Below, piece by piece: positions 1 through 64,000 of a stretch of DNA of 64,000 nt. The DNA comes from Thermoplasmatota archaeon (GTDB taxonomy: Archaea; Thermoplasmatota; E2; UBA202; JdFR-43). Numbering within the stretch: position 1 is the stretch's first letter; every line of letters begins with the position of its first letter. A program made the translations under genes and the position numbers. The notes below the pieces were generated by a model. The model was not told the origin of the DNA. It ran no database searches and was given only the letters and a program-made list of their open reading frames with translations. The stretch covers positions 1-64,000 of the forward strand of contig JAPDJT010000010.1 of assembly GCA_029258955.1 (NCBI GenBank), given 5' to 3'.

Positions 1-1
1 C

Positions 2-892
2 AAATCATATGATCCAAAGCCATATGGAAATGTAACAAGCATTCATGTATGGGTAGAAAATGAGGATGGCGAAGTTGTTTTTGAAGCATGGCGCAACAAT
101 ACAGAAATGTATTATGAAGGAGAATGGACAACAGGAGAAAAAGAACTTTTAGGAAGAGGAGGAGCATTATATTATATGCCAGATGACTTTGAAAGAGATA
201 TATTATGGGCATCAAACGGAAGATTTACTGGCATGGAGGATGTTATAAATGCATTGAATAAGGGAGCTGGTTTCTTCTTTATGTCCGGTCATGGCAGCCC
301 AAATGTTTGGGCAGATCACTATCCAGGAGTGCCTGGCAATAGACAGCATTCGAGCATATTAGGACTTCAAGTTATTACACTTCGCCCATGGTTCCCATTT
401 GTAAGCTTTCCAATTATGCCTGCTGACACCCTCTCAAATGGTGAAAAGTTGCCTGTTGCTGTCATAGGAGGATGCCATAATGCACAGTTCAATGTTTCAG
501 CTATCCCGGCTTTCCTGAATGTATTTTCAATATTTCCATTCTTGCCAAATAATTACATGTGGACATACGGTTATCCAGTTCCAGAGTGCTTGTGCTGGCG
601 CCTTGTAAGGAATCCAAATGGCGGAGCCATAGCATCTATAGGCAATACTGGCTTGGGATATGGAATGCCTGGCAAAGCTTGCACAACAGGGGGAGGGGAT
701 GGATGGATTACAATAGAATTCTTTAGGCAATATGGAACAAAGAATCAGCATATTTTAGGAATGGCACACTCTCAAGCTATAACTACGTATATAAACAGCT
801 TTGATATGGAAGATATGGAAGCAGGGCATGCAAAGACGGTGGAGCAATGGGTATTGCTTGGAGATCCAAGCTTAATGATAGGAGGATATTAA
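2..892 (+). CDS. C25 (gingipain-type) cysteine peptidase, 5'-truncated by the window edge
   Basis: The reading frame is open from base 2, so this is the C-terminal part (about 296 residues) of a larger protein whose start lies outside the window. Two motifs mark the clan CD peptidase fold of family C25: FMSGHGSP, carrying the catalytic His near base 290, and GGCHNAQF, carrying the catalytic Cys near base 473. The end of the protein (LLGDPSLMIGG) is also typical of C25 catalytic domains. Members are secreted endopeptidases; the signal peptide and pro-region would lie upstream and cannot be seen. With the C13-like and M28 peptidases further along, it suggests extracellular protein degradation. 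Family assignment is firm; substrate specificity is unknown. Confidence 0.85.
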   Translation, partial: KSYDPKPYGNVTSIHVWVENEDGEVVFEAWRNNTEMYYEGEWTTGEKELLGRGGALYYMPDDFERDILWASNGRFTGMEDVINALNKGAGFFFMSGHGSPNVWADHYPGVPGNRQHSSILGLQVITLRPWFPFVSFPIMPADTLSNGEKLPVAVIGGCHNAQFNVSAIPAFLNVFSIFPFLPNNYMWTYGYPVPECLCWRLVRNPNGGAIASIGNTGLGYGMPGKACTTGGGDGWITIEFFRQYGTKNQHILGMAHSQAITTYINSFDMEDMEAGHAKTVEQWVLLGDPSLMIGGY

Positions 893-1057
893 TTTCCCTT
901 CTCCAAACTTTTTATTTTATGTTAAACAAGCTATTCTGGAGAATTGAAAAAGAAAAGAGAAGGAAAATTAGACAAAAAATTACTTGAGAGATTAATTGGC
1001 AAACCACAAGAATAAATAACTCAACAAGTTTATATAGAGAAGATTTTTTTCCAATTG

Positions 1058-3805
1058 ATGGATTTTGCAAGCATTGAAAAGAAATGGCAGGAAAGATGGT
1101 TTAGCAGGGAGATATACAAAGCTAAAAAGGAAAAAGGCAAAAAATTTTTCATCCATTTTGCATACCCTGGCATATCTGGCTATTTGCATGTTGGTCATAT
1201 GCGGGGCTTTACCTATGCAGACATAATTGCAAGATATATGAGAATGAAAGGTTATGATGTTATTTTCCCCGCTGGTTTCCATGCCACTGGCTTGCCTGCT
1301 GTAAGTTTAGCAAAAAAGGTTGCGAGGAAAGATGAAGCAACTTTGCAATATCTACGCCAGAATGGATGTCCGGAAGAAATTATTGAAAGACTTGCTGATC
1401 CTTTAGAAGTTGTAAAATTTTTTAGCAAGGTTTATGTAGAAGAATACTGGAAAAAATTTGGTTTTCTTATTGACTACACCCGCCTTATGGATACTATTTC
1501 TCCAGGCTATAAAAAGTTCATACAGTGGCAATTTAGAAAGTTAAATGAAAAAGGATTGCTCATACAGAAACCACATTTTGCTCCATTTTGTCCAAATTGT
1601 GGACCAGTAGCTGTAGATAGGAGTGAAACAGATATATCTGAAGGAGGAGATGCCGAGATTCTAGAATTTATTGTTATAAAATTCAAATACAATGGAAAAA
1701 TTTTGCCTGCAGCTACTTTGAGACCAGAGACAATTTTTGGCGTTACTAACATGTGGGTAAATGATGAAGTTGAATATATTATTGCTAAAATAGGCAATGA
1801 AGAATGGATTTTATCGGAGAAAGCAGTTAAAAAGCTTAAATACCAGCTTGATGAAGTTGAAGTTATAGGAAAAATACATGGAAAAGAATTAGTTGGAAAG
1901 AAATGTATCGCTCCCATCATTAACAAAGAGATACCAATACTCCCTGCAAAATTTGTCTCGCCAGATATTGCAACAGGCATAGTGATGAGTGTTCCAGCTC
2001 ACGCTCCATATGATTATGTTGCATTGCGGGACTTGGGAATGCCTGTTGAACCAATTGTAATAATAAAAATTCAAGGATATGAAATTCCAGCAAAGGAAAT
2101 TGTTGAAAAAATGGGAATAAAAAATCAGACAGAATACGAGAAGCTTGAAGAAGCTACAGAAATAATTTATAAGGAAGAATTCCACAAAGGGATAATGAAT
2201 GAAAATTGCAAGGAATATGAAGGAATGAAAGTAAATGAAGCAAAAGAAGAAATAAAGAATGATTTACTTTTAACAAATCAAGCTATAATAATGAGAGAAT
2301 TTTCAAAGAGAGTTGTTTGCAGATGCGGAGAGGAAGTAGTCATCAAAAAAATACCAGACCAGTGGTTTATAAAGTATAGTGATGAAGAGCTAACAGAGAA
2401 AAGCAAAGAATGGGTTAAAAATATGAATATATATCCTAAGGATTATAAGGAAGAGTTGCCAAAAATCCTGGAATGGTATGGAGATAGAGCATGCATTAGG
2501 CAGGGTTCATGGCTTGGAACACCATTTCCATTTGATGAAAAATGGGTTATTGAACCAATTTCCGACTCCACGCTATATCCAGCTTACTACATAATTTCAA
2601 AATATGTAAATGAAGGTAAAATAAATGTTGAAGAAATGAATGATGATTTCTTTGACTATGTTTTTCTTGGAAAAGGAGAAGCTAAAAATGAAATTTGGGA
2701 AGAAATAAGAAAAGAGTTTGATTACTGGTATCCTGTAGATATAAATCTTGGAGGGAAAGAACATAAGACGGTGCATTTTCCAGTTTTTATAATGAATCAT
2801 GTTGCCATTATGCCTCAAAAATACTGGCCAAAAGGAATTTTTGTTAATTGGTGGATCACTCAGAAGGCAGGAGCAAAAATTTCAAAGTCAAAAGGAGGGG
2901 CTGAACCCATTCCAGATGCTGTTGAAAGATATGGAGTAGATGCAATGCGTTTATACTATGCCCATATAGGAAGTCCTTTTGTTGATATAGAGTGGGATGC
3001 TGAAGCTGTGGAAAATTATAAGAAGAGAATAATAAAACTTTGGGAATTATTCGAGAAATTGATTGGTTTGGAAGGGGAAGTTAAAAAAATAGATGAATGG
3101 CTTAAAAATGCTTTTAATGAAAAGTTAAAAGAAGCAAATGAAGCAATGAAAGAGTTTGAACTCAGAAAAGCAGCAAATGCTTTGTTTTTTGAAATGTTTA
3201 ATGCATTTGAATGGTATCTGAAAAGAGGGGGAGAGAATAAAGAATTAATAAGAAAAATTTTGGAGAAATGGATAAGAGCAATAACTCCATTTACACCTCA
3301 TATAGCAGAAGAAATGTGGGAAAAACTTGGCAATAAAGGATTTGTTTCATTAGAAAGCTATCCTATGGAGGAGGAAATTGATTATGAGGTTTTGAAAGCT
3401 GAAGAAGTTTTAAAAGAAACTATTGATGATATGCAGGAAATTATTAAAGTAACAAAAATTAAGCCAAATAAAATATACCTCTATTTTGCCCCATCTTGGA
3501 AGTGGGAGTTGGCAGAGATAGCCTATAAATTGCATAAAGAAGGAAATTTGAACATGAAGAATTTAATGCAGGAAGCTAAAAAATTAAATGTTGATATGAA
3601 AGAGGCGTCACAGTATGCAACAAAGCTTTTGCAAGAAATAAGGAAAGAAGAATTTGTTAGAATAAATGAAAAGGAATATTTTGAAAGTGCAAAGGAATTT
3701 CTTGAAAAAGAATTCAATGCAGAATTCATATTTGACGCAGATTATGATCCAAAAGGCAAGAAAAAATATGCCATGCCATACAAGCCAGCAATTTATATGG
3801 AATAA
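1058..3805 (+). CDS. leuS: Leucyl-tRNA synthetase
   Basis: Class I aminoacyl-tRNA synthetase that charges tRNA-Leu. The protein has 915 residues, normal for the archaeal/eukaryotic LeuRS type. The HIGH signature appears as HVGHM near residue 45 and the KMSKS signature as KISKS near residue 610; between them lie a Zn-binding CPNCGP stretch, the editing (CP1) domain and a second CRCG pair. A TTG codon three bases upstream could extend the frame, but ATG at 1058 is preferred because the TATA-like tttatata at 1029-1036 lies about 25 bases upstream, which predicts a leaderless transcript starting at this ATG. It is monocistronic. Confidence 0.97.
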   Translation: MDFASIEKKWQERWFSREIYKAKKEKGKKFFIHFAYPGISGYLHVGHMRGFTYADIIARYMRMKGYDVIFPAGFHATGLPAVSLAKKVARKDEATLQYLRQNGCPEEIIERLADPLEVVKFFSKVYVEEYWKKFGFLIDYTRLMDTISPGYKKFIQWQFRKLNEKGLLIQKPHFAPFCPNCGPVAVDRSETDISEGGDAEILEFIVIKFKYNGKILPAATLRPETIFGVTNMWVNDEVEYIIAKIGNEEWILSEKAVKKLKYQLDEVEVIGKIHGKELVGKKCIAPIINKEIPILPAKFVSPDIATGIVMSVPAHAPYDYVALRDLGMPVEPIVIIKIQGYEIPAKEIVEKMGIKNQTEYEKLEEATEIIYKEEFHKGIMNENCKEYEGMKVNEAKEEIKNDLLLTNQAIIMREFSKRVVCRCGEEVVIKKIPDQWFIKYSDEELTEKSKEWVKNMNIYPKDYKEELPKILEWYGDRACIRQGSWLGTPFPFDEKWVIEPISDSTLYPAYYIISKYVNEGKINVEEMNDDFFDYVFLGKGEAKNEIWEEIRKEFDYWYPVDINLGGKEHKTVHFPVFIMNHVAIMPQKYWPKGIFVNWWITQKAGAKISKSKGGAEPIPDAVERYGVDAMRLYYAHIGSPFVDIEWDAEAVENYKKRIIKLWELFEKLIGLEGEVKKIDEWLKNAFNEKLKEANEAMKEFELRKAANALFFEMFNAFEWYLKRGGENKELIRKILEKWIRAITPFTPHIAEEMWEKLGNKGFVSLESYPMEEEIDYEVLKAEEVLKETIDDMQEIIKVTKIKPNKIYLYFAPSWKWELAEIAYKLHKEGNLNMKNLMQEAKKLNVDMKEASQYATKLLQEIRKEEFVRINEKEYFESAKEFLEKEFNAEFIFDADYDPKGKKKYAMPYKPAIYME

Positions 3806-3858
3806 ACAATAGTAATGAGGCAACCTCCTCCAAACTACCTCATGTACTAGATTAAAAT

Positions 3859-3961
3859 AGGGTCTGTCGAAAATTAAGTAAATAGGGTATTGTCATAGTA
3901 AGTTCTCTTTCAGGCAATAGTGACCAATGATAGCCATTTCTTCTATTTGTTCAACAAACCC
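3859..3961 (-). repeat. Dispersed inverted-repeat element, copy 1
   Basis: This 103-bp intergenic element is the reverse complement of the copy at 13825-13926. The central 56 bp are identical between the two; the flanks differ by a few substitutions and small indels. The ends form an imperfect inverted repeat (aaaccc-type against gggtct-type termini). It has no coding capacity and fits a small non-autonomous (MITE-like) element. Confidence 0.85.
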
Positions 3962-4025
3962 ATTAAGATTAAGATAAGAAATTTTTTATTGCTATAATTT
4001 ATTCTAATTTATAAGAGGGAAAAAG

Positions 4026-4832
4026 ATGCATGAAGAAAAGAGAAAAATTATAGTTGCCTTTTTCCTCTTATCAATAATGGTCACCGCTGGATGTATTGAA
4101 ACAGAAAAAAGTGAGACAATCAAAACAATAACTGCAGATTTTACATTTTCTCCATCAAATCCAACTACCAACGATATTATTCATTTTTACGACAAATCTA
4201 AATCTGAGAAAGGTAACATCACTTCATGGTATTGGGAATTCGACGTAACAAAACAATATACCGATGACACCTCAACATTACAAAATCCAACATACAGATA
4301 TGAGTTTGGTTATGGCAAAACTTTCAAGGTTAAACTTACCGTCACAGATGATAAAGGCAATAGTGACAGTGTAATAAAAGATATTACTATAGTTCATCAA
4401 ACTCATGTTCCAACAGAAAACGATCTGACCTTAGAAGTGTTGAGCCACGAAAGAAAATATATTTTTTTGGATGGTAGAAAACCTCCTGAAGGTTTTGTAG
4501 TTGTTTGGTTAACGGTAAAATTAACTAATAATTGGGATAGCGACATAATCTCTCAGTGGCTTTTTAATGAGCCTGCATGGGAAAAGCATTTTTATCTCTA
4601 TACAAATTATGACCCAAATGATTGGTGGGGATGTGATTTAATTTCACCAGAAAATACACCAGAAAAAATAGCACCAGGAGAAAGTTTTACATGGACATTA
4701 AATTTCATGATACTTGAATATGACACATGGAATGATAGATATAATCAGGAGTATAAGGTGGAATTCGTATATTATTATGACATGGATACTGAAGGACATT
4801 TTAAAGAAAGCACTTTCTCGGCATATTTGTAA
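4026..4832 (+). CDS. Secreted lipoprotein with a PKD domain
   Basis: 268 residues. The N-terminus has a charged start, a hydrophobic stretch and a lipobox-like TAGC at about residues 21-24, so the mature protein is probably lipid-anchored at an external Cys. A PKD (Ig-like beta-sandwich) domain covers about residues 38-122, with the family pattern DKSKS...YWEFD near its start and KLTVTDDKGNSD near its end. The remainder (about 130-268) is beta-rich and not recognised; it resembles extracellular DUF4352-like domains only in general character. It is flanked by a repeat element and tRNA-Val and appears monocistronic. PKD domains usually mediate surface or protein contacts; no catalytic motif is visible. 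Confidence 0.75.
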   Translation: MHEEKRKIIVAFFLLSIMVTAGCIETEKSETIKTITADFTFSPSNPTTNDIIHFYDKSKSEKGNITSWYWEFDVTKQYTDDTSTLQNPTYRYEFGYGKTFKVKLTVTDDKGNSDSVIKDITIVHQTHVPTENDLTLEVLSHERKYIFLDGRKPPEGFVVVWLTVKLTNNWDSDIISQWLFNEPAWEKHFYLYTNYDPNDWWGCDLISPENTPEKIAPGESFTWTLNFMILEYDTWNDRYNQEYKVEFVYYYDMDTEGHFKESTFSAYL

Positions 4833-4979
4833 AACATTCTGCATAACATTTGATATACACTGAAAAAGCCAAAATAATCGAAATGAGAAAAGAAAAGCCC
4901 AATAAAAAAACAATGAAGAAAATGAAAAAGTAAAGAATGAAAATGATATATATAGCAATGATATATACAGAATAAGTAA

Positions 4980-5052
4980 GGGCTCGTGGTCTAGTGGTTA
5001 TGACGTCGCCCTTACGAGGCGAAGGTCCCCGGTTCGAATCCGGGCGAGCCCA
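4980..5052 (+). tRNA. tRNA-Val (anticodon TAC)
   Basis: A 73-nt cloverleaf with acceptor GGGCTCG/CGAGCCC, anticodon stem TCGCC/GGCGA around loop CTTACGA, T-stem CCCGG/CCGGG with TTCGAAT, and discriminator A. No intron and no encoded CCA. A TATA-like gatatatata lies about 30 bp upstream. Its last 9 nt plus 6 flanking bases are repeated exactly at 5620-5634. Confidence 0.96.
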
Positions 5053-5413
5053 TTTTATTTTCTTCGATTATGTTGCTAATGAAGAGCAATAGGGCAGATA
5101 GGAAAAATAGGTAAGTAGATGTAAGGTAGAAATAAGGAACGAGAATTAACCCTAAGACGGCGAATACTACAAGAAAAATAGATGCATTTCTCCTATTCCT
5201 ACCAAAAGAAATTATTGCTCCTAGTATTGAAGTTGCAATACCTAAGAATGCATTTCCAAAGAACATATATGAAATAAGAAGCTTCTTTTCAAATAAAGCT
5301 TCTATTATAGCAAAAAAGCCAGCAAATGTAATGAAATTCAATGAAGCTTTGATTCCGAAATAGCATCCTGCTAATGCCAATATTCTTGCCATATATACAC
5401 ATATTTTCCTCAT
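5012..5413 (-). CDS. Small four-helix membrane protein whose C-terminus runs into tRNA-Val
   Basis: 133 residues with about four hydrophobic segments and short polar loops. No family is recognised. ATG at 5411-5413 has a TATA-like tataaata about 30 bp upstream, consistent with a leaderless transcript. The last 14 or so codons lie on the antisense strand of tRNA-Val and give the stereotyped tail GSPGFEPGT, which arises whenever a frame crosses the T-arm of a tRNA gene in reverse. The natural stop may therefore have been lost when sequence was placed next to the tRNA. Whether the protein is made with this tail is uncertain. The gene lies between the two copies of a tRNA 3'-end duplication. Confidence 0.5.
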   Translation of the reverse strand: MRKICVYMARILALAGCYFGIKASLNFITFAGFFAIIEALFEKKLLISYMFFGNAFLGIATSILGAIISFGRNRRNASIFLVVFAVLGLILVPYFYLTSTYLFFLSALLLFISNIIEENKMGSPGFEPGTFAS

Positions 5414-5634
5414 TATTTTTTAAGTCTAAATTATTTATAATTTTTATTAAAATTGAGAGGTTATCAAAAAATGAATGAAATGAGATGTTATAGTAAATTC
5501 ATGCAATAATAGCTAATGAAACCTTTTCTTTCGTTTATTTGACAACCCTAAAAATTGAAAAATAACCATGAATTGTAACATTTTTACGAAAAGAAATAGC
5601 TTTTAGGAATAGGAAGCAAGCGAGCCCATTTTAT
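5044..5634. repeat. 15-bp direct repeat of the tRNA-Val 3' end (attachment-site-like)
   Basis: The sequence gcgagcccattttat occurs at 5044-5058, covering the tRNA-Val acceptor strand, discriminator and six downstream bases, and again exactly at 5620-5634. The 576-bp unit so defined contains the membrane-protein gene and one dispersed repeat element. Duplication of a tRNA 3' end is the usual footprint of a tyrosine-integrase element. No integrase is present, so this would be a remnant. Confidence 0.55.
5457..5549 (-). repeat. Dispersed inverted-repeat element with clear terminal inverted repeats
   Basis: A 93-bp non-coding element. The left end reads GAGGTTATCAAAAAATGAA and the reverse complement of the right end reads AGGGTTGTCAAATAAACGAA, so the ends form inverted repeats of about 24 bp with few mismatches. 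Read on the minus strand it aligns with the other elements of the family, including the central TATTATTGCATGAA. Confidence 0.75.
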
Positions 5635-5657
5635 ATTTCCTAACAATTTTTTTTATT

Positions 5658-6206
5658 ATGAAATATGGTTATCCAGAGCCCCCTTGGACTTACTCACCTA
5701 AGGAAATAAATGAATGGATAAATGCCTTATATGGAGGGCATAGATGCAGAGAATCTAGGGTTGAAAGAGAAAAGAAATGGTTGAAAAATGTGAGAGTAGT
5801 TATTGATTTAAATGTTGAAAAGGAAATAAGGAAGCCATCAAACATTATTTTAAGGATAATTGGTATAGAAAAAATAGAAGAGCATTTTGAATTGTTGCCT
5901 ACAGCAGAAATAATTTTGAGAGCATTAAGGAAAGCTGGTTATAAAGAATCAAAAATTAGAATTAAAAATAGAATAATTGAAGGAAAAATAAAGAAATTAA
6001 TGGAGGAGTTGGCAGAAAATTTGCAAGGAAATGAAATAGAAATTATTTCATATAACGATGGAAAAGCCACAATTAAGATAAGCAAGTTACATTCCAAAAA
6101 AGAACATTCGATAGAAGCAACATTTGATAAGATAAAAGAAAAAAATTTTCAGAAATTTTTGATATATATAAGAAAAAGATTACATGGAAAGGAGAGAATA
6201 GAGTAA
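5658..6206 (+). CDS. Hypothetical protein, 182 residues
   Basis: No family recognised. The protein is soluble and strongly basic, rich in Lys, Ile and Glu, with no signal peptide or membrane segment. The N-terminus (YPEPPWTYSPKEINEWINALYGGHRC) is Trp/Pro-rich, and the region around residues 50-110 has alternating hydrophobic and charged residues. Basic character would suit a nucleic-acid partner, but no motif supports a function. The ATG at 5658 has a tttatattt TATA-like box about 28 bp upstream, which lies at the second copy of the tRNA-Val 3'-end repeat. The gene appears monocistronic. Confidence 0.65.
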   Translation: MKYGYPEPPWTYSPKEINEWINALYGGHRCRESRVEREKKWLKNVRVVIDLNVEKEIRKPSNIILRIIGIEKIEEHFELLPTAEIILRALRKAGYKESKIRIKNRIIEGKIKKLMEELAENLQGNEIEIISYNDGKATIKISKLHSKKEHSIEATFDKIKEKNFQKFLIYIRKRLHGKERIE

Positions 6207-6376
6207 TCTAAAAAACAATGGAATAAGTGCTGTTATAGCATTATAGCATTTTCATGTAACAATATATCAAAAGTCAGTTCCCATTTGACGGACAGTTTTC
6301 AGAATTAACGAAATCCTTTTATAGTTCTTTTTCATTCAGTAACACGAAAATTAAAAAATTGTTACGGAGGTGAAAA

Positions 6377-6721
6377 ATGGCTTGTTTCCTGGTTCCGGCT
6401 GGTGAAGCGGTTGTAACTACTATAGCACAAAAAGCGGTGGGAAAAGAAAAAGCAGAAAAACTTAAGCTTGGGTGGCTCAATACAATGCTTTGGGGAGGCG
6501 TGATACTTTTGGCAATTGAGCATATTTGGCATGGAGAAGTCGTTCCATGGCCTCCTTTTTTGACGGCGATGCAAAATCCAGCAGATATTCCAGTAATGCT
6601 TCATGAAATGGCTTTAGTTGGAGGAACAATGAGCATTGTAATAACACTTACATGGGCAATATTGGTTGCATTGCTTAGCTTGCCAGCAAAATTTGCAGAA
6701 AAGAAAGTTGTTAGGGATTAA
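6377..6721 (+). CDS. Conserved small membrane protein (first of a pair)
   Basis: 114 residues. The start has the sequence MACFLVPAGEAVVTT, followed by two to three membrane helices and a polar stretch IWHGEVVPWPPFLTAM. I recall similar proteins, always beside a partner, in anaerobic bacteria and archaea, with no assigned function. A strong Shine-Dalgarno GGAGGTG lies at 6366-6372, and a TATA-like cttttatagtt upstream suggests a transcript with a leader, unlike most neighbours. The next gene begins one base after the stop, so the two are probably translated together. The conserved His/Trp/Pro loop could bind a metal or cofactor, but that is speculation. Confidence 0.7.
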   Translation: MACFLVPAGEAVVTTIAQKAVGKEKAEKLKLGWLNTMLWGGVILLAIEHIWHGEVVPWPPFLTAMQNPADIPVMLHEMALVGGTMSIVITLTWAILVALLSLPAKFAEKKVVRD

Positions 6722-6722
6722 T

Positions 6723-7016
6723 ATGTGGCTTGTAACAACAACTTTCGCCGCCGCCATTACCACAGCAATATGGTATATAAGCGATGGGGCAAGAAAAACG
6801 TATAAAATAGGATTTCTCAACCTCATACTCTGGGGCTCTGCAATAATGATTTTCGTTGACCATGTGATAGGCTATCTTACAGAAGGGGGAGAATTCATTG
6901 AGACAACACCAAATGCAATTCTTCTTTCAATAATTTTAGTTATTGTTGCGATATTGCTTTGGGAACTTGTGCTATTGATCCAAGACCCAAAAGGAGTGCT
7001 AAGAAGCTATAGATAA
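6723..7016 (+). CDS. Conserved small membrane protein (second of the pair)
   Basis: 97 residues with three membrane helices. The start at ATG 6723 is chosen because it directly follows the stop of the preceding gene (TAATATG); an upstream in-frame ATG at 6666 lies inside that gene and gives an implausible Cys-rich leader. Both proteins share the pattern of a short soluble segment, then LGWLNTMLWG or IGFLNLILWG, then helices with IEHIWHGE or VDHVIGYL, so they look like paralogous halves that may form a heterodimer. Followed by a T-rich terminator. Function unknown. Confidence 0.7.
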   Translation: MWLVTTTFAAAITTAIWYISDGARKTYKIGFLNLILWGSAIMIFVDHVIGYLTEGGEFIETTPNAILLSIILVIVAILLWELVLLIQDPKGVLRSYR

Positions 7017-7017
7017 T

Positions 7018-7038
7018 CCCTTCTTTTTTTATTTTTAT
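7018..7038 (+). terminator. T-rich terminator of the membrane-protein pair
   Basis: Immediately after the stop codon comes ccttcttttttatttttat, an oligo-T tract of the kind that ends archaeal transcription without a hairpin. Confidence 0.5.
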
Positions 7039-7040
7039 AG

Positions 7041-7201
7041 TGTAATGAAATTGAGTTGTTAGGAAAATTGATATTACCATGCAGTTCCTTAGTAATATAT
7101 CCAATAACAATGGTTTTTTCATTTTATTTTCAAATGAAATGAAAGGATGTTGTTATTGATAACCCATTAAGCAATATCGCCTATAACATCCAATTCTTTC
7201 G
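7041..7201 (+). repeat. Two adjacent degenerate inverted-repeat elements
   Basis: Two divergent copies of the dispersed family lie head to tail (about 7041-7130 and 7131-7201). Both contain the family arms gttgttat...gcaat and ataacaatgg/ataacatcc facing each other. The second abuts the stop codon of the next gene. Confidence 0.55.
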
Positions 7202-8425
7202 TTATTTCATTGCAATCGCTTCTATTTCATCTTCCTTACTTAATGCACCAGCTTTTGCAACAATTTTTAACTTGCACTGCCCAACTTTATGTTCCACCCA
7301 TTCCCATTCATATGGTTTTTCATAATCTATTCTCATTAGCTTGTTATCTAAATAAAATTCTACTTTATCTATTGCAACATCACACGCCACAATAGCTTCA
7401 ACTGTTATCCTGCCAATCACTATTGTTTTCCCACTAAAGAAAATTTCTCTACCAAACAAATACAGATATCCTTCTGCAGGTCTTCTTATTTCTGCCTCCA
7501 ACGAAACATAAGGATAAATGTTTGGCTCAGCACCATATTCATTTTTCCAAATTTCTACAACTTCCTTCAATCCAACCCATTTAATTAATCCTTGCTCCTC
7601 ATAAGGTTTAAGCTCTCTGATTTTCTCCCTAAATTTTTCTATAAATTCATCATTCAGCATGAAATTTTGACTAACAAAAATTGTCTGAGTATAGATTTTA
7701 TCTGGCTCAAGTTCTCCATTTTGTTGTTTTTGAAGAAGGATTTCCAATGTTTTCCAGCTCCTTCCATACCCGCCAACATGAGGCAAAGGAGCATTATCAT
7801 CATGTACCAGAAAATTTTCATTATCCTTGGGTTTCCATATGCCAGAAGCCCATAAAGTTTGCTCATTTTTGTGCCCTGCTGTAGAGCCACCCCATAAAAT
7901 TTCTGCTTTCCATGTATAGTTGAAATGCCATCCATGCAAAAGATCCCTGAAATATTCAATTTTTGAATCTTCTGGAGGATAAGCAATAAAGCCCCCTACA
8001 GTATTAGATGGAGTAACTCCTAAGTTATGAATGAGATAGGCAACATCAGCATAATTATATGTTGTTTCGTGAGCATGCGGATCAACTTCAAATCCTAAAT
8101 CTTCCTTTAAATAACGAATGAGATTTTTTCCATTAGTGGAAGGAGTTCCCTTATCGTAAAGATTTACAGCTAATAAAAAATTCCAGTCAGATTGAAAATT
8201 GTATTTTACTCCTTCTTCATAAAGCATGTTTGCAAATTTAACTACTGCCTCTCTATGCTCCCAGAAAGCGCTTTCATTTTTAACAAAATCTGGATATTGT
8301 CCAGTTAATGGCTCCTCATTATGAGAAACAATGGAAACATATATTGTTGGAAATTGCTTGCTCTGTGGCAAATGAATATTTGGAAAAATAACAATCACAG
8401 CTAAAATAATGGCAACCGCCTTCAT
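7202..8425 (-). CDS. Secreted protein with the shared C-terminal Ig-like module
   Basis: 407 residues with an N-terminal signal peptide (hydrophobic residues 2-18). The body (about 25-310) is rich in aromatic residues and contains FQSDWNFLLAVNL and DPHAHE, which recall the acidic and His motifs of polysaccharide-deacetylase-like barrels, but I cannot assign the family with confidence. Residues about 320-405 form an Ig-like module (GYLYLFGREI...IIGRITVEA...VEFYLDNKLM...PYEWEW) that recurs in three other secreted proteins of this window. The divergent gene starts 46 bp away; both promoters have TATA-like boxes in that gap. Confidence 0.65.
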   Translation of the reverse strand: MKAVAIILAVIVIFPNIHLPQSKQFPTIYVSIVSHNEEPLTGQYPDFVKNESAFWEHREAVVKFANMLYEEGVKYNFQSDWNFLLAVNLYDKGTPSTNGKNLIRYLKEDLGFEVDPHAHETTYNYADVAYLIHNLGVTPSNTVGGFIAYPPEDSKIEYFRDLLHGWHFNYTWKAEILWGGSTAGHKNEQTLWASGIWKPKDNENFLVHDDNAPLPHVGGYGRSWKTLEILLQKQQNGELEPDKIYTQTIFVSQNFMLNDEFIEKFREKIRELKPYEEQGLIKWVGLKEVVEIWKNEYGAEPNIYPYVSLEAEIRRPAEGYLYLFGREIFFSGKTIVIGRITVEAIVACDVAIDKVEFYLDNKLMRIDYEKPYEWEWVEHKVGQCKLKIVAKAGALSKEDEIEAIAMK

Positions 8426-8471
8426 ACAGCATAAATTTGAAATAAATTTTTAAAGTTTAAGATTATAAATC

Positions 8472-9386
8472 GTGGATAGAAGCTTTATTATAAGACTTGT
8501 AATTAGCATTGTTTTACTTTCTCTAATAATTTATTTTATTGGTTGGGAGAAAATTGAAGAGGCTTTGCTAAAGGCTAATCTTAAATTAATTTTGATTGCC
8601 ATTATTATAGAAAATCTTGGAGTTTTTATTACATCAAAAAGATGGCAAATCATGTTAAAAATAAGGGAGATTAATGTAAATTATAGAGATGCTGTAGCAT
8701 ATTATTTTATAGGAACTTTTTTCAATGCTGTTATGCCATCTTCAATAGGAGGAGATATAATAAAAGCTTATAAATTGGGAAGAAAAATAAGCAACGAAGA
8801 AGCTTTTGCATCTGTTTTTATGGATAGATTAATGGGATTAATTGCTTTACTCCTCATTGTATTTATCATAATTTTTGTCTATCATAGTATTATTCCATAC
8901 ACAGCTATATGGCTATCTATTTTCTTTTCATTAGCAACAGCAATATCTCTTTTATTTTTAATTAAAACAAAAATTCCAGAAAAAATCATTGAATTTTTAT
9001 TTAAAAAATGGGAAAAAGCAAAAGAGTTTTTTCTTGGGATTGTAATAGCTATTAAGAACTATAAAAACAGAAATCTAATTTTAAAAGCATTTATAATTTC
9101 CCTATTCTACCAACTCATTTTAATTTTCAACAATTACATTTTGGCTTTAGCATTGGGAATAAAAACAAGCTTAGTTTATTTCTTCATTTTCATACCTATT
9201 GCTGAAATTTTAGTTGTTTTGCCCATTACCATAAGAGGATTTGGGATAAGGGAAAGCACATATGCAATATTATTTTCTTCTGTAGGCGTAGATTATGCCA
9301 AATCCTTTTCAATGGGCTTCCTAAATCAACTTGTTAAAGTCTCTGTGAGCATTGTTGGAGGCATAATACATGTTTTAAAGAGTTAA
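8472..9386 (+). CDS. Flippase-like membrane protein (UPF0104/LPG-synthase TM family)
   Basis: 304 residues with about eight membrane helices. The pattern FNAVMPSSIGGDIIKAYKLGR near residues 75-100 and RGFGIRES near residue 258 is diagnostic of the lysylphosphatidylglycerol-synthase transmembrane/AglD-like family. Members move or help modify lipid-linked substrates; in archaea several belong to surface glycosylation pathways. Start is GTG at 8472, about 25 bp after a TATA-like ttttaaag, hence probably leaderless. The stop codon overlaps that of gap on the opposite strand by four bases (TTAA). The exact substrate is unknown. Confidence 0.85.
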   Translation: MDRSFIIRLVISIVLLSLIIYFIGWEKIEEALLKANLKLILIAIIIENLGVFITSKRWQIMLKIREINVNYRDAVAYYFIGTFFNAVMPSSIGGDIIKAYKLGRKISNEEAFASVFMDRLMGLIALLLIVFIIIFVYHSIIPYTAIWLSIFFSLATAISLLFLIKTKIPEKIIEFLFKKWEKAKEFFLGIVIAIKNYKNRNLILKAFIISLFYQLILIFNNYILALALGIKTSLVYFFIFIPIAEILVVLPITIRGFGIRESTYAILFSSVGVDYAKSFSMGFLNQLVKVSVSIVGGIIHVLKS

Positions 9387-10441
9387 ACTTCTTCGAATAA
9401 GAAATTAGATAGAACTTTTAGCCTCTCTTCATGTTCTTCCGGATGCAGAATCCTTACTACAGCGGAAACACTGCTGAGCAATGAATTTCCATCCTGGGGA
9501 GTAAAGCAGAAACCAAATACTTCATTGCCATTTTTTACTCTTACTGTTGGAACAACAACTACAGTTTGATTTAAAATTCTTCCATAATGACCATGGTCTC
9601 TTCCAAATGAAAATACGAGATTGGAGAGTTGCTTATATGTCAACGCCACCCTTGGATTGTTTCTAAATCTTTCTATAACTTCTTCTTCATTCGTTTTTTC
9701 TTTAACTTTTATATTAAACCAAATTGAATGCATATACTGTGTATTTATTTTTAAAGCAGAAGAAAATACATCTAAATCTAAGCCAAGAGTATTGTATAAA
9801 TACCATACATCTCTTGCATGATGTGTACCAAATTTTTCATCCTTATGCTTATTTACATAAGGAGCTGGAACAAAACTGCTATCTTGAGAGATATCACTTG
9901 CTCTTCTTATACAAACGAATCTTCCATATACAAAATTATCTTTGCTTACATCCAAAGCAACACATTTTATAGCTACAGCTATATTATGGGTGTTACAGCT
10001 AACAATATGAATATACTTATCATTTTCATTCAAAGCTTCATCATTTATCCCAACAGCATATGGTTTTCCAAATCCAAATTCTGAACCCTGTGCCAGAAAA
10101 GCTTTCACCTTATCTTCATATTTTTTGTAATATTTTTCCTTATTCTCCAGCCCTTTTCCTTTAGGTGAGCAATCTACAACAACCGTAGCTCTTTCTATGG
10201 CTTCCTCTGCAGTATATGTTGGTTCTAAACCAAGCTCTCTGAATTCTTTCACCATTTCTTTTCTTACAGCGAGAATTCCTCCTCTCCTTAAAAGCCCCTT
10301 TACCTTTGGTCTATCAGTTAAGACAGGGCTGTGCTTATAAAATGTAATTTCATCTATGCCCAACTCATTTTTTAAATCGCATAACAAACCAATCAATGGT
10401 TCCCCAATTGTACCCGTACCTACTACGTGAACGATATTCAT
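9383..10441 (-). CDS. gap: Archaeal glyceraldehyde-3-phosphate dehydrogenase
   Basis: 352 residues, matching the archaeal (type II) GAPDH, which oxidises glyceraldehyde 3-phosphate to 1,3-bisphosphoglycerate with NAD(P). The N-terminal nucleotide-binding motif is VVGTGTIGEP (residues 6-15). The catalytic Cys is residue 149 in VSCNTHN. GRDHGHYGR near residue 292 is also typical. It starts 15 bp after pgk on the same strand, so the two enzymes of adjacent glycolytic steps form an operon. Its 3' end overlaps the convergent flippase-like gene. Confidence 0.96.
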   Translation of the reverse strand: MNIVHVVGTGTIGEPLIGLLCDLKNELGIDEITFYKHSPVLTDRPKVKGLLRRGGILAVRKEMVKEFRELGLEPTYTAEEAIERATVVVDCSPKGKGLENKEKYYKKYEDKVKAFLAQGSEFGFGKPYAVGINDEALNENDKYIHIVSCNTHNIAVAIKCVALDVSKDNFVYGRFVCIRRASDISQDSSFVPAPYVNKHKDEKFGTHHARDVWYLYNTLGLDLDVFSSALKINTQYMHSIWFNIKVKEKTNEEEVIERFRNNPRVALTYKQLSNLVFSFGRDHGHYGRILNQTVVVVPTVRVKNGNEVFGFCFTPQDGNSLLSSVSAVVRILHPEEHEERLKVLSNFLFEEV

Positions 10442-10456
10442 ATTGCTAAATCTCCT

Positions 10457-11572
10457 TTACCTTTTAAACTTTATCAACGCTTCTATGACTGGCAACTTTT
10501 CCCCCATAAGCATTCTCTCTAAAGAACCTCCCCCTGTTGAAATATAGGTAAATTTATCCTCTAGCCCCAGCATATTAATGGCAGCAACAGTGTGCCCTCC
10601 GCCGGCCATAGAAAATGCATTTGAATTGGCTATTGCTTTCAATATCTCTTCTGTTCCTTTCCTGTATTTCTCTTCTTCAAAAACTCCCATTGGACCAGAG
10701 ATGAAAATAGAAGCTGAATTTTTTATTTCCTCCTTAAAAATTTTTATGCTCTCCTCACCAATATCCTTTGCATCTATTAAATCTACGGGAAGCAAAATTT
10801 TATCCTTGAATTTCTCCCATATTTCTTTTATATTTGCATCTATATCCATTTCTATCTTTCCCAACATTGCCAAAAAAGCATTTGCTGGCATTCCTCCAAG
10901 CATTATTTTATCTGCAATTCCTTTTTCCAATAAGTTCTTCATAACTTCAATTGCATTTTCATATTTCCCACCTCCAAAAATGAATAAGCGAGGTCTCTCA
11001 GCTTCCTTTAGCAATTTTTCAACCATCTCAACTTCCTTTTGTAAAAGTCTTCCAGCAAAAGAAGGCAAAACAGGAATAAAACCAACTAAGGAGCAATGCT
11101 TTCTATGTGCTGCAGCAAATGCATCATTTACAAATGCATCAGCATATTTTGAAAGTTTCTTTACCATCTCTGCCTTTGCATGCTCTTCAACACTTTTCTT
11201 CTCCATTTCTTCTTTACATTTTCTTACATTATCGAGCAATAAAATCTCTCCATTTTTTAACTCTTCAATTTCCTTTATTGCTTTCTCGCCATACACATCA
11301 TCAACAAATTTTATCTCTTCCCCCATAAGCTTTGCCAGTTCTTCAGCATGTTTCTCTAAGCTTGTAAAGTCCCACTTTCCTGGCCTGCTCTGATGAGCAA
11401 GCATAATTACTTTTGCATTTTTTTCCTTTAACTCTTTTAAGGTTGGAATAATCTTCTTTATCCTCCAGTTATCCATAATTTCTAATGTTTCGGGATTAAG
11501 AGGAGAATTTATATCCACTCTTAAAATAACACTCTTTCCCTTGAAATCGAAATCATCCATAGTGGGCAACAT
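10457..11572 (-). CDS. pgk: Phosphoglycerate kinase
   Basis: 371 residues, slightly shorter than the usual 390-415. Transfers phosphate between 1,3-bisphosphoglycerate and ADP. The N-domain motif GKSVILRVDINSPL (residues 12-25), LLDNVRKC, the nucleotide-domain motif FIFGGGKYENAI and the C-terminal AGGGHTVAAI and STGGGSLERML are all present. The DNVR motif reads DNVRKC rather than the common ENVRFH/ENVRWH. First gene of a pgk-gap operon. The transcript probably starts just before ATG 11572, because a TATA-like tttattta lies about 30 bp upstream; ATG 11560 is an alternative start. Confidence 0.95.
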   Translation of the reverse strand: MLPTMDDFDFKGKSVILRVDINSPLNPETLEIMDNWRIKKIIPTLKELKEKNAKVIMLAHQSRPGKWDFTSLEKHAEELAKLMGEEIKFVDDVYGEKAIKEIEELKNGEILLLDNVRKCKEEMEKKSVEEHAKAEMVKKLSKYADAFVNDAFAAAHRKHCSLVGFIPVLPSFAGRLLQKEVEMVEKLLKEAERPRLFIFGGGKYENAIEVMKNLLEKGIADKIMLGGMPANAFLAMLGKIEMDIDANIKEIWEKFKDKILLPVDLIDAKDIGEESIKIFKEEIKNSASIFISGPMGVFEEEKYRKGTEEILKAIANSNAFSMAGGGHTVAAINMLGLEDKFTYISTGGGSLERMLMGEKLPVIEALIKFKR

Positions 11573-11611
11573 GATGGAAAAGCGATAATGGATAAATAAA
11601 TTTTATTGCAA

Positions 11612-12370
11612 CTACAGCTTTTCAAGAATCATTTCTGCAACTTTCTTTCCAGACAATAGCATTCCTCCAAATATAGGTCCCATTCTCGGCGCCCCCATAA
11701 CAGCATTAGCTGCCATTCCCGTCACATAGAGCCCTGGAAATATCTCGCCAGTATTTTCTACTGTTTTTCTTTCTCCTTCATCAGCCCACATTGCCTTCTC
11801 TCCCTGGATTTTTCCAGTAGGTGTTTTTAATCCATATTTTTTCTCAACTATTCTTGCAACATTGCAATCATGTCCTGTTGCATCTATAACAAATTTTGCC
11901 TCTATGGAGACAGGGTCAACATGCAATTTCGCTTCCATAATAGATGTCCAATTGATAACCACGCCACATACTCTTCCATTTTTTATCATAACATCTTCAA
12001 CTGTCATACCATTGAATATTTTTGCTCCAGCATCTATAGCGTTGGCAACTAATTTAGCAACAGCTTCAATACTATTTGCGATCAAATAGCCATTTTTTTC
12101 TGCATATTTTATTCCCATTTCTTTCAATATGTTCTCAGCTCCTTTAACAACAATGACAGGATAGCCAATTCCTCCTCCCCACATTCCCCCTCCTGGTGAT
12201 AATTTTCTTTCAAAAATTACTACTTTTTTTCCAGATTTTGCTAAATGATAGGCAGCAGTTAATCCACTTGGTCCAGCTCCAACAATGGCAACATCAATTT
12301 TTACATTCTGCAAAAACTCCTGCATGAAATTTTCGACAATAAGACGAGTTATATCTATATCTCTAATCAT
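11612..12370 (-). CDS. thi4: Thi4-type thiazole synthase, sulfide-dependent archaeal form
   Basis: 252 residues. Thi4 makes the thiamine thiazole from NAD, glycine and sulfur. The FAD/NAD-binding motif [18 protein letters not shown] (about 28-45), the [14 protein letters not shown] segment and the C-terminal [14 protein letters not shown] match the family. Yeast Thi4 sacrifices an active-site Cys as the sulfur donor; here the matching stretch reads DATGHD with His, the state known from methanococcal enzymes that use free sulfide. That fits an anaerobic, sulfidic habitat. Older annotations call this family ribulose-1,5-bisphosphate synthetase. Monocistronic. Confidence 0.9.
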
Positions 12371-12396
12371 GGTTAGGAGAATATCATTTAATTATA

Positions 12397-12789
12397 TTAT
12401 TTTTTCCACTGGAATAAAGATGGCAAATAAATATAGTATGCTCCCTCCTTGTAAACTATAATTGTTCCCTCTTCAACAAGCCTTTTAATATTTATCTCAT
12501 ATTCTCCAGTTTCTTTTACTCTTATACTTTCCACCTTTTCCTTTTGCTTTTCTGCCTCCCTCAAAGCTTCTTCCTTTCTTCTTTTTATTTCTTCAAGAAT
12601 TTCTTCAAGCTTTTCACCTTTTATACTGGCTTCTTCCTTTTCAATTTCTTCTAAAATTTTTTTCCTCTTTTCTTCATCCAATGGCTTCTTTGTATAGTAA
12701 AAACTTTTCCCTCCACAATTTGGACAACCTTCTAAAACATATCTCGAATCTTCGTATATTTTCCCGCATTTTAAACATTGATGAGGCAT
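12397..12789 (-). CDS. Zn-ribbon protein, DUF2072-like
   Basis: 130 residues. The N-terminus binds zinc with CLKCG and CPNCGG (Cys 5, 8, 22, 25). A long charged helix, probably a coiled coil, spans about residues 36-85, and a short beta-rich C-terminal domain follows. This arrangement matches the euryarchaeal Zn-ribbon family (COG3364/DUF2072). The start follows the stop of the DUF2073 gene by one base, so three genes (GTPase, DUF2073, this one) are translated as a block. Function unknown; the constant association with an Era-like GTPase suggests an RNA or ribosome role. Confidence 0.75.
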   Translation of the reverse strand: MPHQCLKCGKIYEDSRYVLEGCPNCGGKSFYYTKKPLDEEKRKKILEEIEKEEASIKGEKLEEILEEIKRRKEEALREAEKQKEKVESIRVKETGEYEINIKRLVEEGTIIVYKEGAYYIYLPSLFQWKK

Positions 12790-12790
12790 T

Positions 12791-13141
12791 TTATTTCCTT
12801 GCCACTATTACAGCTTTTATAATATCTTTATCCTTGTATATTGTTTTCAGCTTATCAGCAGGAGCAATAACTGTCATTCTTGCCCTATTCTTTCCAAACA
12901 ATCTTTGCCAAAAACTTGGCTTCTCTTCCATATAGCTCTCCATCTCAATCCCGGCAAATTTATCGTTTACTTCTTTCATTGTCATTTCAATTAGCTTTGC
13001 CTGCTCCTCCGGTGTTAATCCTTTTTCCAATACTAAAATTTGTCCTTTCTCAACCTCTTTCAAAATAAACTCAAGCTTTTCCTCCATAGAGAGCCCATTA
13101 AGCCTTTCGTGAGATATGAAATTAACCTTTATTTCCTCCAT
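12791..13141 (-). CDS. DUF2073 family protein
   Basis: 116 residues from ATG 13141. A longer frame begins at a TTG inside the upstream gene; ATG 13141 is preferred because it follows the GTPase stop directly (TAATATG) with agagga as a possible ribosome-binding site. The sequence (GLSMEEKLEFILKEVEKGQILVLE, then FWQRLFGKNRARMTVI) matches the euryarchaeal DUF2073 family. It is a small alpha/beta protein without membrane segments. Middle gene of the GTPase-DUF2073-Zn ribbon operon. Function unknown. Confidence 0.75.
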   Translation of the reverse strand: MEEIKVNFISHERLNGLSMEEKLEFILKEVEKGQILVLEKGLTPEEQAKLIEMTMKEVNDKFAGIEMESYMEEKPSFWQRLFGKNRARMTVIAPADKLKTIYKDKDIIKAVIVARK

Positions 13142-13142
13142 A

Positions 13143-13778
13143 TTACTTCCTCTTTTTGCCAAATTTCCTCACCATCGCCTCATATAACAAATTCATATTA
13201 GTTCCAGTTAAGGCAGAAATAGGAACCACTTCATGCTGAGGAAAAGCTGATTTCAGGGTGGCTGGTGTAGAGCCGTTTAAATCGATTTTATTTGCAGCTA
13301 TTATGAAAGGAATTTCTCTTGCTTCTAAATTTCCGAGAATAGTTATATTAACTTGAGTAAAAGGATTTTTTGTGCTGTCCATAAGCAAAATTACACCATC
13401 CAAATTATCAAGCCATTTTATTGCTTCTATAACTCCCTCGGTAGCCTCTTTTGCCCTCCTTTTTGCTTCTTCCTCGCTAAGCCCATATTCCATAAAATCA
13501 TGGTAATCAATTTTAGTTGCAATTCCAGGAGTGTCAATCAAATCTATAGTTAAAGAAGATTTTCCATCTTTTATAACAATTCTATCTTTCTTTTGCACCT
13601 TCCTTGTCTCATGAGGTATTTCTGATACCTCCCCCACAATTTCTCCAGCCCAATCCATTGCAATTCTATTTGCTAAAGTAGTTTTTCCAGCATTAGGAGG
13701 ACCATATATACCTATTCTAACGTGTTTCTTCCCAAAAATGGCTGAAAGCCATTGTGATAGCTTACTAAATATCCCCAT
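13143..13778 (-). CDS. Era/EngA-like small GTPase
   Basis: 211 residues with all G motifs: G1 [10 protein letters not shown] (about 25-34), G3 DTPG (about 77-80), G4 NKID (about 161-164) and G5 SALTG (about 189-193). There is no KH or other RNA-binding extension, so it is not a full-length Era. It heads the three-gene euryarchaeal cluster with DUF2073 and the Zn-ribbon protein. A role in ribosome assembly or another RNP is a reasonable inference. A repeat array begins about 45 bp upstream of the start codon. Confidence 0.85.
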
Positions 13779-13824
13779 TTCATAAAAACATTAAATGCAG
13801 TTATATAAGTTTTGTTAAAAAATC

Positions 13825-13926
13825 GGGTTTGTTGAACAAATAGAAAGAAAGGGCTATCATTGGTCACTATTGCCTGAAAGAGAACTTACTATGACAATAC
13901 CCTATTTCACTTATTTTTCGAACCCT
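13825..13926 (+). repeat. Dispersed inverted-repeat element, best-preserved copy
   Basis: A 102-bp element running from gggtttgttgaac to tcgaaccct. Its ends are imperfect inverted repeats (GGGTTTG... and, on the other strand, AGGGTTCG...). The central 56 bp, from ggctatcatt to ccctattt, are identical to the copy at 3859-3961, about 10 kb away in the opposite orientation. Confidence 0.88.
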
Positions 13927-14407
13927 AAAAAAGAGAGATTATCGAATAAATGAAAAATGGTGTCATTGGCAATTATTGCATAGAAGAATTTACTGGCATC
14001 ATTTCTTTCCATTAATTGTCCAATGGACTATTATCACATGGAAAAATATACCTAGCAATAATTCCATTCATTTATTTTCACAATCTCAAAAATTAAGTGA
14101 TAGAAATAAGTAAAAATTGGAATGTAATAGCAAATTCCTCATGCAATAGAGTTGCATGAAAAAACACTAATTAAATGAAATAAGCGTTGTTATGGCAATC
14201 CCCTACACAATGGACATTTGGCAAATCCTTTCATGCTAAACCACCTTCATTAGAAATGGGTGCTACTATTCTCCATACAATGAGCAATGACAGCCATTCT
14301 TTCATTTATTCAATCAATTTTAAAGAAATAATCATTGAAAAATGAATAGACGTATTATTGCATTCTTACTCATAATAATGCCAAAACAACTTTTCATTTT
14401 CACTATT
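13927..14407. repeat. Cluster of degenerate inverted-repeat elements
   Basis: The rest of the 663-bp gap between the GTPase and NAC genes is built from about four to five decayed copies of the same family. The first, about 13933-14025, is well preserved (gattatcgaataaatgaaa, tgtcattggcaattattgca, ggcatcattt). Later ones show arms such as gttgttatggcaat (14187-14200), caatgacagccattctttc (14308-14326) and aatgccaaaacaacttttc (14379-14397). No open reading frame or RNA is apparent here. Confidence 0.6.
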
Positions 14408-14441
14408 CCAAAAAGATTTAAGCTAATAGCCATATATTATC

Positions 14442-14762
14442 ATGCTTCCAGTTGATGATAGACAACTTCGCATTTTGATGAAAAAAATGGGGATAAATAT
14501 AAAAGAGCTTAAAGCTGAAAGAGTTATAATTGAAACAGCAGATAAGCAATATATTTTTGAGAACCCTTCTGTAAGTATAATGGAGATGAAAGGACAAAAA
14601 ACCTATCAAATTGTAGGAGAGCCAGAAATTAAAATGAAAATAAATGAAGAAGATGTTGAGTTGGTAGCAGAGAAAACAGGAAAGAGCAAAGAGGAGGCAA
14701 GAAAAGCATTAGAAGAAGCTGGAGGAGATATTGCTCAAGCAATTCTTAATCTATCATCTTAA
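14442..14762 (+). CDS. nac: Nascent polypeptide-associated complex protein (archaeal NAC)
   Basis: 106 residues, usual for archaeal NAC. The NAC beta-barrel domain covers about residues 8-65 (MLPVDDRQLRILMKKMG start, KTYQIVGEP end), and a UBA domain covers about 68-105 (AEKTGKSKEEARKALEEAGGDIAQAIL). The homodimer binds ribosomes and shields nascent chains. An atttaagc TATA-like box about 25 bp upstream of ATG predicts a leaderless transcript. Its last 17 bases overlap the 3' end of the convergent acetyltransferase gene. Confidence 0.93.
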   Translation: MLPVDDRQLRILMKKMGINIKELKAERVIIETADKQYIFENPSVSIMEMKGQKTYQIVGEPEIKMKINEEDVELVAEKTGKSKEEARKALEEAGGDIAQAILNLSS

Positions 14763-15174
14763 CCATTAAAATAGCATCTTCTCCATCCATGTAATAACTC
14801 TTTATTTCCTTCTTCTCCTTAAATCCCAATTTCTTATAAAATTCTATAGCTCCTTTATTGCTCTTCCTTACTTGCAAAATAACTTCTCCATGCATATGCT
14901 TTAACAAATATTCCATTAATTTTCTTCCATATCCTTTTCGCCTATAATCAGGATGAACAGCTATGGAAACAATTAGATTTCTTTCCCTATCTCCAACAAT
15001 ATAGCCAATAATTCTCCCATTTTCTTCAGCAACAAAAAACAACTTATTTAAATATGAATAAAAGACGAAGGGAGGATAAGGATAGTTAAATGATACTCTC
15101 TCTATTTCATAAATTTCATCTAAATCTTCTTTCCTGCATTTCCTAATTTTCACAATTTGAAATTCTTCGTGCAT
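14746..15174 (-). CDS. GNAT N-acetyltransferase, RimI-like
   Basis: 142 residues covering a single GNAT domain. The acetyl-CoA-binding motif A is IAVHPDYRRKGYGRKLMEYLL (about residues 70-90); the pattern QVRKSNKGAIEFYKKLGF (about 100-117) is shared by RimI/Ard1 N-terminal acetyltransferases. It probably acetylates protein N-termini, but other amine substrates are possible. Pairing with NAC, which also acts on nascent chains, is suggestive; the genes are convergent rather than co-transcribed. Confidence 0.82.
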   Translation of the reverse strand: MHEEFQIVKIRKCRKEDLDEIYEIERVSFNYPYPPFVFYSYLNKLFFVAEENGRIIGYIVGDRERNLIVSIAVHPDYRRKGYGRKLMEYLLKHMHGEVILQVRKSNKGAIEFYKKLGFKEKKEIKSYYMDGEDAILMVKMID

Positions 15175-15207
15175 AAAAAATTTAATCTTAACTCCTTTTT
15201 CTTTTGA

Positions 15208-16260
15208 ATGCTTTATAAAATGGAAAAAAATTCATTCTATACAAAAAGACTTGCAGAAGGATGTAAAGTGTGCCAAAGAGGGGCAAAATTAGTTTTACTT
15301 GTTACTGGCTTATGCAGAGCAAAATGCTTTTATTGCCCCCTTTCAGAAAAGAAAAAGGGAAAAGACGTAATCTATGCAGATGAAATGCTTGTAAAAAGCA
15401 AGGAAGACATTTTAAAGGAAGCAGAACTTATAGAAGCAGAAGGCACAGGTATAACAGGGGGAGACCCCCTCATTGTTTTGGATAGAACAATTGAATTCAT
15501 AAAAATGCTAAAGGAAAATTTTGGAGATGGGCATCACATCCATTTATATACCGCTACGCTCAACTACAAAAAAGTTAAGAAACTTGAAGAAGCTGGCTTA
15601 GATGAAATTAGATTTCATCCTCCAGTGGCAACATGGAATAAAATAGAGAAGACAAATTTCAAAGAGTTAATTAAAAAAATTGAAATTGATAAAGGAGTTG
15701 AAATTCCTCTTATTCCTCATTTAAAAGAAGAAACTATTCATTTTTTAAAGGAAATAGATTCCTATGGATTAGATTTCATAAATTTAAATGAGTTAGAATT
15801 CTCTATAACAAATTTGGAAGCATTAGATAAATTTGGATATGTTGCAAAAAGTGATGAATCATCTGCTGCTAAAGGAAGCGAAGAAATGGCATATGAACTT
15901 TTAGAATTGGATTTAAACACCCCTATACATTATTGTTCTTCCGCCTTTAAAGATGCTGTTCAACTTAGGAAAAGAATAGAAAGGAGAGCAAGGAATGTTG
16001 CAAAGCTTTATGAAGTAATAACTGAAGATGGCACTCTTTTGAAGGGTATAATAATGGCAGATAAGCAACAAATGGAGAAAATAAAGGAGGAATTTGAAAT
16101 TGATGATGAGCTAATTTCATGGGATGAGGAAAAGAAAAGAATAGAAACTTCTCCTTTCATTTTGGAAGAAATTGCAAAATATCTGCCATTTAAATGCTAT
16201 ATAGTAGAAGAATATCCTACAGCAGATAGGCTGGAGGTAGAGGTTATTCCCTTAAATTAA
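15208..16260 (+). CDS. Radical SAM protein related to pyruvate formate-lyase-activating enzymes (COG2108-like)
   Basis: 350 residues. The radical SAM cluster motif is CRAKCFYC (about residues 36-43), followed by TGGDPL, equivalent to the GGE motif. An earlier pair CKVCQRG (about 19-25) may bind another metal. A further Cys lies at YCSS near residue 245. The family is widespread in euryarchaea and has no proven substrate. ATG 15208 and ATG 15220 are both possible starts; neither has a clear Shine-Dalgarno. Its stop overlaps the 3' end of the convergent MBL gene. Confidence 0.8.
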   Translation: MLYKMEKNSFYTKRLAEGCKVCQRGAKLVLLVTGLCRAKCFYCPLSEKKKGKDVIYADEMLVKSKEDILKEAELIEAEGTGITGGDPLIVLDRTIEFIKMLKENFGDGHHIHLYTATLNYKKVKKLEEAGLDEIRFHPPVATWNKIEKTNFKELIKKIEIDKGVEIPLIPHLKEETIHFLKEIDSYGLDFINLNELEFSITNLEALDKFGYVAKSDESSAAKGSEEMAYELLELDLNTPIHYCSSAFKDAVQLRKRIERRARNVAKLYEVITEDGTLLKGIIMADKQQMEKIKEEFEIDDELISWDEEKKRIETSPFILEEIAKYLPFKCYIVEEYPTADRLEVEVIPLN

Positions 16261-17045
16261 TCTTTTTTAATTTCTATTTTATCATCCATATAAACTCGCA
16301 TTCCATCAAAAGCAGCAATTGTTGGCACCCCTGTTTTTTGAGTAATCCAGTTTGCTTGTTTTGTAGCATCACTTAACACTTTTAGCCCCATATGAGTTAG
16401 TATGGCAATTTCTGGCTTTACTTGGCTTATTAATTCTGCAGCATCTTCAGTTGACATGTGAAACGGGATTTTTCCATTGAGGGGGCGAGTTAAGCATACT
16501 ATAAGCAATTTTGCCCCTCTGTGTGCTTTAATTAATTCATCAAAGAGCTGTGTATCGCTTGTATAAGAAATTGTCCCACTATCCAGCATTAATTTAAATC
16601 CTACTGTAGTTGGGTCAGAATGTAAGGCGGGCGTGATATACATTTCATATAGTTCCCTAAGAATAATTTTGTCTCCAGGCTTAGCTATTTTTACACTTCT
16701 AACCAATTTTTTATGATAATAGGAAATGGGACGATAATCATTTATTCCATTTATGACACTCTCACTCCCTATTAGCATCCCTCTTTTGCTTTTCCCTCCC
16801 AAAGTTAAAGCTTCAATTAGTATTTCAGCATCTGTATAATGATCAGGATGAGCATGAGAAACAAAAATAACATCTGTTTGAGTAGGGTCTAAACCAAGCT
16901 CATACATTTTAACTAAAGCACCAGGCCCAGGATCAACATGCATTAAAAGCCCTTTTTCTGCAATATAAATCCCACCTGTAGCTCTTTTTTGGAAAATTGT
17001 TGCAAATCTTCCTCCGCCGGTGCCTATGAATGTAATCTTTGCCAT
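16257..17045 (-). CDS. Metallo-beta-lactamase-fold hydrolase
   Basis: 262 residues. The Zn motif HAHPDH appears as SHAHPDHYTD near residues 64-73; further His ligands are likely in TPALHSDP and LTHMG. The N-terminal GTGGGRFATIFQKRATGG resembles RNase Z-type MBL proteins, but the protein lacks the exosite region and the family-specific motifs of RNase Z, which is encoded separately at 19900. The substrate is unknown; an RNA or phosphodiester substrate is possible. Confidence 0.8.
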   Translation of the reverse strand: MAKITFIGTGGGRFATIFQKRATGGIYIAEKGLLMHVDPGPGALVKMYELGLDPTQTDVIFVSHAHPDHYTDAEILIEALTLGGKSKRGMLIGSESVINGINDYRPISYYHKKLVRSVKIAKPGDKIILRELYEMYITPALHSDPTTVGFKLMLDSGTISYTSDTQLFDELIKAHRGAKLLIVCLTRPLNGKIPFHMSTEDAAELISQVKPEIAILTHMGLKVLSDATKQANWITQKTGVPTIAAFDGMRVYMDDKIEIKKD

Positions 17046-17118
17046 TAAAAGTAATGCATTTTTGACTATTATATTTTAGCAAAATAAAAGTTTATATTTT
17101 CCTTTTCATTTCCTTTCT

Positions 17119-17496
17119 ATGGAAATTAGAGAAAATTTACTTTATACAAAATCTCATGAATGGATTTTGAAAGAAAATGGGAAGGCAAAAATTGGAATAA
17201 CAGATTATGCTCAAGAAAATTTGACTGACATTGTTTATGTGGAATTGCCAGAAGTTGGAAAGAAATTTAAAAAAGGAGAGGTAATTGCAACTCTTGAATC
17301 TGTTAAATCTGTTGCTGAAGTATATGCTCCATTTAGTGGAGAAATTTTAGCTGTAAATGAAAAGCTAAATGATGAACCAGGTTTGATAAATTCCTCGCCA
17401 TATGATGATGGATGGATTGCTGAAATGAGCATAGAAAATGAAGAGGAGTTGAATGAATTGCTTTCTGCTGAAGAGTATAAAAAAATTATTGAGTAA
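17119..17496 (+). CDS. gcvH: Glycine cleavage system H protein
   Basis: 125 residues. Lipoyl carrier of the glycine cleavage system; the modified Lys lies in LESVKSVAEVYAP near residue 62. The full family pattern YTKSHEW near the start and EPGLINSSPYDDGWIAEM is present. No gcvT or gcvP gene is in the window, so the partners lie elsewhere, or the protein serves as a lipoate carrier for another complex. The TATA-like agtttatatt is about 25 bp upstream of ATG 17119, giving a leaderless transcript. Confidence 0.95.
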   Translation: MEIRENLLYTKSHEWILKENGKAKIGITDYAQENLTDIVYVELPEVGKKFKKGEVIATLESVKSVAEVYAPFSGEILAVNEKLNDEPGLINSSPYDDGWIAEMSIENEEELNELLSAEEYKKIIE

Positions 17497-17533
17497 AGAA
17501 TATAAAAGGAAAATGGATTAGGAGGGGAGAAAA

Positions 17534-19510
17534 ATGAGTAGGGAAAATTTCCAACCTTTAATTCCTCCTGAAAAAGTTGTTCCCGAATTAACTAAAAAAG
17601 CTGTTTTTGTTGGTATTATTTTAGCAGTAATAATGGGATCAGCCAATGCTTATCTTGGCTTGTACGCTGGTATGACAGTATCTGCTGCTATACCTGGAGC
17701 AATCATGGCCTTGGCTTTGCTTAAGCCATTTCGCCCAACTGTTTTAGAAGTAACGTTGGGCATGATGGGAGCTGCTGCTGGAGAAGCTTTGGCGGCAGGA
17801 GTAATATTTACAATCCCAGCTCTTGTTGTTATAGGAGCGTGGGAACAAATTCATTATGTTGAAACAACTTTAATTGCTCTGATTGGAGGTATTTTAGGTG
17901 TGCTATGGATGGTTCCATTAAGGAGGGCTTTAATTGTAAAGACAGATTTGCCATTTCCAGAAGGTATTGCTGTTGCAGCTGTCATTAATACAGCTGTTGG
18001 AACGGAGGAAGAGGAAGAAGCAGGAAAAGCAAGTTTCTGGATGCTTCTTGGAGCTATTTTAGCTGGATTGGTTAAGTTTAGCCAAGTATCTTTAAATGTA
18101 ATAAAGGGAAAAATTGAGACAATTTTAGCTGCAGGAAAATATTATGTGCTTGGTAAATCAACGGAAGGATATTTCTATGCAGGAACAGCTGCATCTCCAG
18201 CATTGCTTGGAGTTGGCTATATAATTGGGCCAAGAATTGCAGCATATGTTTTTGCTGGCGGTTTATTAGGATGGGTTATTATCACTCCCTTAATTATGGT
18301 AGCAACTGGCTTGCCTGCAGGAGCAACTCCTTTAGAAGGATTTATGCTTATATGGAGCGATTATGTTCGTTATTTAGGAGTAGGAGCAATGGTTGTTGGA
18401 GGACTATATACCATATGGAAGCTAAGAGAAAATTTGATACATGGAGTCAAGGAGGCAATAATAGGAATAAGAGGGGGACAAGTTGAAACAAAGAAAAGAA
18501 CAGATACAGATTTAGATTTTAAGAAAGTCTTTTTAACCATCGGTTTCCTAATAATTCCTGTATTCTTAATTTATGCATGGCTCAGCCATATGTATGCAAT
18601 AAGTCTATTCATGGCTGTATTGCTTGTTTTACTTACTTTTGTTGCTTCCGCCATAGCTGGATACATGGCTGGATTACTTGGCTCTTCTAACAATCCTATA
18701 TCTGGAGTAACTGTAGCTGTTTTGCTTTTTGTTAGCATCATCATGCTTGCTTTTGGCGTAACTGGAACATCAGGAATGACAATAGTTATAGGAATGGCAG
18801 CTGTGGTATGTTGTGGGGCAGCAATTTCTGGAGATGTTTTGCAATCAATGGCAGCTGGTCAAATGCTTGGAGCAACACCATGGAAACAGCAATTGGCAGA
18901 AATCCTAGGAGTATCTGCAGCAGCTCCAATATTGGCTATTGTTGTCCAAGCGTTGGACAAAGCATATGGAATAGGAAGTGCAGACTTACCAGCTCCTCAG
19001 GCATTTCTCATGGGAGGAATTGTGAAAGGAGTAATAGGCGGAGAAATGGTGTGGCCTTTTGTTATAGCTGGAGCATTTCTGGCTTTAGTATTAATTTTAA
19101 TGGATATTCCAGTATTGCCTGTGGCAATAGGAATATATCTTCCATTTACACTAAGCGTTCCCATATTGGTAGGGGGGATTGTAAGAGCAATTGTTGATAG
19201 AAGACTAAAGAAATTGTCACCAGAAGAGGAGGAAGAGATAAGCGATTGGGAAATGGCAATAAAAAGGACAGGAGTTAAACCAAAAGAAGTTGCTCATAGA
19301 GCTGGTTTGCTATTTTCAGCTGGTTTAATTGCTGGAGAAGCAATAATGGGAGTAATTGGTGCATTTCTTATAATTGGAAATATTAATTTAGGATTGCTTA
19401 AAGAGGCACCAGCATGGCCAGGCATGCTCATTTGGGGTTACATTGCATTCCTGCTTGGATACATTGTAATGAGGGAATTCAGAAAAGCTCATGAAGAAAT
19501 TGAATCTTAA
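17534..19510 (+). CDS. OPT-family oligopeptide transporter
   Basis: 658 residues with about 15 membrane helices. The start (GIILAVIMGSANAYLGLYAGMTVSAAIPGAI, about 28-58) is the hallmark of the OPT family, which imports peptides or metal chelates by proton symport. A soluble acidic segment EEEEEISDWEMA lies near residue 570. The Shine-Dalgarno GGAGGGGA sits about 8 bp before ATG 17534. The next gene, a PqqD-like protein, overlaps the last 20 bases, so the two are translationally coupled. Peptide uptake fits the secreted peptidases in the window. Confidence 0.92.
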   Translation: MSRENFQPLIPPEKVVPELTKKAVFVGIILAVIMGSANAYLGLYAGMTVSAAIPGAIMALALLKPFRPTVLEVTLGMMGAAAGEALAAGVIFTIPALVVIGAWEQIHYVETTLIALIGGILGVLWMVPLRRALIVKTDLPFPEGIAVAAVINTAVGTEEEEEAGKASFWMLLGAILAGLVKFSQVSLNVIKGKIETILAAGKYYVLGKSTEGYFYAGTAASPALLGVGYIIGPRIAAYVFAGGLLGWVIITPLIMVATGLPAGATPLEGFMLIWSDYVRYLGVGAMVVGGLYTIWKLRENLIHGVKEAIIGIRGGQVETKKRTDTDLDFKKVFLTIGFLIIPVFLIYAWLSHMYAISLFMAVLLVLLTFVASAIAGYMAGLLGSSNNPISGVTVAVLLFVSIIMLAFGVTGTSGMTIVIGMAAVVCCGAAISGDVLQSMAAGQMLGATPWKQQLAEILGVSAAAPILAIVVQALDKAYGIGSADLPAPQAFLMGGIVKGVIGGEMVWPFVIAGAFLALVLILMDIPVLPVAIGIYLPFTLSVPILVGGIVRAIVDRRLKKLSPEEEEEISDWEMAIKRTGVKPKEVAHRAGLLFSAGLIAGEAIMGVIGAFLIIGNINLGLLKEAPAWPGMLIWGYIAFLLGYIVMREFRKAHEEIES

Positions 19511-19811
19511 ATTAAAGCCAATAAGGCAAATTGACTGGATTGAAGAAAATGGATTGATAAGACTTAAGGTAATAAAATTTCGAAGTAGACTGGGGCAATG
19601 GCTCTGCAGATGCTTTAAAAGACCAAATTATTTTTTCATAAATTTAGATGAAATAGGGTCCTTTATATGGAAAAAATGCAATGGGAAAAATACAATTGAA
19701 GAAATATTGCAAGAGTTGGAAGAAAAATATGGAAAAGAAATGATGAAGGAACGTCTCATTATCTTTCTTCAAATGCTAGAAAAATATGGTTATATAAGAT
19801 ATGAAGAGTAA
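19491..19811 (+). CDS. PqqD-like small protein coupled to the OPT transporter
   Basis: 106 residues. The C-terminal two thirds match the PqqD fold: FFINLDEIGSFIWKKCNGKNTIEEILQELEEKYG, followed by a helix ending the domain. PqqD proteins are peptide-binding (RRE) modules that present precursor peptides to radical SAM enzymes, but free-standing members beside transporters are common and uncharacterised. The N-terminal 30 residues are basic (KLKPIRQIDWIEE). The reading frame starts inside the transporter gene. No precursor peptide gene is visible nearby. Confidence 0.7.
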   Translation: MKKLNLKLKPIRQIDWIEENGLIRLKVIKFRSRLGQWLCRCFKRPNYFFINLDEIGSFIWKKCNGKNTIEEILQELEEKYGKEMMKERLIIFLQMLEKYGYIRYEE

Positions 19812-19817
19812 GTAAAA

Positions 19818-19880
19818 GGCTGTAGTAGTGGTCGCCAATCCACGTTTACGAGGGGCAGTAATCTAAGCAGACAATAACCG
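19818..19880 (+). ncRNA. Candidate small structured RNA
   Basis: A GC-richer stretch in an AT-rich gap. A TATA-like tatataag at 19791-19798, inside the end of the PqqD-like gene, is placed about 25 bases before ggctgtag. The stretch can form GTGG/CCAC around an 8-nt loop, and an outer GCTgTAG/CTAAGC stem (one bulge) just before an ACA triplet, which loosely resembles an H/ACA guide RNA. An oligo-T tract at 19894-19899 could end it. No homologue recognised. Confidence 0.35.
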
Positions 19881-19899
19881 AAAATAAATAAACTTTTTT

Positions 19900-20814
19900 C
19901 TATTTCTTCAACTTTACTTCTACTTCCATAAAGTCATGGGCTACCCATGAATTTGGAAATATCTCACGAGCTTCTTCTTCAAGCAGTTTTGCATCATGGT
20001 AGCGTGGGCTAATATGAGTAAGATAGAGTCTTTCTACGCATGCCTTTTTTGCTATTTCTGCAGCTTGTTTTGCTGTTGAATGCCCATATTCATTTGCTTT
20101 CTCCTCTAATGATGAATCAAAAGTAGCATCATGAATCAAAACATCGCTATTTTTTGCAAATTCCACTATTCTTTCGCATGGTTTTGTATCACCAGTAATG
20201 ACTATTTTCCTTCCAGGACGAGGAGGACCAAGAACCATATCTGGAGTTATAATTTTCCCATTTATTTCTATACTTTGTCCCATCTGAAGTTTTCTAAATA
20301 ATGGACCTTCTGGTATGCCTAATTCTAAAGCCTTCTTTTTATTAAATCTTCCTGGTCTTTTATCTTCCTCCAAACAATAAGCTAAAGCCGGCACATTATG
20401 ACATGCTTCTATACATCTCACTTCATAGCCATCAAATCTAATTGCATCTCCAGGTTTTAAATCATGAGCAATAATTTCATAATCTGGTTTAAAGTAGCCT
20501 AAATGGACTATTATATCAACAATTTCTTCTGTGCCTTTTGGGCCGTATATGTGCAATGGTTCCTGCCTATCATTAAGTTGCAGTGTTTGAATAAATCCTG
20601 GCAATCCTAAGAAATGGTCGCCATGATAATGAGTAATGAAAACATGCTTAATCTGCATATAACTTATTTTTGATTTCTGTATTTGCCTTTGGGTGCCTTC
20701 TCCACAATCAAATAAAAGAACTTCTCCCCCTCTTTTTATGGCTATTGCTGAAACATTTCTTTGAACGCTTGGCCATGAGCCCCCAGTGCCCAGGAAGTAA
20801 ATGTAGAGTTGCAT
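19900..20814 (-). CDS. rnz: Ribonuclease Z (tRNA 3' endonuclease)
   Basis: 304 residues, the short RNase Z form. It cleaves the 3' trailer of tRNA precursors, needed here because the tRNA genes do not encode CCA. The metallo-beta-lactamase motif THYHGDHFLGLPG (about 61-73), the N-terminal FLGTGGSWPS, the exosite region and the HD/AxDxT-type GDTKPC and HDATFD motifs are present, as is GHSTAKQAAEIA. It directly follows the AhpD-like gene on the same strand. Confidence 0.95.
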   Translation of the reverse strand: MQLYIYFLGTGGSWPSVQRNVSAIAIKRGGEVLLFDCGEGTQRQIQKSKISYMQIKHVFITHYHGDHFLGLPGFIQTLQLNDRQEPLHIYGPKGTEEIVDIIVHLGYFKPDYEIIAHDLKPGDAIRFDGYEVRCIEACHNVPALAYCLEEDKRPGRFNKKKALELGIPEGPLFRKLQMGQSIEINGKIITPDMVLGPPRPGRKIVITGDTKPCERIVEFAKNSDVLIHDATFDSSLEEKANEYGHSTAKQAAEIAKKACVERLYLTHISPRYHDAKLLEEEAREIFPNSWVAHDFMEVEVKLKK

Positions 20815-21150
20815 TTATCCAAATTCTTCTAATGCTTTTTTAACTTCCGCTATATATGTTAAAGCTGGTCCTCCTCCCATAAGAATGGCTACTGTTGCTG
20901 CCTCAAGAATTTCCTCTTTTGTGGCACCTGCTTTCAATGCTTTTTCTACATGGATGCCAATGCAATATTTGCATCTAGCTGTTATAGCCATTCCTAATGC
21001 AATTAGTTCTTTTGTTTTTGTATCTAAATAACCTTCTTTGAGAACAGAATCCATGAATTTTTTGAAATCTCTCATTACTTCTGGATTATTTTTACTGAGC
21101 AATTTCATTGCTTCTTGAAAATCTTCTATAGCTTTTTTCATTTCTCCCAT
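20815..21150 (-). CDS. AhpD/carboxymuconolactone decarboxylase-like protein
   Basis: 111 residues of mostly helical sequence. The redox-active CXXC is ITARCKYCIGIHVEKAL (Cys about residues 60 and 63 with a His three residues on), the pattern of AhpD-like alkylhydroperoxidases rather than true decarboxylases. These act as disulfide reductases or peroxidases. It abuts RNase Z with no spacer, so the two are probably co-transcribed. A thiol-redox role is probable but unproven. Confidence 0.85.
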   Translation of the reverse strand: MGEMKKAIEDFQEAMKLLSKNNPEVMRDFKKFMDSVLKEGYLDTKTKELIALGMAITARCKYCIGIHVEKALKAGATKEEILEAATVAILMGGGPALTYIAEVKKALEEFG

Positions 21151-21191
21151 GAAAATTGGATATAAAAAGAAGATAAAAAGATTTGGATGCT

Positions 21192-21566
21192 TTACTCCCT
21201 TTCATTTTCTATTTCTATTTTTTCCTCCCCTATTATTACCTCAATCCTCTCGTAATATTTTCCATATTTTATTTTCTTTTTTACAGTTTCATTTATGCTA
21301 TCATTTACAATAACTTTGAGATAATAACTGCTTGCCATATTTGTTACATTTTTTAATGAAATGCTTTCATTTGCTTTTATGATAAAGCTTCCATTATATT
21401 TTTCCACACCATCTACTGTTAGCAAAAAAATGCTAACATTTACAGTTTCATTTCTTTCATTTTTTATTACAATTTCCATTGGTTCGTAACTCATCCACCA
21501 TAACAAGAAATAAGATATTCCTATTACTGTTGCGATTAAAAGCAAGATTTTTTGCCACAGCTTCAT
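21192..21566 (-). CDS. Hypothetical membrane-anchored external protein
   Basis: 124 residues. One N-terminal membrane helix (about 5-25, ending in WWMSYEP) is followed by a beta-rich external domain of about 95 residues with many Asn-X-Ser/Thr sites, as expected for a glycosylated surface domain. No family recognised. It begins one base after the stop of the nitroreductase gene, but the functional link is unclear. Confidence 0.6.
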   Translation of the reverse strand: MKLWQKILLLIATVIGISYFLLWWMSYEPMEIVIKNERNETVNVSIFLLTVDGVEKYNGSFIIKANESISLKNVTNMASSYYLKVIVNDSINETVKKKIKYGKYYERIEVIIGEEKIEIENERE

Positions 21567-21567
21567 T

Positions 21568-22083
21568 TTAACAATATTTTTCCCAGCAAATTATTTCTTC
21601 CAAGCTTTTTCTATTTTTTTCCTCTGGCTTTAATTCCTCTTTTGGATAACCTAAGGTCATTAAAGCAACAACTAAACAATCTTCTGGTACTTCTAACACT
21701 TCTTTTGCTTTATCCTGATAAAATGCACCTATCCAGCAAGTTCCTAAGCCTTTTTCTGCTGCTGCTAAAGCAATATGTTCCATTGCAATGGCTAAATCAA
21801 TATGGCATGCTGGAATTCCATTACTCATAACATATTTTGTATATGTTGCTACTCCAGCTATGACGACTGGTGCTTCTTTCACAAATTTCTGCCCCTTTGC
21901 AGCTTCACATAGCTTTTCCTTTATTTTTTCATCTCTTACAATAATGAATTTCCATTCCTGCAAATTTTTTGCAGATGGTGCTAAACGAGCTGCTTCAATA
22001 ATTTCTTTTATAACTTCTTCTGGCACTTCTTTGCTACTATAACTTCTCACACTTCTCCTTTTCTTTATTATTTCCATGAGCAT
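21568..22083 (-). CDS. Nitroreductase-family flavoprotein
   Basis: 171 residues, the typical length. FMN-binding motifs are the N-terminal RRSVRSYSSKEVPEE (about 9-23), APSAKNLQEWKFIIV (about 35-49), and GTCWIGAF with the C-terminal MTLGYPKEE. Members reduce nitro compounds, quinones or flavins with NAD(P)H. The physiological substrate cannot be read from the sequence. First gene of a two-gene unit with the membrane-anchored protein; a dispersed repeat lies upstream. Confidence 0.88.
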   Translation of the reverse strand: MLMEIIKKRRSVRSYSSKEVPEEVIKEIIEAARLAPSAKNLQEWKFIIVRDEKIKEKLCEAAKGQKFVKEAPVVIAGVATYTKYVMSNGIPACHIDLAIAMEHIALAAAEKGLGTCWIGAFYQDKAKEVLEVPEDCLVVALMTLGYPKEELKPEEKNRKSLEEIICWEKYC

Positions 22084-22142
22084 ATATCATAATGCTTTCG
22101 CCACATATTTTTGTTTTGGAGAAGCTTTAAATCACATTAGAT

Positions 22143-22230
22143 TAATTGAATGAATGAAAGGAATGTCGCCATTGTCTATTGTTGCAGAAAGAAATACCAT
22201 AACAATGCCTCTTTCGTTTTTTGATATTTC
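22143..22230 (+). repeat. Dispersed inverted-repeat element
   Basis: Copy of the family in the gap before pcn: gaatgaatgaaaggaatgtc, then attgtctattgttgcagaaag, then ataccataacaatgcctc and a gaaag-complement end (ctttcg). The arms gaaagg/cctctttc face each other. Confidence 0.65.
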
Positions 22231-22297
22231 AGAAAAAGATTCTATTTATATATTCAATTACCACTATGTTTTTAAATAAGAAAGTATTATTTAAAAG

Positions 22298-23041
22298 ATG
22301 TTTCAGGGAAAGATAAGAGCTGATTTTATTAAAACGCTTACAGAAGCAATTTATATATTGGTTGATGAATCAAAATTTAAATTAACATCAGATGGAGTCT
22401 ATGGTAGAACAGTAGACCCAGCACATGTAGGCATGATTGATTTTAAACTCAAGAAAGAAGCTTTTGATGAATATGAATGTAAGGAAGAAGCAGAAATAGG
22501 GGTTGATTTAGAAAAATTAAAGAGTGCATTAAAGGTTGCAACAAAGGATGAACTTGTTGGGCTAAGCTATGACAAGGAAGAGGGACGCCTTGCAATAAGC
22601 ATTGGAAATCTTACAAGAAAAATTGCTTTGCTTGATGTTGCTGAAATGGCAGATACAAAAATACCAAGCTTAGAATTGCCAGCAGAAATCGTTTTGTCTA
22701 CTGTTGAAATGCACCAAGCCATAAAAGCAGCAGAGGCAATATCAGATCATATCACTCTTATTGCAGACAAAGATGGTTTTGAAATGAGGGCAGAAGGAGA
22801 TACAGACGTTGTTGAATTAAAGCTATCAAAAGAGCAATTGTATAGCTTAAAATGTGATGAAAAAGTGAAGAGCACATTTCCGTTAGATTATTTAAGTGAT
22901 ATGGTTAAAGTAGCAAGAGGGAAAAGCGAGGAACTAACAATAAATTTGGGCAATAACTATCCATTGAAATTATCTTTTGAGATGGCGGGAGGATACATAA
23001 AAATAATGTATCTGCTCGCTCCACGCATTGAGTCAGAGTAA
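22298..23041 (+). CDS. pcn: DNA sliding clamp PCNA
   Basis: 247 residues, the normal PCNA length. The homotrimeric ring tethers DNA polymerase and repair enzymes. Two repeated clamp domains are evident, with the N-terminal RADFIKTLTEAIYILVDE, the interdomain region around residues 115-130, and the C-terminal IKIMYLLAPRIE. Only one PCNA lies in the window, consistent with a euryarchaeal homotrimer. The 3' end overlaps the convergent metallophosphoesterase by nine bases. Confidence 0.96.
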   Translation: MFQGKIRADFIKTLTEAIYILVDESKFKLTSDGVYGRTVDPAHVGMIDFKLKKEAFDEYECKEEAEIGVDLEKLKSALKVATKDELVGLSYDKEEGRLAISIGNLTRKIALLDVAEMADTKIPSLELPAEIVLSTVEMHQAIKAAEAISDHITLIADKDGFEMRAEGDTDVVELKLSKEQLYSLKCDEKVKSTFPLDYLSDMVKVARGKSEELTINLGNNYPLKLSFEMAGGYIKIMYLLAPRIESE

Positions 23042-24526
23042 ATAGACTTCCTTTTCTGCATTTTTTTCTATTTTTGCCCTTACATATACTTGCATTTTTT
23101 CGCCATCACTTTTTATTTTAACAATTTCTCCATTTTTTGCTTTATAGCTATCAATAGGAACAACAAATTCAATAAGCACATTTAAATCCCTTTCTAAATC
23201 ATTTTCTATTCTAACTTTGTACTCATTTACAAATGTACAATTAAGCCTATATGATGGGATAGAATATTTTGGCTCCTTGTAATTATATGAATAAATACTC
23301 CAATTTCTTACTTCAATGAGCCTATAACCCCAATATGCATCTCTTTCTAATCCGCTAGAAGAAGTTGTAGTTGTTATGAATAAAGTCTCATTTTCAATTG
23401 TAACATCATCATAATGAACATGCCCGGCAAAAACAGCATCTACGCCATATTCATAAATTAATTTAAGCAATTCTTTCCTATTGTAGTATTCATTTCCAAG
23501 CAATGAATCATTTTTTGTTTCCCATAGAGGATTATGATGCAATGCTATGCATTTTAGCTTGGCGTTGCAATTCTTTAAATCATTTTCAATCCAATTTAAC
23601 TGTTCGTCTTCTATATAACCACCCCAATTAAATACAACATAAGAAAATCCAACCCTGCTCTTTTTAGGCCAATCATATGAATTTGCCATTATGAAATGTG
23701 CTAAGCCATAATCAAAGGAATAATATAGGGAGCCAAAATATCTTTGCCAAAACTTAACGCCATCCTGCCCCGCCCGTATATACAAATCATGATTTCCTGG
23801 GCAAAGATATGTAGGAACATCAAATTCCTGTAAAATTTCATATAATTTTTTGTATTCAAATGAATATTCGAAAGGATAAAGCTGACCAAAAACTAAATCA
23901 CCAGTTATAATGACAAAATCTGGATGAATTAAATTTATTTCTTCAATGCATTTTCTTGCTGCTTTCCATCCTATAGTTTCTTTTATATTTACTTTCATTC
24001 CTCTTGGATCACCAATATGAAAATCTGTTAGATGGACAAAAGAAAAGTTACCATCTATTTTATCAACAATACATACAGCTCTTGGCTCAGTGGCAAATCC
24101 ATTTGCTGTTGTAACAGTCAAATTATAAAGTTCTTCATTTACATTTTCAGGCACATAAACTTCCAGATAAGTTAATTCATTTTCTACATCACAGCTTATT
24201 ATATTAAGACGATATTCATCTACTACCGGCTCATAAGCAGTTGAAATTTCAACAGATGCCCTACAATTTAATCCGCCACCATTTTCAATTATAACTGTAA
24301 ATGTACTTCCTTTTTCAACTATAGCTGGATTTGAACATTTTGGATAAATGATTGCAAGTTCATCACCTTTCAAATAAGGATGTGCATTTTCAACATTAAT
24401 GCCAGAGTCAATTTCTTCATTTATAATATCTGGTCTATCTATTTCCTTTTTATTTATTTCACTATTTAAAAGAGATGGGGGGCTGATAAGAAAAATGAGC
24501 ATGATGATGGTTATTATGCTCCTCAT
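23033..24526 (-). CDS. Secreted calcineurin-like metallophosphoesterase
   Basis: 497 residues with a signal peptide (about 1-22). An Ig-like region (about 50-150) precedes the catalytic domain, whose metal motifs are LTDFHIGD (about 168-175), GDL (about 212), GNHD (about 246-249), LHHNP and GHVHYDD. A beta-rich C-terminal domain of about 110 residues follows. It is an extracellular phosphatase or phosphodiesterase; phosphate scavenging is a plausible role. There is no anchor and the shared Ig-like module is absent. Confidence 0.85.
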   Translation of the reverse strand: MRSIITIIMLIFLISPPSLLNSEINKKEIDRPDIINEEIDSGINVENAHPYLKGDELAIIYPKCSNPAIVEKGSTFTVIIENGGGLNCRASVEISTAYEPVVDEYRLNIISCDVENELTYLEVYVPENVNEELYNLTVTTANGFATEPRAVCIVDKIDGNFSFVHLTDFHIGDPRGMKVNIKETIGWKAARKCIEEINLIHPDFVIITGDLVFGQLYPFEYSFEYKKLYEILQEFDVPTYLCPGNHDLYIRAGQDGVKFWQRYFGSLYYSFDYGLAHFIMANSYDWPKKSRVGFSYVVFNWGGYIEDEQLNWIENDLKNCNAKLKCIALHHNPLWETKNDSLLGNEYYNRKELLKLIYEYGVDAVFAGHVHYDDVTIENETLFITTTTSSSGLERDAYWGYRLIEVRNWSIYSYNYKEPKYSIPSYRLNCTFVNEYKVRIENDLERDLNVLIEFVVPIDSYKAKNGEIVKIKSDGEKMQVYVRAKIEKNAEKEVYLL

Positions 24527-24619
24527 ATGATATTTAGTAAAATGGATTTTTAAAAATTCTTAAAAGAAAATTTTAGTAGTTTTTGACAAAAGTTTAATAA
24601 GCATAGCAAAATAAAAATT

Positions 24620-24678
24620 GCCACTATGATGAGTTCAGCCTTAGCTGAAAATGATGAATGATGGGCGAACTGAGTGGC
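24620..24678 (+). ncRNA. Box C/D guide sRNA
   Basis: A complete archaeal C/D layout: terminal stem GCCAC (24620-24624) with GTGGC (24674-24678); C box ATGATGA (24626-24632); 12-nt guide GTTCAGCCTTAG; D' box CTGA (24645-24648); C' box ATGATGA (24651-24657); 12-nt guide ATGATGGGCGAA; D box CTGA (24670-24673). By the D+5 rule the guides target G in CTAAG/GCTGAAC (first guide) and C in TTCGC/CCATCAT (second guide). From memory, nine-base stretches of these resemble 16S (AAGGCTGAA) and 23S (TTCGCCCAT) rRNA. The complex would direct 2'-O-methylation by fibrillarin. Confidence 0.9.
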
Positions 24679-24754
24679 TAAATTTTCTTTTGCCTGCTAA
24701 TGCTTGCCTACACAAATTGCAAATGAGCAAAAATTATGAGTTTCTTTATCTTTT

Positions 24755-24840
24755 TAGGCGAATAAATAAAACAAATAGACAGCAACACTGCGTGAAAGAA
24801 AAACCATAGCATTAATCAGTTTCTGACTCATCAAACTCTA
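24755..24840 (+). repeat. Degenerate inverted-repeat element
   Basis: A weakly preserved copy (taggcgaataaataaaac, gcgtgaaagaaaaaccatag, ctgactcatcaaact) in the 341-bp gap between the metallophosphoesterase and DHPS genes, next to the box C/D sRNA. Nothing else is apparent in that gap. Confidence 0.35.
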
Positions 24841-24867
24841 TGTGAATTAATAGAAATAAAGCTTGTT

Positions 24868-26061
24868 TCATTTCCTCACTATTGCATCAACAACCATTGC
24901 CATTCTTTTTGTTGCCAACACATCATGGCATCGCAATATATCTGCGCCGTTTGCTATAGCAATAGCTTCCGCTCCTAAACTTCCTTCTAAACGTTCTTCA
25001 ACGCTTGTTTTTGTTATATTTCCAATAAATGTTTTTCTTGAAATGCCAATAAGAATGGGTCTTCCTAAGCTTTTCAATTCCTTTAACCTTGCTATTATTT
25101 CGCAATTATCCTCTATGCCTCCTCCTGTTCTTTTCCCAAATCCTATTCCAGGATCAATAATGATTTTGTTCTCATCTATTCCTTTTTTTATTGCAAATAC
25201 AATTCTCTCCCTTAAAAATTCATAAATTTCCTCCATTACATCCTTATAATAAGGATTCATCTGCATATTTTTTGGCTCTCCCTTCATATGCATTATACAA
25301 ACTGGAACATCAAATTCCCTAGCTATTTCAGCCATTCCTTCTTTCCTTAAAGCAAAAACATCATTTATCATATCAACGCCTTTTTCTATTGCCTTTTCAG
25401 CTACCCTTGGCTTATAAGTGTCTATTGACAATGGCACTTTTATCTCATTTTTTAAAGCTTCGATAACCGGAAGCACTCTATTCATTTCCTCTTTTTCGTC
25501 TATTGGCAAAGAAAAGGGACGGGTTGATTCCCCACCAATATCAATAATATCTACACCCTCCTTTTCCATTTGTCTTGCTCTTTCTATTGCTTTTTCAAGC
25601 TTATCATATTTTCCTCCATCATAAAATGAGTCAGGAGTTACATTCAAAATTCCCATAATGTATGTTCTCTTTCCAAATTTAAAAATTTTATTCCCTATTT
25701 TTATCTCTTGCTCTTTTTCTATATTTTCCAAAATTTTTTCTATATTTTCTCCTATATTAGCAAGCCTATTATATTGTCTTTTGATTTTTGAAGCAAGCTT
25801 AATTATTTGCTTTTTATTTCCCATAATCAAAACATCTGTTTTTTTGCTATATGGGGGTAAAGTCTCCTCAGCTATAGCAACATCTCCTCCAATGTTTAGC
25901 ATTTCCTGTTTCAAAATTATAGCATCCTGTGGAGCTAAATCCTTTAGTTTTATATTTATACCAAATAATTTTGGAAGCATTATCTCTATTGCTTTTTCAT
26001 TTACTCCTATTCTTTTCAATTCCTTTATTCCATCTTCCTTATTTCTTATTATCCTTAACAT
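24868..26061 (-). CDS. folP: Dihydropteroate synthase with N-terminal extension
   Basis: 397 residues from ATG 26061. This start is chosen over ATG 26094 because GTGAT lies just before it and the longer form would overlap the prenyltransferase. The C-terminal 270 residues form the DHPS barrel: TYIMGILNVTPDSFYDGG, GVDIIDIGGESTRPF, SIDTYKP, INDVFAL, and DPGIGFGKR. The first 125 residues are an extra domain seen in some bacterial and archaeal DHPS proteins. The enzyme joins a pterin to an aminobenzoate or related group, giving folate or a methanopterin-like cofactor; which one is unclear. Confidence 0.87.
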   Translation of the reverse strand: MLRIIRNKEDGIKELKRIGVNEKAIEIMLPKLFGINIKLKDLAPQDAIILKQEMLNIGGDVAIAEETLPPYSKKTDVLIMGNKKQIIKLASKIKRQYNRLANIGENIEKILENIEKEQEIKIGNKIFKFGKRTYIMGILNVTPDSFYDGGKYDKLEKAIERARQMEKEGVDIIDIGGESTRPFSLPIDEKEEMNRVLPVIEALKNEIKVPLSIDTYKPRVAEKAIEKGVDMINDVFALRKEGMAEIAREFDVPVCIMHMKGEPKNMQMNPYYKDVMEEIYEFLRERIVFAIKKGIDENKIIIDPGIGFGKRTGGGIEDNCEIIARLKELKSLGRPILIGISRKTFIGNITKTSVEERLEGSLGAEAIAIANGADILRCHDVLATKRMAMVVDAIVRK

Positions 26062-26065
26062 TTTA

Positions 26066-27052
26066 TCACATTGTTTTTGGAAGCAAACTACCATGTAAAG
26101 TTAAATTGGATACAATAAAAGCAAAAGGAGGAATCAATGCTATTAGTCCTATAAAAGGATTTATTACAGTAAGCATAATTGGCACTAAAGAGAAATTTAT
26201 GTAATAATGCAGGCCAATAAACTTTCTTGCTTCATTTCTTACAAATTTTTTCATTGATAACAGACGATAACTCACATAAAGCATTAAAATGCTAAGTAAA
26301 GCCAAAACAAATATTTGCAAATAATGCCCCTTGAATTCATCAATAAGATAGAATGGAAGATACAAGAAAAATAGGTATATTGCTTGCAAACAATAAGCCA
26401 AAAACTTGAATGAAATAGGGATGAATAGTTTTTTGTTCTGCACTCTCACTCCTAATTTTATTGCAAGAGTTTTTGCTTTGCCAATGTAATCATGCTCTGC
26501 ATCTTTTAGCCCGCCTGCAATAAACTGCATAAATAAAACTTGAAGTGTTCCTAAAATTGCTACAATTTTTGCTAAATTGCTGAGATGTAAATTTACAGTC
26601 AATGAGCCATAAATGATTAGGAAAAAGATACCTCCAGCAACAAAAATATCCATTGCAGGATATTTTTTGCTTATTAAATCATATATAGTTATTGAAATTG
26701 CTGAAAAGAAAAGAACAATTAATGGTATAAAATTTGAATAAAGAAAAGCTATGTAAATTGCGAAGATTAAAGATATAAAAAGCATTGCAATTGTAAAAAT
26801 CCATGCATTTCTTAAACTAATTTTTCCACTCACCAGTGGTCTATCTTTTAATTCAGAAGATAATCTATCTATTTTATAATCCACAATATCATTCAAAGCA
26901 AATCCATAGCAATGACCGAAAAATCCAACTAAAAAGAATAAAATGAGGCAATATAAGTTGCTTTCACCATTTGCTATAGCCCCCAATACAGGAGCAATTG
27001 CAGTAAGTCCTGCATTAAAGGAACGGGATAATTTGAGATATTCCTTAATCAC
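26066..27052 (-). CDS. UbiA-family prenyltransferase
   Basis: 328 residues with about nine membrane helices. The two Mg-pyrophosphate motifs are NDIVDYKID (residues 54-62) and KDAEHD near residue 185. UbiA enzymes attach polyprenyl chains to aromatic or glycerol acceptors; archaeal relatives include DGGGP synthase for membrane lipids and quinone prenyltransferases. The length of 328 residues exceeds DGGGP synthase (about 280), so an aromatic acceptor may be more likely. The stop codon ends five bases before the folP start. Confidence 0.85.
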   Translation of the reverse strand: MIKEYLKLSRSFNAGLTAIAPVLGAIANGESNLYCLILFFLVGFFGHCYGFALNDIVDYKIDRLSSELKDRPLVSGKISLRNAWIFTIAMLFISLIFAIYIAFLYSNFIPLIVLFFSAISITIYDLISKKYPAMDIFVAGGIFFLIIYGSLTVNLHLSNLAKIVAILGTLQVLFMQFIAGGLKDAEHDYIGKAKTLAIKLGVRVQNKKLFIPISFKFLAYCLQAIYLFFLYLPFYLIDEFKGHYLQIFVLALLSILMLYVSYRLLSMKKFVRNEARKFIGLHYYINFSLVPIMLTVINPFIGLIALIPPFAFIVSNLTLHGSLLPKTM

Positions 27053-27073
27053 AATGGTATATATGCTTTATAT

Positions 27074-27817
27074 TTAAATTTCCACTGCACATGATTCATC
27101 TACAAATTGGGCAATGAAATAAGAGCTCCACCACGGATCATTCCATGGATTCTTTTGCAACTTTGGCATTGCTTGGGAAGCATAAGCTAAAACAACAGTA
27201 TTTCCTTCTTTTAAATCCATATCATTATTCCATTTTATTTCAACTTTTCTTTCCCCAGGCTTTAAAATGAGATAGCCATTAAAGGCATAATCCATTAAAG
27301 CATATCTTATATTTTCCCCCTTAGCATCCTTCCATCTTGAAACTTTTTCAAGTATGCAAATTTTAACATGCTCAAAATGGGGAGATAAATCTTTATTATA
27401 GATATACAAAGTTATTTTAACGTCGTTTCCATCCCATTCTGCAGATATATTCATATCTATATTATTGACCTCTCTTTTACTGGCCTCTTCAATAGCATTG
27501 TAGTAAGCTTCTTTAGTGGCTTCATCCACCACCGCATATCCACCATCTACATACAGCATTGGAACATATATGTCATTTAACCATCTTCCTCTTTGCATTG
27601 CGACATCACTTTTATCATATACAAGGGTCATGTAGTAGAATGGTATTTCTTGCTCTTCATATAACTCTTGTAATGCTTCTATTCCAGCTGGGCAATAGGG
27701 GCATGTTGTCAATGAGCCCAATTCCACCAAAACAGTGTGCGATGAATCATCATTCAATATGACAAAGCTTTGCGATATAGAACCCAAAATTAGAATAATA
27801 ATTAGTTTGTTAAGCAT
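27074..27817 (-). CDS. Secreted thioredoxin-fold protein
   Basis: 247 residues with a signal peptide. A thioredoxin-like domain starts at about residue 27 with the redox motif TTCPYCPAG (Cys near 38 and 41), followed by VPMLYVDGG with the expected cis-Pro near residue 86. The C-terminal half (about 120-247) is a beta-rich domain. It probably handles disulfides in exported proteins. It lies upstream of the prenyltransferase with a 21-bp gap and downstream of the PKD protein on the same strand. Confidence 0.78.
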   Translation of the reverse strand: MLNKLIIILILGSISQSFVILNDDSSHTVLVELGSLTTCPYCPAGIEALQELYEEQEIPFYYMTLVYDKSDVAMQRGRWLNDIYVPMLYVDGGYAVVDEATKEAYYNAIEEASKREVNNIDMNISAEWDGNDVKITLYIYNKDLSPHFEHVKICILEKVSRWKDAKGENIRYALMDYAFNGYLILKPGERKVEIKWNNDMDLKEGNTVVLAYASQAMPKLQKNPWNDPWWSSYFIAQFVDESCAVEI

Positions 27818-27841
27818 GAAAATAAAAAAGAAAAGGATTTA

Positions 27842-28771
27842 TCATTTTTTCGCGCTAATTATTAGAATTTTTTTCATATCAATGGCAGAATTCGTTGCCA
27901 CATCATAAGCAATAACTTTTATTTCATGCATTCCAGTTTCATTTACATTCATAAGCCATGTATATGGGGGCATGCTATCATTTTTCATAAATTTTTCATC
28001 AAAATAGAATGCAACACTTGTAATGTGTGTATCATTATCCTTTGCTTCAGCTTCAACCGTAACATCTCCAATAATAATAGGCATTGTTGCAGGGAAAATC
28101 CTTTTCCCTTTTACATATATTCCATTTTTTGGAGAAATTATTTTAACAGACGGTGGCAAATCATCTATGCCAATCATTGCATATGTATAGGCTGTATCGC
28201 TATATCCTCTGCTATCAGTTACAGTGAGCTTAACCTTATAGTTTCCTTCCTGCTTATATGTATGGGAAGCATTTTTTTCATATGCACACGCTCCATCTCC
28301 AAAATCCCATTTCCAAGTATATGGTTTCTTCCCTCCATAAGCTGAGCCATAGAATTTTATTTCTTCTCCAGCTTTCCCTTCATATGGACCATCTGCTATA
28401 GCAAGGGGACCGTCATAGTAAATAGTAATTTCATCAGATGCAACGAGTCCTCTATTTGATTTTACTTTTACTTCTATTATATTCCAATCTGGATACAAAG
28501 AAATATTGATATAAAATTCGTATTTTGTTAAAAAATCAAGTTTCCCAGATTCATTGTAGCTTCCATTATTCCAAATCCATTTCCATTCCCAGTAAACAAG
28601 TCTGTCCCCACAGCATGAAGTGGCGATGCAGTATATTGAAACATTTCTTTGATGAAATACTGCCCCATCTTCTGGCTCTTTTATTTCCACATCTACCCCT
28701 AAATCTGCTGAAAAAACTGGATAAGAAGCAAGCAAAGAAATCATAGTAAAGAAAGCTAACAACATTTTCAT
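27842..28771 (-). CDS. Secreted PKD protein with the shared C-terminal Ig-like module
   Basis: 309 residues with a signal peptide (about 1-21). An N-terminal Ig-like domain (about 28-120) contains an exposed TSCCGD pair. A canonical PKD domain (about 125-205) has WKWDFGDG and YKVKLTVTDSRGYSD. The C-terminal module (about 210-309: SPKNGIYVKG, MPIIIGDVTVEAEA, VAFYFDEKFM, PPYTW) is the one found in three other secreted proteins of the window. No catalytic site is visible; a binding or scaffold role is inferred. The divergent ROK kinase starts 39 bp away. Confidence 0.75.
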   Translation of the reverse strand: MKMLLAFFTMISLLASYPVFSADLGVDVEIKEPEDGAVFHQRNVSIYCIATSCCGDRLVYWEWKWIWNNGSYNESGKLDFLTKYEFYINISLYPDWNIIEVKVKSNRGLVASDEITIYYDGPLAIADGPYEGKAGEEIKFYGSAYGGKKPYTWKWDFGDGACAYEKNASHTYKQEGNYKVKLTVTDSRGYSDTAYTYAMIGIDDLPPSVKIISPKNGIYVKGKRIFPATMPIIIGDVTVEAEAKDNDTHITSVAFYFDEKFMKNDSMPPYTWLMNVNETGMHEIKVIAYDVATNSAIDMKKILIISAKK

Positions 28772-28810
28772 AAAGTCATAAATTAAAATAGCAATTAAAC
28801 ATTTTCTATC

Positions 28811-29581
28811 ATGATATTGGGCTTAGACATTGGAGGAAGCTATACAGATTTTGTTTTAATGGAAAAGAAATTTAAAAGATTAGCAACAATTCCTACAGAT
28901 TTACAAGAAATTAAGGAAATGATAAAAGATATAATGAAAAAATATGATATTGAAAAAATTGGAATTGGCATTGCAGCTTGGATAAGAAATGGAAAAATTT
29001 TGAATGCTCCTAATCTACCATTTAAAAAATTTAATTTAAAAATAAATGTGCCATTCATTATAGAAAATGATGCAAATTGTTTTGCTTTTGGGGCAAGCAG
29101 AATTTTAAATGAAGAAAATTTAATTGGCATAACAGTTGGAACTGGAATAGGAATGGGTATAGTTATTGATGGAGAAATTTTTAAAGGAAATGGAATAGCT
29201 GGCGAGCTAGGGCATACAATAGTTGGCAAAAGAAAAAAATGTGTTTGTGGAGGAATTGGCCATTTAGAATGTTATTTTTCTGGATGGAGCATAAAGAAAA
29301 GATATGGAAAGGAAGCAAAGGAACTTTTTGAAAGAAATGAATTTCCATATGATGAAAATTTTGATTTATTTTGTAGGAGTATAGCAAATGCCATTCTTCT
29401 TTTTGATTTGCCAGTTGTGGCGGTAGGAGGAAGAATAGGTGGAAGATTAAAGAAAAGGGAATTAGATAGGGTAAAAAAGTATTTGCCCCCTCATTTTAAA
29501 GCAAATATAAAAATCATAAAAGATGATTTAATGGTAGCGAAAGGAGCTTGTCTTTTAGCAGAAGAAATAATAACGGAATAA
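28811..29581 (+). CDS. ROK-family sugar kinase
   Basis: 256 residues. The ATP-binding motif LGLDIGGSYTDFV (about 3-15), the catalytic IENDANCFAFG (Asp near 86), GTGIGMGIVIDG and the ROK zinc-binding region CVCGGIGHLECY (about 142-153) preceded by GELGHTIV are present. It phosphorylates glucose or another hexose, feeding the lower glycolytic genes in this window. The family is broad, so the sugar is not determined. Followed ten bases later by a membrane protein. Confidence 0.85.
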   Translation: MILGLDIGGSYTDFVLMEKKFKRLATIPTDLQEIKEMIKDIMKKYDIEKIGIGIAAWIRNGKILNAPNLPFKKFNLKINVPFIIENDANCFAFGASRILNEENLIGITVGTGIGMGIVIDGEIFKGNGIAGELGHTIVGKRKKCVCGGIGHLECYFSGWSIKKRYGKEAKELFERNEFPYDENFDLFCRSIANAILLFDLPVVAVGGRIGGRLKKRELDRVKKYLPPHFKANIKIIKDDLMVAKGACLLAEEIITE

Positions 29582-29590
29582 AATAATATA

Positions 29591-30016
29591 ATGATAATGG
29601 AAGCAAGAGAAATCCTATATAGAGTTCTAAAAAGCCTAATCATTTCATTAATAGTTGCATTTGTATTAGGAGATGCGCTTTATATCCAGGTAAGATTAAA
29701 TTCTAATGATGCGGTAGAATGGATAAAGATAGAATATTTTGTTGGATTGTATGCCCTCATACTAGGAATTGCGGTATTTTTAACGCCTTTCCCAAAGATA
29801 AAAAATTATAATCTTGCCTTTTTACTTAGAATATTTAAAAATTTATGTATAGTTGCCATAATTTTCCTTCCATATTATTATTGCATTTTTGTTGTTAATG
29901 AAGTTTATAGTGGTTTAGTTGATGAAAATTTCATGGAAAATAGAACCGCATTTACAATCATATTTTCTGCCTTATTATTTGCTATTCTATTTCATTTTGA
30001 GCAAAAGAAATATTGA
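29591..30016 (+). CDS. Hypothetical four-helix membrane protein
   Basis: 141 residues. Four hydrophobic helices are visible at about residues 14-32, 48-66, 77-96 and 118-136. No family recognised and no conserved polar motif inside the helices. ATG 29591 or ATG 29597 could be the start. It follows the ROK kinase closely and precedes tRNA-His. Confidence 0.55.
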   Translation: MIMEAREILYRVLKSLIISLIVAFVLGDALYIQVRLNSNDAVEWIKIEYFVGLYALILGIAVFLTPFPKIKNYNLAFLLRIFKNLCIVAIIFLPYYYCIFVVNEVYSGLVDENFMENRTAFTIIFSALLFAILFHFEQKKY

Positions 30017-30044
30017 AATAGGCATGTAATTTTCATACTTGTAT

Positions 30045-30116
30045 GGCCCGGGTGGTGTAGCGGTAACATAGGGGACTGTGGATCCCCTGTCTCGGGTTCG
30101 AATCCCGACCCGGGCC
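30045..30116 (+). tRNA. tRNA-His (anticodon GTG)
   Basis: The acceptor GCCCGGG/CCCGGGC is extended by G at -1 (30045) opposite C73 (30116), the identity element of tRNA-His, here encoded in the gene. Anticodon stem GGGGA/TCCCC around CTGTGGA; T-loop TTCGAAT. No intron, no CCA. Confidence 0.95.
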
Positions 30117-30153
30117 TCCCAAAATTTTTATATGCTGGAGTTATGGAGGTGTG

Positions 30154-31098
30154 ATGGAATATAAAATTAGGTTGATTTCACCTCAGCAGAAAGATGATTT
30201 AATAGAGACATTTAAGGAAAAGATAGTTTATGAAAAGAAAGCCAATATTGCTGGATTGTGTATTAAATTGCTAACAGATAGCTTAAAATTTAAGGAAATG
30301 TGGGATGATAATTTTCAAAGTATGAGCGAGTATATACGCCCCCATGGAAGAATTTTTGCTTTAAAAACTGGAGGGGAAGAAGAATTTCTTTATGAGCCTG
30401 TCTCCAAAACATGTTTTATTTTAAATTGCAATTATTATGGATATGTAAAAAGCTTAGCCTTGGCAGTAGCTGGTGATTTTTTGGAAGAGTATCATTCCAT
30501 ACACTCTCGCTATTCCGTTCATGGTGCTTTAATTGATTATAAAGGTAAGGGAACAGCTTTAATTGCTCCTTCTGGAGTAGGAAAAACAACACATTCTTAT
30601 GGGCTAATTTTAATGAAAAATGTTAGGCTTGTTGCAGATGATTGGTTTTTTGCCCGTATCATAGGAGATGAAATTGAAGCAATTGCATCTGAAAAGAATT
30701 GCTATATAAGAGCTGATTTGGCTAAAGACTGGAAAGAATATGAAAAGCTTATTGAAGGAATAGAGTTGGATGAAAAAGGAAGGGCAGTAGTAAATGTAAG
30801 GAGGATATTGGGCGATGGAATCATGAAAGAATTTACTACTTTGCAAAAAGTGGTTTTAATGAAAAGAGACAGGAAAGATAAAGAAATGTTTAGGGAGATA
30901 GATGAAAAAGAAGCATTAGATTTCATGATAAAAAATGATTTTTGCAATCCTCATCAGCTTGTAAGGGATAAAAGGAAAATGGAAAAGAGGAAAAAATTTT
31001 TTGAAGAAATGTTCAAAAGAACAAAAATCTATATGGTTAATACAGTAGGAAGTATAAAAGAGAATCAAGAGATGATAAGGAAGGTTGTGAAAAAATGA
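30154..31098 (+). CDS. P-loop protein resembling HPr kinase/PEPCK-type kinases
   Basis: 314 residues. The P-loop is APSGVGKTTHSYGL at about residues 141-154, with a nearby VADDW (about 170-174) and a histidine-rich stretch EYHSIHSRYSVHGA just before it. This arrangement resembles the HPr kinase/PEP carboxykinase fold. No HPr or PTS gene is near. ATG 30154 is preferred: TATA-like ttttatatg lies about 25 bp upstream and GGAGGTG ends two bases before it. The 3' end overlaps gpmI by four bases (ATGA), so the two are coupled. The substrate is unknown. Confidence 0.65.
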   Translation: MEYKIRLISPQQKDDLIETFKEKIVYEKKANIAGLCIKLLTDSLKFKEMWDDNFQSMSEYIRPHGRIFALKTGGEEEFLYEPVSKTCFILNCNYYGYVKSLALAVAGDFLEEYHSIHSRYSVHGALIDYKGKGTALIAPSGVGKTTHSYGLILMKNVRLVADDWFFARIIGDEIEAIASEKNCYIRADLAKDWKEYEKLIEGIELDEKGRAVVNVRRILGDGIMKEFTTLQKVVLMKRDRKDKEMFREIDEKEALDFMIKNDFCNPHQLVRDKRKMEKRKKFFEEMFKRTKIYMVNTVGSIKENQEMIRKVVKK

Positions 31099-32576
31099 TT
31101 TTATTGGCAATATTGGATGGGTGGGGGCATAGCGATAAAAAAATAGGAAATGCAATTTATTATGCTCACACTCCAAATTTTGATTATTTTTGGCGCAAAC
31201 ATCCCCATTGTTTGCTTGAAGCTAGCGGAGAAGCAGTTGGCTTGCCTGCTGGACAGCAAGGAAATTCAGAAGTAGGACATTTGAATATAGGAGCTGGAAG
31301 GATAGTTTATCAAGAGTCATTGAAAATTTTAAAAGCCATTGAAAATGGAAGCTTTTTCGAAAATAAGGTTTTGACGGAAGCAATGAAAAAAGCAAAAGAG
31401 CATAGATTGCATTTAATGGGGCTAATAGGCAATGGTGGGGTTCATGCAATGATGGAGCATTTATATGCTTTGCTTGAAATGGCTAAGGAATATGGCGTAA
31501 AAGATGTTAAAATCCATTGTTTTTTAGATGGAAGAGACACTCCGCCAAAAAGCGCCATAGAATTCATAAAAGAATTAGAAGAAAAATTAGCAAGCATTGG
31601 TATAGGAAAAATAGCAAGCTTAATAGGAAGATACTATGCAATGGATAGAGATAAAAGATGGGATAGGACAAAAAAAGCTTATGATATGCTTGTAAGGGGC
31701 AAAGCAAGAAAAGCAAAAAATGCTATTGAAGCAATAGAAATGGCATATGAAAATGGAGAGACAGATGAATTTGTTGAGCCGACAATAATAGATGAAGACG
31801 CCGTTATAAAAAATGGAGATGTTGTCATATTCTTTAATTTCCGTCCAGATAGAGGAAGACAGCTAACCAAGGCATTTATTGAAAAAAATTTCAAAGAATT
31901 TGAAAGAATGCCTTTAAAAGTGCATTTTGTTACTTTAACTAAATATGATAAAAATTTTGATAATCCATCTGCCTTTGAAACGGAAGATATAAAAAATACT
32001 TTTGGAGAAGTTATATCTTCAAATGGACTAAAGCAGTTGAGAATAGCTGAAACAGAAAAGTATGCCCATGTTACGTATTTTTTCAATGGTGGGAGGGAGA
32101 AGCCATTTAAGAATGAGCACCGCTGCTTAATTCCTTCTCCAAAAGTAGCTACATATGATTTAAAGCCAGAAATGTCTGCTTATGAAGTTACAAAAGAAGT
32201 TTTGAAAAGAATGGATGAATATGATGTTATAATTTTAAATTATGCAAATCCAGATATGGTTGGACACACAGGCAATTGGAATGCTACTTTAAAAGCTTTA
32301 GAAGCTGTTGATGAATGCTTAGGAAAAGTAGTTAATAAGGTTATAGAGAAGAAAGGTATAGCAATAATAACAGGAGACCATGGAAATGCAGAGGAAATGT
32401 TTGAAAATGAAAATCCAAAAACATCTCATACAACAAATCCAGTTCCTTTCATACTCGTTGGCTATGATGCAAAGTTAAAAAACGGAAAGTTGGGAGATAT
32501 TGCACCAACTATGCTTTATTTGCTTGATATAGATAAACCCAAAGAAATGACAGGAGAAAATTTAATCGTAGAGTAA
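31095..32576 (+). CDS. gpmI: 2,3-Bisphosphoglycerate-independent phosphoglycerate mutase
   Basis: 493 residues, the bacterial-type (GpmI) iPGM rather than the shorter archaeal ApgM. It interconverts 3- and 2-phosphoglycerate with two Mn ions and a catalytic Ser. The Ser lies in GQQGNSEVGHLNIGAGR (about 54-70); other motifs are FLDGRDTPP, GRYYAMDRDKRWDRT, FFNFRPDRGRQ, NYANPDMVGHTGN and the metal-binding ITGDHGNAE. It may have been acquired from bacteria, which would be worth a phylogeny. The overlap with the upstream P-loop kinase-like gene implies co-regulation. Confidence 0.95.
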   Translation: MILLAILDGWGHSDKKIGNAIYYAHTPNFDYFWRKHPHCLLEASGEAVGLPAGQQGNSEVGHLNIGAGRIVYQESLKILKAIENGSFFENKVLTEAMKKAKEHRLHLMGLIGNGGVHAMMEHLYALLEMAKEYGVKDVKIHCFLDGRDTPPKSAIEFIKELEEKLASIGIGKIASLIGRYYAMDRDKRWDRTKKAYDMLVRGKARKAKNAIEAIEMAYENGETDEFVEPTIIDEDAVIKNGDVVIFFNFRPDRGRQLTKAFIEKNFKEFERMPLKVHFVTLTKYDKNFDNPSAFETEDIKNTFGEVISSNGLKQLRIAETEKYAHVTYFFNGGREKPFKNEHRCLIPSPKVATYDLKPEMSAYEVTKEVLKRMDEYDVIILNYANPDMVGHTGNWNATLKALEAVDECLGKVVNKVIEKKGIAIITGDHGNAEEMFENENPKTSHTTNPVPFILVGYDAKLKNGKLGDIAPTMLYLLDIDKPKEMTGENLIVE

Positions 32577-32708
32577 AAATTTATCTTTAGACTATGGATG
32601 ACTAAAAAGTTAAAATATAGAGAAAAAATTAAGATGAATAATAAAGGTTTTAAAAGTTTTTAGAAAAATAAATATATACAAAATTTTTAAGAAATGGGGG
32701 AGGTGAAA

Positions 32709-34244
32709 ATGAGGAAGTGTTTAGTTGCGGTTATGATGCTTGTTTTAGTAATGGCTACTGTTTCTTCAATGAATATAAAAAGTGACAATGAAGTAATAAT
32801 ACCTATAATTCATCACATAGAGGAGCAACATGAAATTTGTGCTAAAGGAATAAAGGCTACTCCACCGATTACAAAATCTAATTTTTTTAACGATGTAGAA
32901 ATTGCTACATCACCTTATGACGAGGTGCATCCCAGTGTAGCTGGGGCACCACCATTTTATATAGCTGCTTATACCTGTGCAATGGCTGACAATGACAAGG
33001 ACATATGTGTTGCAGTATCAATGGATAATGGAAGTACATTTGGCAATTTGATAACATTTGATTATGATGGTGAGCAAGATTATCCTAGCTTAGATTGTTG
33101 GGAGGAAAATATATTTTATGGAACCTTTAGAGCCGATCCAAGCAAAGCATATGTATATCTTGTTAAGATGTCTGGTTTACACAGTGAGGTAACATATTGG
33201 AACTGGGGTCCTCTAGGATGGTATGATATAAAAGAGCCCGAAATAGCCTGTCACAACAGCAAAAATCCGTGGGAATACGGAGTCATTGCTTTTGTGGCAT
33301 CCACAACTTATCCTGGACAAAGATGGGATAACATTCCACACATGATGTTTGCAGATCCTGTTGAGCCTAATACTGCTTGGATTAGTTGGGCATATTATAG
33401 CGGAGCTTTACATGCCACAGCAGATATAGATAAAACCTTTAATATGATGTATTGCGCATATGATTGGTATAATACAAATACTGGAAAATATAATATTATA
33501 GTTTGGAAAAGAAGTTTCACCGACCCATTTACATACGAATATATATATCTCATACCAAGATACTACAATGCAATTTGCCCGTCTATTGTTGCTGAAGGCA
33601 ATAAGATAGCAATAGTTTGTCAAAGTGATGAAAATGGCAATCAGGACATTATATGTTTATATTCAGCAAATGGAGGAGCAACTTGGAAAAAAAGTTTTGT
33701 AGTTTATACACAAGATAACGAAATGTACCCAAAAATTGTTATGCATAACGAAAAACTCGCATGTTTCTTTGTAAGTAATGGCAATCTATATTGTTCATAT
33801 AGCGATGATTGGGGAGAAACATGGGGGGAGCCACTAATTGTAAATGATGTAGCTGGCAGTGTTTCAATGGAGTATAGAACAATAGATGCATGTGAAAATG
33901 GAATAGTATGGACTGATTTGAGAAATGGAAATAAAGACATATATTTTGATGTCCATCCAGAAATATCTTTTAATATATCTGCAGAGGGAGGGTTTGGGCT
34001 GACAATAACAATAACTAATAGTGGCACAACTATAGCAGAAGACCAGCAATGGAATATATCATTATCTGGCTTGGTATTTTTCAATAAAGAATCCGGCGGT
34101 GTAATAGATGAACTAAAACCTGGAGAAAGTACAACAATAAAGATAATACCTATTGGAATAGGTCCTTTTGATGCAAAAATAAAAATTTATGAGACAGAAG
34201 CTACGATAAGTGGCTTTATAATAGGTCCAATTGTTCTTCTATAG
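32709..34244 (+). CDS. Secreted Asp-box (BNR-like) beta-propeller protein
   Basis: 511 residues from ATG 32709; GGGGGAGGTG just upstream is the ribosome-binding site, so the in-frame ATG 32694 is rejected. A signal peptide covers about 1-21. Asp-box motifs are SMDNGSTF, SANGGATWKKSF and SDDWGETWGEP, indicating a sialidase-type six-blade propeller over about residues 50-415. The last 95 residues (FGLTITITNSGTTIA...LKPGEST) form a CARDB/Ig-like domain. Active-site residues of a sialidase are not evident, so it is probably a binding or adhesion protein. Confidence 0.75.
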   Translation: MRKCLVAVMMLVLVMATVSSMNIKSDNEVIIPIIHHIEEQHEICAKGIKATPPITKSNFFNDVEIATSPYDEVHPSVAGAPPFYIAAYTCAMADNDKDICVAVSMDNGSTFGNLITFDYDGEQDYPSLDCWEENIFYGTFRADPSKAYVYLVKMSGLHSEVTYWNWGPLGWYDIKEPEIACHNSKNPWEYGVIAFVASTTYPGQRWDNIPHMMFADPVEPNTAWISWAYYSGALHATADIDKTFNMMYCAYDWYNTNTGKYNIIVWKRSFTDPFTYEYIYLIPRYYNAICPSIVAEGNKIAIVCQSDENGNQDIICLYSANGGATWKKSFVVYTQDNEMYPKIVMHNEKLACFFVSNGNLYCSYSDDWGETWGEPLIVNDVAGSVSMEYRTIDACENGIVWTDLRNGNKDIYFDVHPEISFNISAEGGFGLTITITNSGTTIAEDQQWNISLSGLVFFNKESGGVIDELKPGESTTIKIIPIGIGPFDAKIKIYETEATISGFIIGPIVLL

Positions 34245-34245
34245 T

Positions 34246-34266
34246 TCTCCTTTTTATTTTTTATTT
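34246..34266 (+). terminator. T-rich terminator after the Asp-box protein
   Basis: ctcctttttattttttattta follows the stop codon directly. It would separate this transcript from the oppositely oriented tRNA genes. Confidence 0.5.
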
Positions 34267-34281
34267 ATAAAAATAAAATAG

Positions 34282-34356
34282 TGCTCCCGTCGGGATTTGA
34301 ACCCGAGTCTTCGGCTCGAAAGGCCGAAATGATTGGCCGGGCTACACCACGGGAGC
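34282..34356 (-). tRNA. tRNA-Glu (anticodon TTC)
   Basis: Read on the minus strand: acceptor GCTCCCG/CGGGAGC, anticodon stem TCGGC/GCCGA around CTTTCGA, T-stem TCGGG/CCCGA with TTCAAAT, discriminator A. No intron. It lies five bases downstream of tRNA-Gln and is probably co-transcribed with it. Confidence 0.95.
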
Positions 34357-34361
34357 ACACA

Positions 34362-34434
34362 TAGCCCCGCCAGGATTCGAACCTGGGTCGTGAGGTCCAG
34401 AGCCTCACATGCTTGACCGCTACACCACGGGGCT
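34362..34434 (-). tRNA. tRNA-Gln (anticodon CTG)
   Basis: Read on the minus strand: acceptor AGCCCCG/CGGGGCT, anticodon stem TGAGG/CCTCA around CTCTGGA, T-stem CCAGG/CCTGG with TTCGAAT, discriminator A. The A1-T72 pair is the Gln identity type seen in archaea, where Glu-tRNA-Gln is usually amidated by GatDE. Confidence 0.94.
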
Positions 34435-34534
34435 ATCGATTTGTAAAATAACTACTGTTTAAATTTTTTACTTTCAATTGCTTCCTTATTTTTGATAGTA
34501 AAATTTAAATTGAGATGTGATTATAATAGCAGAT

Positions 34535-34609
34535 AGCGGGGTGGGGTAGTCAGGAAAACCCGTCGGGCTCATAACCCGAAGATCCGTGGTTCAAATCCAC
34601 GCCCCGCTA
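34535..34609 (+). tRNA. Initiator tRNA-Met (anticodon CAT)
   Basis: Acceptor AGCGGGG/CCCCGCT with the A1-T72 pair, and anticodon stem TCGGG/CCCGA ending in three G-C pairs next to loop CTCATAA. Both features mark the archaeal initiator. T-stem CGTGG/CCACG with TTCAAAT. A TATA-like atttaaat lies about 25-30 bp upstream. Confidence 0.93.
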
Positions 34610-35476
34610 CTATTCTATACCAATGTTCATGAATGCTTTTATGAACCATCCTATAGCAAATGAAATTCCTGCTATCCCCATGCTTATTATTGCCATTTCT
34701 AAAAACAGTTTTTTGAAATCTCTTTCCTTAACAACTGAAATAAAGAAAGTAAAGATGAAAATAATCAGTATAGCAAAAATTAGAGATATTGCCAAGGCAA
34801 CAAAAGGATTAGCTAATATGAAGAAGGGAAATACGAGCATTAAAACAGCTAAAATATAAGATAATCCTGTGTAAAAAGAAGCTTTTAATGGTTTATCGAA
34901 TTCTTCCGCCTTCTTTGCCAGATATTCTGAGGAAGCCATTGAAAGAGAAGCAGCTATTCCTGTAATTAAGCCAACAACTCCAATCAGCAATGTTTTTTGT
35001 AAAGCAAAAGTAAAACCAGCTAAAGCTCCTGTTAGCTCAACCAATGCATCATTTAAGCCTAAAACCATGGAGCTTACATAATTTATTTTCTCTTCTTCAA
35101 TCATATCTAAAAGTATTTTTTCATGCTTTTCTTCATCATCTATTATCTTCTCTGCCTCTGGATATAATTTTGCAATTTCCCTATATGCTTTTTCTGCGTT
35201 TCTTTCTCCTTTCTCCATTAACTTTAATGAAAAGGTTAAACCAAAAATTTTTGCAATAAGCAAATATTTTAAAATAAAGAGCTTTCTTGGTTTTACATCT
35301 TCTCCTGTAAATTTTTTCCATTCATTGTAATGGCGAAGTTCATCATTTCCAATTCTTTTCAAAATTTCTTTGTTTTTTCCTTTTGCCTTTTTAGCTAAGT
35401 GCTTATAAATGAAATGTTCAGTAATTTCGTTTTCTTGAAAATGTAATATTTTTTCTTTTAACTCCTTTTCAAGCAC
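34610..35476 (-). CDS. Rubrerythrin-CCC1/VIT1 fusion, iron or manganese transporter
   Basis: 288 residues. The N-terminal 140 residues form a ferritin-like four-helix domain with Glu and His ligands (NEITEHFIYKHLAKKA, GNDELRHYNEWKKF, DDEEKHEKILLDMIEEE). The C-terminal half is the CCC1/VIT1 membrane domain with five helices, the sequence VLGLNDALVELTGALAGFTFAL and a GIAASLSMASSEYLAKKAE loop. Such proteins probably export iron or manganese and sense it through the diiron domain. The stop codon starts directly at the end of initiator tRNA-Met on the other strand. Confidence 0.88.
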   Translation of the reverse strand: MLEKELKEKILHFQENEITEHFIYKHLAKKAKGKNKEILKRIGNDELRHYNEWKKFTGEDVKPRKLFILKYLLIAKIFGLTFSLKLMEKGERNAEKAYREIAKLYPEAEKIIDDEEKHEKILLDMIEEEKINYVSSMVLGLNDALVELTGALAGFTFALQKTLLIGVVGLITGIAASLSMASSEYLAKKAEEFDKPLKASFYTGLSYILAVLMLVFPFFILANPFVALAISLIFAILIIFIFTFFISVVKERDFKKLFLEMAIISMGIAGISFAIGWFIKAFMNIGIE

Positions 35477-35516
35477 AATCTAAATGAAAAAGAGAATAGA
35501 ATATTTTTCTATTTTT

Positions 35517-35660
35517 TTAAGATAAGGCACCTAATATAAAACCGCATTTTGGGCATACCTTACCAAAACCAATAAATGGAAAACGGAAAGGAAGATAACC
35601 ATAGCCAATTACATTTGGAATAACCTTAGGCTTTACTAATCCGCAATTAGGACATTTCAT
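35517..35660 (-). CDS. 47-residue double Zn-ribbon protein
   Basis: A short frame from ATG 35660 to TAA at 35519-35517. Two CPXCG knuckles (CPNCG at residues 3-7 and CPKCG at 36-40) flank an aromatic, Gly-rich middle (GYGYLPFRFPFIGFG). The spacing forms one Zn site from two halves. Its start overlaps the end of the upstream two-helix protein by 14 bases, implying translational coupling. Function unknown. Confidence 0.65.
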   Translation of the reverse strand: MKCPNCGLVKPKVIPNVIGYGYLPFRFPFIGFGKVCPKCGFILGALS

Positions 35661-35835
35661 TTAGCTTTATTTCATTAATTTCTTTTATTAAGCGATCTCT
35701 ATATATTTTCCTCAGCAATATGGCAATTCCCAATACCAAGAATATAAAAGCTATAACGAAAAGTAGAGGAAAATACAAGATAAGGAAAATTAACAAGATG
35801 CCCATTGCTAATAGCACCAAATATGCTCCCTTCAT
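35647..35835 (-). CDS. Small two-helix membrane protein
   Basis: 62 residues. Two hydrophobic helices (about 4-20 and 22-42) are followed by a charged tail RKIYRDRLIKEINEIKLNE. No family recognised. Its 3' end overlaps the Zn-ribbon gene by 14 bases, so the two proteins may work together at the membrane. Confidence 0.55.
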   Translation of the reverse strand: MKGAYLVLLAMGILLIFLILYFPLLFVIAFIFLVLGIAILLRKIYRDRLIKEINEIKLNEMS

Positions 35836-35884
35836 TATCTATTAAAGAATTATGCCAATACTAAAAAATTTGTTTTCCATGATG

Positions 35885-35948
35885 AATTAAATGAAAAATG
35901 CAAATTTATTTGCAGTAGAATTGCCATAACAACATTATGTTTTGTGAA
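35885..35948 (+). repeat. Truncated inverted-repeat element
   Basis: aattaaatgaaaaatgcaaa, then ttgcagtagaattgccataa and caacattatgtttt. It carries the right arm of the family (gccataacaacatt) and a shortened centre. It lies next to the stop codon of the C13-like peptidase. Confidence 0.5.
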
Positions 35949-35950
35949 CT

Positions 35951-37612
35951 TTATCCAACATAACTTATCTTGAGTTCTCCTTCGTAGCCATCATATATCA
36001 GAGGATTTTGGAAGAATCCTCCATATTCCCAACTGAAAGCATTCGTTTTGTCTCTTGCATAGGGATAAGCCTCCTCTGCGGATACCCACCCATCACCATT
36101 CTTATCAAGGCTCTTCTTTGGAAATGCTCCCTCGGAAAAATCTACGAGATAGTATATGAAAACACTGTTTTGGAACGGATCCCAAGGCCCTGCTGAATGT
36201 TCTCTGTCACTTGCTGTCAGTATGACCCTTCCATCTTTTGCCAAATCATCTATTGCCCATCCAGCCTGACAAGATTCAGCTATCACACATATCCCCTCAG
36301 CTCCGCACTGATCCAGCCATGAGTCCATCTCGTATCCATAGACTCTACTATCCTTGACAGCAAACATGTAATAGCTTATATCACCACCACTCCCACCATG
36401 AGATGTCCACATTACCAGATCGATATCGTCACTGTCATCTACGCTATCAAGCCACTCGATAGCATCTTTCACCTGACTTTTTGTTGGAGAGATCAGAATC
36501 TTAATATGGCTTGCATCCCACCCATGCGCTACAAGACAATCTCTCATGTCATAGGCATTTTGATCTGCATATTTTGTTGTTTTTCCTCCTATAACCTCCA
36601 AACATCCGAGCAATACAGCCCATCTCTCCACTATACCATCTGGTTCCTCACCGCTTGTATATGCGTAGGTTCTGAAGCAGAAATCTCTGCTTGAATCTTC
36701 TTGCCACTGCCAGTTATAATTCTCCTCACTGTAAAAACTCCCATTTTTATATGGATCTCCGATTCCATAATACCACTTATAGTAATTAAATTCATTCCCT
36801 CCTTCTTGGTAAACAACAATGTAGTATGTTTTGTTCCAGTGCAATTCAACATCAAAGCTTATATGAATCCATTTTTCTTTTCTTTCTATCTCTTCAGCCT
36901 TTATTCTTGTTTCAAAAATAAGAGAATTTCTTACATTTTCATCTGTAAAAATATCCCCAAGCTCACCATAAACAGCTACAACTAAATCCCCAAGAAATAA
37001 ATTTAACATATTAATCCATTCTCCAAAGATTTGCTTTAAAATCTTACCTGTTAATCCATGCCTAGCTATAAGCAAATCAATTCCATCAAATCCACATTTA
37101 CTTGGCTTAAATGATTGGGCATAAAATTTATCTCCATATATTTTAACAAAATCATCTGCTTTCTCCTGCTTTTGATCAACATCTCCAACATCTGCATTTT
37201 TAACCAAAACTCTTGCTATGCACTCATCCGTAAATTTTCCATCACTTACCTGTAATTTAACATAACCATTGTATGACTCATGATAAGCATAAGTTATTAT
37301 TGGAGAAGAAAGCCATTTTGTATCCCATACACCATCATTATCAAAATCCCATCTGTATTGCAATGCATCTCCATTTGGATCATAGCTTGATGAAGCATCA
37401 AAAACAATAGCTTTTCCTACAATCCCTTCATAGCAATATTCCTTCATTAAAGCAACAGGAGAATAATTTGCATGAGATGAATGGCAAGAATAAAATTGCA
37501 TATTGCCATTAAAATTGCCAATGGAAACATCCTTTTCCATTTCTTTTTCTTCATTCATTCCAAAGGGGAACATAATTAAAATGGCAATAATTATGCATAG
37601 CCATTTTGCCAT
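35951..37612 (-). CDS. Secreted C13-like (legumain/caspase-type) cysteine peptidase with PKD domain
   Basis: 553 residues from ATG 37612 (a TTG 15 bases upstream gives a weaker start). Signal peptide about 1-19. A PKD-like domain covers about 60-140 (FDASSSYDPNGDALQYRWDFDNDG). The middle (about 150-320) is beta-rich and resembles a carbohydrate or lectin-like fold. The peptidase domain (about 330-553) has the clan CD pair: His405 in WTSHGGSGG and Cys448 in IAESCQAG. An EF-hand-like loop DKNGDGWVSAEEA near residue 510 probably binds calcium. It is predicted to be an extracellular endopeptidase; the cleavage site preference is unknown. Confidence 0.82.
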   Translation of the reverse strand: MAKWLCIIIAILIMFPFGMNEEKEMEKDVSIGNFNGNMQFYSCHSSHANYSPVALMKEYCYEGIVGKAIVFDASSSYDPNGDALQYRWDFDNDGVWDTKWLSSPIITYAYHESYNGYVKLQVSDGKFTDECIARVLVKNADVGDVDQKQEKADDFVKIYGDKFYAQSFKPSKCGFDGIDLLIARHGLTGKILKQIFGEWINMLNLFLGDLVVAVYGELGDIFTDENVRNSLIFETRIKAEEIERKEKWIHISFDVELHWNKTYYIVVYQEGGNEFNYYKWYYGIGDPYKNGSFYSEENYNWQWQEDSSRDFCFRTYAYTSGEEPDGIVERWAVLLGCLEVIGGKTTKYADQNAYDMRDCLVAHGWDASHIKILISPTKSQVKDAIEWLDSVDDSDDIDLVMWTSHGGSGGDISYYMFAVKDSRVYGYEMDSWLDQCGAEGICVIAESCQAGWAIDDLAKDGRVILTASDREHSAGPWDPFQNSVFIYYLVDFSEGAFPKKSLDKNGDGWVSAEEAYPYARDKTNAFSWEYGGFFQNPLIYDGYEGELKISYVG

Positions 37613-37660
37613 GATAAGAAATGGCAAGAAAAAGAAAAAATTTACGGATTTTGAGCTTAG

Positions 37661-38572
37661 TTATTTTAACAATCCTTCTATAATTAATTCTGTTGCTTCT
37701 TCCTCGCCCAGCCCGCGAGCCATTAGTGTTTCGAGTTGCTTTTTATCTACGCTTCCTATTGCTGCTTCATGCGTAACATGTGCTTTTGGATGCCTTACTT
37801 CTACAACTGGAATTGCAATAGCTTTTGCATTCCCTTTTATAATTTCTTTACAATCAACATGTCCTCTTGCATATGCTTCTAAAGCAACTATTTTGTTGTA
37901 AATTTCTGCCTGAGCGTTTTCCCTTACAGCTATTCTTGATTTTAAGGCTCCTCTTGATTTCTCTTTTAAAACAGCATCCTCCTTTACTTTTATTATGTCA
38001 TCTTTCCATCCACTTGCTTTAGTTGTCATTTCAATTACGCTATTTTCACCTCCTTCTGCTTCATAATCTATTTCTACATTTCCAGCTCTTCCTTGAATTA
38101 ATTCAAACTCTGTAACATATTTTGCATTTTTAGCAACTTTTACTTTTGCCATTGATTTTATCTTCACCTTAGCATCAAAGCTATGAATGTGTTTTTCAAT
38201 GTAACTATATGAAGCATTTTCATCTATGCTTATTTTTGCATCCATTATGTGCTTTGCATTTCCTTTTGGGAATATACAATGGGAAAAGAAAGAAACCTTA
38301 GCATTTTTTCCTATATGAATACTCATTTTTATTTTCTGCAATATATTTTCCTTAGTTGAGCCGAAGCACAAATGAACGGGTTTTTTAATAACAGTATTTG
38401 GAGCAATATCTAATTTAACTTTTACACCGTCCTTAATTTCTTTCGTTTCTATTCTTATTCCCTTTATGCTTCTTTTGCTAACAACTTTATCAACATCTAT
38501 CATTAAATGGGCTGTATTCTCATCTTTTAAAGCATCATCAATTTCAGCAAGTTTTGCCAAATCAACATTCAT
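37661..38572 (-). CDS. sufB: SufB/SufD-type Fe-S cluster scaffold protein
   Basis: 303 residues from ATG 38572. The start is chosen because AGGTGA lies just upstream and the longer frame (to 38668) runs far into sufC. The sequence is a long right-handed beta-helix typical of the SufBD family (KASGWKDDIIKVKEDAVLKEKSRGALKSRIAV, EVRHPKAHVTHEAAIGSVDKKQLETLMARGLGEEEA). Archaeal SUF systems are often just SufB and SufC, as here. The overlap with sufC is 11 bases. SufBC assembles [4Fe-4S] clusters for proteins such as Tes, ferredoxin and the radical SAM enzymes of this window. Confidence 0.9.
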   Translation of the reverse strand: MNVDLAKLAEIDDALKDENTAHLMIDVDKVVSKRSIKGIRIETKEIKDGVKVKLDIAPNTVIKKPVHLCFGSTKENILQKIKMSIHIGKNAKVSFFSHCIFPKGNAKHIMDAKISIDENASYSYIEKHIHSFDAKVKIKSMAKVKVAKNAKYVTEFELIQGRAGNVEIDYEAEGGENSVIEMTTKASGWKDDIIKVKEDAVLKEKSRGALKSRIAVRENAQAEIYNKIVALEAYARGHVDCKEIIKGNAKAIAIPVVEVRHPKAHVTHEAAIGSVDKKQLETLMARGLGEEEATELIIEGLLK

Positions 38573-39284
38573 ATCCTTCACCTGCCTTCTTATATGGACA
38601 AGGAATGCATTTCTTTTCAAAATATGGGACAATTTTTTCCTTACTACCTTTTTCAACAACAATGCCATTACACATTAAAATTGCATCTTCTGCTTGCTTT
38701 AAAACTGCTAAACTATGAGTAATAAGGATTACAGTTATTCCTTCCTCTTTAAGCAGTTTAATAACTTTAAAAATGTTATTTAAGGAAGCTATATCGATGC
38801 CAGAATCTGGTTCATCAAGCATAACAAGTTTGGGCTTCATTAACAGAATGGAAGCTAGTTCAATTTTCTTTCTTTCTCCCCCACTTAGAGTTTTATCTAA
38901 AGCCCTCTTTAAATAATCTGCATTTAATCCAACAGTTTCCAATGCTTTCTTTAATTCCTCTTTATCCTTTTTCTTTGCAGATACCAAAAGATATTTTTCT
39001 ACTGTAAGTCCTTCATATCTTGCTGGCTCCTGCCACGCCAAGGTTATTCCACGCTTAGCCCTCTCATCTATGCTTAAATTTTTAATACTCTTTCCTTCAA
39101 AAATTATATCTCCCTCTATATTTCTGTAGCCATCTAAACCCATTATAACATATGCTAATGTTGATTTTCCTGCCCCATTAGGGCCGACTAAAGCATATAT
39201 TTTATTTTTCTCAAAATGAATATTTATCTTCTTCAAAATTTCTTTGCCATTGATTTTTAAGCTTATATCTTGCAATTCGAGCAT
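38562..39284 (-). CDS. sufC: SufC ATPase
   Basis: 240 residues. ABC-type ATPase of the SUF system: Walker A GPNGAGKST (about 34-42), signature LSGGERKK (about 133-140), Walker B KLVMLDEPDSGID (about 152-164) and the switch His in ITHS. The C-terminus has an unusual Cys cluster CIPCPYKKAGEGYEC, not part of the canonical fold, which might bind a metal. The promoter carries the palindrome AATATTAC-GCT-GTAATATA between the TATA box and the start codon, consistent with repression. Confidence 0.93.
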   Translation of the reverse strand: MLELQDISLKINGKEILKKINIHFEKNKIYALVGPNGAGKSTLAYVIMGLDGYRNIEGDIIFEGKSIKNLSIDERAKRGITLAWQEPARYEGLTVEKYLLVSAKKKDKEELKKALETVGLNADYLKRALDKTLSGGERKKIELASILLMKPKLVMLDEPDSGIDIASLNNIFKVIKLLKEEGITVILITHSLAVLKQAEDAILMCNGIVVEKGSKEKIVPYFEKKCIPCPYKKAGEGYEC

Positions 39285-39290
39285 TTTTGC

Positions 39291-39309
39291 AATATTACGC
39301 TGTAATATA
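39291..39309 (-). promoter_or_regulatory. Palindromic operator at the sufCB promoter
   Basis: AATATTAC-GCT-GTAATATA: two 8-bp arms (one mismatch) around three bases, lying between a TATA-like aatttatata and the sufC ATG. The same palindrome, with the same layout, precedes tes (51812-51830), and a version with a weaker right arm lies at the fprA promoter (41152-41170). Confidence 0.7.
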
Positions 39310-39377
39310 TAAATTTAACTCTTTAGCAAAATATTTATCAACCAAAAACTTCATTTTCTTACCCTTTGCCTTTATTT

Positions 39378-39683
39378 TTAAATATTTTTCTTAACTTTTA
39401 TTTTTATTTCATCCAGTCTAAATGAAAAATCTTTTGATACATCTTCTTCATATTTTCCTTCTGGCTCAATTTCCGCCAGCCCAGCCAAAACATAACCAGG
39501 AGTGCCTAAGAAATATCTGCCGAGAAAAGCATAAAATATTGCTTCCAACAAATATTTTATTTTATCTTTCCTGTTAAAAAGCTTTCCTCTATATTTTCCA
39601 TATATAATTCCATTTTCTATTTTCAAATCATAAATTTCATGCCTAAGAGGAGTAAAGCTTAATTTTATTGCCCTACACTCCAC
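39378..39683 (-). CDS. Hypothetical protein, 101 residues
   Basis: No family recognised. Starts at GTG 39683. A soluble, basic protein with a central hydrophobic segment (LLEAIFYAFLGRYFLGTPGYVLAGLAEIE, about residues 45-73) that could be an amphipathic helix or a short hairpin rather than a membrane span. It lies alone between sufC and a repeat pair. Confidence 0.5.
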   Translation of the reverse strand: MECRAIKLSFTPLRHEIYDLKIENGIIYGKYRGKLFNRKDKIKYLLEAIFYAFLGRYFLGTPGYVLAGLAEIEPEGKYEEDVSKDFSFRLDEIKIKVKKNI

Positions 39684-39716
39684 AATTCTATAACAACGTT
39701 ATTTTTTATTTTCTTT

Positions 39717-39892
39717 GGAAAAATGAAAAGATGTTGTTACAGCACCTTTTAAATGAGTTTCTTCACCAATAACAATCATTTTTCATTCACAACTTGAGAA
39801 AATTAATGAAACGAGATGTCGTTATGGTAGATTTTATTATTGAATGGGGAGAAGTATTATTGGCATAGCATTTCATTCGTATTAGCTATTTC
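39717..39892 (+). repeat. Two adjacent inverted-repeat elements
   Basis: Copies at about 39717-39793 (aaaatgaaaagatgttgtta, ataacaatcatttttcattc) and 39794-39892 (attaatgaaacgagatgtcg, then ttattggcatagcatttcat). Both have arms facing each other, at the family spacing. They fill the gap downstream of the fprA stop. Confidence 0.65.
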
Positions 39893-39905
39893 AATGCATA
39901 TAACT

Positions 39906-41084
39906 TTATTCAATTCCCTTTTCTTTATGTTTTTCTGCTATTTTTCTTGCTAATGCATTTAATGCATCAAAATCTTTTTCTTTGGGGTAACCTCTTGCTA
40001 TAACCGGCTCAATTAATTCTGCTTTTAACTTAAACATACTTTTTGCCTGCTCTATTACTTTTCCTCCCCATCCATATGAAACAATCATTGAAACAAATTT
40101 TGTTTTTGGATTTAATGCATTAGCCAAATAAAATGCATACAATGCTAATGGATGCATTCCAGTTAAGACTGTAGGAGTAGCTAAAACAAGAGTTGAGGCA
40201 TCTACTAAAGCCATGGCTGACTCACCAATATCTGTTACAGTTAAATTGAAAAGCTTATAAGGAAGCCCATTTTCTTCTAAAGCTTTAATAAAATGCCTTA
40301 CCATAACCTCAATGCTTCCATGCATTGAAACGTATGCAACTATTACTTCTTTCTTCACTTTATCAGAAACCCAATTCTCATATGCTTTGAATATGTCTTC
40401 TGGTTTCCTATAGATTGGACCATGACTTGGAGCAATCATTTTAATTTCCATTTGCTCCAACCTTTCCAAATATTTTTTGATTTTATTGCGGAATGGCATC
40501 ATTATCTCTGCATAATAACGTTTTGCCGATTCATATATGCGAGGATTTTCATCTGCATATATTCTGCTTGTTGCTAAATGACTCCCAAATAAATCACATG
40601 TAAACAAAATTTTATCTTCTCTTAAATAGGAAAGAACAGTTTCTGGCCAATGAACCCATGGAGCGGAGATGAATTGTAAACTTCTTTTTCCTAAGGATAT
40701 ATTTTGACCATCTTCAACAGCAATTATTTTTTCTTCTGGAATTAGCAAATGTTCCTTTAAAAGCTCTTTGCCAAGCTTACTTGCAATTACTTTTGCTTCC
40801 TTATATTTTTCCAAAATATCTGGAATGGCTCCAGAATGGTCCTGCTCCGTATGGTGGGAAACAATATAATCTATTCTTTGTACATTCATTTCATCCAAAC
40901 TTTCCAATAATTCATCCCTCTTGGAAGGATCAACAGTATCTATAAGTGCTATCTTTTCATCTTTTATAAGATAAGCATTATAGCTTGTCCCATCTGGAAG
41001 AGGAATTAATTCATCAAAAAGCCTTCTATCCCAATGCATTGCTCCCATAAAATAAATTCCGTCTGCAATTTCCTTAACAATCAT
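39906..41084 (-). CDS. fprA: Flavodiiron protein (FprA-type oxygen reductase)
   Basis: 392 residues. The N-terminal metallo-beta-lactamase domain has the diiron ligands in SHHTEQDHSG (about 80-89), PWVHWPET (about 148), TCDLFGSH (about 165-172) and SHGP (about 226). The C-terminal flavodoxin domain starts near residue 250 (VIVAYVSMHGSIEVM). The enzyme reduces O2 to water (or NO to N2O) with electrons from rubredoxin or F420H2. The ribosome-binding site is GGAGGTGATG. It is preceded by an operator-like palindrome and a small HTH gene, and is the last member of the oxidative-stress run. Confidence 0.94.
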   Translation of the reverse strand: MIVKEIADGIYFMGAMHWDRRLFDELIPLPDGTSYNAYLIKDEKIALIDTVDPSKRDELLESLDEMNVQRIDYIVSHHTEQDHSGAIPDILEKYKEAKVIASKLGKELLKEHLLIPEEKIIAVEDGQNISLGKRSLQFISAPWVHWPETVLSYLREDKILFTCDLFGSHLATSRIYADENPRIYESAKRYYAEIMMPFRNKIKKYLERLEQMEIKMIAPSHGPIYRKPEDIFKAYENWVSDKVKKEVIVAYVSMHGSIEVMVRHFIKALEENGLPYKLFNLTVTDIGESAMALVDASTLVLATPTVLTGMHPLALYAFYLANALNPKTKFVSMIVSYGWGGKVIEQAKSMFKLKAELIEPVIARGYPKEKDFDALNALARKIAEKHKEKGIE

Positions 41085-41151
41085 TTCATCACCTCCATAT
41101 ATATCAAATAACTTTTTTCAAACATATTCTCTATCCTTTTAATTCCTTTTA

Positions 41152-41170
41152 AATATTACGGCGTAATAAC
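41152..41170 (-). promoter_or_regulatory. Palindromic operator at the fprA promoter
   Basis: AATATTAC-GGC-GTAATAAC, six of eight arm bases paired. It overlaps a TATA-like atatttaaaag on the minus strand, so a bound protein would block TBP/TFB. It lies directly downstream of the HTH gene stop codon. Confidence 0.55.
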
Positions 41171-41178
41171 AAATAAAA

Positions 41179-41358
41179 TTAGGGAAGAGAATAGTAACAT
41201 CTCTTTGGCACAATTAGCTTTCCTTCTTCCTTCAACTTCTTTATTATTTTTGAAACTTCCTTTTTATCTAAGCCAGTCATTTCTGCAACATCTCCGGGGC
41301 GTAAAGGTTTTCCAGCTTTTTTGAATGCTTCCAATACCATCTTTTCTTTTTCTTCCAT
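41179..41358 (-). CDS. Small winged-helix DNA-binding protein, 59 residues
   Basis: A short frame from ATG 41358 with a perfect GGTGAT ribosome-binding site. The sequence has the helix-turn-helix pattern of MarR/ArsR-type winged helices: AFKKAGKPLRPGDVAEMTGLDKKEVSKIIKKLKEEGKLIV, with a wing ending CYYSLP. It has no sensor domain beyond one Cys. It lies between rubrerythrin and fprA, nine bases from an operator-like palindrome, so it is a candidate local regulator. It probably acts as a dimer. Confidence 0.7.
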   Translation of the reverse strand: MEEKEKMVLEAFKKAGKPLRPGDVAEMTGLDKKEVSKIIKKLKEEGKLIVPKRCYYSLP

Positions 41359-41366
41359 TTTATCAC

Positions 41367-41867
41367 CTAAAATCTCCTAAATTTGTCTTTTGATGCTCCA
41401 CAAATTGGGCAATCTATTGGCTCCCCAATGTGCGTGTATCCGCATACAGGACAAATATAAATCTCATCAATGTCTATATCTTTTCCTTTTTCTGCTTCTT
41501 CTTTAGCCCTTTTATACAAATCTGCATGTATTTTTTCTGCTTCTAAGGCATATTTAATGCTTAGCTGTGCATTGTTTTCATTTTGAAGTTTTGCTATTGC
41601 ATCATATGCTGGATACATCTCCTCAACTTCAAATGTTTCTCCTTCAATAGCTTTATTTATATTTTCAATAATGTTTCCCACCATGCCAAGGTTTCTTGCA
41701 TGATTTCTTGCATGAACAAATTCTGCATATGCTATTGCCTTGAAAAGCTTAGCCAAGTTTTTATATCTCTTTTCCTCTGCTAACTCAGCAAAAATTAAGT
41801 ATTTCATATGAGCCGTTGACTCTCCAGCGAAAGCTTCCTGTAAAGCTTTCTCAGTCATTTTCCTCAT
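41367..41867 (-). CDS. rbr: Rubrerythrin
   Basis: 166 residues from ATG 41867, preceded by AAAGGAGGA; an in-frame ATG 21 bases upstream overlaps the desulfoferrodoxin gene. The diiron domain ligands are in AFAGESTAHMKYLIFAE (about 13-29), AEFVHARNH and ALEAEKIHADLY; the C-terminal rubredoxin-like site is CPVCGY and CPICGA. Rubrerythrin reduces hydrogen peroxide in anaerobes. The gene lies between desulfoferrodoxin and a small HTH gene in the same operon. Confidence 0.95.
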   Translation of the reverse strand: MRKMTEKALQEAFAGESTAHMKYLIFAELAEEKRYKNLAKLFKAIAYAEFVHARNHARNLGMVGNIIENINKAIEGETFEVEEMYPAYDAIAKLQNENNAQLSIKYALEAEKIHADLYKRAKEEAEKGKDIDIDEIYICPVCGYTHIGEPIDCPICGASKDKFRRF

Positions 41868-41869
41868 TT

Positions 41870-42250
41870 TTATTCCTCCTTTGCCCAAAGTCCATGAATT
41901 GTGCAGTATTCTCTTGCCATTTTTACTTTTTCAACATTAAACTCTGCTAGTGGTTTGTCCCCTGGCTTTAAATATTTCCTAAGAACTTTGTCATCTGGAG
42001 TAATTATTTCAATCATTTCTATATAATGTTCTTCTTCCATTGGATGATCAACGCTACCAACTTTTACAATAACTTTTCCTTCCTTCTTTTCTATTACTGG
42101 CAAATGCTTTTCATATCCCTGCTCTTCTTTCTTTACTTCTAGCAATTTCATTGGTTGTCCGCAACAATAAAGCTGACCTTTCCCTCCATGCAAAACTTCA
42201 ATAATATTTCCACATATCTCGCATTTATAAACTTCATGTCTTTCTGCCAT
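41870..42250 (-). CDS. dfx: Desulfoferrodoxin (superoxide reductase, two-centre type)
   Basis: 126 residues. The N-terminal rubredoxin-like center I uses CEIC (residues 10-13) and CC (about 29-30). The catalytic center II uses His and Cys ligands in [15 protein letters not shown] and EYCTIHGLW. The enzyme reduces superoxide to peroxide without making oxygen, and the peroxide passes to rubrerythrin and peroxiredoxin encoded beside it. It directly abuts the ferritin-like gene and overlaps a longer potential rubrerythrin start. Confidence 0.95.
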
Positions 42251-42538
42251 TTAATTACCTCCCAAAATTTCATTAACTTCTTCTTTCCCTTTTTCCAATT
42301 CTTTAATTTGCTCTTCATCAAATTTTAGCAATAAAGCTAAAAATTCGCCAACATGTGTTTTTTCTTCCTTGGCAACATCTAACAAAATTTCCCTTATTCT
42401 CTCATTTTTTGTTAGATTTGCCATTTGCTCATACAAATTTATTGCATCTAATTCTGCTATCATTGCAAGCCTAAGTATTTCCTTATCTAAATCCTCCTCC
42501 TTTACCTTTTCCAAATTTATTGGTATTTTAGCCAACAT
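42251..42538 (-). CDS. Small ferritin-like protein of the encapsulated-ferritin type
   Basis: 95 residues, two long helices. The metal ligands appear in AELDAINLYEQMA (Glu near 28 and 35) and EEKTHVGEF (Glu, His near 61-64). This matches the small ferritin-like family that includes encapsulated ferritins, which form decamers and oxidise iron inside encapsulin shells. No encapsulin gene or C-terminal targeting peptide is seen here; the C-terminus (EVNEILGGN) is short. The gene has a GAGGTGAT ribosome-binding site and belongs to the peroxide/superoxide operon. Ferroxidase activity is inferred. Confidence 0.78.
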   Translation of the reverse strand: MLAKIPINLEKVKEEDLDKEILRLAMIAELDAINLYEQMANLTKNERIREILLDVAKEEKTHVGEFLALLLKFDEEQIKELEKGKEEVNEILGGN

Positions 42539-42547
42539 TTTATCACC

Positions 42548-42683
42548 TCATATTTTTCCTACTAATTCTAAAGAAACTTTTAATGTTTTTTTCGGTTCCC
42601 AGCTTGCTGGGCACCTTGCCAGGATGCTCTTCATGAAATGCCTCTGCCTCTATATCTGGAATTTTCTCCCCAACTTTTATCAT
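42548..42683 (-). pseudogene. Internally deleted peroxiredoxin remnant
   Basis: Between the intact peroxiredoxin and the ferritin-like gene are two peroxiredoxin fragments in different frames. The first, from ATG 42683 (overlapping the peroxiredoxin stop as ATGA), reads [19 protein letters not shown], a typical N-terminus. After a frame change it continues RCPASWEPKKTLKVSLELVG, ending at 42548, the typical AhpC-type C-terminus with its resolving Cys. The middle, about 170 residues with the peroxidatic Cys, is missing. A second, two-Cys peroxiredoxin gene was therefore once present in this operon. Confidence 0.85.
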
Positions 42684-43345
42684 TGTTCCGCCTCTTTGTG
42701 GCAGAACCACCAGTCGAAGCATTCCATTTCTCCAGCCTTTGCTTTTTCAAGCCTTTCCTTAGCTTCTTTTTCGCTCATTGCAGGAGGTATAATTACATTG
42801 CTTCCAACAAGCTCATTATTTGGCCAGTTTGCTGGAATAGCAACGCCTTGCTTATCTGCCATTTGCAGTCCTTTTACCATTCTAAGAATTTCATCCATAT
42901 TTCTTCCAAGCTCTTGTGGATAGTAAAGTATTGCTCTTATTATTCCCTTATCATCCACAATGAAGACAGCTCTAACTGTATTCGTTCCTTTGTTTGGATG
43001 AATTAAGCCAAGAATGTTTGCTACTCTTCCAGTATCATCTGCAATTATTGGGAATTTTATTTCAATGCCTATCTTTTCTTTTATCCATTCAACCCATTTT
43101 ATATGGCTGAATACTTGGTCTATACTCAAGCCAATGAGTTCTGTATTCAATGCTTTAAATTCATTATATCTCTTTTGGAATGCAACAAATTCTGTTGTAC
43201 ATACTGGCGTAAAATCAGCTGGATGGCTGAATAAAATAAACCATTTGCCTTTGTAATCATCTGGCAATTTTATTTTTCCATGCGTTGTTAATACTTCTAT
43301 CTCTGGAAATTTTTCCCCTAACAATGGAATTTTTCCTTCCACCAT
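42680..43345 (-). CDS. Peroxiredoxin (archaeal Prx6-like)
   Basis: 221 residues from ATG 43345, which has the GGTGAT ribosome-binding site. The peroxidatic Cys lies in [13 protein letters not shown] (about residue 49), and the C-terminal CFDWWFC pair resembles the resolving Cys region of archaeal thioredoxin peroxidases such as that of Aeropyrum. It reduces hydrogen and organic peroxides. It is the first gene of a seven-gene minus-strand run ending at fprA. Its promoter contains three TNCGAAT motifs spaced exactly 21 bp apart. Confidence 0.94.
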
Positions 43346-43369
43346 TTTTATCACCAATTTATAATTTAG

Positions 43370-43418
43370 TTCGAATATTTAAATTTTTCTTTCGAATTTA
43401 ATAAAATTTTTTACGAAT
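43370..43418 (-). promoter_or_regulatory. Three phased TNCGAAT sites in the peroxiredoxin promoter
   Basis: TTCGAAT at 43370-43376 and 43391-43397, and TACGAAT at 43412-43418. The CG dinucleotides are 21 bp apart each time, so all three face the same side of the helix, as for cooperative Lrp-type binding. The divergent gene at 43591 encodes an Lrp/AsnC protein. Confidence 0.65.
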
Positions 43419-43436
43419 TTTGTTAATGACAGAAAC

Positions 43437-43522
43437 AGATTAAATGAAAAACTAGTTATCAATGGTTGTTATTGCAGGAAGAGAATTATCATGGCAACAT
43501 TTCATTCACTCTAACAATCTTA
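43437..43522 (+). repeat. Dispersed inverted-repeat element between peroxiredoxin and lrp
   Basis: attaaatgaaaaactagtta, tcaatggttgttattgcagg, tatcatggcaacatttcatt: a family copy. It separates two sets of phased operator sites, as if inserted between them. Confidence 0.6.
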
Positions 43523-43556
43523 TTAAAAAATCTTACATAACAAAAAAGAATATATA

Positions 43557-43585
43557 GTACGATTTTATTTATTTTTGGTGCGAAT
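43557..43585 (+). promoter_or_regulatory. Two phased sites at the lrp promoter
   Basis: TACGATT (CG at 43560) and TGCGAAT (CG at 43581), 21 bp apart, just upstream of ATG 43591. They resemble the three sites at the peroxiredoxin promoter and suggest autoregulation. Confidence 0.5.
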
Positions 43586-43590
43586 TTCGG

Positions 43591-44022
43591 ATGATAGATA
43601 AAATAGATGAAAGGATACTGGAAATATTGCAAAAGAATGCTAGGACGCCCTATACCCAGATTGCAAAAGAAGTTGGGTTAAGCGAGGGAGCAATAAGGAA
43701 AAGAATAGAAGCATTGGAGAAAAAAGGAGTAATAAAAAAATATGTTGCAATAATCGATCCTAAAAAAATTGGATATAACAGTATAACTTTGCTTGGAATA
43801 GATACAGAGCCAACTAAATTGCTGGAAATAGCGAATGAAATTTCAAAGTTAAAGGAAGCTAAAAATGTTTATTTGTCTACTGGGGACCACATGATTATGG
43901 CGGAGATATGGGCAAAAGATGGAAAAGAACTCTCCAACATTTTAGCAAATAAAATTGCAAAAATAGAAGGAGTTAAAAGAATCTGCCCAGCTATAATATT
44001 GGAAAAATTAAAGGAGGGATAA
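43591..44022 (+). CDS. Lrp/AsnC-family transcriptional regulator
   Basis: 143 residues, the normal size. An N-terminal helix-turn-helix (about 4-55: [35 protein letters not shown]) is followed by a RAM ligand-binding domain (about 65-140) with the usual [15 protein letters not shown] pattern. The gene is divergent from the peroxiredoxin operon and both promoters carry TNCGAAT motifs at 21-bp spacing, so it probably controls that operon and itself. The following 64-residue gene starts one base after the stop. Confidence 0.9.
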
Positions 44023-44023
44023 A

Positions 44024-44218
44024 ATGGAAGAAATAAAAATGGCTTTAAATGGAAAGAAAATGTTTGAAAAACTCGCAAAAGATGGAATGGAATATCCTGC
44101 TAAATTTAAAGAAATAGCAGAAGAAATTTTCGGGAAAATTGAGAAAGAGCAGGAAAAATTTTTGAAAAATCTCAAAGATGAAAGAATAAAAGAATTTAGA
44201 ATGGATAGCCTCAGCTAA
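44024..44218 (+). CDS. Hypothetical small helical protein, co-transcribed with lrp
   Basis: 64 residues, nearly all helix-forming (KKMFEKLAKDGMEYPAKFKEIAEEIFGKIEKEQEKFLKNLKDE), so probably one or two amphipathic helices. The ribosome-binding site AAGGAGGG lies in the end of the lrp gene. No family recognised. Its last eight bases overlap the convergent eno gene. It may be a partner of the Lrp protein. Confidence 0.6.
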   Translation: MEEIKMALNGKKMFEKLAKDGMEYPAKFKEIAEEIFGKIEKEQEKFLKNLKDERIKEFRMDSLS

Positions 44219-45476
44219 TTCCCCGTTTATTCCATTGTTTCCCTGCATATAATGGCTTTTTTATTTTTTCTTCTATTCTTAAAAGCCTGTTATATTTTGC
44301 AGTTCTCTCCCCCCTGCATGGAGCGCCAGCTTTAATTTGTCCTGCCTTTAATGCGACGCATAAATCAGCTATGAAATCATCGCATGTATCGCCGGAGCGG
44401 TGAGAAACCATAACAGCATATCCATTTTTGAAGCAAAGATTTGCAACTTCAATTGCTTCGCTAAGAGTTCCAATCTGATTTGGCTTGAGTAATAAAGCGT
44501 TGCAAGCATTGTTTTTTATTCCCTTTCTAAGCCTTTTTGGATTTGTCACAAATAAATCATCACCAACAATCTGGACTTTACCTCCAATTTTTTTAGTTAA
44601 TTCTGCAAAATTTTCCCAATCTTCTTCATGAAAAGCATCTTCTATTGAGATAACAGGATAAGTTTTAGCTAACTCGATATAATAATCCATAAGCTCTCCA
44701 GCATCCATTTTTTTGTGTAAATCATAATAGCCATTTTTATAAAAAGAGGAGGCTGCGCAGTCTAAAGCCAAATATATTTCCTTTTCATATCCATTTTCTT
44801 CTATTGCTTCCATTATTATTTCTAAAGCATCCTCTGTTTTGCTTAATGGAGGAGCAAATCCTCCTTCATCCCCAACATTTATTGCATTTTTTCCAAATTT
44901 TTTCTTTATAAGCTCCTTTAATGTATAATATGTTTCACAGGCTTTTCTCAGCGCTTCTGCAAATGAATTTGCTTTTATTGGAGCTATCATATGTTCCTGT
45001 ATCGCCAAATCATTTCCAGCATGCACTCCTCCATTTATCACATTCATAAATGGAATTGGAAGCAGATCTGATTCACCAAGATATTCATATGGTTCTTTTT
45101 TTAATACCATGGAAGCGCATCTGCAAACAGCTATTGAAACAGCTATGCAAGCGTTGGCGCCAAGCAAACTTTTATTTTTTGTTGCATCTATCTCTACCAT
45201 TTTTTTATCTATTTTCTCTTGCTCTCTCACATCCATTCCCACAATAGCCGGAGCAATTATTTTCTCAATATTCTTTATTGCTTTCATGACGCCTTTTCCA
45301 TGAAACTCTTTATTTCCATCTCTCAATTCCAAAGCTTCTTCTTTTCCTTTAGAGGCGCCAGAAGGAGCTATGGCTATACCTATTGCATTTTTTGTTTTTA
45401 CCTCGGCCTCTACAGTTGGATTTCCCCTTGAATCTAAAACCTGTCTCGCTTTCACTTCCTCAATTTTGTATTGCAT
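44211..45476 (-). CDS. eno: Enolase
   Basis: 421 residues. Converts 2-phosphoglycerate to phosphoenolpyruvate. The N-terminal ARQVLDSRGNPTVEAEV (about 9-25), the catalytic Glu/Lys regions, SIEDAFHEEDW, and the C-terminal signature LLKPNQIGTLSEA and VSHRSGDTCDDFIADL are present. It joins gap, pgk and gpmI to complete lower glycolysis in this window. The divergent mntP start is 44 bp away and both TATA-like boxes overlap in that gap. Confidence 0.97.
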   Translation of the reverse strand: MQYKIEEVKARQVLDSRGNPTVEAEVKTKNAIGIAIAPSGASKGKEEALELRDGNKEFHGKGVMKAIKNIEKIIAPAIVGMDVREQEKIDKKMVEIDATKNKSLLGANACIAVSIAVCRCASMVLKKEPYEYLGESDLLPIPFMNVINGGVHAGNDLAIQEHMIAPIKANSFAEALRKACETYYTLKELIKKKFGKNAINVGDEGGFAPPLSKTEDALEIIMEAIEENGYEKEIYLALDCAASSFYKNGYYDLHKKMDAGELMDYYIELAKTYPVISIEDAFHEEDWENFAELTKKIGGKVQIVGDDLFVTNPKRLRKGIKNNACNALLLKPNQIGTLSEAIEVANLCFKNGYAVMVSHRSGDTCDDFIADLCVALKAGQIKAGAPCRGERTAKYNRLLRIEEKIKKPLYAGKQWNKRGIS

Positions 45477-45520
45477 AAATGAAATTGAAAAAAGTATTTA
45501 TTTAGTTGCCTTTGCTGTTT

Positions 45521-46036
45521 GTGGATTTAATTTCAATTGTGCTTATTGCCATTGCATTATCAATGGATGCATTTGCTGTTTCATTAGCTATAGGTATGGT
45601 AAATAAGGAATATGCAATAAAATTGCCCCTATCTTTTGGAATTTTCCAAGCTTTTATGCCCATTTTTGGATGGCTGATTGGCATAGAAATTAAAGAAATG
45701 ATTTCCTCATTCGACCATTGGATTGCTTTCTTTATTCTTTCTGCTATAGGACTAAAAATGATTTTTGAGGCAGAGGAATTTGAAATAAATGCACACTCTA
45801 TTCTTATATTATCTATTGCAACAAGTATAGATGCCTTTGCCATAGGAATAACCTTATCTATTTTAAACATCTCAATTTTCTTTCCAGCTTTAATTATAGG
45901 ACTAGTAACATTCATAATATGCTTTATTGGCTTTTTAATAGCTGGAAAAATTAAATTTGATAAAGCAGAGATAATAGGAGGTATAATCTTAATTTTTCTT
46001 GGCTTGAAAATATTGTATGAGCATTTACATGGATAG
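45521..46036 (+). CDS. mntP: MntP-like manganese efflux pump
   Basis: 171 residues, six membrane helices in two repeats. From the GTG at 45521 the protein begins MDLISIVLIAIALSMDAFAV, the exact MntP opening, and the other repeat has SIATSIDAFAIGITL; the paired Asp residues (SMDAFAV and SIDAFAI) bind manganese. A TTG 15 bases upstream is rejected because the TATA-like tatttatt lies about 25 bp before the GTG. Exports Mn2+. The 3' end overlaps the convergent transporter gene by 12 bases. Confidence 0.9.
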   Translation: MDLISIVLIAIALSMDAFAVSLAIGMVNKEYAIKLPLSFGIFQAFMPIFGWLIGIEIKEMISSFDHWIAFFILSAIGLKMIFEAEEFEINAHSILILSIATSIDAFAIGITLSILNISIFFPALIIGLVTFIICFIGFLIAGKIKFDKAEIIGGIILIFLGLKILYEHLHG

Positions 46037-46435
46037 CAAAACACCTGCAATTAAAGCCAGTAAAATGCCAACTGCATTTTGCAATGAAATTTTCTCCTTT
46101 AAAATTAAAATACTAAGCAAAACAGTTATAACGGGATATAAAGCTGTAAAAGATGTGACTATACTTGCCTTATACTTCTCCAATGCAAAATACCATAGAA
46201 TTGTGCCAGCAAATCCAAGTAAAGTAGCAAATATGATGAAAATTATTCCTTTACTAAATTCAAATTTGTTTGGAAATGTGTAAAAAACTATCCCTAAGCT
46301 TATGAAAACGCCAACAAGATATGCATAAAATAAAGCATTTTTTAGTCCAATCTCATCTGAGCCAAGTTTAAATAGGAAAGCCCATAGCCCCCAGAGTATA
46401 ATTACAGCTATGCAAAGCAATGTTTGCCAGTTCAT
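46025..46435 (-). CDS. Half-size EamA/DMT-family transporter
   Basis: 136 residues, five membrane helices, one EamA domain (GLWAFLFKLGS near the start and SFTALYPVITVLLSILILKEKIS near the end). Half-size members act as dimers and export or import small metabolites. The substrate is not known. It overlaps the preceding DUF5611-like gene start by four bases (ATGA-type), so the two are coupled. Confidence 0.83.
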   Translation of the reverse strand: MNWQTLLCIAVIILWGLWAFLFKLGSDEIGLKNALFYAYLVGVFISLGIVFYTFPNKFEFSKGIIFIIFATLLGFAGTILWYFALEKYKASIVTSFTALYPVITVLLSILILKEKISLQNAVGILLALIAGVLLSM

Positions 46436-46725
46436 TCTCCCCTTACTTCCTTTTCCAGCAATTTTTTCCTTTCCTTTGCTGTTCTTCCTGTTGCTTCAAA
46501 TAAAAAATCATTCCATTTTTTCAAAACTTCATAACTTCCATTTACTTTTTCAGGAGGAACAATATCAACAATAAGATAATTTCCTTCCTTTTTCATATAA
46601 ACCTTTCCTATTCCTTCTGCTTCAAATTCTATACCTTCTTCAACATTTCCTTCAACACCAAAATATCTCTTTATTAATGCATTTAAATCAGGCTTATGCC
46701 CTCTCTTTATAGAATATTTTCTCAT
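46432..46725 (-). CDS. Archaeal DUF5611-like small protein
   Basis: 97 residues, soluble alpha/beta. The start MRKYSIKRGHKPDLNALI resembles the archaeal DUF5611 family, which I recall only by its N-terminus; confidence is moderate. A C-terminal basic helix (TAKERKKLLEKEVRGE) follows. The next gene, the EamA transporter, overlaps its end by four bases. Confidence 0.5.
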   Translation of the reverse strand: MRKYSIKRGHKPDLNALIKRYFGVEGNVEEGIEFEAEGIGKVYMKKEGNYLIVDIVPPEKVNGSYEVLKKWNDFLFEATGRTAKERKKLLEKEVRGE

Positions 46726-46863
46726 GAGATGATATAAAAATATGATATAAAATCATTTTTGGAAATTGGAAATGAAGCGGTTTTACAAAACGATCTTTTC
46801 TAAAATAGTTTTCAACGAGTTATTTCTTTGTTTAACAAAAATGCAAAAATATGATTGCAATAG

Positions 46864-48480
46864 CTAAATAATAGTATATGGAATTATACGAGGGCAAAAA
46901 TCAAAGATCACATAATAGATTATGATAAGCCAAGGAATGTAAATGAGTACACATAGTATCGGTTTCGGGAGTGGTATAGCCCAATTATACCAGTAATTTC
47001 TAAAAAATATATTTATAAGAGATTCCCAAACAATTACATGCGGTAAATTATTTCTTTTTACGATATTAAAGAGTGATTGCTCTAAATCAATACCATCAAA
47101 ATTCCTTCTTAATTCATTTCTTTTTATAACTGTATAAAAACTATGATAAACATATATTCCGCAACTATTATTGCAAATTCTATTTCCTTTCAATATTGTA
47201 TGAATTGATTGAGAAATAACAATTCCTCGCTCTGTTTTTTCGATATGATTTTTTAAAATCATCGTGTTTCTAGAAGAATAAATGAGTATACCCTCCGCAA
47301 TCTTTGATATATTATTTTTTTCTATTACGCATTTATTAGAATTAGTTAACATTATCCCACATCCTCCTTTTCCATGTGATATTGAACAATTATAAATTGA
47401 CACGTTAGTTGAATAAACTACAAAAATAGCAATTGAAGACTCCGTTATTATAACATTCTTTATGATGGAATTATTGCAATTAACAAGAATGACCTCACCA
47501 AAATTTCCAGAAATGATTATATTTGGTGAATTTTTATAGTAAAGAATTTTTTTAAATCCATCTGAAGAATATTTTGTATTATTTCTGATAGTGTGTGTAT
47601 TATAATAAACAAGCTTATTCCCATATATACTAAGAGCACCACGAAATACATTGTTTTTTAAGGTTAAATTAATAGAGAAAAATAGTTTTACTGACCTGAA
47701 ACTATTGTTCTCAAATATGTTATCGTTACAACCATAGATAAAAACTCTTGATATGAATTCATTTTCATAGAATTGATTTTTATTAGAAGAAAAGCATTCT
47801 AAACCCTCGATTGTATTATTATAGAAGAAATTATTTCCCCCTTCCTCAATCCATATTGAATCATAATCTGATCCTCCCGTGAGTATCTTGTTGTCTATGA
47901 ACTCATTTTCGGAGCATCTAAACATTTTAATAGCGATTCCACATGCTTCTTGTTTAGTCTCTATAGTATTGTTTATGAGTCTATTGTAATTGGAACGATC
48001 TATTGACAAAGCATACCCACATTCATAACCACAAGTTATCTCTTTTGGCAAATTAATAATATGGCAGTTTTCAATTATGTTACCTGAAGAATAAATTTCC
48101 ATGGTGATACTGGCATTCAGTTTTACCTCCAGATTTTTTAGAGTACAATTATTTGCAACTATTTTGACAGCGAATTTACTATTTCCTCCATTTATAACAG
48201 GTTTCTTTCCATCTATTTCAACACCAATAAGACATATTGATTTGTCTATTGTAATGTTTTCATGATAAATATTATAAAAAACTATTATGGTATCTCCATC
48301 CTTAGAATCATTTATTGCATCTTGAATGCAGGTATAGTTATTTGGACCTTTTCCACCAACATAAAGTGTTTTTCCATTGTTTAGTTTATAATTTGTTTTA
48401 TAAATGGTAAAAGGTGTTGTTTCAGGAATAGTAACTAAGAGAAGAATTGCTACAATGATTGCGATCCTTTTCACATTCAT
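46864..48480 (-). CDS. Secreted NosD-like beta-helix protein with C-terminal membrane anchor
   Basis: 538 residues from ATG 48480, which begins a clear signal peptide (MNVKRIAIIVAILLLVTI); an ATG 81 bases upstream is rejected because a TATA-like tttataaa lies only 20-27 bp before 48480. The N-terminal motif LYVGGKGPNNYTCIQDAINDSKDGDTI (about 40-70) marks the CASH/NosD family, and repeated N-N-T/I segments form a long parallel beta-helix. The C-terminal 40 residues (PILCVLIYIPWLIIIYYVI) are a membrane helix. It is a paralogue of the protein at 54760, which instead ends in an Ig-like module. It probably binds polysaccharide or another surface ligand. Confidence 0.78.
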   Translation of the reverse strand: MNVKRIAIIVAILLLVTIPETTPFTIYKTNYKLNNGKTLYVGGKGPNNYTCIQDAINDSKDGDTIIVFYNIYHENITIDKSICLIGVEIDGKKPVINGGNSKFAVKIVANNCTLKNLEVKLNASITMEIYSSGNIIENCHIINLPKEITCGYECGYALSIDRSNYNRLINNTIETKQEACGIAIKMFRCSENEFIDNKILTGGSDYDSIWIEEGGNNFFYNNTIEGLECFSSNKNQFYENEFISRVFIYGCNDNIFENNSFRSVKLFFSINLTLKNNVFRGALSIYGNKLVYYNTHTIRNNTKYSSDGFKKILYYKNSPNIIISGNFGEVILVNCNNSIIKNVIITESSIAIFVVYSTNVSIYNCSISHGKGGCGIMLTNSNKCVIEKNNISKIAEGILIYSSRNTMILKNHIEKTERGIVISQSIHTILKGNRICNNSCGIYVYHSFYTVIKRNELRRNFDGIDLEQSLFNIVKRNNLPHVIVWESLINIFFRNYWYNWAIPLPKPILCVLIYIPWLIIIYYVIFDFCPRIIPYTII

Positions 48481-48484
48481 ATAG

Positions 48485-49925
<1,441 letters not shown>

Positions 49926-49929
<4 letters not shown>

Positions 49930-51644
49930 AGAAGTTCATATTTGCTTTCCTACTCTTAATCTTCATTGCTGGTTATTCAAAAGCAGATGTTACAATGGCT
50001 TATTTTTATAGCAAAGATTGTTTAGTTTGCCAAAAAATTGAACCTTTTATTAGCTATTTAGAAAATTTATCTTATGTTAAAGTTGAAAAGTATAAAGTTG
50101 AATTGCTACCAGAAAAAATGAACGAAAATGATAGCCTACTTTACAATTTATCTGAAGCATATAATGCAATCAGAATTGTGCCAATTATTTTTATGGCAAA
50201 TGAGTGGTATTTTTTTAATGAGAGCAATCTGGAAGAGGAAAAGCAAAGATTGCTCAATGATTTAGAAGAATTAAAAAATTATAGCATTGAATCACCAATA
50301 AAAAATGGAAAGTTAAATTATCCAAAGCCAGTTTGCATTCTCATTGTTTATAATTCAAAACACGAAAATGTAAAATGGGCTGTTAATGAATTTGAAAAGA
50401 ATATAAAATTTGTTAGAGTAGATGTTATTGATATAAAATATAAAGAAAATGAGAGTATAGCAAAAAAATTGGGTGTAGAAGAAACACCTGTTGTGTTCAT
50501 AGGGGAGAAAAGCTACTTGTTAAATAAGCAAAACATAAGCTTTTTAATAAATGAAGCTAAAAAATACGAAAAAATTGGATTAGCTTTTCCATCGGCTTAT
50601 GAAGAAAAAGAGATTTGCATGCTTCTATTTTACAATCCAAAATGTTCTTCATGCAGAGAGTTTAGAAGAATGCTTGATATACTTGCAACAAAATATCCAT
50701 TGGATATAAAAGTATATAATATAAATCTGGAGGAAAATTATGACTTGCTTTTAGACTACTATGAAAAATATAACATAACAAAATCTCACTCAACAAATCT
50801 TTTTGTTGGCGACAAATACTTTTATTCAATAGCCCAAAAGGATGAAATAGAAGGGGAAATCAAAAAATGGCTTCATACTGGCTTGGATTGCCCCACTCCC
50901 GGCAAGGGAAATCCAGAAGAATTTTTAAAAAAATATACTCTTATTGCTGTTGCAGTTGGTGGTCTTTTAGATGGTGTAAATCCATGTGCTTTTGCAACCC
51001 TAATTTTCTTTATTGCTTATCTGGAAAGAGTAAAAAGAAAAGAAGCAATTTTACCAATAGGAATTTCATTTGCAATAGCCATTTATATATGCTATTTCTT
51101 AATTGGCTTAGGCTTCCTTGAATTTTTAAATGCTATCGAAGGAATCGAAATTTTATCTTTATATCTATATGGAGTAATCGGCTTCTCTGCCGTTATACTT
51201 GGCTTCTTCAGCCTTTATGATTTTGTTGCAATCAGAAAAGAAAAGAAAGTTGTTTTACAGCTCCCGAATTTCTTGAAGAAAAGAAGGGGAAGAGTAATAA
51301 AAAGGATTACTGAAGATAAAAAAATTGCACTTCTTGCTTTAATTGCATTTATATCTGGTTTCTTAATTTCCGCCATAGAATTTGCTTGCACTGGCCAAAT
51401 ATTGCTTCCAATAATAGCGGTAATAAAAAGCTCAACAGCATCAAAAACTTTAGCATTGATTTATTTAATTATATATAACATAATGTTCATTTTACCCTTA
51501 CTTTTCATTCTTGCTCTATTCTATTTCGGCTATTCTTCAAAGGCAATGGCGGGGGCGCAGAAAAAAAGCTATGCATATGTAAAGCTTTTCATTGGCATAT
51601 TTTTAATCATAATTGGTAGTTATATGGTATATAGGATAATGTAA
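49926..51644 (+). CDS. Multi-thioredoxin, CcdA/DsbD-like membrane protein
   Basis: 572 residues. A signal peptide is followed by three thioredoxin-like domains: the first with DCLVC (Cys 32 and 35), the second (about 135-220) with no CXXC, and the third with CSSC (about 241-244). The C-terminal 240 residues are a CcdA-type membrane domain with eight helices; its two reactive Cys are in GVNPCAFA and EFACTGQI. Such proteins pass electrons from the cytoplasm to secreted thiol-disulfide proteins. Coupled to pyrI by a four-base overlap, probably a chance fusion of operons. Confidence 0.85.
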
Positions 51645-51700
51645 AGTTTCCAACCTAATGGAAAAGAATTGTTTTTGCAATCGTGCTAAGAAGTTGCTTC

Positions 51701-51780
51701 CTGAACAATGAAAAATGATTGTCATTGGCTATTTTGCATGAAAGAGATTACAAAGCATATCCTCATTTATTGATAAACTC
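51701..51780 (+). repeat. Dispersed inverted-repeat element
   Basis: ctgaacaatgaaaaatgatt, gtcattggctattttgcatg, aaagagattacaaagcat, then cctcatttattgataaactc. It is colinear with the 13825 copy and ends about 30 bp before the tes operator. Confidence 0.7.
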
Positions 51781-51811
51781 AATATCTAACCTTTTTTTTC
51801 CAAAACATAAA

Positions 51812-51830
51812 AATATTACTTTGTAATATT
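51812..51830 (+). promoter_or_regulatory. Perfect palindromic operator at the tes promoter
   Basis: AATATTAC-TTT-GTAATATT: eight-base arms, fully complementary, six bases before ATG 51837. It overlaps the expected TATA box and transcription start, so a bound protein would repress. The sufC promoter has nearly the same palindrome at the same place. Confidence 0.75.
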
Positions 51831-51836
51831 GCCATA

Positions 51837-53348
51837 ATGCTACCAAAGAAAACCGCATCTTTATGCCCTGTGTGTAAAAAAGTGCTAAAAGCTGAGGTTT
51901 TTGAAAAGGATGGCAAGGTAATGATAAGGAAAGAGTGCGATGAACACGGAGTTTTTGAAGATGTTTATTGGAGCGATGTAGAAATGTTTTTAAAAGCTGA
52001 AAAATGGATGGCTCCAGAGCAAAAAGTAAAGAATCCAAAATATCCAGTTGTAGATGGCTGTCCTTTTGATTGCGGTCTTTGCGATGCCCATAAAACACCT
52101 ACATTGCTTGCTAACATCGATATAACGAATAGATGCAATTTGCGGTGCCCTATCTGTTTTGCAAATGCTAATGCTTCTGGCTATGTTTATGAACTAAGCT
52201 ATAAGCAAGTTGTTGCAATGCTCCGCCTACTTATGGAAAATGAACCAAAGCCATATGCAATACAGTTTTCTGGAGGGGAGCCAACAATTCATCCAGATTT
52301 TTTGAAAATGGTTAAAGCAGCAAAAGAGCTTGGTTTTGCCCAGATTCAAGTTGCAACAAATGGACTTAAGCTTGCTGAAAATGCCGACTTTGCTCAACAG
52401 CTTGTAGATGCTGGAATGAACACAGTTTATTTACAATTTGATGGAATAGATGAAAGAGTATATGAGCTTGCAAGAGGAAGAAAATTATTTGAAGTTAAGA
52501 AGAAAGCTATTGAAGCATGTAGAAATACAAAACCAAAGCCATTAAGCACAGTGCTTGTTCCTACTATAGTAAATACAATTAATGATGACCAAATTGGTAA
52601 AATATTTAGATTTGCAATTGAAAATATAGATGTTATTAGAGGAATAAATTTTCAACCTGTTTCATTTTCTGGCAGAATAGAAGACGAAGATAGGAAAAAA
52701 CAACGCTTTACCATTCCAGATTTGGCAAAGAGGCTTGAAGAAGAGACAGATGGATTAATAAGCAGGAAAGACTGGTATCCTGTTCCTTGCGTTGTTCCAT
52801 TGTTTGAGTTAGCAATGGCAATGGATGGAAAACTAAGAGCAGAATTTACAATTCATCCTCATTGTGGAATGGCAACTTATGTTTTTGTAAGAGGAGATGA
52901 AATAATTCCAATAACCCATTTTGTTGATGTAGATGCTTTTTTGGAAGATGCAAAAAGAATTGCTGAAGAAATTAAAGGCTCAAAACTCGCAAAAATAAAG
53001 GGCTTAGCTAAAGCAATGAAATTGCTGAAATACATAGATGAAGAGAAAATGCCGGAAGGAATGAATGTTAAGGAATTAATTAGAGAACTTTTGGGCAAGA
53101 GAGATAGAAGCACCTTAGCTAAATTCCACTGGCAATCATTGTATATAGGAACAATGCATTTCCAAGATTTATATAATTATGATATACAGCGTGTCATGAG
53201 GTGTGGAATTCATTATGTTACTCCTGATGGTAGAATAATCCCGTTCTGCGCCTACAACACTGGACCGACTTATAGGGAGGAAGTTGAAAAAAGATTTTCT
53301 ATTCCTCTGGAAGAATGGAGGAAAAAGTATGGTGAAAGTGGATTATGA
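51837..53348 (+). CDS. tes: Tetraether lipid synthase (radical SAM)
   Basis: 503 residues. Joins two archaeol-type chains to make GDGT membrane-spanning lipids. The radical SAM motif is CNLRCPIC (Cys 100, 104, 107); additional Cys pairs, CPVC (10, 13) with Cys 34 and CPFDCGLC (75, 79, 82), match the extra iron sites of the Methanocaldococcus enzyme. The downstream ferredoxin and geranylgeranyl reductase overlap or nearly touch it. In Methanosarcina acetivorans the homologues (MA1486, MA1485, MA1484) lie in the same order. Confidence 0.92.
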   Translation: MLPKKTASLCPVCKKVLKAEVFEKDGKVMIRKECDEHGVFEDVYWSDVEMFLKAEKWMAPEQKVKNPKYPVVDGCPFDCGLCDAHKTPTLLANIDITNRCNLRCPICFANANASGYVYELSYKQVVAMLRLLMENEPKPYAIQFSGGEPTIHPDFLKMVKAAKELGFAQIQVATNGLKLAENADFAQQLVDAGMNTVYLQFDGIDERVYELARGRKLFEVKKKAIEACRNTKPKPLSTVLVPTIVNTINDDQIGKIFRFAIENIDVIRGINFQPVSFSGRIEDEDRKKQRFTIPDLAKRLEEETDGLISRKDWYPVPCVVPLFELAMAMDGKLRAEFTIHPHCGMATYVFVRGDEIIPITHFVDVDAFLEDAKRIAEEIKGSKLAKIKGLAKAMKLLKYIDEEKMPEGMNVKELIRELLGKRDRSTLAKFHWQSLYIGTMHFQDLYNYDIQRVMRCGIHYVTPDGRIIPFCAYNTGPTYREEVEKRFSIPLEEWRKKYGESGL

Positions 53349-53496
53349 TAAGTGTCTGTATTGTGGTGGATGCGTTGGAGTGTGTCCAGTAAATGCAATT
53401 ACTTTATATGAAACTAGGATAGAAATTAGCGATGATTGCATAAATTGCATGACATGCGTTAAGTTTTGCCCTGTTGGAGCAATAATGGAGGGATGA
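53329..53496 (+). CDS. Two-[4Fe-4S] ferredoxin of the lipid operon
   Basis: 55 residues from ATG 53329, preceded by GGAGG in the end of tes. Two CXXCXXCXXXCP motifs are present (CLYCGGCVGVCP and CINCMTCVKFCP). In Methanosarcina the equivalent ferredoxin is the specific electron donor of the adjacent geranylgeranyl reductase. It overlaps tes by 20 bases and is separated from GGR by one base, so it is likely translated with both. Confidence 0.93.
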   Translation: MVKVDYDKCLYCGGCVGVCPVNAITLYETRIEISDDCINCMTCVKFCPVGAIMEG

Positions 53497-53497
53497 A

Positions 53498-54673
53498 ATG
53501 AAGGTAGATTGTTTGGTTGTAGGAGCTGGCCCAGCTGGAAGCATAATTGCAAAAGAAATGGCTTCCTATGGCTATGATGTTTTGGTTTTGGAAAAAAGGC
53601 AGGAGATTGGTGCTCCAAAAAGATGTGCAGAGGGAATAACAAAGCATGGTTTAGAAAAGTTAGGCATTGAGTTGCACCCACTTTGCATTTCTGGAAAAAT
53701 AAAGGGAGCGATACTTTACTCTCCATCCGGCAAGAAGGTAGTTATGGAAGGACATGAAATGGAAGGATATGTTCTGGAAAGAAAAGTATTTGAAAAATGG
53801 CTGGCAGCAGAGGCGATAAAAAAAGGAGCAAAGTATATGGTTAAAACTCAAGCATTAGGAATGAAAAGAGAAAATGGCATTTGGAAAGTTAGAGCAAGGA
53901 ATATAGAAGGAGAATTTGAAATTGAAACAAAGCTTGTTGTTGGAGCTGATGGAGTAGAAAGTAAAGTTGGCAAGTGGGCTGGATTGAATACAACAAATAA
54001 GCTTACCGACTATCATTCTGGCATTCAATTTGAAATGGCAAATGTCAATGCAGATGAAAAATATATTCACATTTTCTTTGGAAGAGAAGTTGCCCCTTTA
54101 GGCTATGCATGGATTTTCCCAAAAGCATTTTCATTCAATGTCGGACTGGGCATATTAGAAAAAGGAGCAAAAATGAAAGCATATGATTATTTAAAGAAAT
54201 TTATTGAAGAACATGAAGAATTTTTTGCAAATGCTCAGCCAATAGAAATAAATGCTGGTGGTGTGCCTGTAGCTCATTTTACTGAGATGGTTGCAGATGG
54301 AGTAATGCTTGTTGGAGATGCAGCTCAGCTTGTAAACCCAATTCATGGAGGAGGAATAATGAGAGCAATGCATTCCTCCATAATAGCTGCAGAAGTAGCA
54401 AATGAAGCTTTAAAGAAAAATGACCTATCTAAGGAAAAGTTAAAGGAATATGAAAGGAAATGGGATGAGGAGTATAAGGAAAAGACAGATAAGTTGATGA
54501 AGCTAAGAGCATTTTTAGAAAAGCTTGAAGATAAAGATTTTGAATTGCTTGCAGATATTTTGCAAGGAGAAGATATTTATGCATTGACTCAAGCAAAATT
54601 AAGCGTTTTGCTAAAGAAATTAGTAACTAAGCCATCATTGCTAAAATTAGCAAAGAAGTATTTAACTGCTTAA
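53498..54673 (+). CDS. Geranylgeranyl reductase (archaeal lipid saturating flavoprotein)
   Basis: 391 residues. The FAD-binding motif VVGAGPAGSIIAKEMA (about 7-22), the EIGAPKRCAEGI substrate-region motif with its Cys (about 37-48), the second nucleotide motif GDAAQLVNPIHGGGI (about 273-287) and the dinucleotide region GADGVESKVG are all typical of GGR. It reduces the geranylgeranyl chains of lipid precursors. Last gene of the tes-ferredoxin-GGR operon, which gives a complete late lipid pathway in one transcript. Confidence 0.94.
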   Translation: MKVDCLVVGAGPAGSIIAKEMASYGYDVLVLEKRQEIGAPKRCAEGITKHGLEKLGIELHPLCISGKIKGAILYSPSGKKVVMEGHEMEGYVLERKVFEKWLAAEAIKKGAKYMVKTQALGMKRENGIWKVRARNIEGEFEIETKLVVGADGVESKVGKWAGLNTTNKLTDYHSGIQFEMANVNADEKYIHIFFGREVAPLGYAWIFPKAFSFNVGLGILEKGAKMKAYDYLKKFIEEHEEFFANAQPIEINAGGVPVAHFTEMVADGVMLVGDAAQLVNPIHGGGIMRAMHSSIIAAEVANEALKKNDLSKEKLKEYERKWDEEYKEKTDKLMKLRAFLEKLEDKDFELLADILQGEDIYALTQAKLSVLLKKLVTKPSLLKLAKKYLTA

Positions 54674-54759
54674 ATTAAATTATATATAAACCATGAATAA
54701 ATTAAACATTATAATAAAAATACATAATTTCTAAGCTATAATATAGAACAAAGGACTTA

Positions 54760-56622
54760 ATGTATGGAGGTGAAAATATCACAAGAAAATTGAATATACT
54801 ATTATTGATTATTCTTCTCTCGATTAGCAATAATTCCTTTTCAATATTTGATGGAAAAATATTATATGTGGGAGGGGAAGGGGAAGGAAATTATACAACT
54901 ATACAGGAAGCAATAAATGATGCTATGCCTGGAGATACAATATTTGTTTATTCTGGAGTATATGAAGAAAATATTACTATTACAAAGCCACGATTAACAC
55001 TTATTGGAGAAGATAGAAATGCAACAATAATAACTGGAAAAGTAAGTATAAAAGGAGATTTTACAACAGTGAGAAATTTTACGCTCAAAGGATTTTCAAT
55101 ATATAGCTCTAAAAACGTAATTGAGCAAAATGTTGTTAAAAAATTTATGGTTCTCGATGGAATAAAAGGAGTTGCAAATGAGAATTTAATAAGAAATAAT
55201 GTTCTATATGATATTCAATTAGGACAAGCTTGTTATAATAGAATAGAAAATAATACCATTAATGGATGTGTAGATATTATATTTGATGCAGATAATAATA
55301 TGATTTATAACAATACTATTTCTAAACGCATGTTTATAGTCTCTGCTCATGAAAAGATAATAAATAATAGATTTATAGGAGGTGGGATAAGTATTGGATA
55401 TGGTGAAAAAGAAGATTACATCCATGAGATAGTAAATAATACTGTTAATGGAAGACCACTTTATTACTTCTATAAAAAGAATAATATCACAATTACAGGA
55501 GAAATAGGAGACATTATATTAGTAGATTGTGAAAACATAACAATTGAAAATGCAACAGCAGGTTTTGAAAATTATTACATAACTAATTTAGCCACTCTTA
55601 TTTTCTGCAAAAATATAACCATTAAAAATACAGCTTTTTATAATTTCTTTTATGCAGTTGAGGTAAGGAGTAGTAGAGCAAAAATAGAAAATTGTTTTTT
55701 TAAAGATGGTAGAGCAATATTGCTTGATAATGCAGATGGAAGCATTGCTAGAAATAATGTAATTAAAGATAGTGGCATGGGTATAGGTTTTCATGCTACC
55801 GATTATGCAATAGTAGAAAACAACTATATTGAAGGAAAAGGAAAAGAATCATATAGATATGGCCTATATATTGGAGCATGGTATGATGATGATTATGGAA
55901 ATAAATACAATATATGTAGAAACAATACAATTAAAAACTTTACTTATGGAATCTTTATTTTTGAATCCTCAAATAATTTTATCATAAACAATTCTATAGA
56001 GAGTTGTGAAACAGGTATTTTTATTCAATATCTGGCAGATGAAAATGAAATAAGAGAAAATTTAATAGCAAATAATGAAAAAGGAATTGTTATTGAAAAA
56101 TTAATTGCTGGAGAGTATAAATTTTATTCAGACAACAACAAAATATTTTACAATAAGTTTATTGGGAATACATTAAATGCATTTGATAACTGTAGCAACA
56201 TATGGTGTGATGGGTGTGTTGGAAATTATTGGGATGATTACAATGGCAGAGATAAAGATGGAGATGGAATCGGTGACTTACCTTACACAATTCCTGGAGA
56301 AGGAAATAAAGATTATGCTCCATTAATGCAACCATATGAAATATTTGTTAAAATAAAGAAACCATCCCGAGGAATCTATATCTTTGAAAGAAAGGCAATT
56401 CCTCTGCCATTTGATTTTTCCATTATTGTTGGAAAAATAAGAGCAGAAGCATCAGCATTTGGAGTAAAGAAAATAGAGTTCTATCTTAACAATGAATTAA
56501 AACATATTGATGATTCATATCCATATGTATGGGAAATTAAAGAAAAGGGATTATTTACTTTTAAAATAAAAGGATATGGAAAAGAAATTAGAGAAGATGA
56601 GATAAAAATTTGGATTATTTAG
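54760..56622 (+). CDS. Secreted NosD-like beta-helix protein with the shared C-terminal Ig-like module
   Basis: 620 residues from ATG 54760, a signal peptide around residues 10-28 and the NosD opening LYVGGEGEGNYTTIQEAIND. Long beta-helix with many Asn-rich repeats, then the family C-terminal segment NYWDDYNGRDKDGDGIGDLPY with calcium-like Asp repeats. The last 85 residues are the shared Ig-like module (IYIFERKAIPLPFDF...IIVGKIRAEA...IEFYLNNELK...YPYVW). A strong GGAGGTGA lies 6 bases inside the chosen frame, suggesting that translation may start just after it. Confidence 0.75.
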   Translation: MYGGENITRKLNILLLIILLSISNNSFSIFDGKILYVGGEGEGNYTTIQEAINDAMPGDTIFVYSGVYEENITITKPRLTLIGEDRNATIITGKVSIKGDFTTVRNFTLKGFSIYSSKNVIEQNVVKKFMVLDGIKGVANENLIRNNVLYDIQLGQACYNRIENNTINGCVDIIFDADNNMIYNNTISKRMFIVSAHEKIINNRFIGGGISIGYGEKEDYIHEIVNNTVNGRPLYYFYKKNNITITGEIGDIILVDCENITIENATAGFENYYITNLATLIFCKNITIKNTAFYNFFYAVEVRSSRAKIENCFFKDGRAILLDNADGSIARNNVIKDSGMGIGFHATDYAIVENNYIEGKGKESYRYGLYIGAWYDDDYGNKYNICRNNTIKNFTYGIFIFESSNNFIINNSIESCETGIFIQYLADENEIRENLIANNEKGIVIEKLIAGEYKFYSDNNKIFYNKFIGNTLNAFDNCSNIWCDGCVGNYWDDYNGRDKDGDGIGDLPYTIPGEGNKDYAPLMQPYEIFVKIKKPSRGIYIFERKAIPLPFDFSIIVGKIRAEASAFGVKKIEFYLNNELKHIDDSYPYVWEIKEKGLFTFKIKGYGKEIREDEIKIWII

Positions 56623-56638
56623 CCATTGCTTTAGCTAA

Positions 56639-57841
56639 TTAAACATTGAAAATTATCACATCTATGGTTGCATTGGCATAGTTGCCAACATTGTCATAGG
56701 CGGTAGCTTTTATTTCATGCTTAAAGAAAGCAAATTCATCCCATGTCCATTCATATGGACGATTTGTAAGCTCTGCTTTAAGCTCGTTATCAATTAAAAC
56801 ATCTACTTTTTCTATTCCTGATTGCTCATCTATTGCATCCATTTTAATTGTAATCTTTCCAATTATTATTGGCATGTTTGTTTCCATTACTTCTCTATCT
56901 GCAATATAAAGATAGTTAGCTGGTCTTTGGATGCTTATCTCTGGTGGAACATCATCTACAATTTCAATATTTGCAATTTGAACTAAAGTAGCAACAATAA
57001 GTTTTGTTACCCTTGTATCATATTCTATATCCATATGCTCTACTGTATCTCCAGAGCTATGATAATAATCATTAAATTCATATTCATGGAAAAATACTGC
57101 ATCATAGCCATATACCATAAAAGGCCAGTGGTCGCTATTTGCTCCAGCTCCATAACGATGAATCTTTAGATTTAAATAGCTATATTTTTCTGCAATACTT
57201 ATTGCAACATTTGTAATCCATTTGGACTCATCACTTTCAAAAATTATTACATTTTCTTTCCCTTGCTCACTTCTAGTATATCCAATCATATCAACATTCA
57301 AAACAGCAACAATATTGCTATTATTTTCATACAAACTCTTTGCATAAACTTGACTTCCCAACAAACCCTCTTCTTCGCCAGAGAAAGTAACAAATCTTAT
57401 TGTATAGGTAAGCTTAATCTTATCTTTGTATTTACTCAAAGCCTTAGCAGCAGCAAGCACAGCAGCAGTGCCTGAGCCATTGTCATCTGCACCAGGCGAG
57501 CCAGGCACACTATCATAATGTGCGCATATAATTATGCTATCATTTCTTTCTCCTGGCAGAACAGCAACAACATTCCTATCTGAATAGCTTCCTAAACTCC
57601 AGTTGAAGAAATAAGTTTCATATCCATAGCTTTTGAATTCATTGTAAATGTAGTTTCCTGCATCCCAGCAAGCTTGTGTTCCTGTAACACGGGGACCAAA
57701 TGATTCTAAAGTTTGCAAATAGTTCAGAATCATTTCTTCATTAACTTCATTCATTATTTTTTCTACATAATCTTCCTTAGCTTCAACAACAACTGGAAAA
57801 GATAACACCAAAATAATAGCAATTGCTATACCCTTTTTCAT
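56639..57841 (-). CDS. Secreted M28-family aminopeptidase with the shared Ig-like module
   Basis: 400 residues. Signal peptide about 1-21. The M28 zinc ligands are His108 and Asp110 region (CAHYDS), Asp near 119-120 (GADDNGSG), Glu near 153 (SGEEEGLLGS), Asp near 182 (NVDMIGY) and His near 260 (YYHSSGDT). The C-terminal 100 residues are the Ig-like module (NYLYIADREV...MPIIIGKITIKMDA...VDVLIDNELK...PYEWTW). It probably releases amino acids outside the cell. Convergent with the NosD-like gene, which ends 17 bases away. Confidence 0.9.
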   Translation of the reverse strand: MKKGIAIAIILVLSFPVVVEAKEDYVEKIMNEVNEEMILNYLQTLESFGPRVTGTQACWDAGNYIYNEFKSYGYETYFFNWSLGSYSDRNVVAVLPGERNDSIIICAHYDSVPGSPGADDNGSGTAAVLAAAKALSKYKDKIKLTYTIRFVTFSGEEEGLLGSQVYAKSLYENNSNIVAVLNVDMIGYTRSEQGKENVIIFESDESKWITNVAISIAEKYSYLNLKIHRYGAGANSDHWPFMVYGYDAVFFHEYEFNDYYHSSGDTVEHMDIEYDTRVTKLIVATLVQIANIEIVDDVPPEISIQRPANYLYIADREVMETNMPIIIGKITIKMDAIDEQSGIEKVDVLIDNELKAELTNRPYEWTWDEFAFFKHEIKATAYDNVGNYANATIDVIIFNV

Positions 57842-57880
57842 GCAATTTTATCCCTTTTCACCTTAAAAAATTTGTTATTG

Positions 57881-57970
57881 GAGTCATCAAATGAAATGGA
57901 ATGTTGCTATAACAATTCATTACAATAAACGCTGATAGCCAATTTTGAATAGCAACCTTTTTTCATTAAT
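57881..57970 (+). repeat. Dispersed inverted-repeat element
   Basis: tcaaatgaaatggaatgttg, ctataacaattcattacaat, tgatagccaattttgaatag, caacctttttt. It fills the gap before pyrH, ending about 20 bp before its TATA-like box. Confidence 0.6.
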
Positions 57971-58020
57971 TTTTATCTCATTATCCAAAAAAGTTTATAA
58001 TTTGTTTGAAATACATGACA

Positions 58021-58677
58021 ATGAAAGTTGTTGTTTCTTTAGGTGGCTCATTGATTTCTTTGGACAAGCCAGAATATATAAAAGAAGTAGCTGAACTTAT
58101 TAAGAAAATTTCAGAGGATATACCTCTTTATGTGGTAGTAGGAGGAGGAAAATTAGCAAGGAATTATATTTCAACAGCAAGAAAATTTTGCAATGATGAA
58201 AGATATCTTGATGAAATAGGCATTTTAGCTACACGCCTAAATGCAATGCTCATTAATTCTTTTTTAAGGAAGAAAATACCAAAAACGATTGAAGAAGCAT
58301 CAAAAATGGCACCTCCTGTTATAATGGGTGGAACAACTCCAGGTCATTCTACAGATGCTGTTGCAGCAATGCTGGCAAAGGAAATTAAAGCAACCCGCCT
58401 TGTTATAGCTACAGATGTAGATGGAATTTATGATAAAGACCCAAAGAAATATAAGGATGCAAAAAAACTTGATAAAATTCATATAAAAGAGCTAAGAAAA
58501 TTAGCTGGGGAAGAATGGAAGAAAGCGGGAGAAAGTGTTATTATCGATGCCATTGCATGCAAAATTATTGATGAAGAAAAAATAGAGACATTTGTTGTTA
58601 ATGGGAAAAATCTGGAAGAGTTAGAAAAAGCTATATATGGAAAGAAATTTAATGGAACTATAGTTGAGATAAAATGA
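58021..58677 (+). CDS. pyrH: Uridylate kinase (archaeal UMPK)
   Basis: 218 residues from ATG 58021, chosen because a TATA-like gtttataa lies about 25 bp upstream and the family begins MKVVVSLGGS. The archaeal UMPK pattern is SLGGSLIS (about 5-12), VVGGGKLARNYI (about 42-53), GGTTPGHSTDAVAA (about 104-117) and DVDGIYDKDPKK. It makes UDP from UMP, the next step after the pyrBI genes. The following Zn-ribbon gene overlaps by four bases. Confidence 0.94.
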   Translation: MKVVVSLGGSLISLDKPEYIKEVAELIKKISEDIPLYVVVGGGKLARNYISTARKFCNDERYLDEIGILATRLNAMLINSFLRKKIPKTIEEASKMAPPVIMGGTTPGHSTDAVAAMLAKEIKATRLVIATDVDGIYDKDPKKYKDAKKLDKIHIKELRKLAGEEWKKAGESVIIDAIACKIIDEEKIETFVVNGKNLEELEKAIYGKKFNGTIVEIK

Positions 58678-58862
58678 TTCCTCAGCATAGCCATTGCCAA
58701 ATATGCGGAAAAGCAATAAAATATGGAGAAATAGTTTGCAGTGAGAAGTGTAAGGCAGAATATGAAAAATTCATAAAAAGAAGGAAGCTTTACATTTACA
58801 TTATGTATCTTGCTTTATTTTTCCTAATAATAATGATTTTATTGCAGTTTAGAGCAGCTTAA
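58674..58862 (+). CDS. Small Zn-ribbon membrane protein, DUF2116-like
   Basis: 62 residues. N-terminal zinc knuckle CQICGK (Cys 8, 11) and CSEKC (Cys 22, 26), then a basic KFIKRRKLYI stretch and one membrane helix (about 40-58), so the knuckle faces the cytoplasm. Matches the archaeal DUF2116 type. Overlaps pyrH (ATGA) and convergently the metallophosphoesterase. Function unknown. Confidence 0.72.
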   Translation: MIPQHSHCQICGKAIKYGEIVCSEKCKAEYEKFIKRRKLYIYIMYLALFFLIIMILLQFRAA

Positions 58863-59567
58863 TATCTTTTCTTCATTTATCTTTCTCTTCATGACATTTA
58901 TTTCCTTTAGCTTAATTTTTTCATTTATTTCAATTAAATTGAAAGATGGATATGATTTTCCTTTTAGGCGGCGAGAGCATGCGGTGCCAGCTGTAATAAA
59001 ATATGTGTCTTCAAGTTTCCATTTCCAAGGCAAGTGCTTATGCCCGGATAAAACAAAATCTATTTTCAATTCCATGCACAACTGCAATACATCTCCAGCA
59101 TCTATTGGAATATTTCTCTCCCTCCCAGTTCCAGGAATTGGAATAAGATGATGATGCAAAGCCATTATTTTTATTTTGTTTTTAGATAACTTCTCCCTTA
59201 TTATTGGATAATTTTCTCTACCAATATGCCCATCATCTATATCTGGCTCACTTGAATCTATGCCTAAGATGGCAACCACATCATTTTCATAAAAAGGATA
59301 TCTTGTTCCAAAAATTTCTTCAAAGATTTCATATCCTTTATTGCGGGCATCATGATTTCCTGGAACAATAAGCTTTTTAGCATTTATTCTATCCAGATAA
59401 TCCTTTACAACTTCATATTCATGTATGTATCCATCATCAGTTAAATCACCAGTAATAACAACAATATCCGGCTCAATTTCATTCAAAATTTTAATCAAAT
59501 TTTCTCCCCACTCCTTAACAAAATTTTCTCCAGTAATGTGCAAATCAGATATATGAGCAATTCTCAT
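58839..59567 (-). CDS. Cytoplasmic calcineurin-like metallophosphoesterase
   Basis: 242 residues, no signal peptide. Metal motifs: ISDLHI (about 6-11), GDLTDDG (about 40-46), GNHD (about 70-73), LHHH (about 138-141) and GHKH (about 176-179). The family hydrolyses cyclic nucleotides, pyrophosphates or RNA ends. Its stop overlaps the neighbouring Zn-ribbon gene and its start overlaps the end of rtcA by four bases, so rtcA and this gene form a unit. A role in RNA-end processing with RtcA is possible. Confidence 0.85.
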   Translation of the reverse strand: MRIAHISDLHITGENFVKEWGENLIKILNEIEPDIVVITGDLTDDGYIHEYEVVKDYLDRINAKKLIVPGNHDARNKGYEIFEEIFGTRYPFYENDVVAILGIDSSEPDIDDGHIGRENYPIIREKLSKNKIKIMALHHHLIPIPGTGRERNIPIDAGDVLQLCMELKIDFVLSGHKHLPWKWKLEDTYFITAGTACSRRLKGKSYPSFNLIEINEKIKLKEINVMKRKINEEKILSCSKLQ

Positions 59568-60577
59568 TTTCTCACCTCTACTTTAACTTTACATATTTCA
59601 TTTTCCCCAATAGAAATAACAGAAGGCAAAAATTTCTTCATAAGCCATATGAGAGTTTCAGCATGCTTGCTTATCTTTCTACATTTAAATTCTGTATTGT
59701 CTTCTGCTAAAGCAAAATATGGCAAAAGTTGGTCAACAGCATTTTCATCTAAATCAACGCCTGCCTTTATTTCATTTATAAGCTTTATAGCTGCTTCTTT
59801 GCCAACTTCTTCAGCTGGTTTTCCTTTCTCGCCTAAACAATCAGCACCTAAAATTTTTCCTTTAGTCCATAAAACAATGCCAACGCCTGAGCAGTCTGCA
59901 GAGGTTTCTTCCACCATTATATCTGCACCCATTCCCTCTTTTTGTAACTCATTTAATGCAGATTTTTTAATCCTTTCAGCAATGCTAACGGGGAGATTTG
60001 CAATATTTACAATTCCTTCTATTCCCTCTATTTTTCCATCAAATTTTATTGTCTTTAGCTTCCTGCATGGCTTTATAAAAACTTCCACTTCCCCTCCACC
60101 AACAGGATAGTATCCTCTTTTGTTAAGATATGTTTCTATTTCCACTCCCATTTTTTCCAAATATGGAACAATTACATTTTGAAAATAATCCCATGGAGGC
60201 GACCATTTCACATCTGTCCCTCCCTTTAAAATTAAATGCGTTTCATTTTTAGCAAATATAGATGGCAACAAACAAGCTTGCAATACAAGAGTTATACTTC
60301 CGGCAGTTCCTATATCAAATTTAAATTCCCCTCCTTCAAGCTCGCCAGGATAAAATTCTATTTGCCTTGAATTCAATTGCAATCCCTTTACCCTTGCATT
60401 TGCTATTTTAGCAACACTTTCCAAAGCAACCATATGCTGTCTTTTCAGCCCAGGGTTAGGACGATTTGCTCTTATATTAAAAACTTTCACTGGCTTCTTT
60501 GTTAAAGCAGACAAGGCAACACTCATCCTTAAAATTTGTCCCCCTCCCTCGCCATAGCTTCCATCTATTTCAATCAT
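59564..60577 (-). CDS. rtcA: RNA 3'-terminal phosphate cyclase
   Basis: 337 residues. Converts RNA 3'-phosphate to a 2',3'-cyclic phosphate using ATP. The motif DGSYGEGGGQILRMSVALSAL (about 4-24), the signature RPNPGLKRQHM near residue 40 and the family catalytic His region near residue 305 (ISKHAETLIWLMKKF) are present. Start ATG 60577, divergent from pncC with 47 bp between. Followed by a metallophosphoesterase with a four-base overlap. Confidence 0.95.
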   Translation of the reverse strand: MIEIDGSYGEGGGQILRMSVALSALTKKPVKVFNIRANRPNPGLKRQHMVALESVAKIANARVKGLQLNSRQIEFYPGELEGGEFKFDIGTAGSITLVLQACLLPSIFAKNETHLILKGGTDVKWSPPWDYFQNVIVPYLEKMGVEIETYLNKRGYYPVGGGEVEVFIKPCRKLKTIKFDGKIEGIEGIVNIANLPVSIAERIKKSALNELQKEGMGADIMVEETSADCSGVGIVLWTKGKILGADCLGEKGKPAEEVGKEAAIKLINEIKAGVDLDENAVDQLLPYFALAEDNTEFKCRKISKHAETLIWLMKKFLPSVISIGENEICKVKVEVRK

Positions 60578-60624
60578 TGGTTGTTAAATGAAAAATAAAT
60601 TTATACTTTTGCTAACTTATATCT

Positions 60625-61092
60625 ATGCTCGAAAGAATTGCTGAATTATTGAAGAAAAATAATCTATGGGTAGCAACAGCAGAATCATGTACAGCTGGAT
60701 TAGTTGCTCACACCCTCACCAACATCCCAGGAAGTTCAGAATATTTTAAAGGAGGAGTTGTTGCATATAGCAATGAAGTTAAAGTAAAACTTTTAGGAGT
60801 TAAAGAAGAAACTCTAAAAAAGCACGGAGCTGTTTCATCTCAAACAGCATATGAAATGGCTTATGGCGTTAAAAAATTGCTTGACGTTGACATAGGAATA
60901 GCAACAACAGGAATAGCAGGCCCAGGGGGAGCAACGCCAACAAAACCAGTTGGCTTAGTTTATATAGGATTAGCCACGCCAGATGGAGTAGAAACAAGAA
61001 AATTTAATTTCCATGGAGACAGGTTGCAAAATAAAGAAAGCTTTTGCAAATCTGCATTGCAAATGCTCCTAGAGTATTTAGAAAAGCTGTAA
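60625..61092 (+). CDS. pncC: Nicotinamide-nucleotide amidase (CinA C-terminal family)
   Basis: 155 residues, a free-standing CinA C-domain. The family motif TAESCTAGLVAHTLTNIPGSSEYFKGGVVAYSNEVK (about 18-53) and ATTGIAGPGGATPTKPVG (about 93-110) are complete, including the catalytic Ser20 and Lys. It converts NMN to nicotinate mononucleotide in NAD recycling, and also clears damaged nucleotides. A TATA-like aatttata is about 25 bp upstream of ATG 60625. No CinA N-domain is fused. Confidence 0.93.
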   Translation: MLERIAELLKKNNLWVATAESCTAGLVAHTLTNIPGSSEYFKGGVVAYSNEVKVKLLGVKEETLKKHGAVSSQTAYEMAYGVKKLLDVDIGIATTGIAGPGGATPTKPVGLVYIGLATPDGVETRKFNFHGDRLQNKESFCKSALQMLLEYLEKL

Positions 61093-61236
61093 ATAAAATG
61101 AAAAACGATGTTGTTGCAATTCTCTTAATTATCCATAGAACGGACCGCAGAAGAAGCCTTTCAGATATATGATATAAAGAAGAACTCTCCAAGGTATAAG
61201 AAACGTAGATATCTATTTTTTCTTTTTTAACTTGAA

Positions 61237-61318
61237 TTTAATGAATTAAGAAATGTTGCTATAACTCTCCTCATGCAATAATAGCCATAACAACCATTTT
61301 CATTTCTTCAACAGACTT
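61237..61318 (-). repeat. Dispersed inverted-repeat element
   Basis: Read on the minus strand: gttgaagaaatgaaaatggt, tgttatggctattattgcatg, then agttatagcaacatttctt. It closely follows the consensus. The rest of the 274-bp gap (61093-61236) contains a possible half element (aaatgaaaaacgatgttgttg) and otherwise nothing recognisable. Confidence 0.7.
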
Positions 61319-61366
61319 TTTTAACCAAAAATATTAAAAGCTCTTTCTATTGCTGGAGTGATTAAT

Positions 61367-61780
61367 ATGGTGGAATTCAAAGTGGTAATAAGCGATGGTC
61401 CAAAAAGCTGGCAGATAATTGTAGATGGGCATCATGCGAATTCATTAATAGGAAAGAAAATAGGAGATGAAATAGATGGCATATTTGTTTCATTACCTGG
61501 CTATAAGTTACAGATAACCGGAGGAACAGATAAAGATGGATTTGTTATGAGAAAAGATGTGCCAGGAATGGGAAGAAAAAGAATATTGACAGCAAGAAGC
61601 ACTGGATTTAAGCCAAAAGATAAAGGAGTAAGGAAAAGAATTACAGTTTGTGGAAATACAATAAGTCCAAATATTGCCCAGATAAATATGAAAGTTATAA
61701 AGAAAGGAACCAAGCCAATTGAAGAATTATTGAAAGCAGCTGGAAAAATTAAAGAAGAAGAAAAGAAAGAGGAGACATGA
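61367..61780 (+). CDS. rps6e: 30S ribosomal protein S6e
   Basis: 137 residues from ATG 61367, with GGAGTGAT four bases upstream; a GTG nine bases earlier is rejected. The S6e pattern includes [13 protein letters not shown] (about 3-15), [35 protein letters not shown] (about 46-70) and [10 protein letters not shown]-like [12 protein letters not shown]. It belongs to the conserved archaeal cluster rps6e-aif2g-PIN. The aif2g start overlaps its end by four bases. Confidence 0.95.
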
Positions 61781-63000
61781 CACAGCCAGAAGTAAATATT
61801 GGAATGGTAGGGCATGTAGACCATGGAAAAACTACTTTAACTCAGGCATTAACAGGAAAATGGACAGATGAACATTCTGAAGAGTTAAAAAGAGGAATTT
61901 CAATAAAGCTTGGATATGCTGATACATCCTTTTATAAATGTCCAGAATGTCCTGAGCCTTTATGCTATTCAACAAAGCCAATTTGTCCCCATTGCGGGGC
62001 GGAAACAGAGCTTTTAAGAAAAGTTTCTTTTGTAGATGCTCCTGGGCACGAGACACTTATGGCAGTTGTTATATCAGGAGCTGCAATAATGGACGGTGCT
62101 TTATTGCTTATTGCTGCAAATGAGCCTTGTCCCCAACCTCAAACAGAAGAGCATTTAATGGCTTTGGATATAGTTGGAGCAAAAAATATTGTTATTGTGC
62201 AGAATAAAATTGATTTAGTAACGGAGGAACAGGCAAAGAAAAATTATCAGGAAATTATAGAATTTATAAAAGGGACTTGTGCAGAAAATTCTCCAATTAT
62301 TCCTATTTCTGCTCATCATGAAGTAAATTTAGACACGCTTATAATGGCAATAGAAGAATACATTCCTACGCCTAAGAGAGATAAAAGCAAACCCCCTTTA
62401 ATGTACACTGCAAGAAGCTTTGATGTAAATAAGCCCGGAACAAAACCAAAGGATTTGAAAGGAGGCGTAATAGGTGGCTCATTGAAACAAGGAGTGTTAA
62501 GAGTGGGAGATAAAATAGAAATTAGACCGGGAATAAAAGTAGAGGAAAAAGGCAAGGTAAGATATGAGCCATTATTTACAGAAGTAGCTTCCATTATTAC
62601 AGGAGGGGAAATGGTCAAGGAAGCAGGCCCAGGTGGATTGTTAGGAGTTGGCACTTATCTTGATCCAGCTTTAACAAAAGCAGATGCATTGGCTGGAAAA
62701 GTTGTTGGACTTGAAGGAAAACTTCCACCTGTTTTTTATGAATTGCAAATGGATATTCATTTACTAAATAGAATTATTGGAGAAAAGGAAAAGAAAAAGG
62801 TTGATGATATAAAAATAAATGAACCATTAATGCTAACAGTTGGGACAGCAACAACAGTTGGAATAGTTAAGCATATAAAGAAGGACTATATGGAAGTAAT
62901 GTTAAAAATACCAGTTTGTGCTGAAGTTGGGCAAAGAATAGCTATTTCCCGCAACATAATGGGAAGGTGGAGGTTAATAGGATATGGTGAGATAAAATGA
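61777..63000 (+). CDS. aif2g: Translation initiation factor aIF2, gamma subunit
   Basis: 407 residues. GTP-binding subunit that carries initiator tRNA-Met to the small ribosomal subunit. G1 is [10 protein letters not shown] (residues 12-21), G3 DAPGHETL (about 88-95), G4 NKIDLV (about 147-152). A zinc knuckle lies at [11 protein letters not shown]...CPHC (about 56-78). Overlaps rps6e and the PIN-domain gene by four bases each, so the three are translated together. Confidence 0.97.
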
Positions 63001-63380
63001 GAGCTGTTGTTTTAGATACAAACGCCCTCATGATGCCTTACCAATTTGGAATAAATATTGAAAAAGAATTGAATAGGCTTTTGGGTATATGTAGAATAAT
63101 TGTTCCAAGAACTGTTGTAGAGGAGATGGAAAAGCTCGCTGAAGAGGGAGGAGAGGTTGGCAGAGCAGCAAAGCTTGGGTTAAGCATAATAAGGAAGAGA
63201 GGTTTTAGATTAGTTGAGACAGAGAGCAAAGGAGATGAAGGTGTTTTGGAAACTGCTATAAAAATGGATGCTGCTATTGTTACAAATGATAAGGAATTGA
63301 AAAAGAAAGCAAAAGAGTTAAGACTACCTATAATTTATTTAAGAGAGGGATGCAAGCTTGAAATGGAGGAAATTCTATAA
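62997..63380 (+). CDS. PIN-domain protein (Fcf1/Nob1-like nuclease)
   Basis: 127 residues, one PIN domain. Acidic metal ligands: [12 protein letters not shown] (Asp7), VVEEMEKL (Glu near 43), GDEGVLETA (Asp/Glu near 79-84) and VTNDKEL (Asp near 97). Archaeal homologues of eukaryotic Fcf1/Utp24 sit after aif2g and are thought to act in rRNA processing. No antitoxin gene is near, so a VapC toxin is unlikely. It overlaps queF by one base. Confidence 0.88.
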
Positions 63381-63766
63381 TGAAATATGGAGAAAAGGCT
63401 ATAAAGGAAGCCAAGCTAGAAGTTTGGGAAAATCCCTCTCCTGACAAAAATTATTTGGTAGAAATTAGCTTTCCTGAATTTACTTGTCTTTGTCCTCGTT
63501 CTGGCTACCCAGATTTTGCTGAAATAAAAATAAGATATATTCCAGATAAGTATATTGTTGAACTTCGCTCCTTAAAACATTATTTGAATTCTTATAGAGA
63601 TAAATATATGACGCATGAAGAAGCAACAAATAGGATTTATGATGATTTAAAAAAATTGCTCAATCCTCGCTACTTAGAAGTTATAGGTGACTTTAATATA
63701 AGAGGGGGAATAAAAACTGTAGTAAAAGTTTCTTCTGAAACAGAGGCAACAGAAACGCATAAATAA
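63380..63766 (+). CDS. queF: QueF-family protein (preQ0 reductase or archaeosine synthase type)
   Basis: 128 residues. Motif [19 protein letters not shown] (about 31-49) contains the catalytic Cys; [26 protein letters not shown] (about 61-86) matches QueF with its conserved His-Glu pair. In bacteria QueF reduces preQ0 to preQ1 for queuosine. Archaea do not make queuosine, and the QueF-like form there converts preQ0 already in tRNA to archaeosine. That role is the more likely one here. The start follows the PIN gene directly. Confidence 0.85.
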
Positions 63767-63792
63767 CAGAATTAAATTTTGGAATGATTCAT

Positions 63793-64000
63793 ATGAGAAA
63801 GTTGGCATTATTAACTATTGTATTGTTATTTGTAGGCATAGCATCTGCTAATAGTCTTACAGTCGATTTTTATTGGGAGCCAGTACAACCAACAGATTTG
63901 GGAGAAGTTCATTTTTATGATAATTCAACTGGCGATATTATAGCTTGGATATGGTATTTTGGAGATGGAAGCAGTAGTACAGAACAAAATCCAGTTCATA
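63793..64000 (+). CDS. Secreted PKD-domain protein, truncated by the window end
   Basis: At least 69 residues from ATG 63793 (ATG 63784 is an in-frame alternative). A signal peptide ([19 protein letters not shown]) is followed by a PKD domain start: [37 protein letters not shown]. The frame remains open to the end of the window. A TATA-like aattaaat lies about 20 bp upstream. It is another member of the surface PKD family in this window; function of the rest cannot be seen. Confidence 0.7.

Follow-up and report, generated by a model that had tools for sequence, protein, structure and literature searches.

The 245-bp intergenic region between a peroxiredoxin gene (prx, start 43345, minus strand) and a divergent gene encoding an Lrp/AsnC-family regulator (lrp, start 43591, plus strand) is probably a divergent control region, at which a Ptr2-like activator switches on a defence operon and represses its own gene. 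The region belongs to the window, by which we mean the whole stretch of 64,000 nucleotides analysed here, from a 1.7-Mb draft genome. The promoter is an unusually well conserved example of a known archaeal Lrp switch, that of Ptr2 and LrpA, and not a new kind of switch. In several archaeal phyla, the comparison ties the whole Ptr2/LrpA clade to genes for oxygen defence; it also provides an operator that can be tested, TNCGANNNTCGNA repeated at 21-22 bp, and points to a single conserved cysteine that may act as the sensor, and it suggests that a single protein could be both activator and autorepressor purely by the placement of phased sites relative to the TATA box.

Six CG steps are present in the intergenic region, at 43372, 43393, 43414, 43560, 43581 and 43588. 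The initial annotation had described five TNCGAAT-type sites here; this sequence is found at four of the five, the fourth site being TACGATT. It had also described a 21-bp spacing, and on recount the first three steps, and likewise the fourth and the fifth, are exactly 21 bp apart. They thus form a prx-side group (sites 1 to 3) and an lrp-side group (sites 4 and 5), listed in Table 1. The last CG, 7 bp past 43581, also belongs to the right-hand group and completes the palindrome TGCGAATTTCGGA at site 5.

Table 1. Genes, predicted promoter elements, sites and repeat in the window, with the CG positions of the window and of orthologous loci counted from the lrp start.
Feature	Position	Strand	Basis or remark
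Rubrerythrin with rubredoxin-like domain	41367..41867	-	Pfam Rubrerythrin 8e-20, RUBY_RBDX
Desulfoferrodoxin (superoxide reductase)	41870..42250	-	Pfam Desulfoferrodox 3e-20
Rbr2, rubrerythrin/EncFtn-like small protein, second gene	42251..42538	-	Pfam Rubrerythrin 3e-8, EncFtn-like 2e-7
Peroxiredoxin prx, 1-Cys/AhpC-TSA family, first gene of O2-defence cluster	42680..43345	-	Pfam AhpC-TSA 2e-33, 1-cysPrx_C
Site 1 GTTCGAATATTTAAA, C at 43372	43369..43383	+	CG arm just downstream of prx TATA, other arm overlaps TATA
Predicted prx TATA box TTTAAATA	43376..43383	-	sequence; position kept in 12 orthologues
BRE-like GAAAAA of prx	43384-43389	-	predicted from sequence
Site 2 TTTCGAATTTAATAA, C at 43393	43390..43404	+	abuts predicted BRE on prx upstream side
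Site 3 TTACGAATTTTGTTA, C at 43414	43411..43425	+	21 bp further upstream of prx
Dispersed, partly palindromic repeat	43434..43512	+	8 further copies in own genome at E<=1e-3
Predicted lrp TATA box ATATATAG	43550..43557	+	sequence; aligned in 8 orthologues
Site 4 GTACGATTTTATTTA, C at 43560	43557..43571	+	borders downstream edge of lrp TATA
Site 5 GTGCGAATTTCGGAT, C at 43581 and 43588	43578..43592	+	most complete palindrome; spans expected lrp start region and start codon
Lrp/AsnC-family regulator, probably Ptr2/LrpA clade, single Cys132	43591..44022	+	Pfam, 1i1g match, tree
CG positions, window	-219/-198/-177 and -31/-10		relative to lrp start
CG positions, L041	-176/-155/-134 and -35/-14		relative to lrp start
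CG positions, L042	-128/-107/-86 and -34/-13		relative to lrp start
CG positions, L043	-154/-133/-112 and -41/-20		relative to lrp start
CG positions, L044	-155/-133/-112 and -41/-20		relative to lrp start
CG positions, L045	-128/-106/-85 and -36/-15		relative to lrp start
CG positions, L046	-130/-108/-87 and -36/-15		relative to lrp start

Each putative site corresponds to one arm of a degenerate palindrome of 13 bp, TNCGANNNTCGNA, whose centre lies 4 bp to the right of the C. When 35 sites from seven orthologous promoters are aligned, the T at -2 and the CG are present in all of them and are followed by A (33/35) and then by an AT-rich centre; in the right part T is found at +6 in 28/35, A at +10 in 25/35 and A at +11 in 31/35, and a CG at +7/+8 in a minority. 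Complete palindromes also occur in L045/L046 (TGCGAGGTTCGTA), in L043/L044 (TACGAAATTCGAA) and at site 2 of L018/L047 (GGACGAAAATCGTAT; GACGAAAATCGTA lacks the leading T). The CG-to-CG distance of 7 bp is enriched both in the family (7 against 1.6 expected) and in distant archaea (15 against 5.0), and the consensus of Methanocaldococcus jannaschii Ptr2, which is said to be GGACGATTTTCGTCC, has the same 7-bp CG spacing as TNCGANNNTCGNA. Two helical turns had been taken as Lrp geometry at the outset, and a review of these regulators gives two- or three-turn spacing for Lrp sites (PMC2995911). Lrp operators are imperfect palindromes of 13-17 bp at such distances (PMC2995911), and TNCGANNNTCGNA is a 13-bp palindrome recurring at 21 bp.

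The placement of the sites relative to the TATA and BRE elements, which are themselves predictions, is shared among orthologues. The prx-side order of site 3, site 2, BRE/TATA and site 1 recurs in the alignment of 12 orthologues and also, at a spacing of 22 bp, in distant Thermoplasmata (L070, L074, L075 and L076 among them), and site 2 abuts the predicted prx BRE in the window and in the orthologues. Sites 4 and 5 are found between the lrp TATA and the start codon in the window and in seven orthologues, which is the LrpA-type arrangement as far as position goes. In Ptr2-type activation, a dimer site located immediately upstream of the BRE works via TBP recruitment; in LrpA autorepression, a site bordering the downstream side of the protein's own TATA box blocks RNA polymerase, and proteins of the LrpA/Ptr2 clade are autoregulatory (PMC2995911). 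Activation of prx together with autorepression of lrp is favoured because sites 2-3 and 4-5 match these two positions.

The switch that we propose would work as follows. Dimers of the regulator would bind the five TNCGANNNTCGNA-type sites and, as the sites of each group are two turns (21 bp) apart, they would do so cooperatively and on one face of the helix within that group. From sites 2 and 3, on the immediate upstream side of the prx BRE/TATA, Lrp would most likely help to recruit TBP as Ptr2 does and turn the peroxiredoxin operon on, and from sites 4 and 5 it would most likely block RNA polymerase, in the manner of LrpA, and repress itself. At site 1, which has the prx TATA box as its second arm, Lrp would probably compete with TBP and act as a brake when it is abundant or free of signal. 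The sequences themselves show the sites, how they are phased and conserved, and where they lie relative to the predicted TATA boxes; we infer that this Lrp binds them, that it activates prx and represses lrp, that site 1 is a brake, and that oxidation is the signal, possibly sensed by Cys132.

It is rather unlikely, in our judgement, that Lrp represses both genes, with dimers on sites 1-3 covering the prx TATA/BRE and dimers on sites 4-5 covering the lrp start, until oxidation or another signal releases them and the defence operon is switched on. Lrp-family repressors usually sit on the promoter, and site 1 is the best-conserved prx site, found in 12 of 12 aligned orthologues including those that lack site 2 or site 3; its overlap with the prx TATA fits repression as well, so that the sign of regulation at prx is uncertain. 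Sites 2-3, however, are exactly at the position of the Ptr2 activator site (PMC2995911), and two other promoters argue for activation. The first belongs to Methanocaldococcus, where the loci L056 and L051 include a 4Fe-4S ferredoxin gene in divergent orientation, with genes for rubrerythrin and a flavodiiron protein in the neighbourhood. Known targets of Ptr2 are fdxA, rb2 and rbr (PMC2995911), and because the ferredoxin/rubrerythrin neighbourhood matches them we infer that L056 encodes a Ptr2 orthologue. The rubrerythrin promoter of L056/L051 carries TACGAATTTCGAA, then a TATA box TTATATAT and then a CG that lies 21 bp past the palindrome's second CG; its predicted layout is that of prx in a different phylum, CG after TATA included, at a gene (rbr) listed as a Ptr2 target. 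The second promoter was found by a gene-blind scan of the sister genome G011, where a palindrome and a 21-bp pair precede the gene for the Rbr2 orthologue, which in G011 is not linked to prx; the sites are only upstream of the TATA box. The Methanocaldococcus layout and this one case of upstream-only sites favour activation of prx over double repression.

Outside the prx/lrp region, the G011 Rbr2 promoter is the only positive one among the other family defence promoters (Rbr2, rubrerythrin, fpr), and the motif is absent from the apparently stand-alone Rbr2 promoters L228, L229, L232 and L235. A methanogen rb2 promoter was also considered and discarded, since the rubredoxin gene L164 sits downstream of a peroxiredoxin gene and has no motif of its own. 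At L164 and L165, which come from the same methanogen genomes as L056 and L057, the rubredoxin gene follows immediately on a peroxiredoxin gene whose product ends in DWWFC, as in prx; prx thus accompanies the regulon in methanogens too.

The divergent gene had been read as an Lrp gene from its sequence, and this assignment is borne out: its product has an N-terminal HTH_AsnC-type domain (Pfam, 3e-17) and a C-terminal AsnC_trans_reg (RAM) domain (1.5e-13), and sequence identity points to the LrpA/Ptr2 clade. The closest solved protein is Pyrococcus furiosus LrpA (1I1G, E 9e-53), with 60% identity over the whole length; identity to the Methanocaldococcus ptr2-like protein of L056 is 61%, and the recognition-helix segment SExAIRKR is nearly the same in the three proteins. 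A maximum-likelihood tree puts the window clade (support 100/100) amid the Ptr2-like and LrpA groups, the deepest forks being open, and its fork with other archaeal defence-linked Lrps is supported at 95/84. Relatives of the window Lrp adjoin oxygen-defence genes in Thermoplasmatota, Archaeoglobi, Baldrarchaeota, Methanocaldococcus and some DPANN, the neighbours being rubrerythrin, desulfoferrodoxin, flavodiiron protein, rubredoxin or peroxiredoxin genes. That a different regulator binds the sites and the neighbouring Lrp is a mere passenger we regard as improbable: divergent neighbours are not always autoregulatory, but the motif accompanies the Lrp clade across several phyla while the partner genes change, it is also present at the Lrp's own TATA and start, and it has the length, palindromy and spacing expected for sites of Lrp dimers (PMC2995911).

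Compared with known systems, the window regulator shares with Ptr2 of M. jannaschii its probable clade, the kind of putative targets (rubrerythrin, rubredoxin, ferredoxin, defence genes), the CG-N5-CG palindromes seen at the Methanocaldococcus ptr2-like locus, sites directly upstream of BRE/TATA and a divergent gene pair. It differs in that its divergent partner is a peroxiredoxin and not a ferredoxin gene, and in that there are three prx-side sites, one of which overlaps the TATA; most sites have one strong arm only, and activation is predicted. With the P. furiosus autorepressor LrpA it shares, besides the identity given above, the same single cysteine and sites at the downstream edge of its own TATA, whereas the Thermococcales lrpA loci have neither a divergent defence operon or other defence-gene neighbours nor a TNCGANNNTCGNA-type motif. 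The multi-site regions of Sulfolobus Ss-LrpB are similar in having several dimer sites at whole helical turns, cooperative binding and dual regulation, the last two being proposals for the window; Ss-LrpB however belongs to another clade with another motif, and in the window each of the two divergent promoters has an independent site group of its own.

Within the effector domain, GDHMIM is invariant in the clade, and 57 of the 58 proteins (31 of the 32 non-redundant ones) have a cysteine near position 132. Cys132 is the sole cysteine of the window Lrp and of LrpA, and we consider it a candidate redox sensor. To our knowledge no effector has been described for Ptr2 or LrpA. As both are predicted not to bind amino acids (PMC2995911), thiol sensing may be a reasonable idea; the segment around Cys132 is strongly conserved overall, so the cysteine could also be structural. 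A thiol-based archaeal regulator of another family, TrmB, active in oxidative stress has been described (PMC9426492). The family paralogues L024 and L027-L031 form a second Lrp clade. They have Asn where the first clade has Cys132, and GGHMIM or GGHSIM instead of GDHMIM; they also carry a pair of cysteines at a distance of ten residues, near positions 81 and 91, which may be a sensor of another kind. A much broader reading, which we offer tentatively and consider doubtful, is that the Ptr2/LrpA clade is a widespread archaeal oxygen/peroxide regulator that would sense via Cys132 and not via amino acids, the TATA box being sandwiched by sites 21-22 bp apart from which TBP would be both recruited and blocked.

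The regularity of the spacing was evaluated against 20,000 dinucleotide-preserving shuffles of the intergenic region. Three CG pairs lie at exactly 21 bp, against 0.11 expected, and none of the 20,000 shuffles gave three such pairs; taking the best pair count over all distances between 8 and 60 bp gives P = 0.003. Loss of phase in orthologous promoters, which the initial annotation had named as evidence against its proposal, was not found: the within-group spacing of 21 bp is kept across the family, with 22 bp in a few orthologues, while the rest of the intergenic region varies in length and sequence. In 14 pooled promoters of the family, whose relatives are Thermoplasmata metagenome assemblies, there are 21 CG pairs at 21 bp against 1.45 expected and 9 at 28 bp against 1.5, counts that measure consistency and are not independent evidence because orthologous promoters share ancestry. 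In 19 more distant archaeal promoters the preferred CG distances are 7 and 22 bp, the latter with 15 pairs against 4.4 expected. Genera g4 and g5 (L018-L023) keep only part of the site set; L019 and L020, for example, have lost site 2 and keep sites 1 and 3 at 42 bp, and at L048 neither prx nor the sites adjoin lrp.

In the genome of the window, the pattern CGAW-N17/18-CGAW occurs about 50 times, both strands counted, and four of these occurrences are in the prx/lrp promoter; the remaining non-coding matches examined are in tRNA genes or are isolated pairs. Genome-wide scans give this promoter as the sole cluster of at least three phased matches in most family genomes that hold it. It is hardly credible that the spacing is a chance or compositional effect of an AT-rich promoter, or was inherited without selection: it is true that there are only six CG steps and that the orthologues are related by descent, but the shuffle tests in the family and in distant archaea, the genome-wide scans and the constancy of the spacing within changing intergenic regions all speak against it. 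A larger regulon in the same genome was sought with strict pair and palindrome patterns and no further convincing promoter emerged, the other matches being coding, tRNA-associated or isolated. A second phased triple, at 47737-47785 of C14, was set aside because it falls within a 225-aa frame, and an RNA explanation of the region was dropped, as the Rfam matches in the window are tRNAs only.

The gap between the two groups drifts in orthologues from 49 to 146 bp (49, 51, 52, 71, 99 and 146), which are no whole turns, and a helical phase between the groups was therefore rejected; the two groups look like independent, separate modules. The repeat element noticed between them is indeed a dispersed repeat, with a unit of about 70 nt around TTGCATGGAAGAGAATTACCATGGCAACATTTTTTTCATT and about nine copies in the genome (copies in the window, L002-L007, L009 and L163), and it is MITE- or REP-like. 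Sixteen family relatives contain no copy at E<=1e-3, and both site groups are kept in repeat-free relatives, where the initial annotation had proposed to look for the phased sites. The repeat was for this reason discarded as a component of the switch; it was inserted recently into the linker and seems to have no bearing on how the switch works.

Two further observations concern the other end of the defence cluster. A different palindrome, TATTACGGCGTAATA, lies at 41154-41168, in the promoter of the flavodiiron-type gene fpr (39906-41084), with TATTACNNNGTAATA versions in the fpr promoters of three relatives (L260, L264 and L267), and it is probably the operator of another regulator. Between the rubrerythrin gene and fpr, at 41179-41358 on the minus strand, is encoded a 59-aa winged-helix protein that ends in KRCYYSLP and has weak MarR_2/IclR/HTH_24 matches; it is a possible local regulator of fpr, and a similar small ORF adjoins prx in L065.
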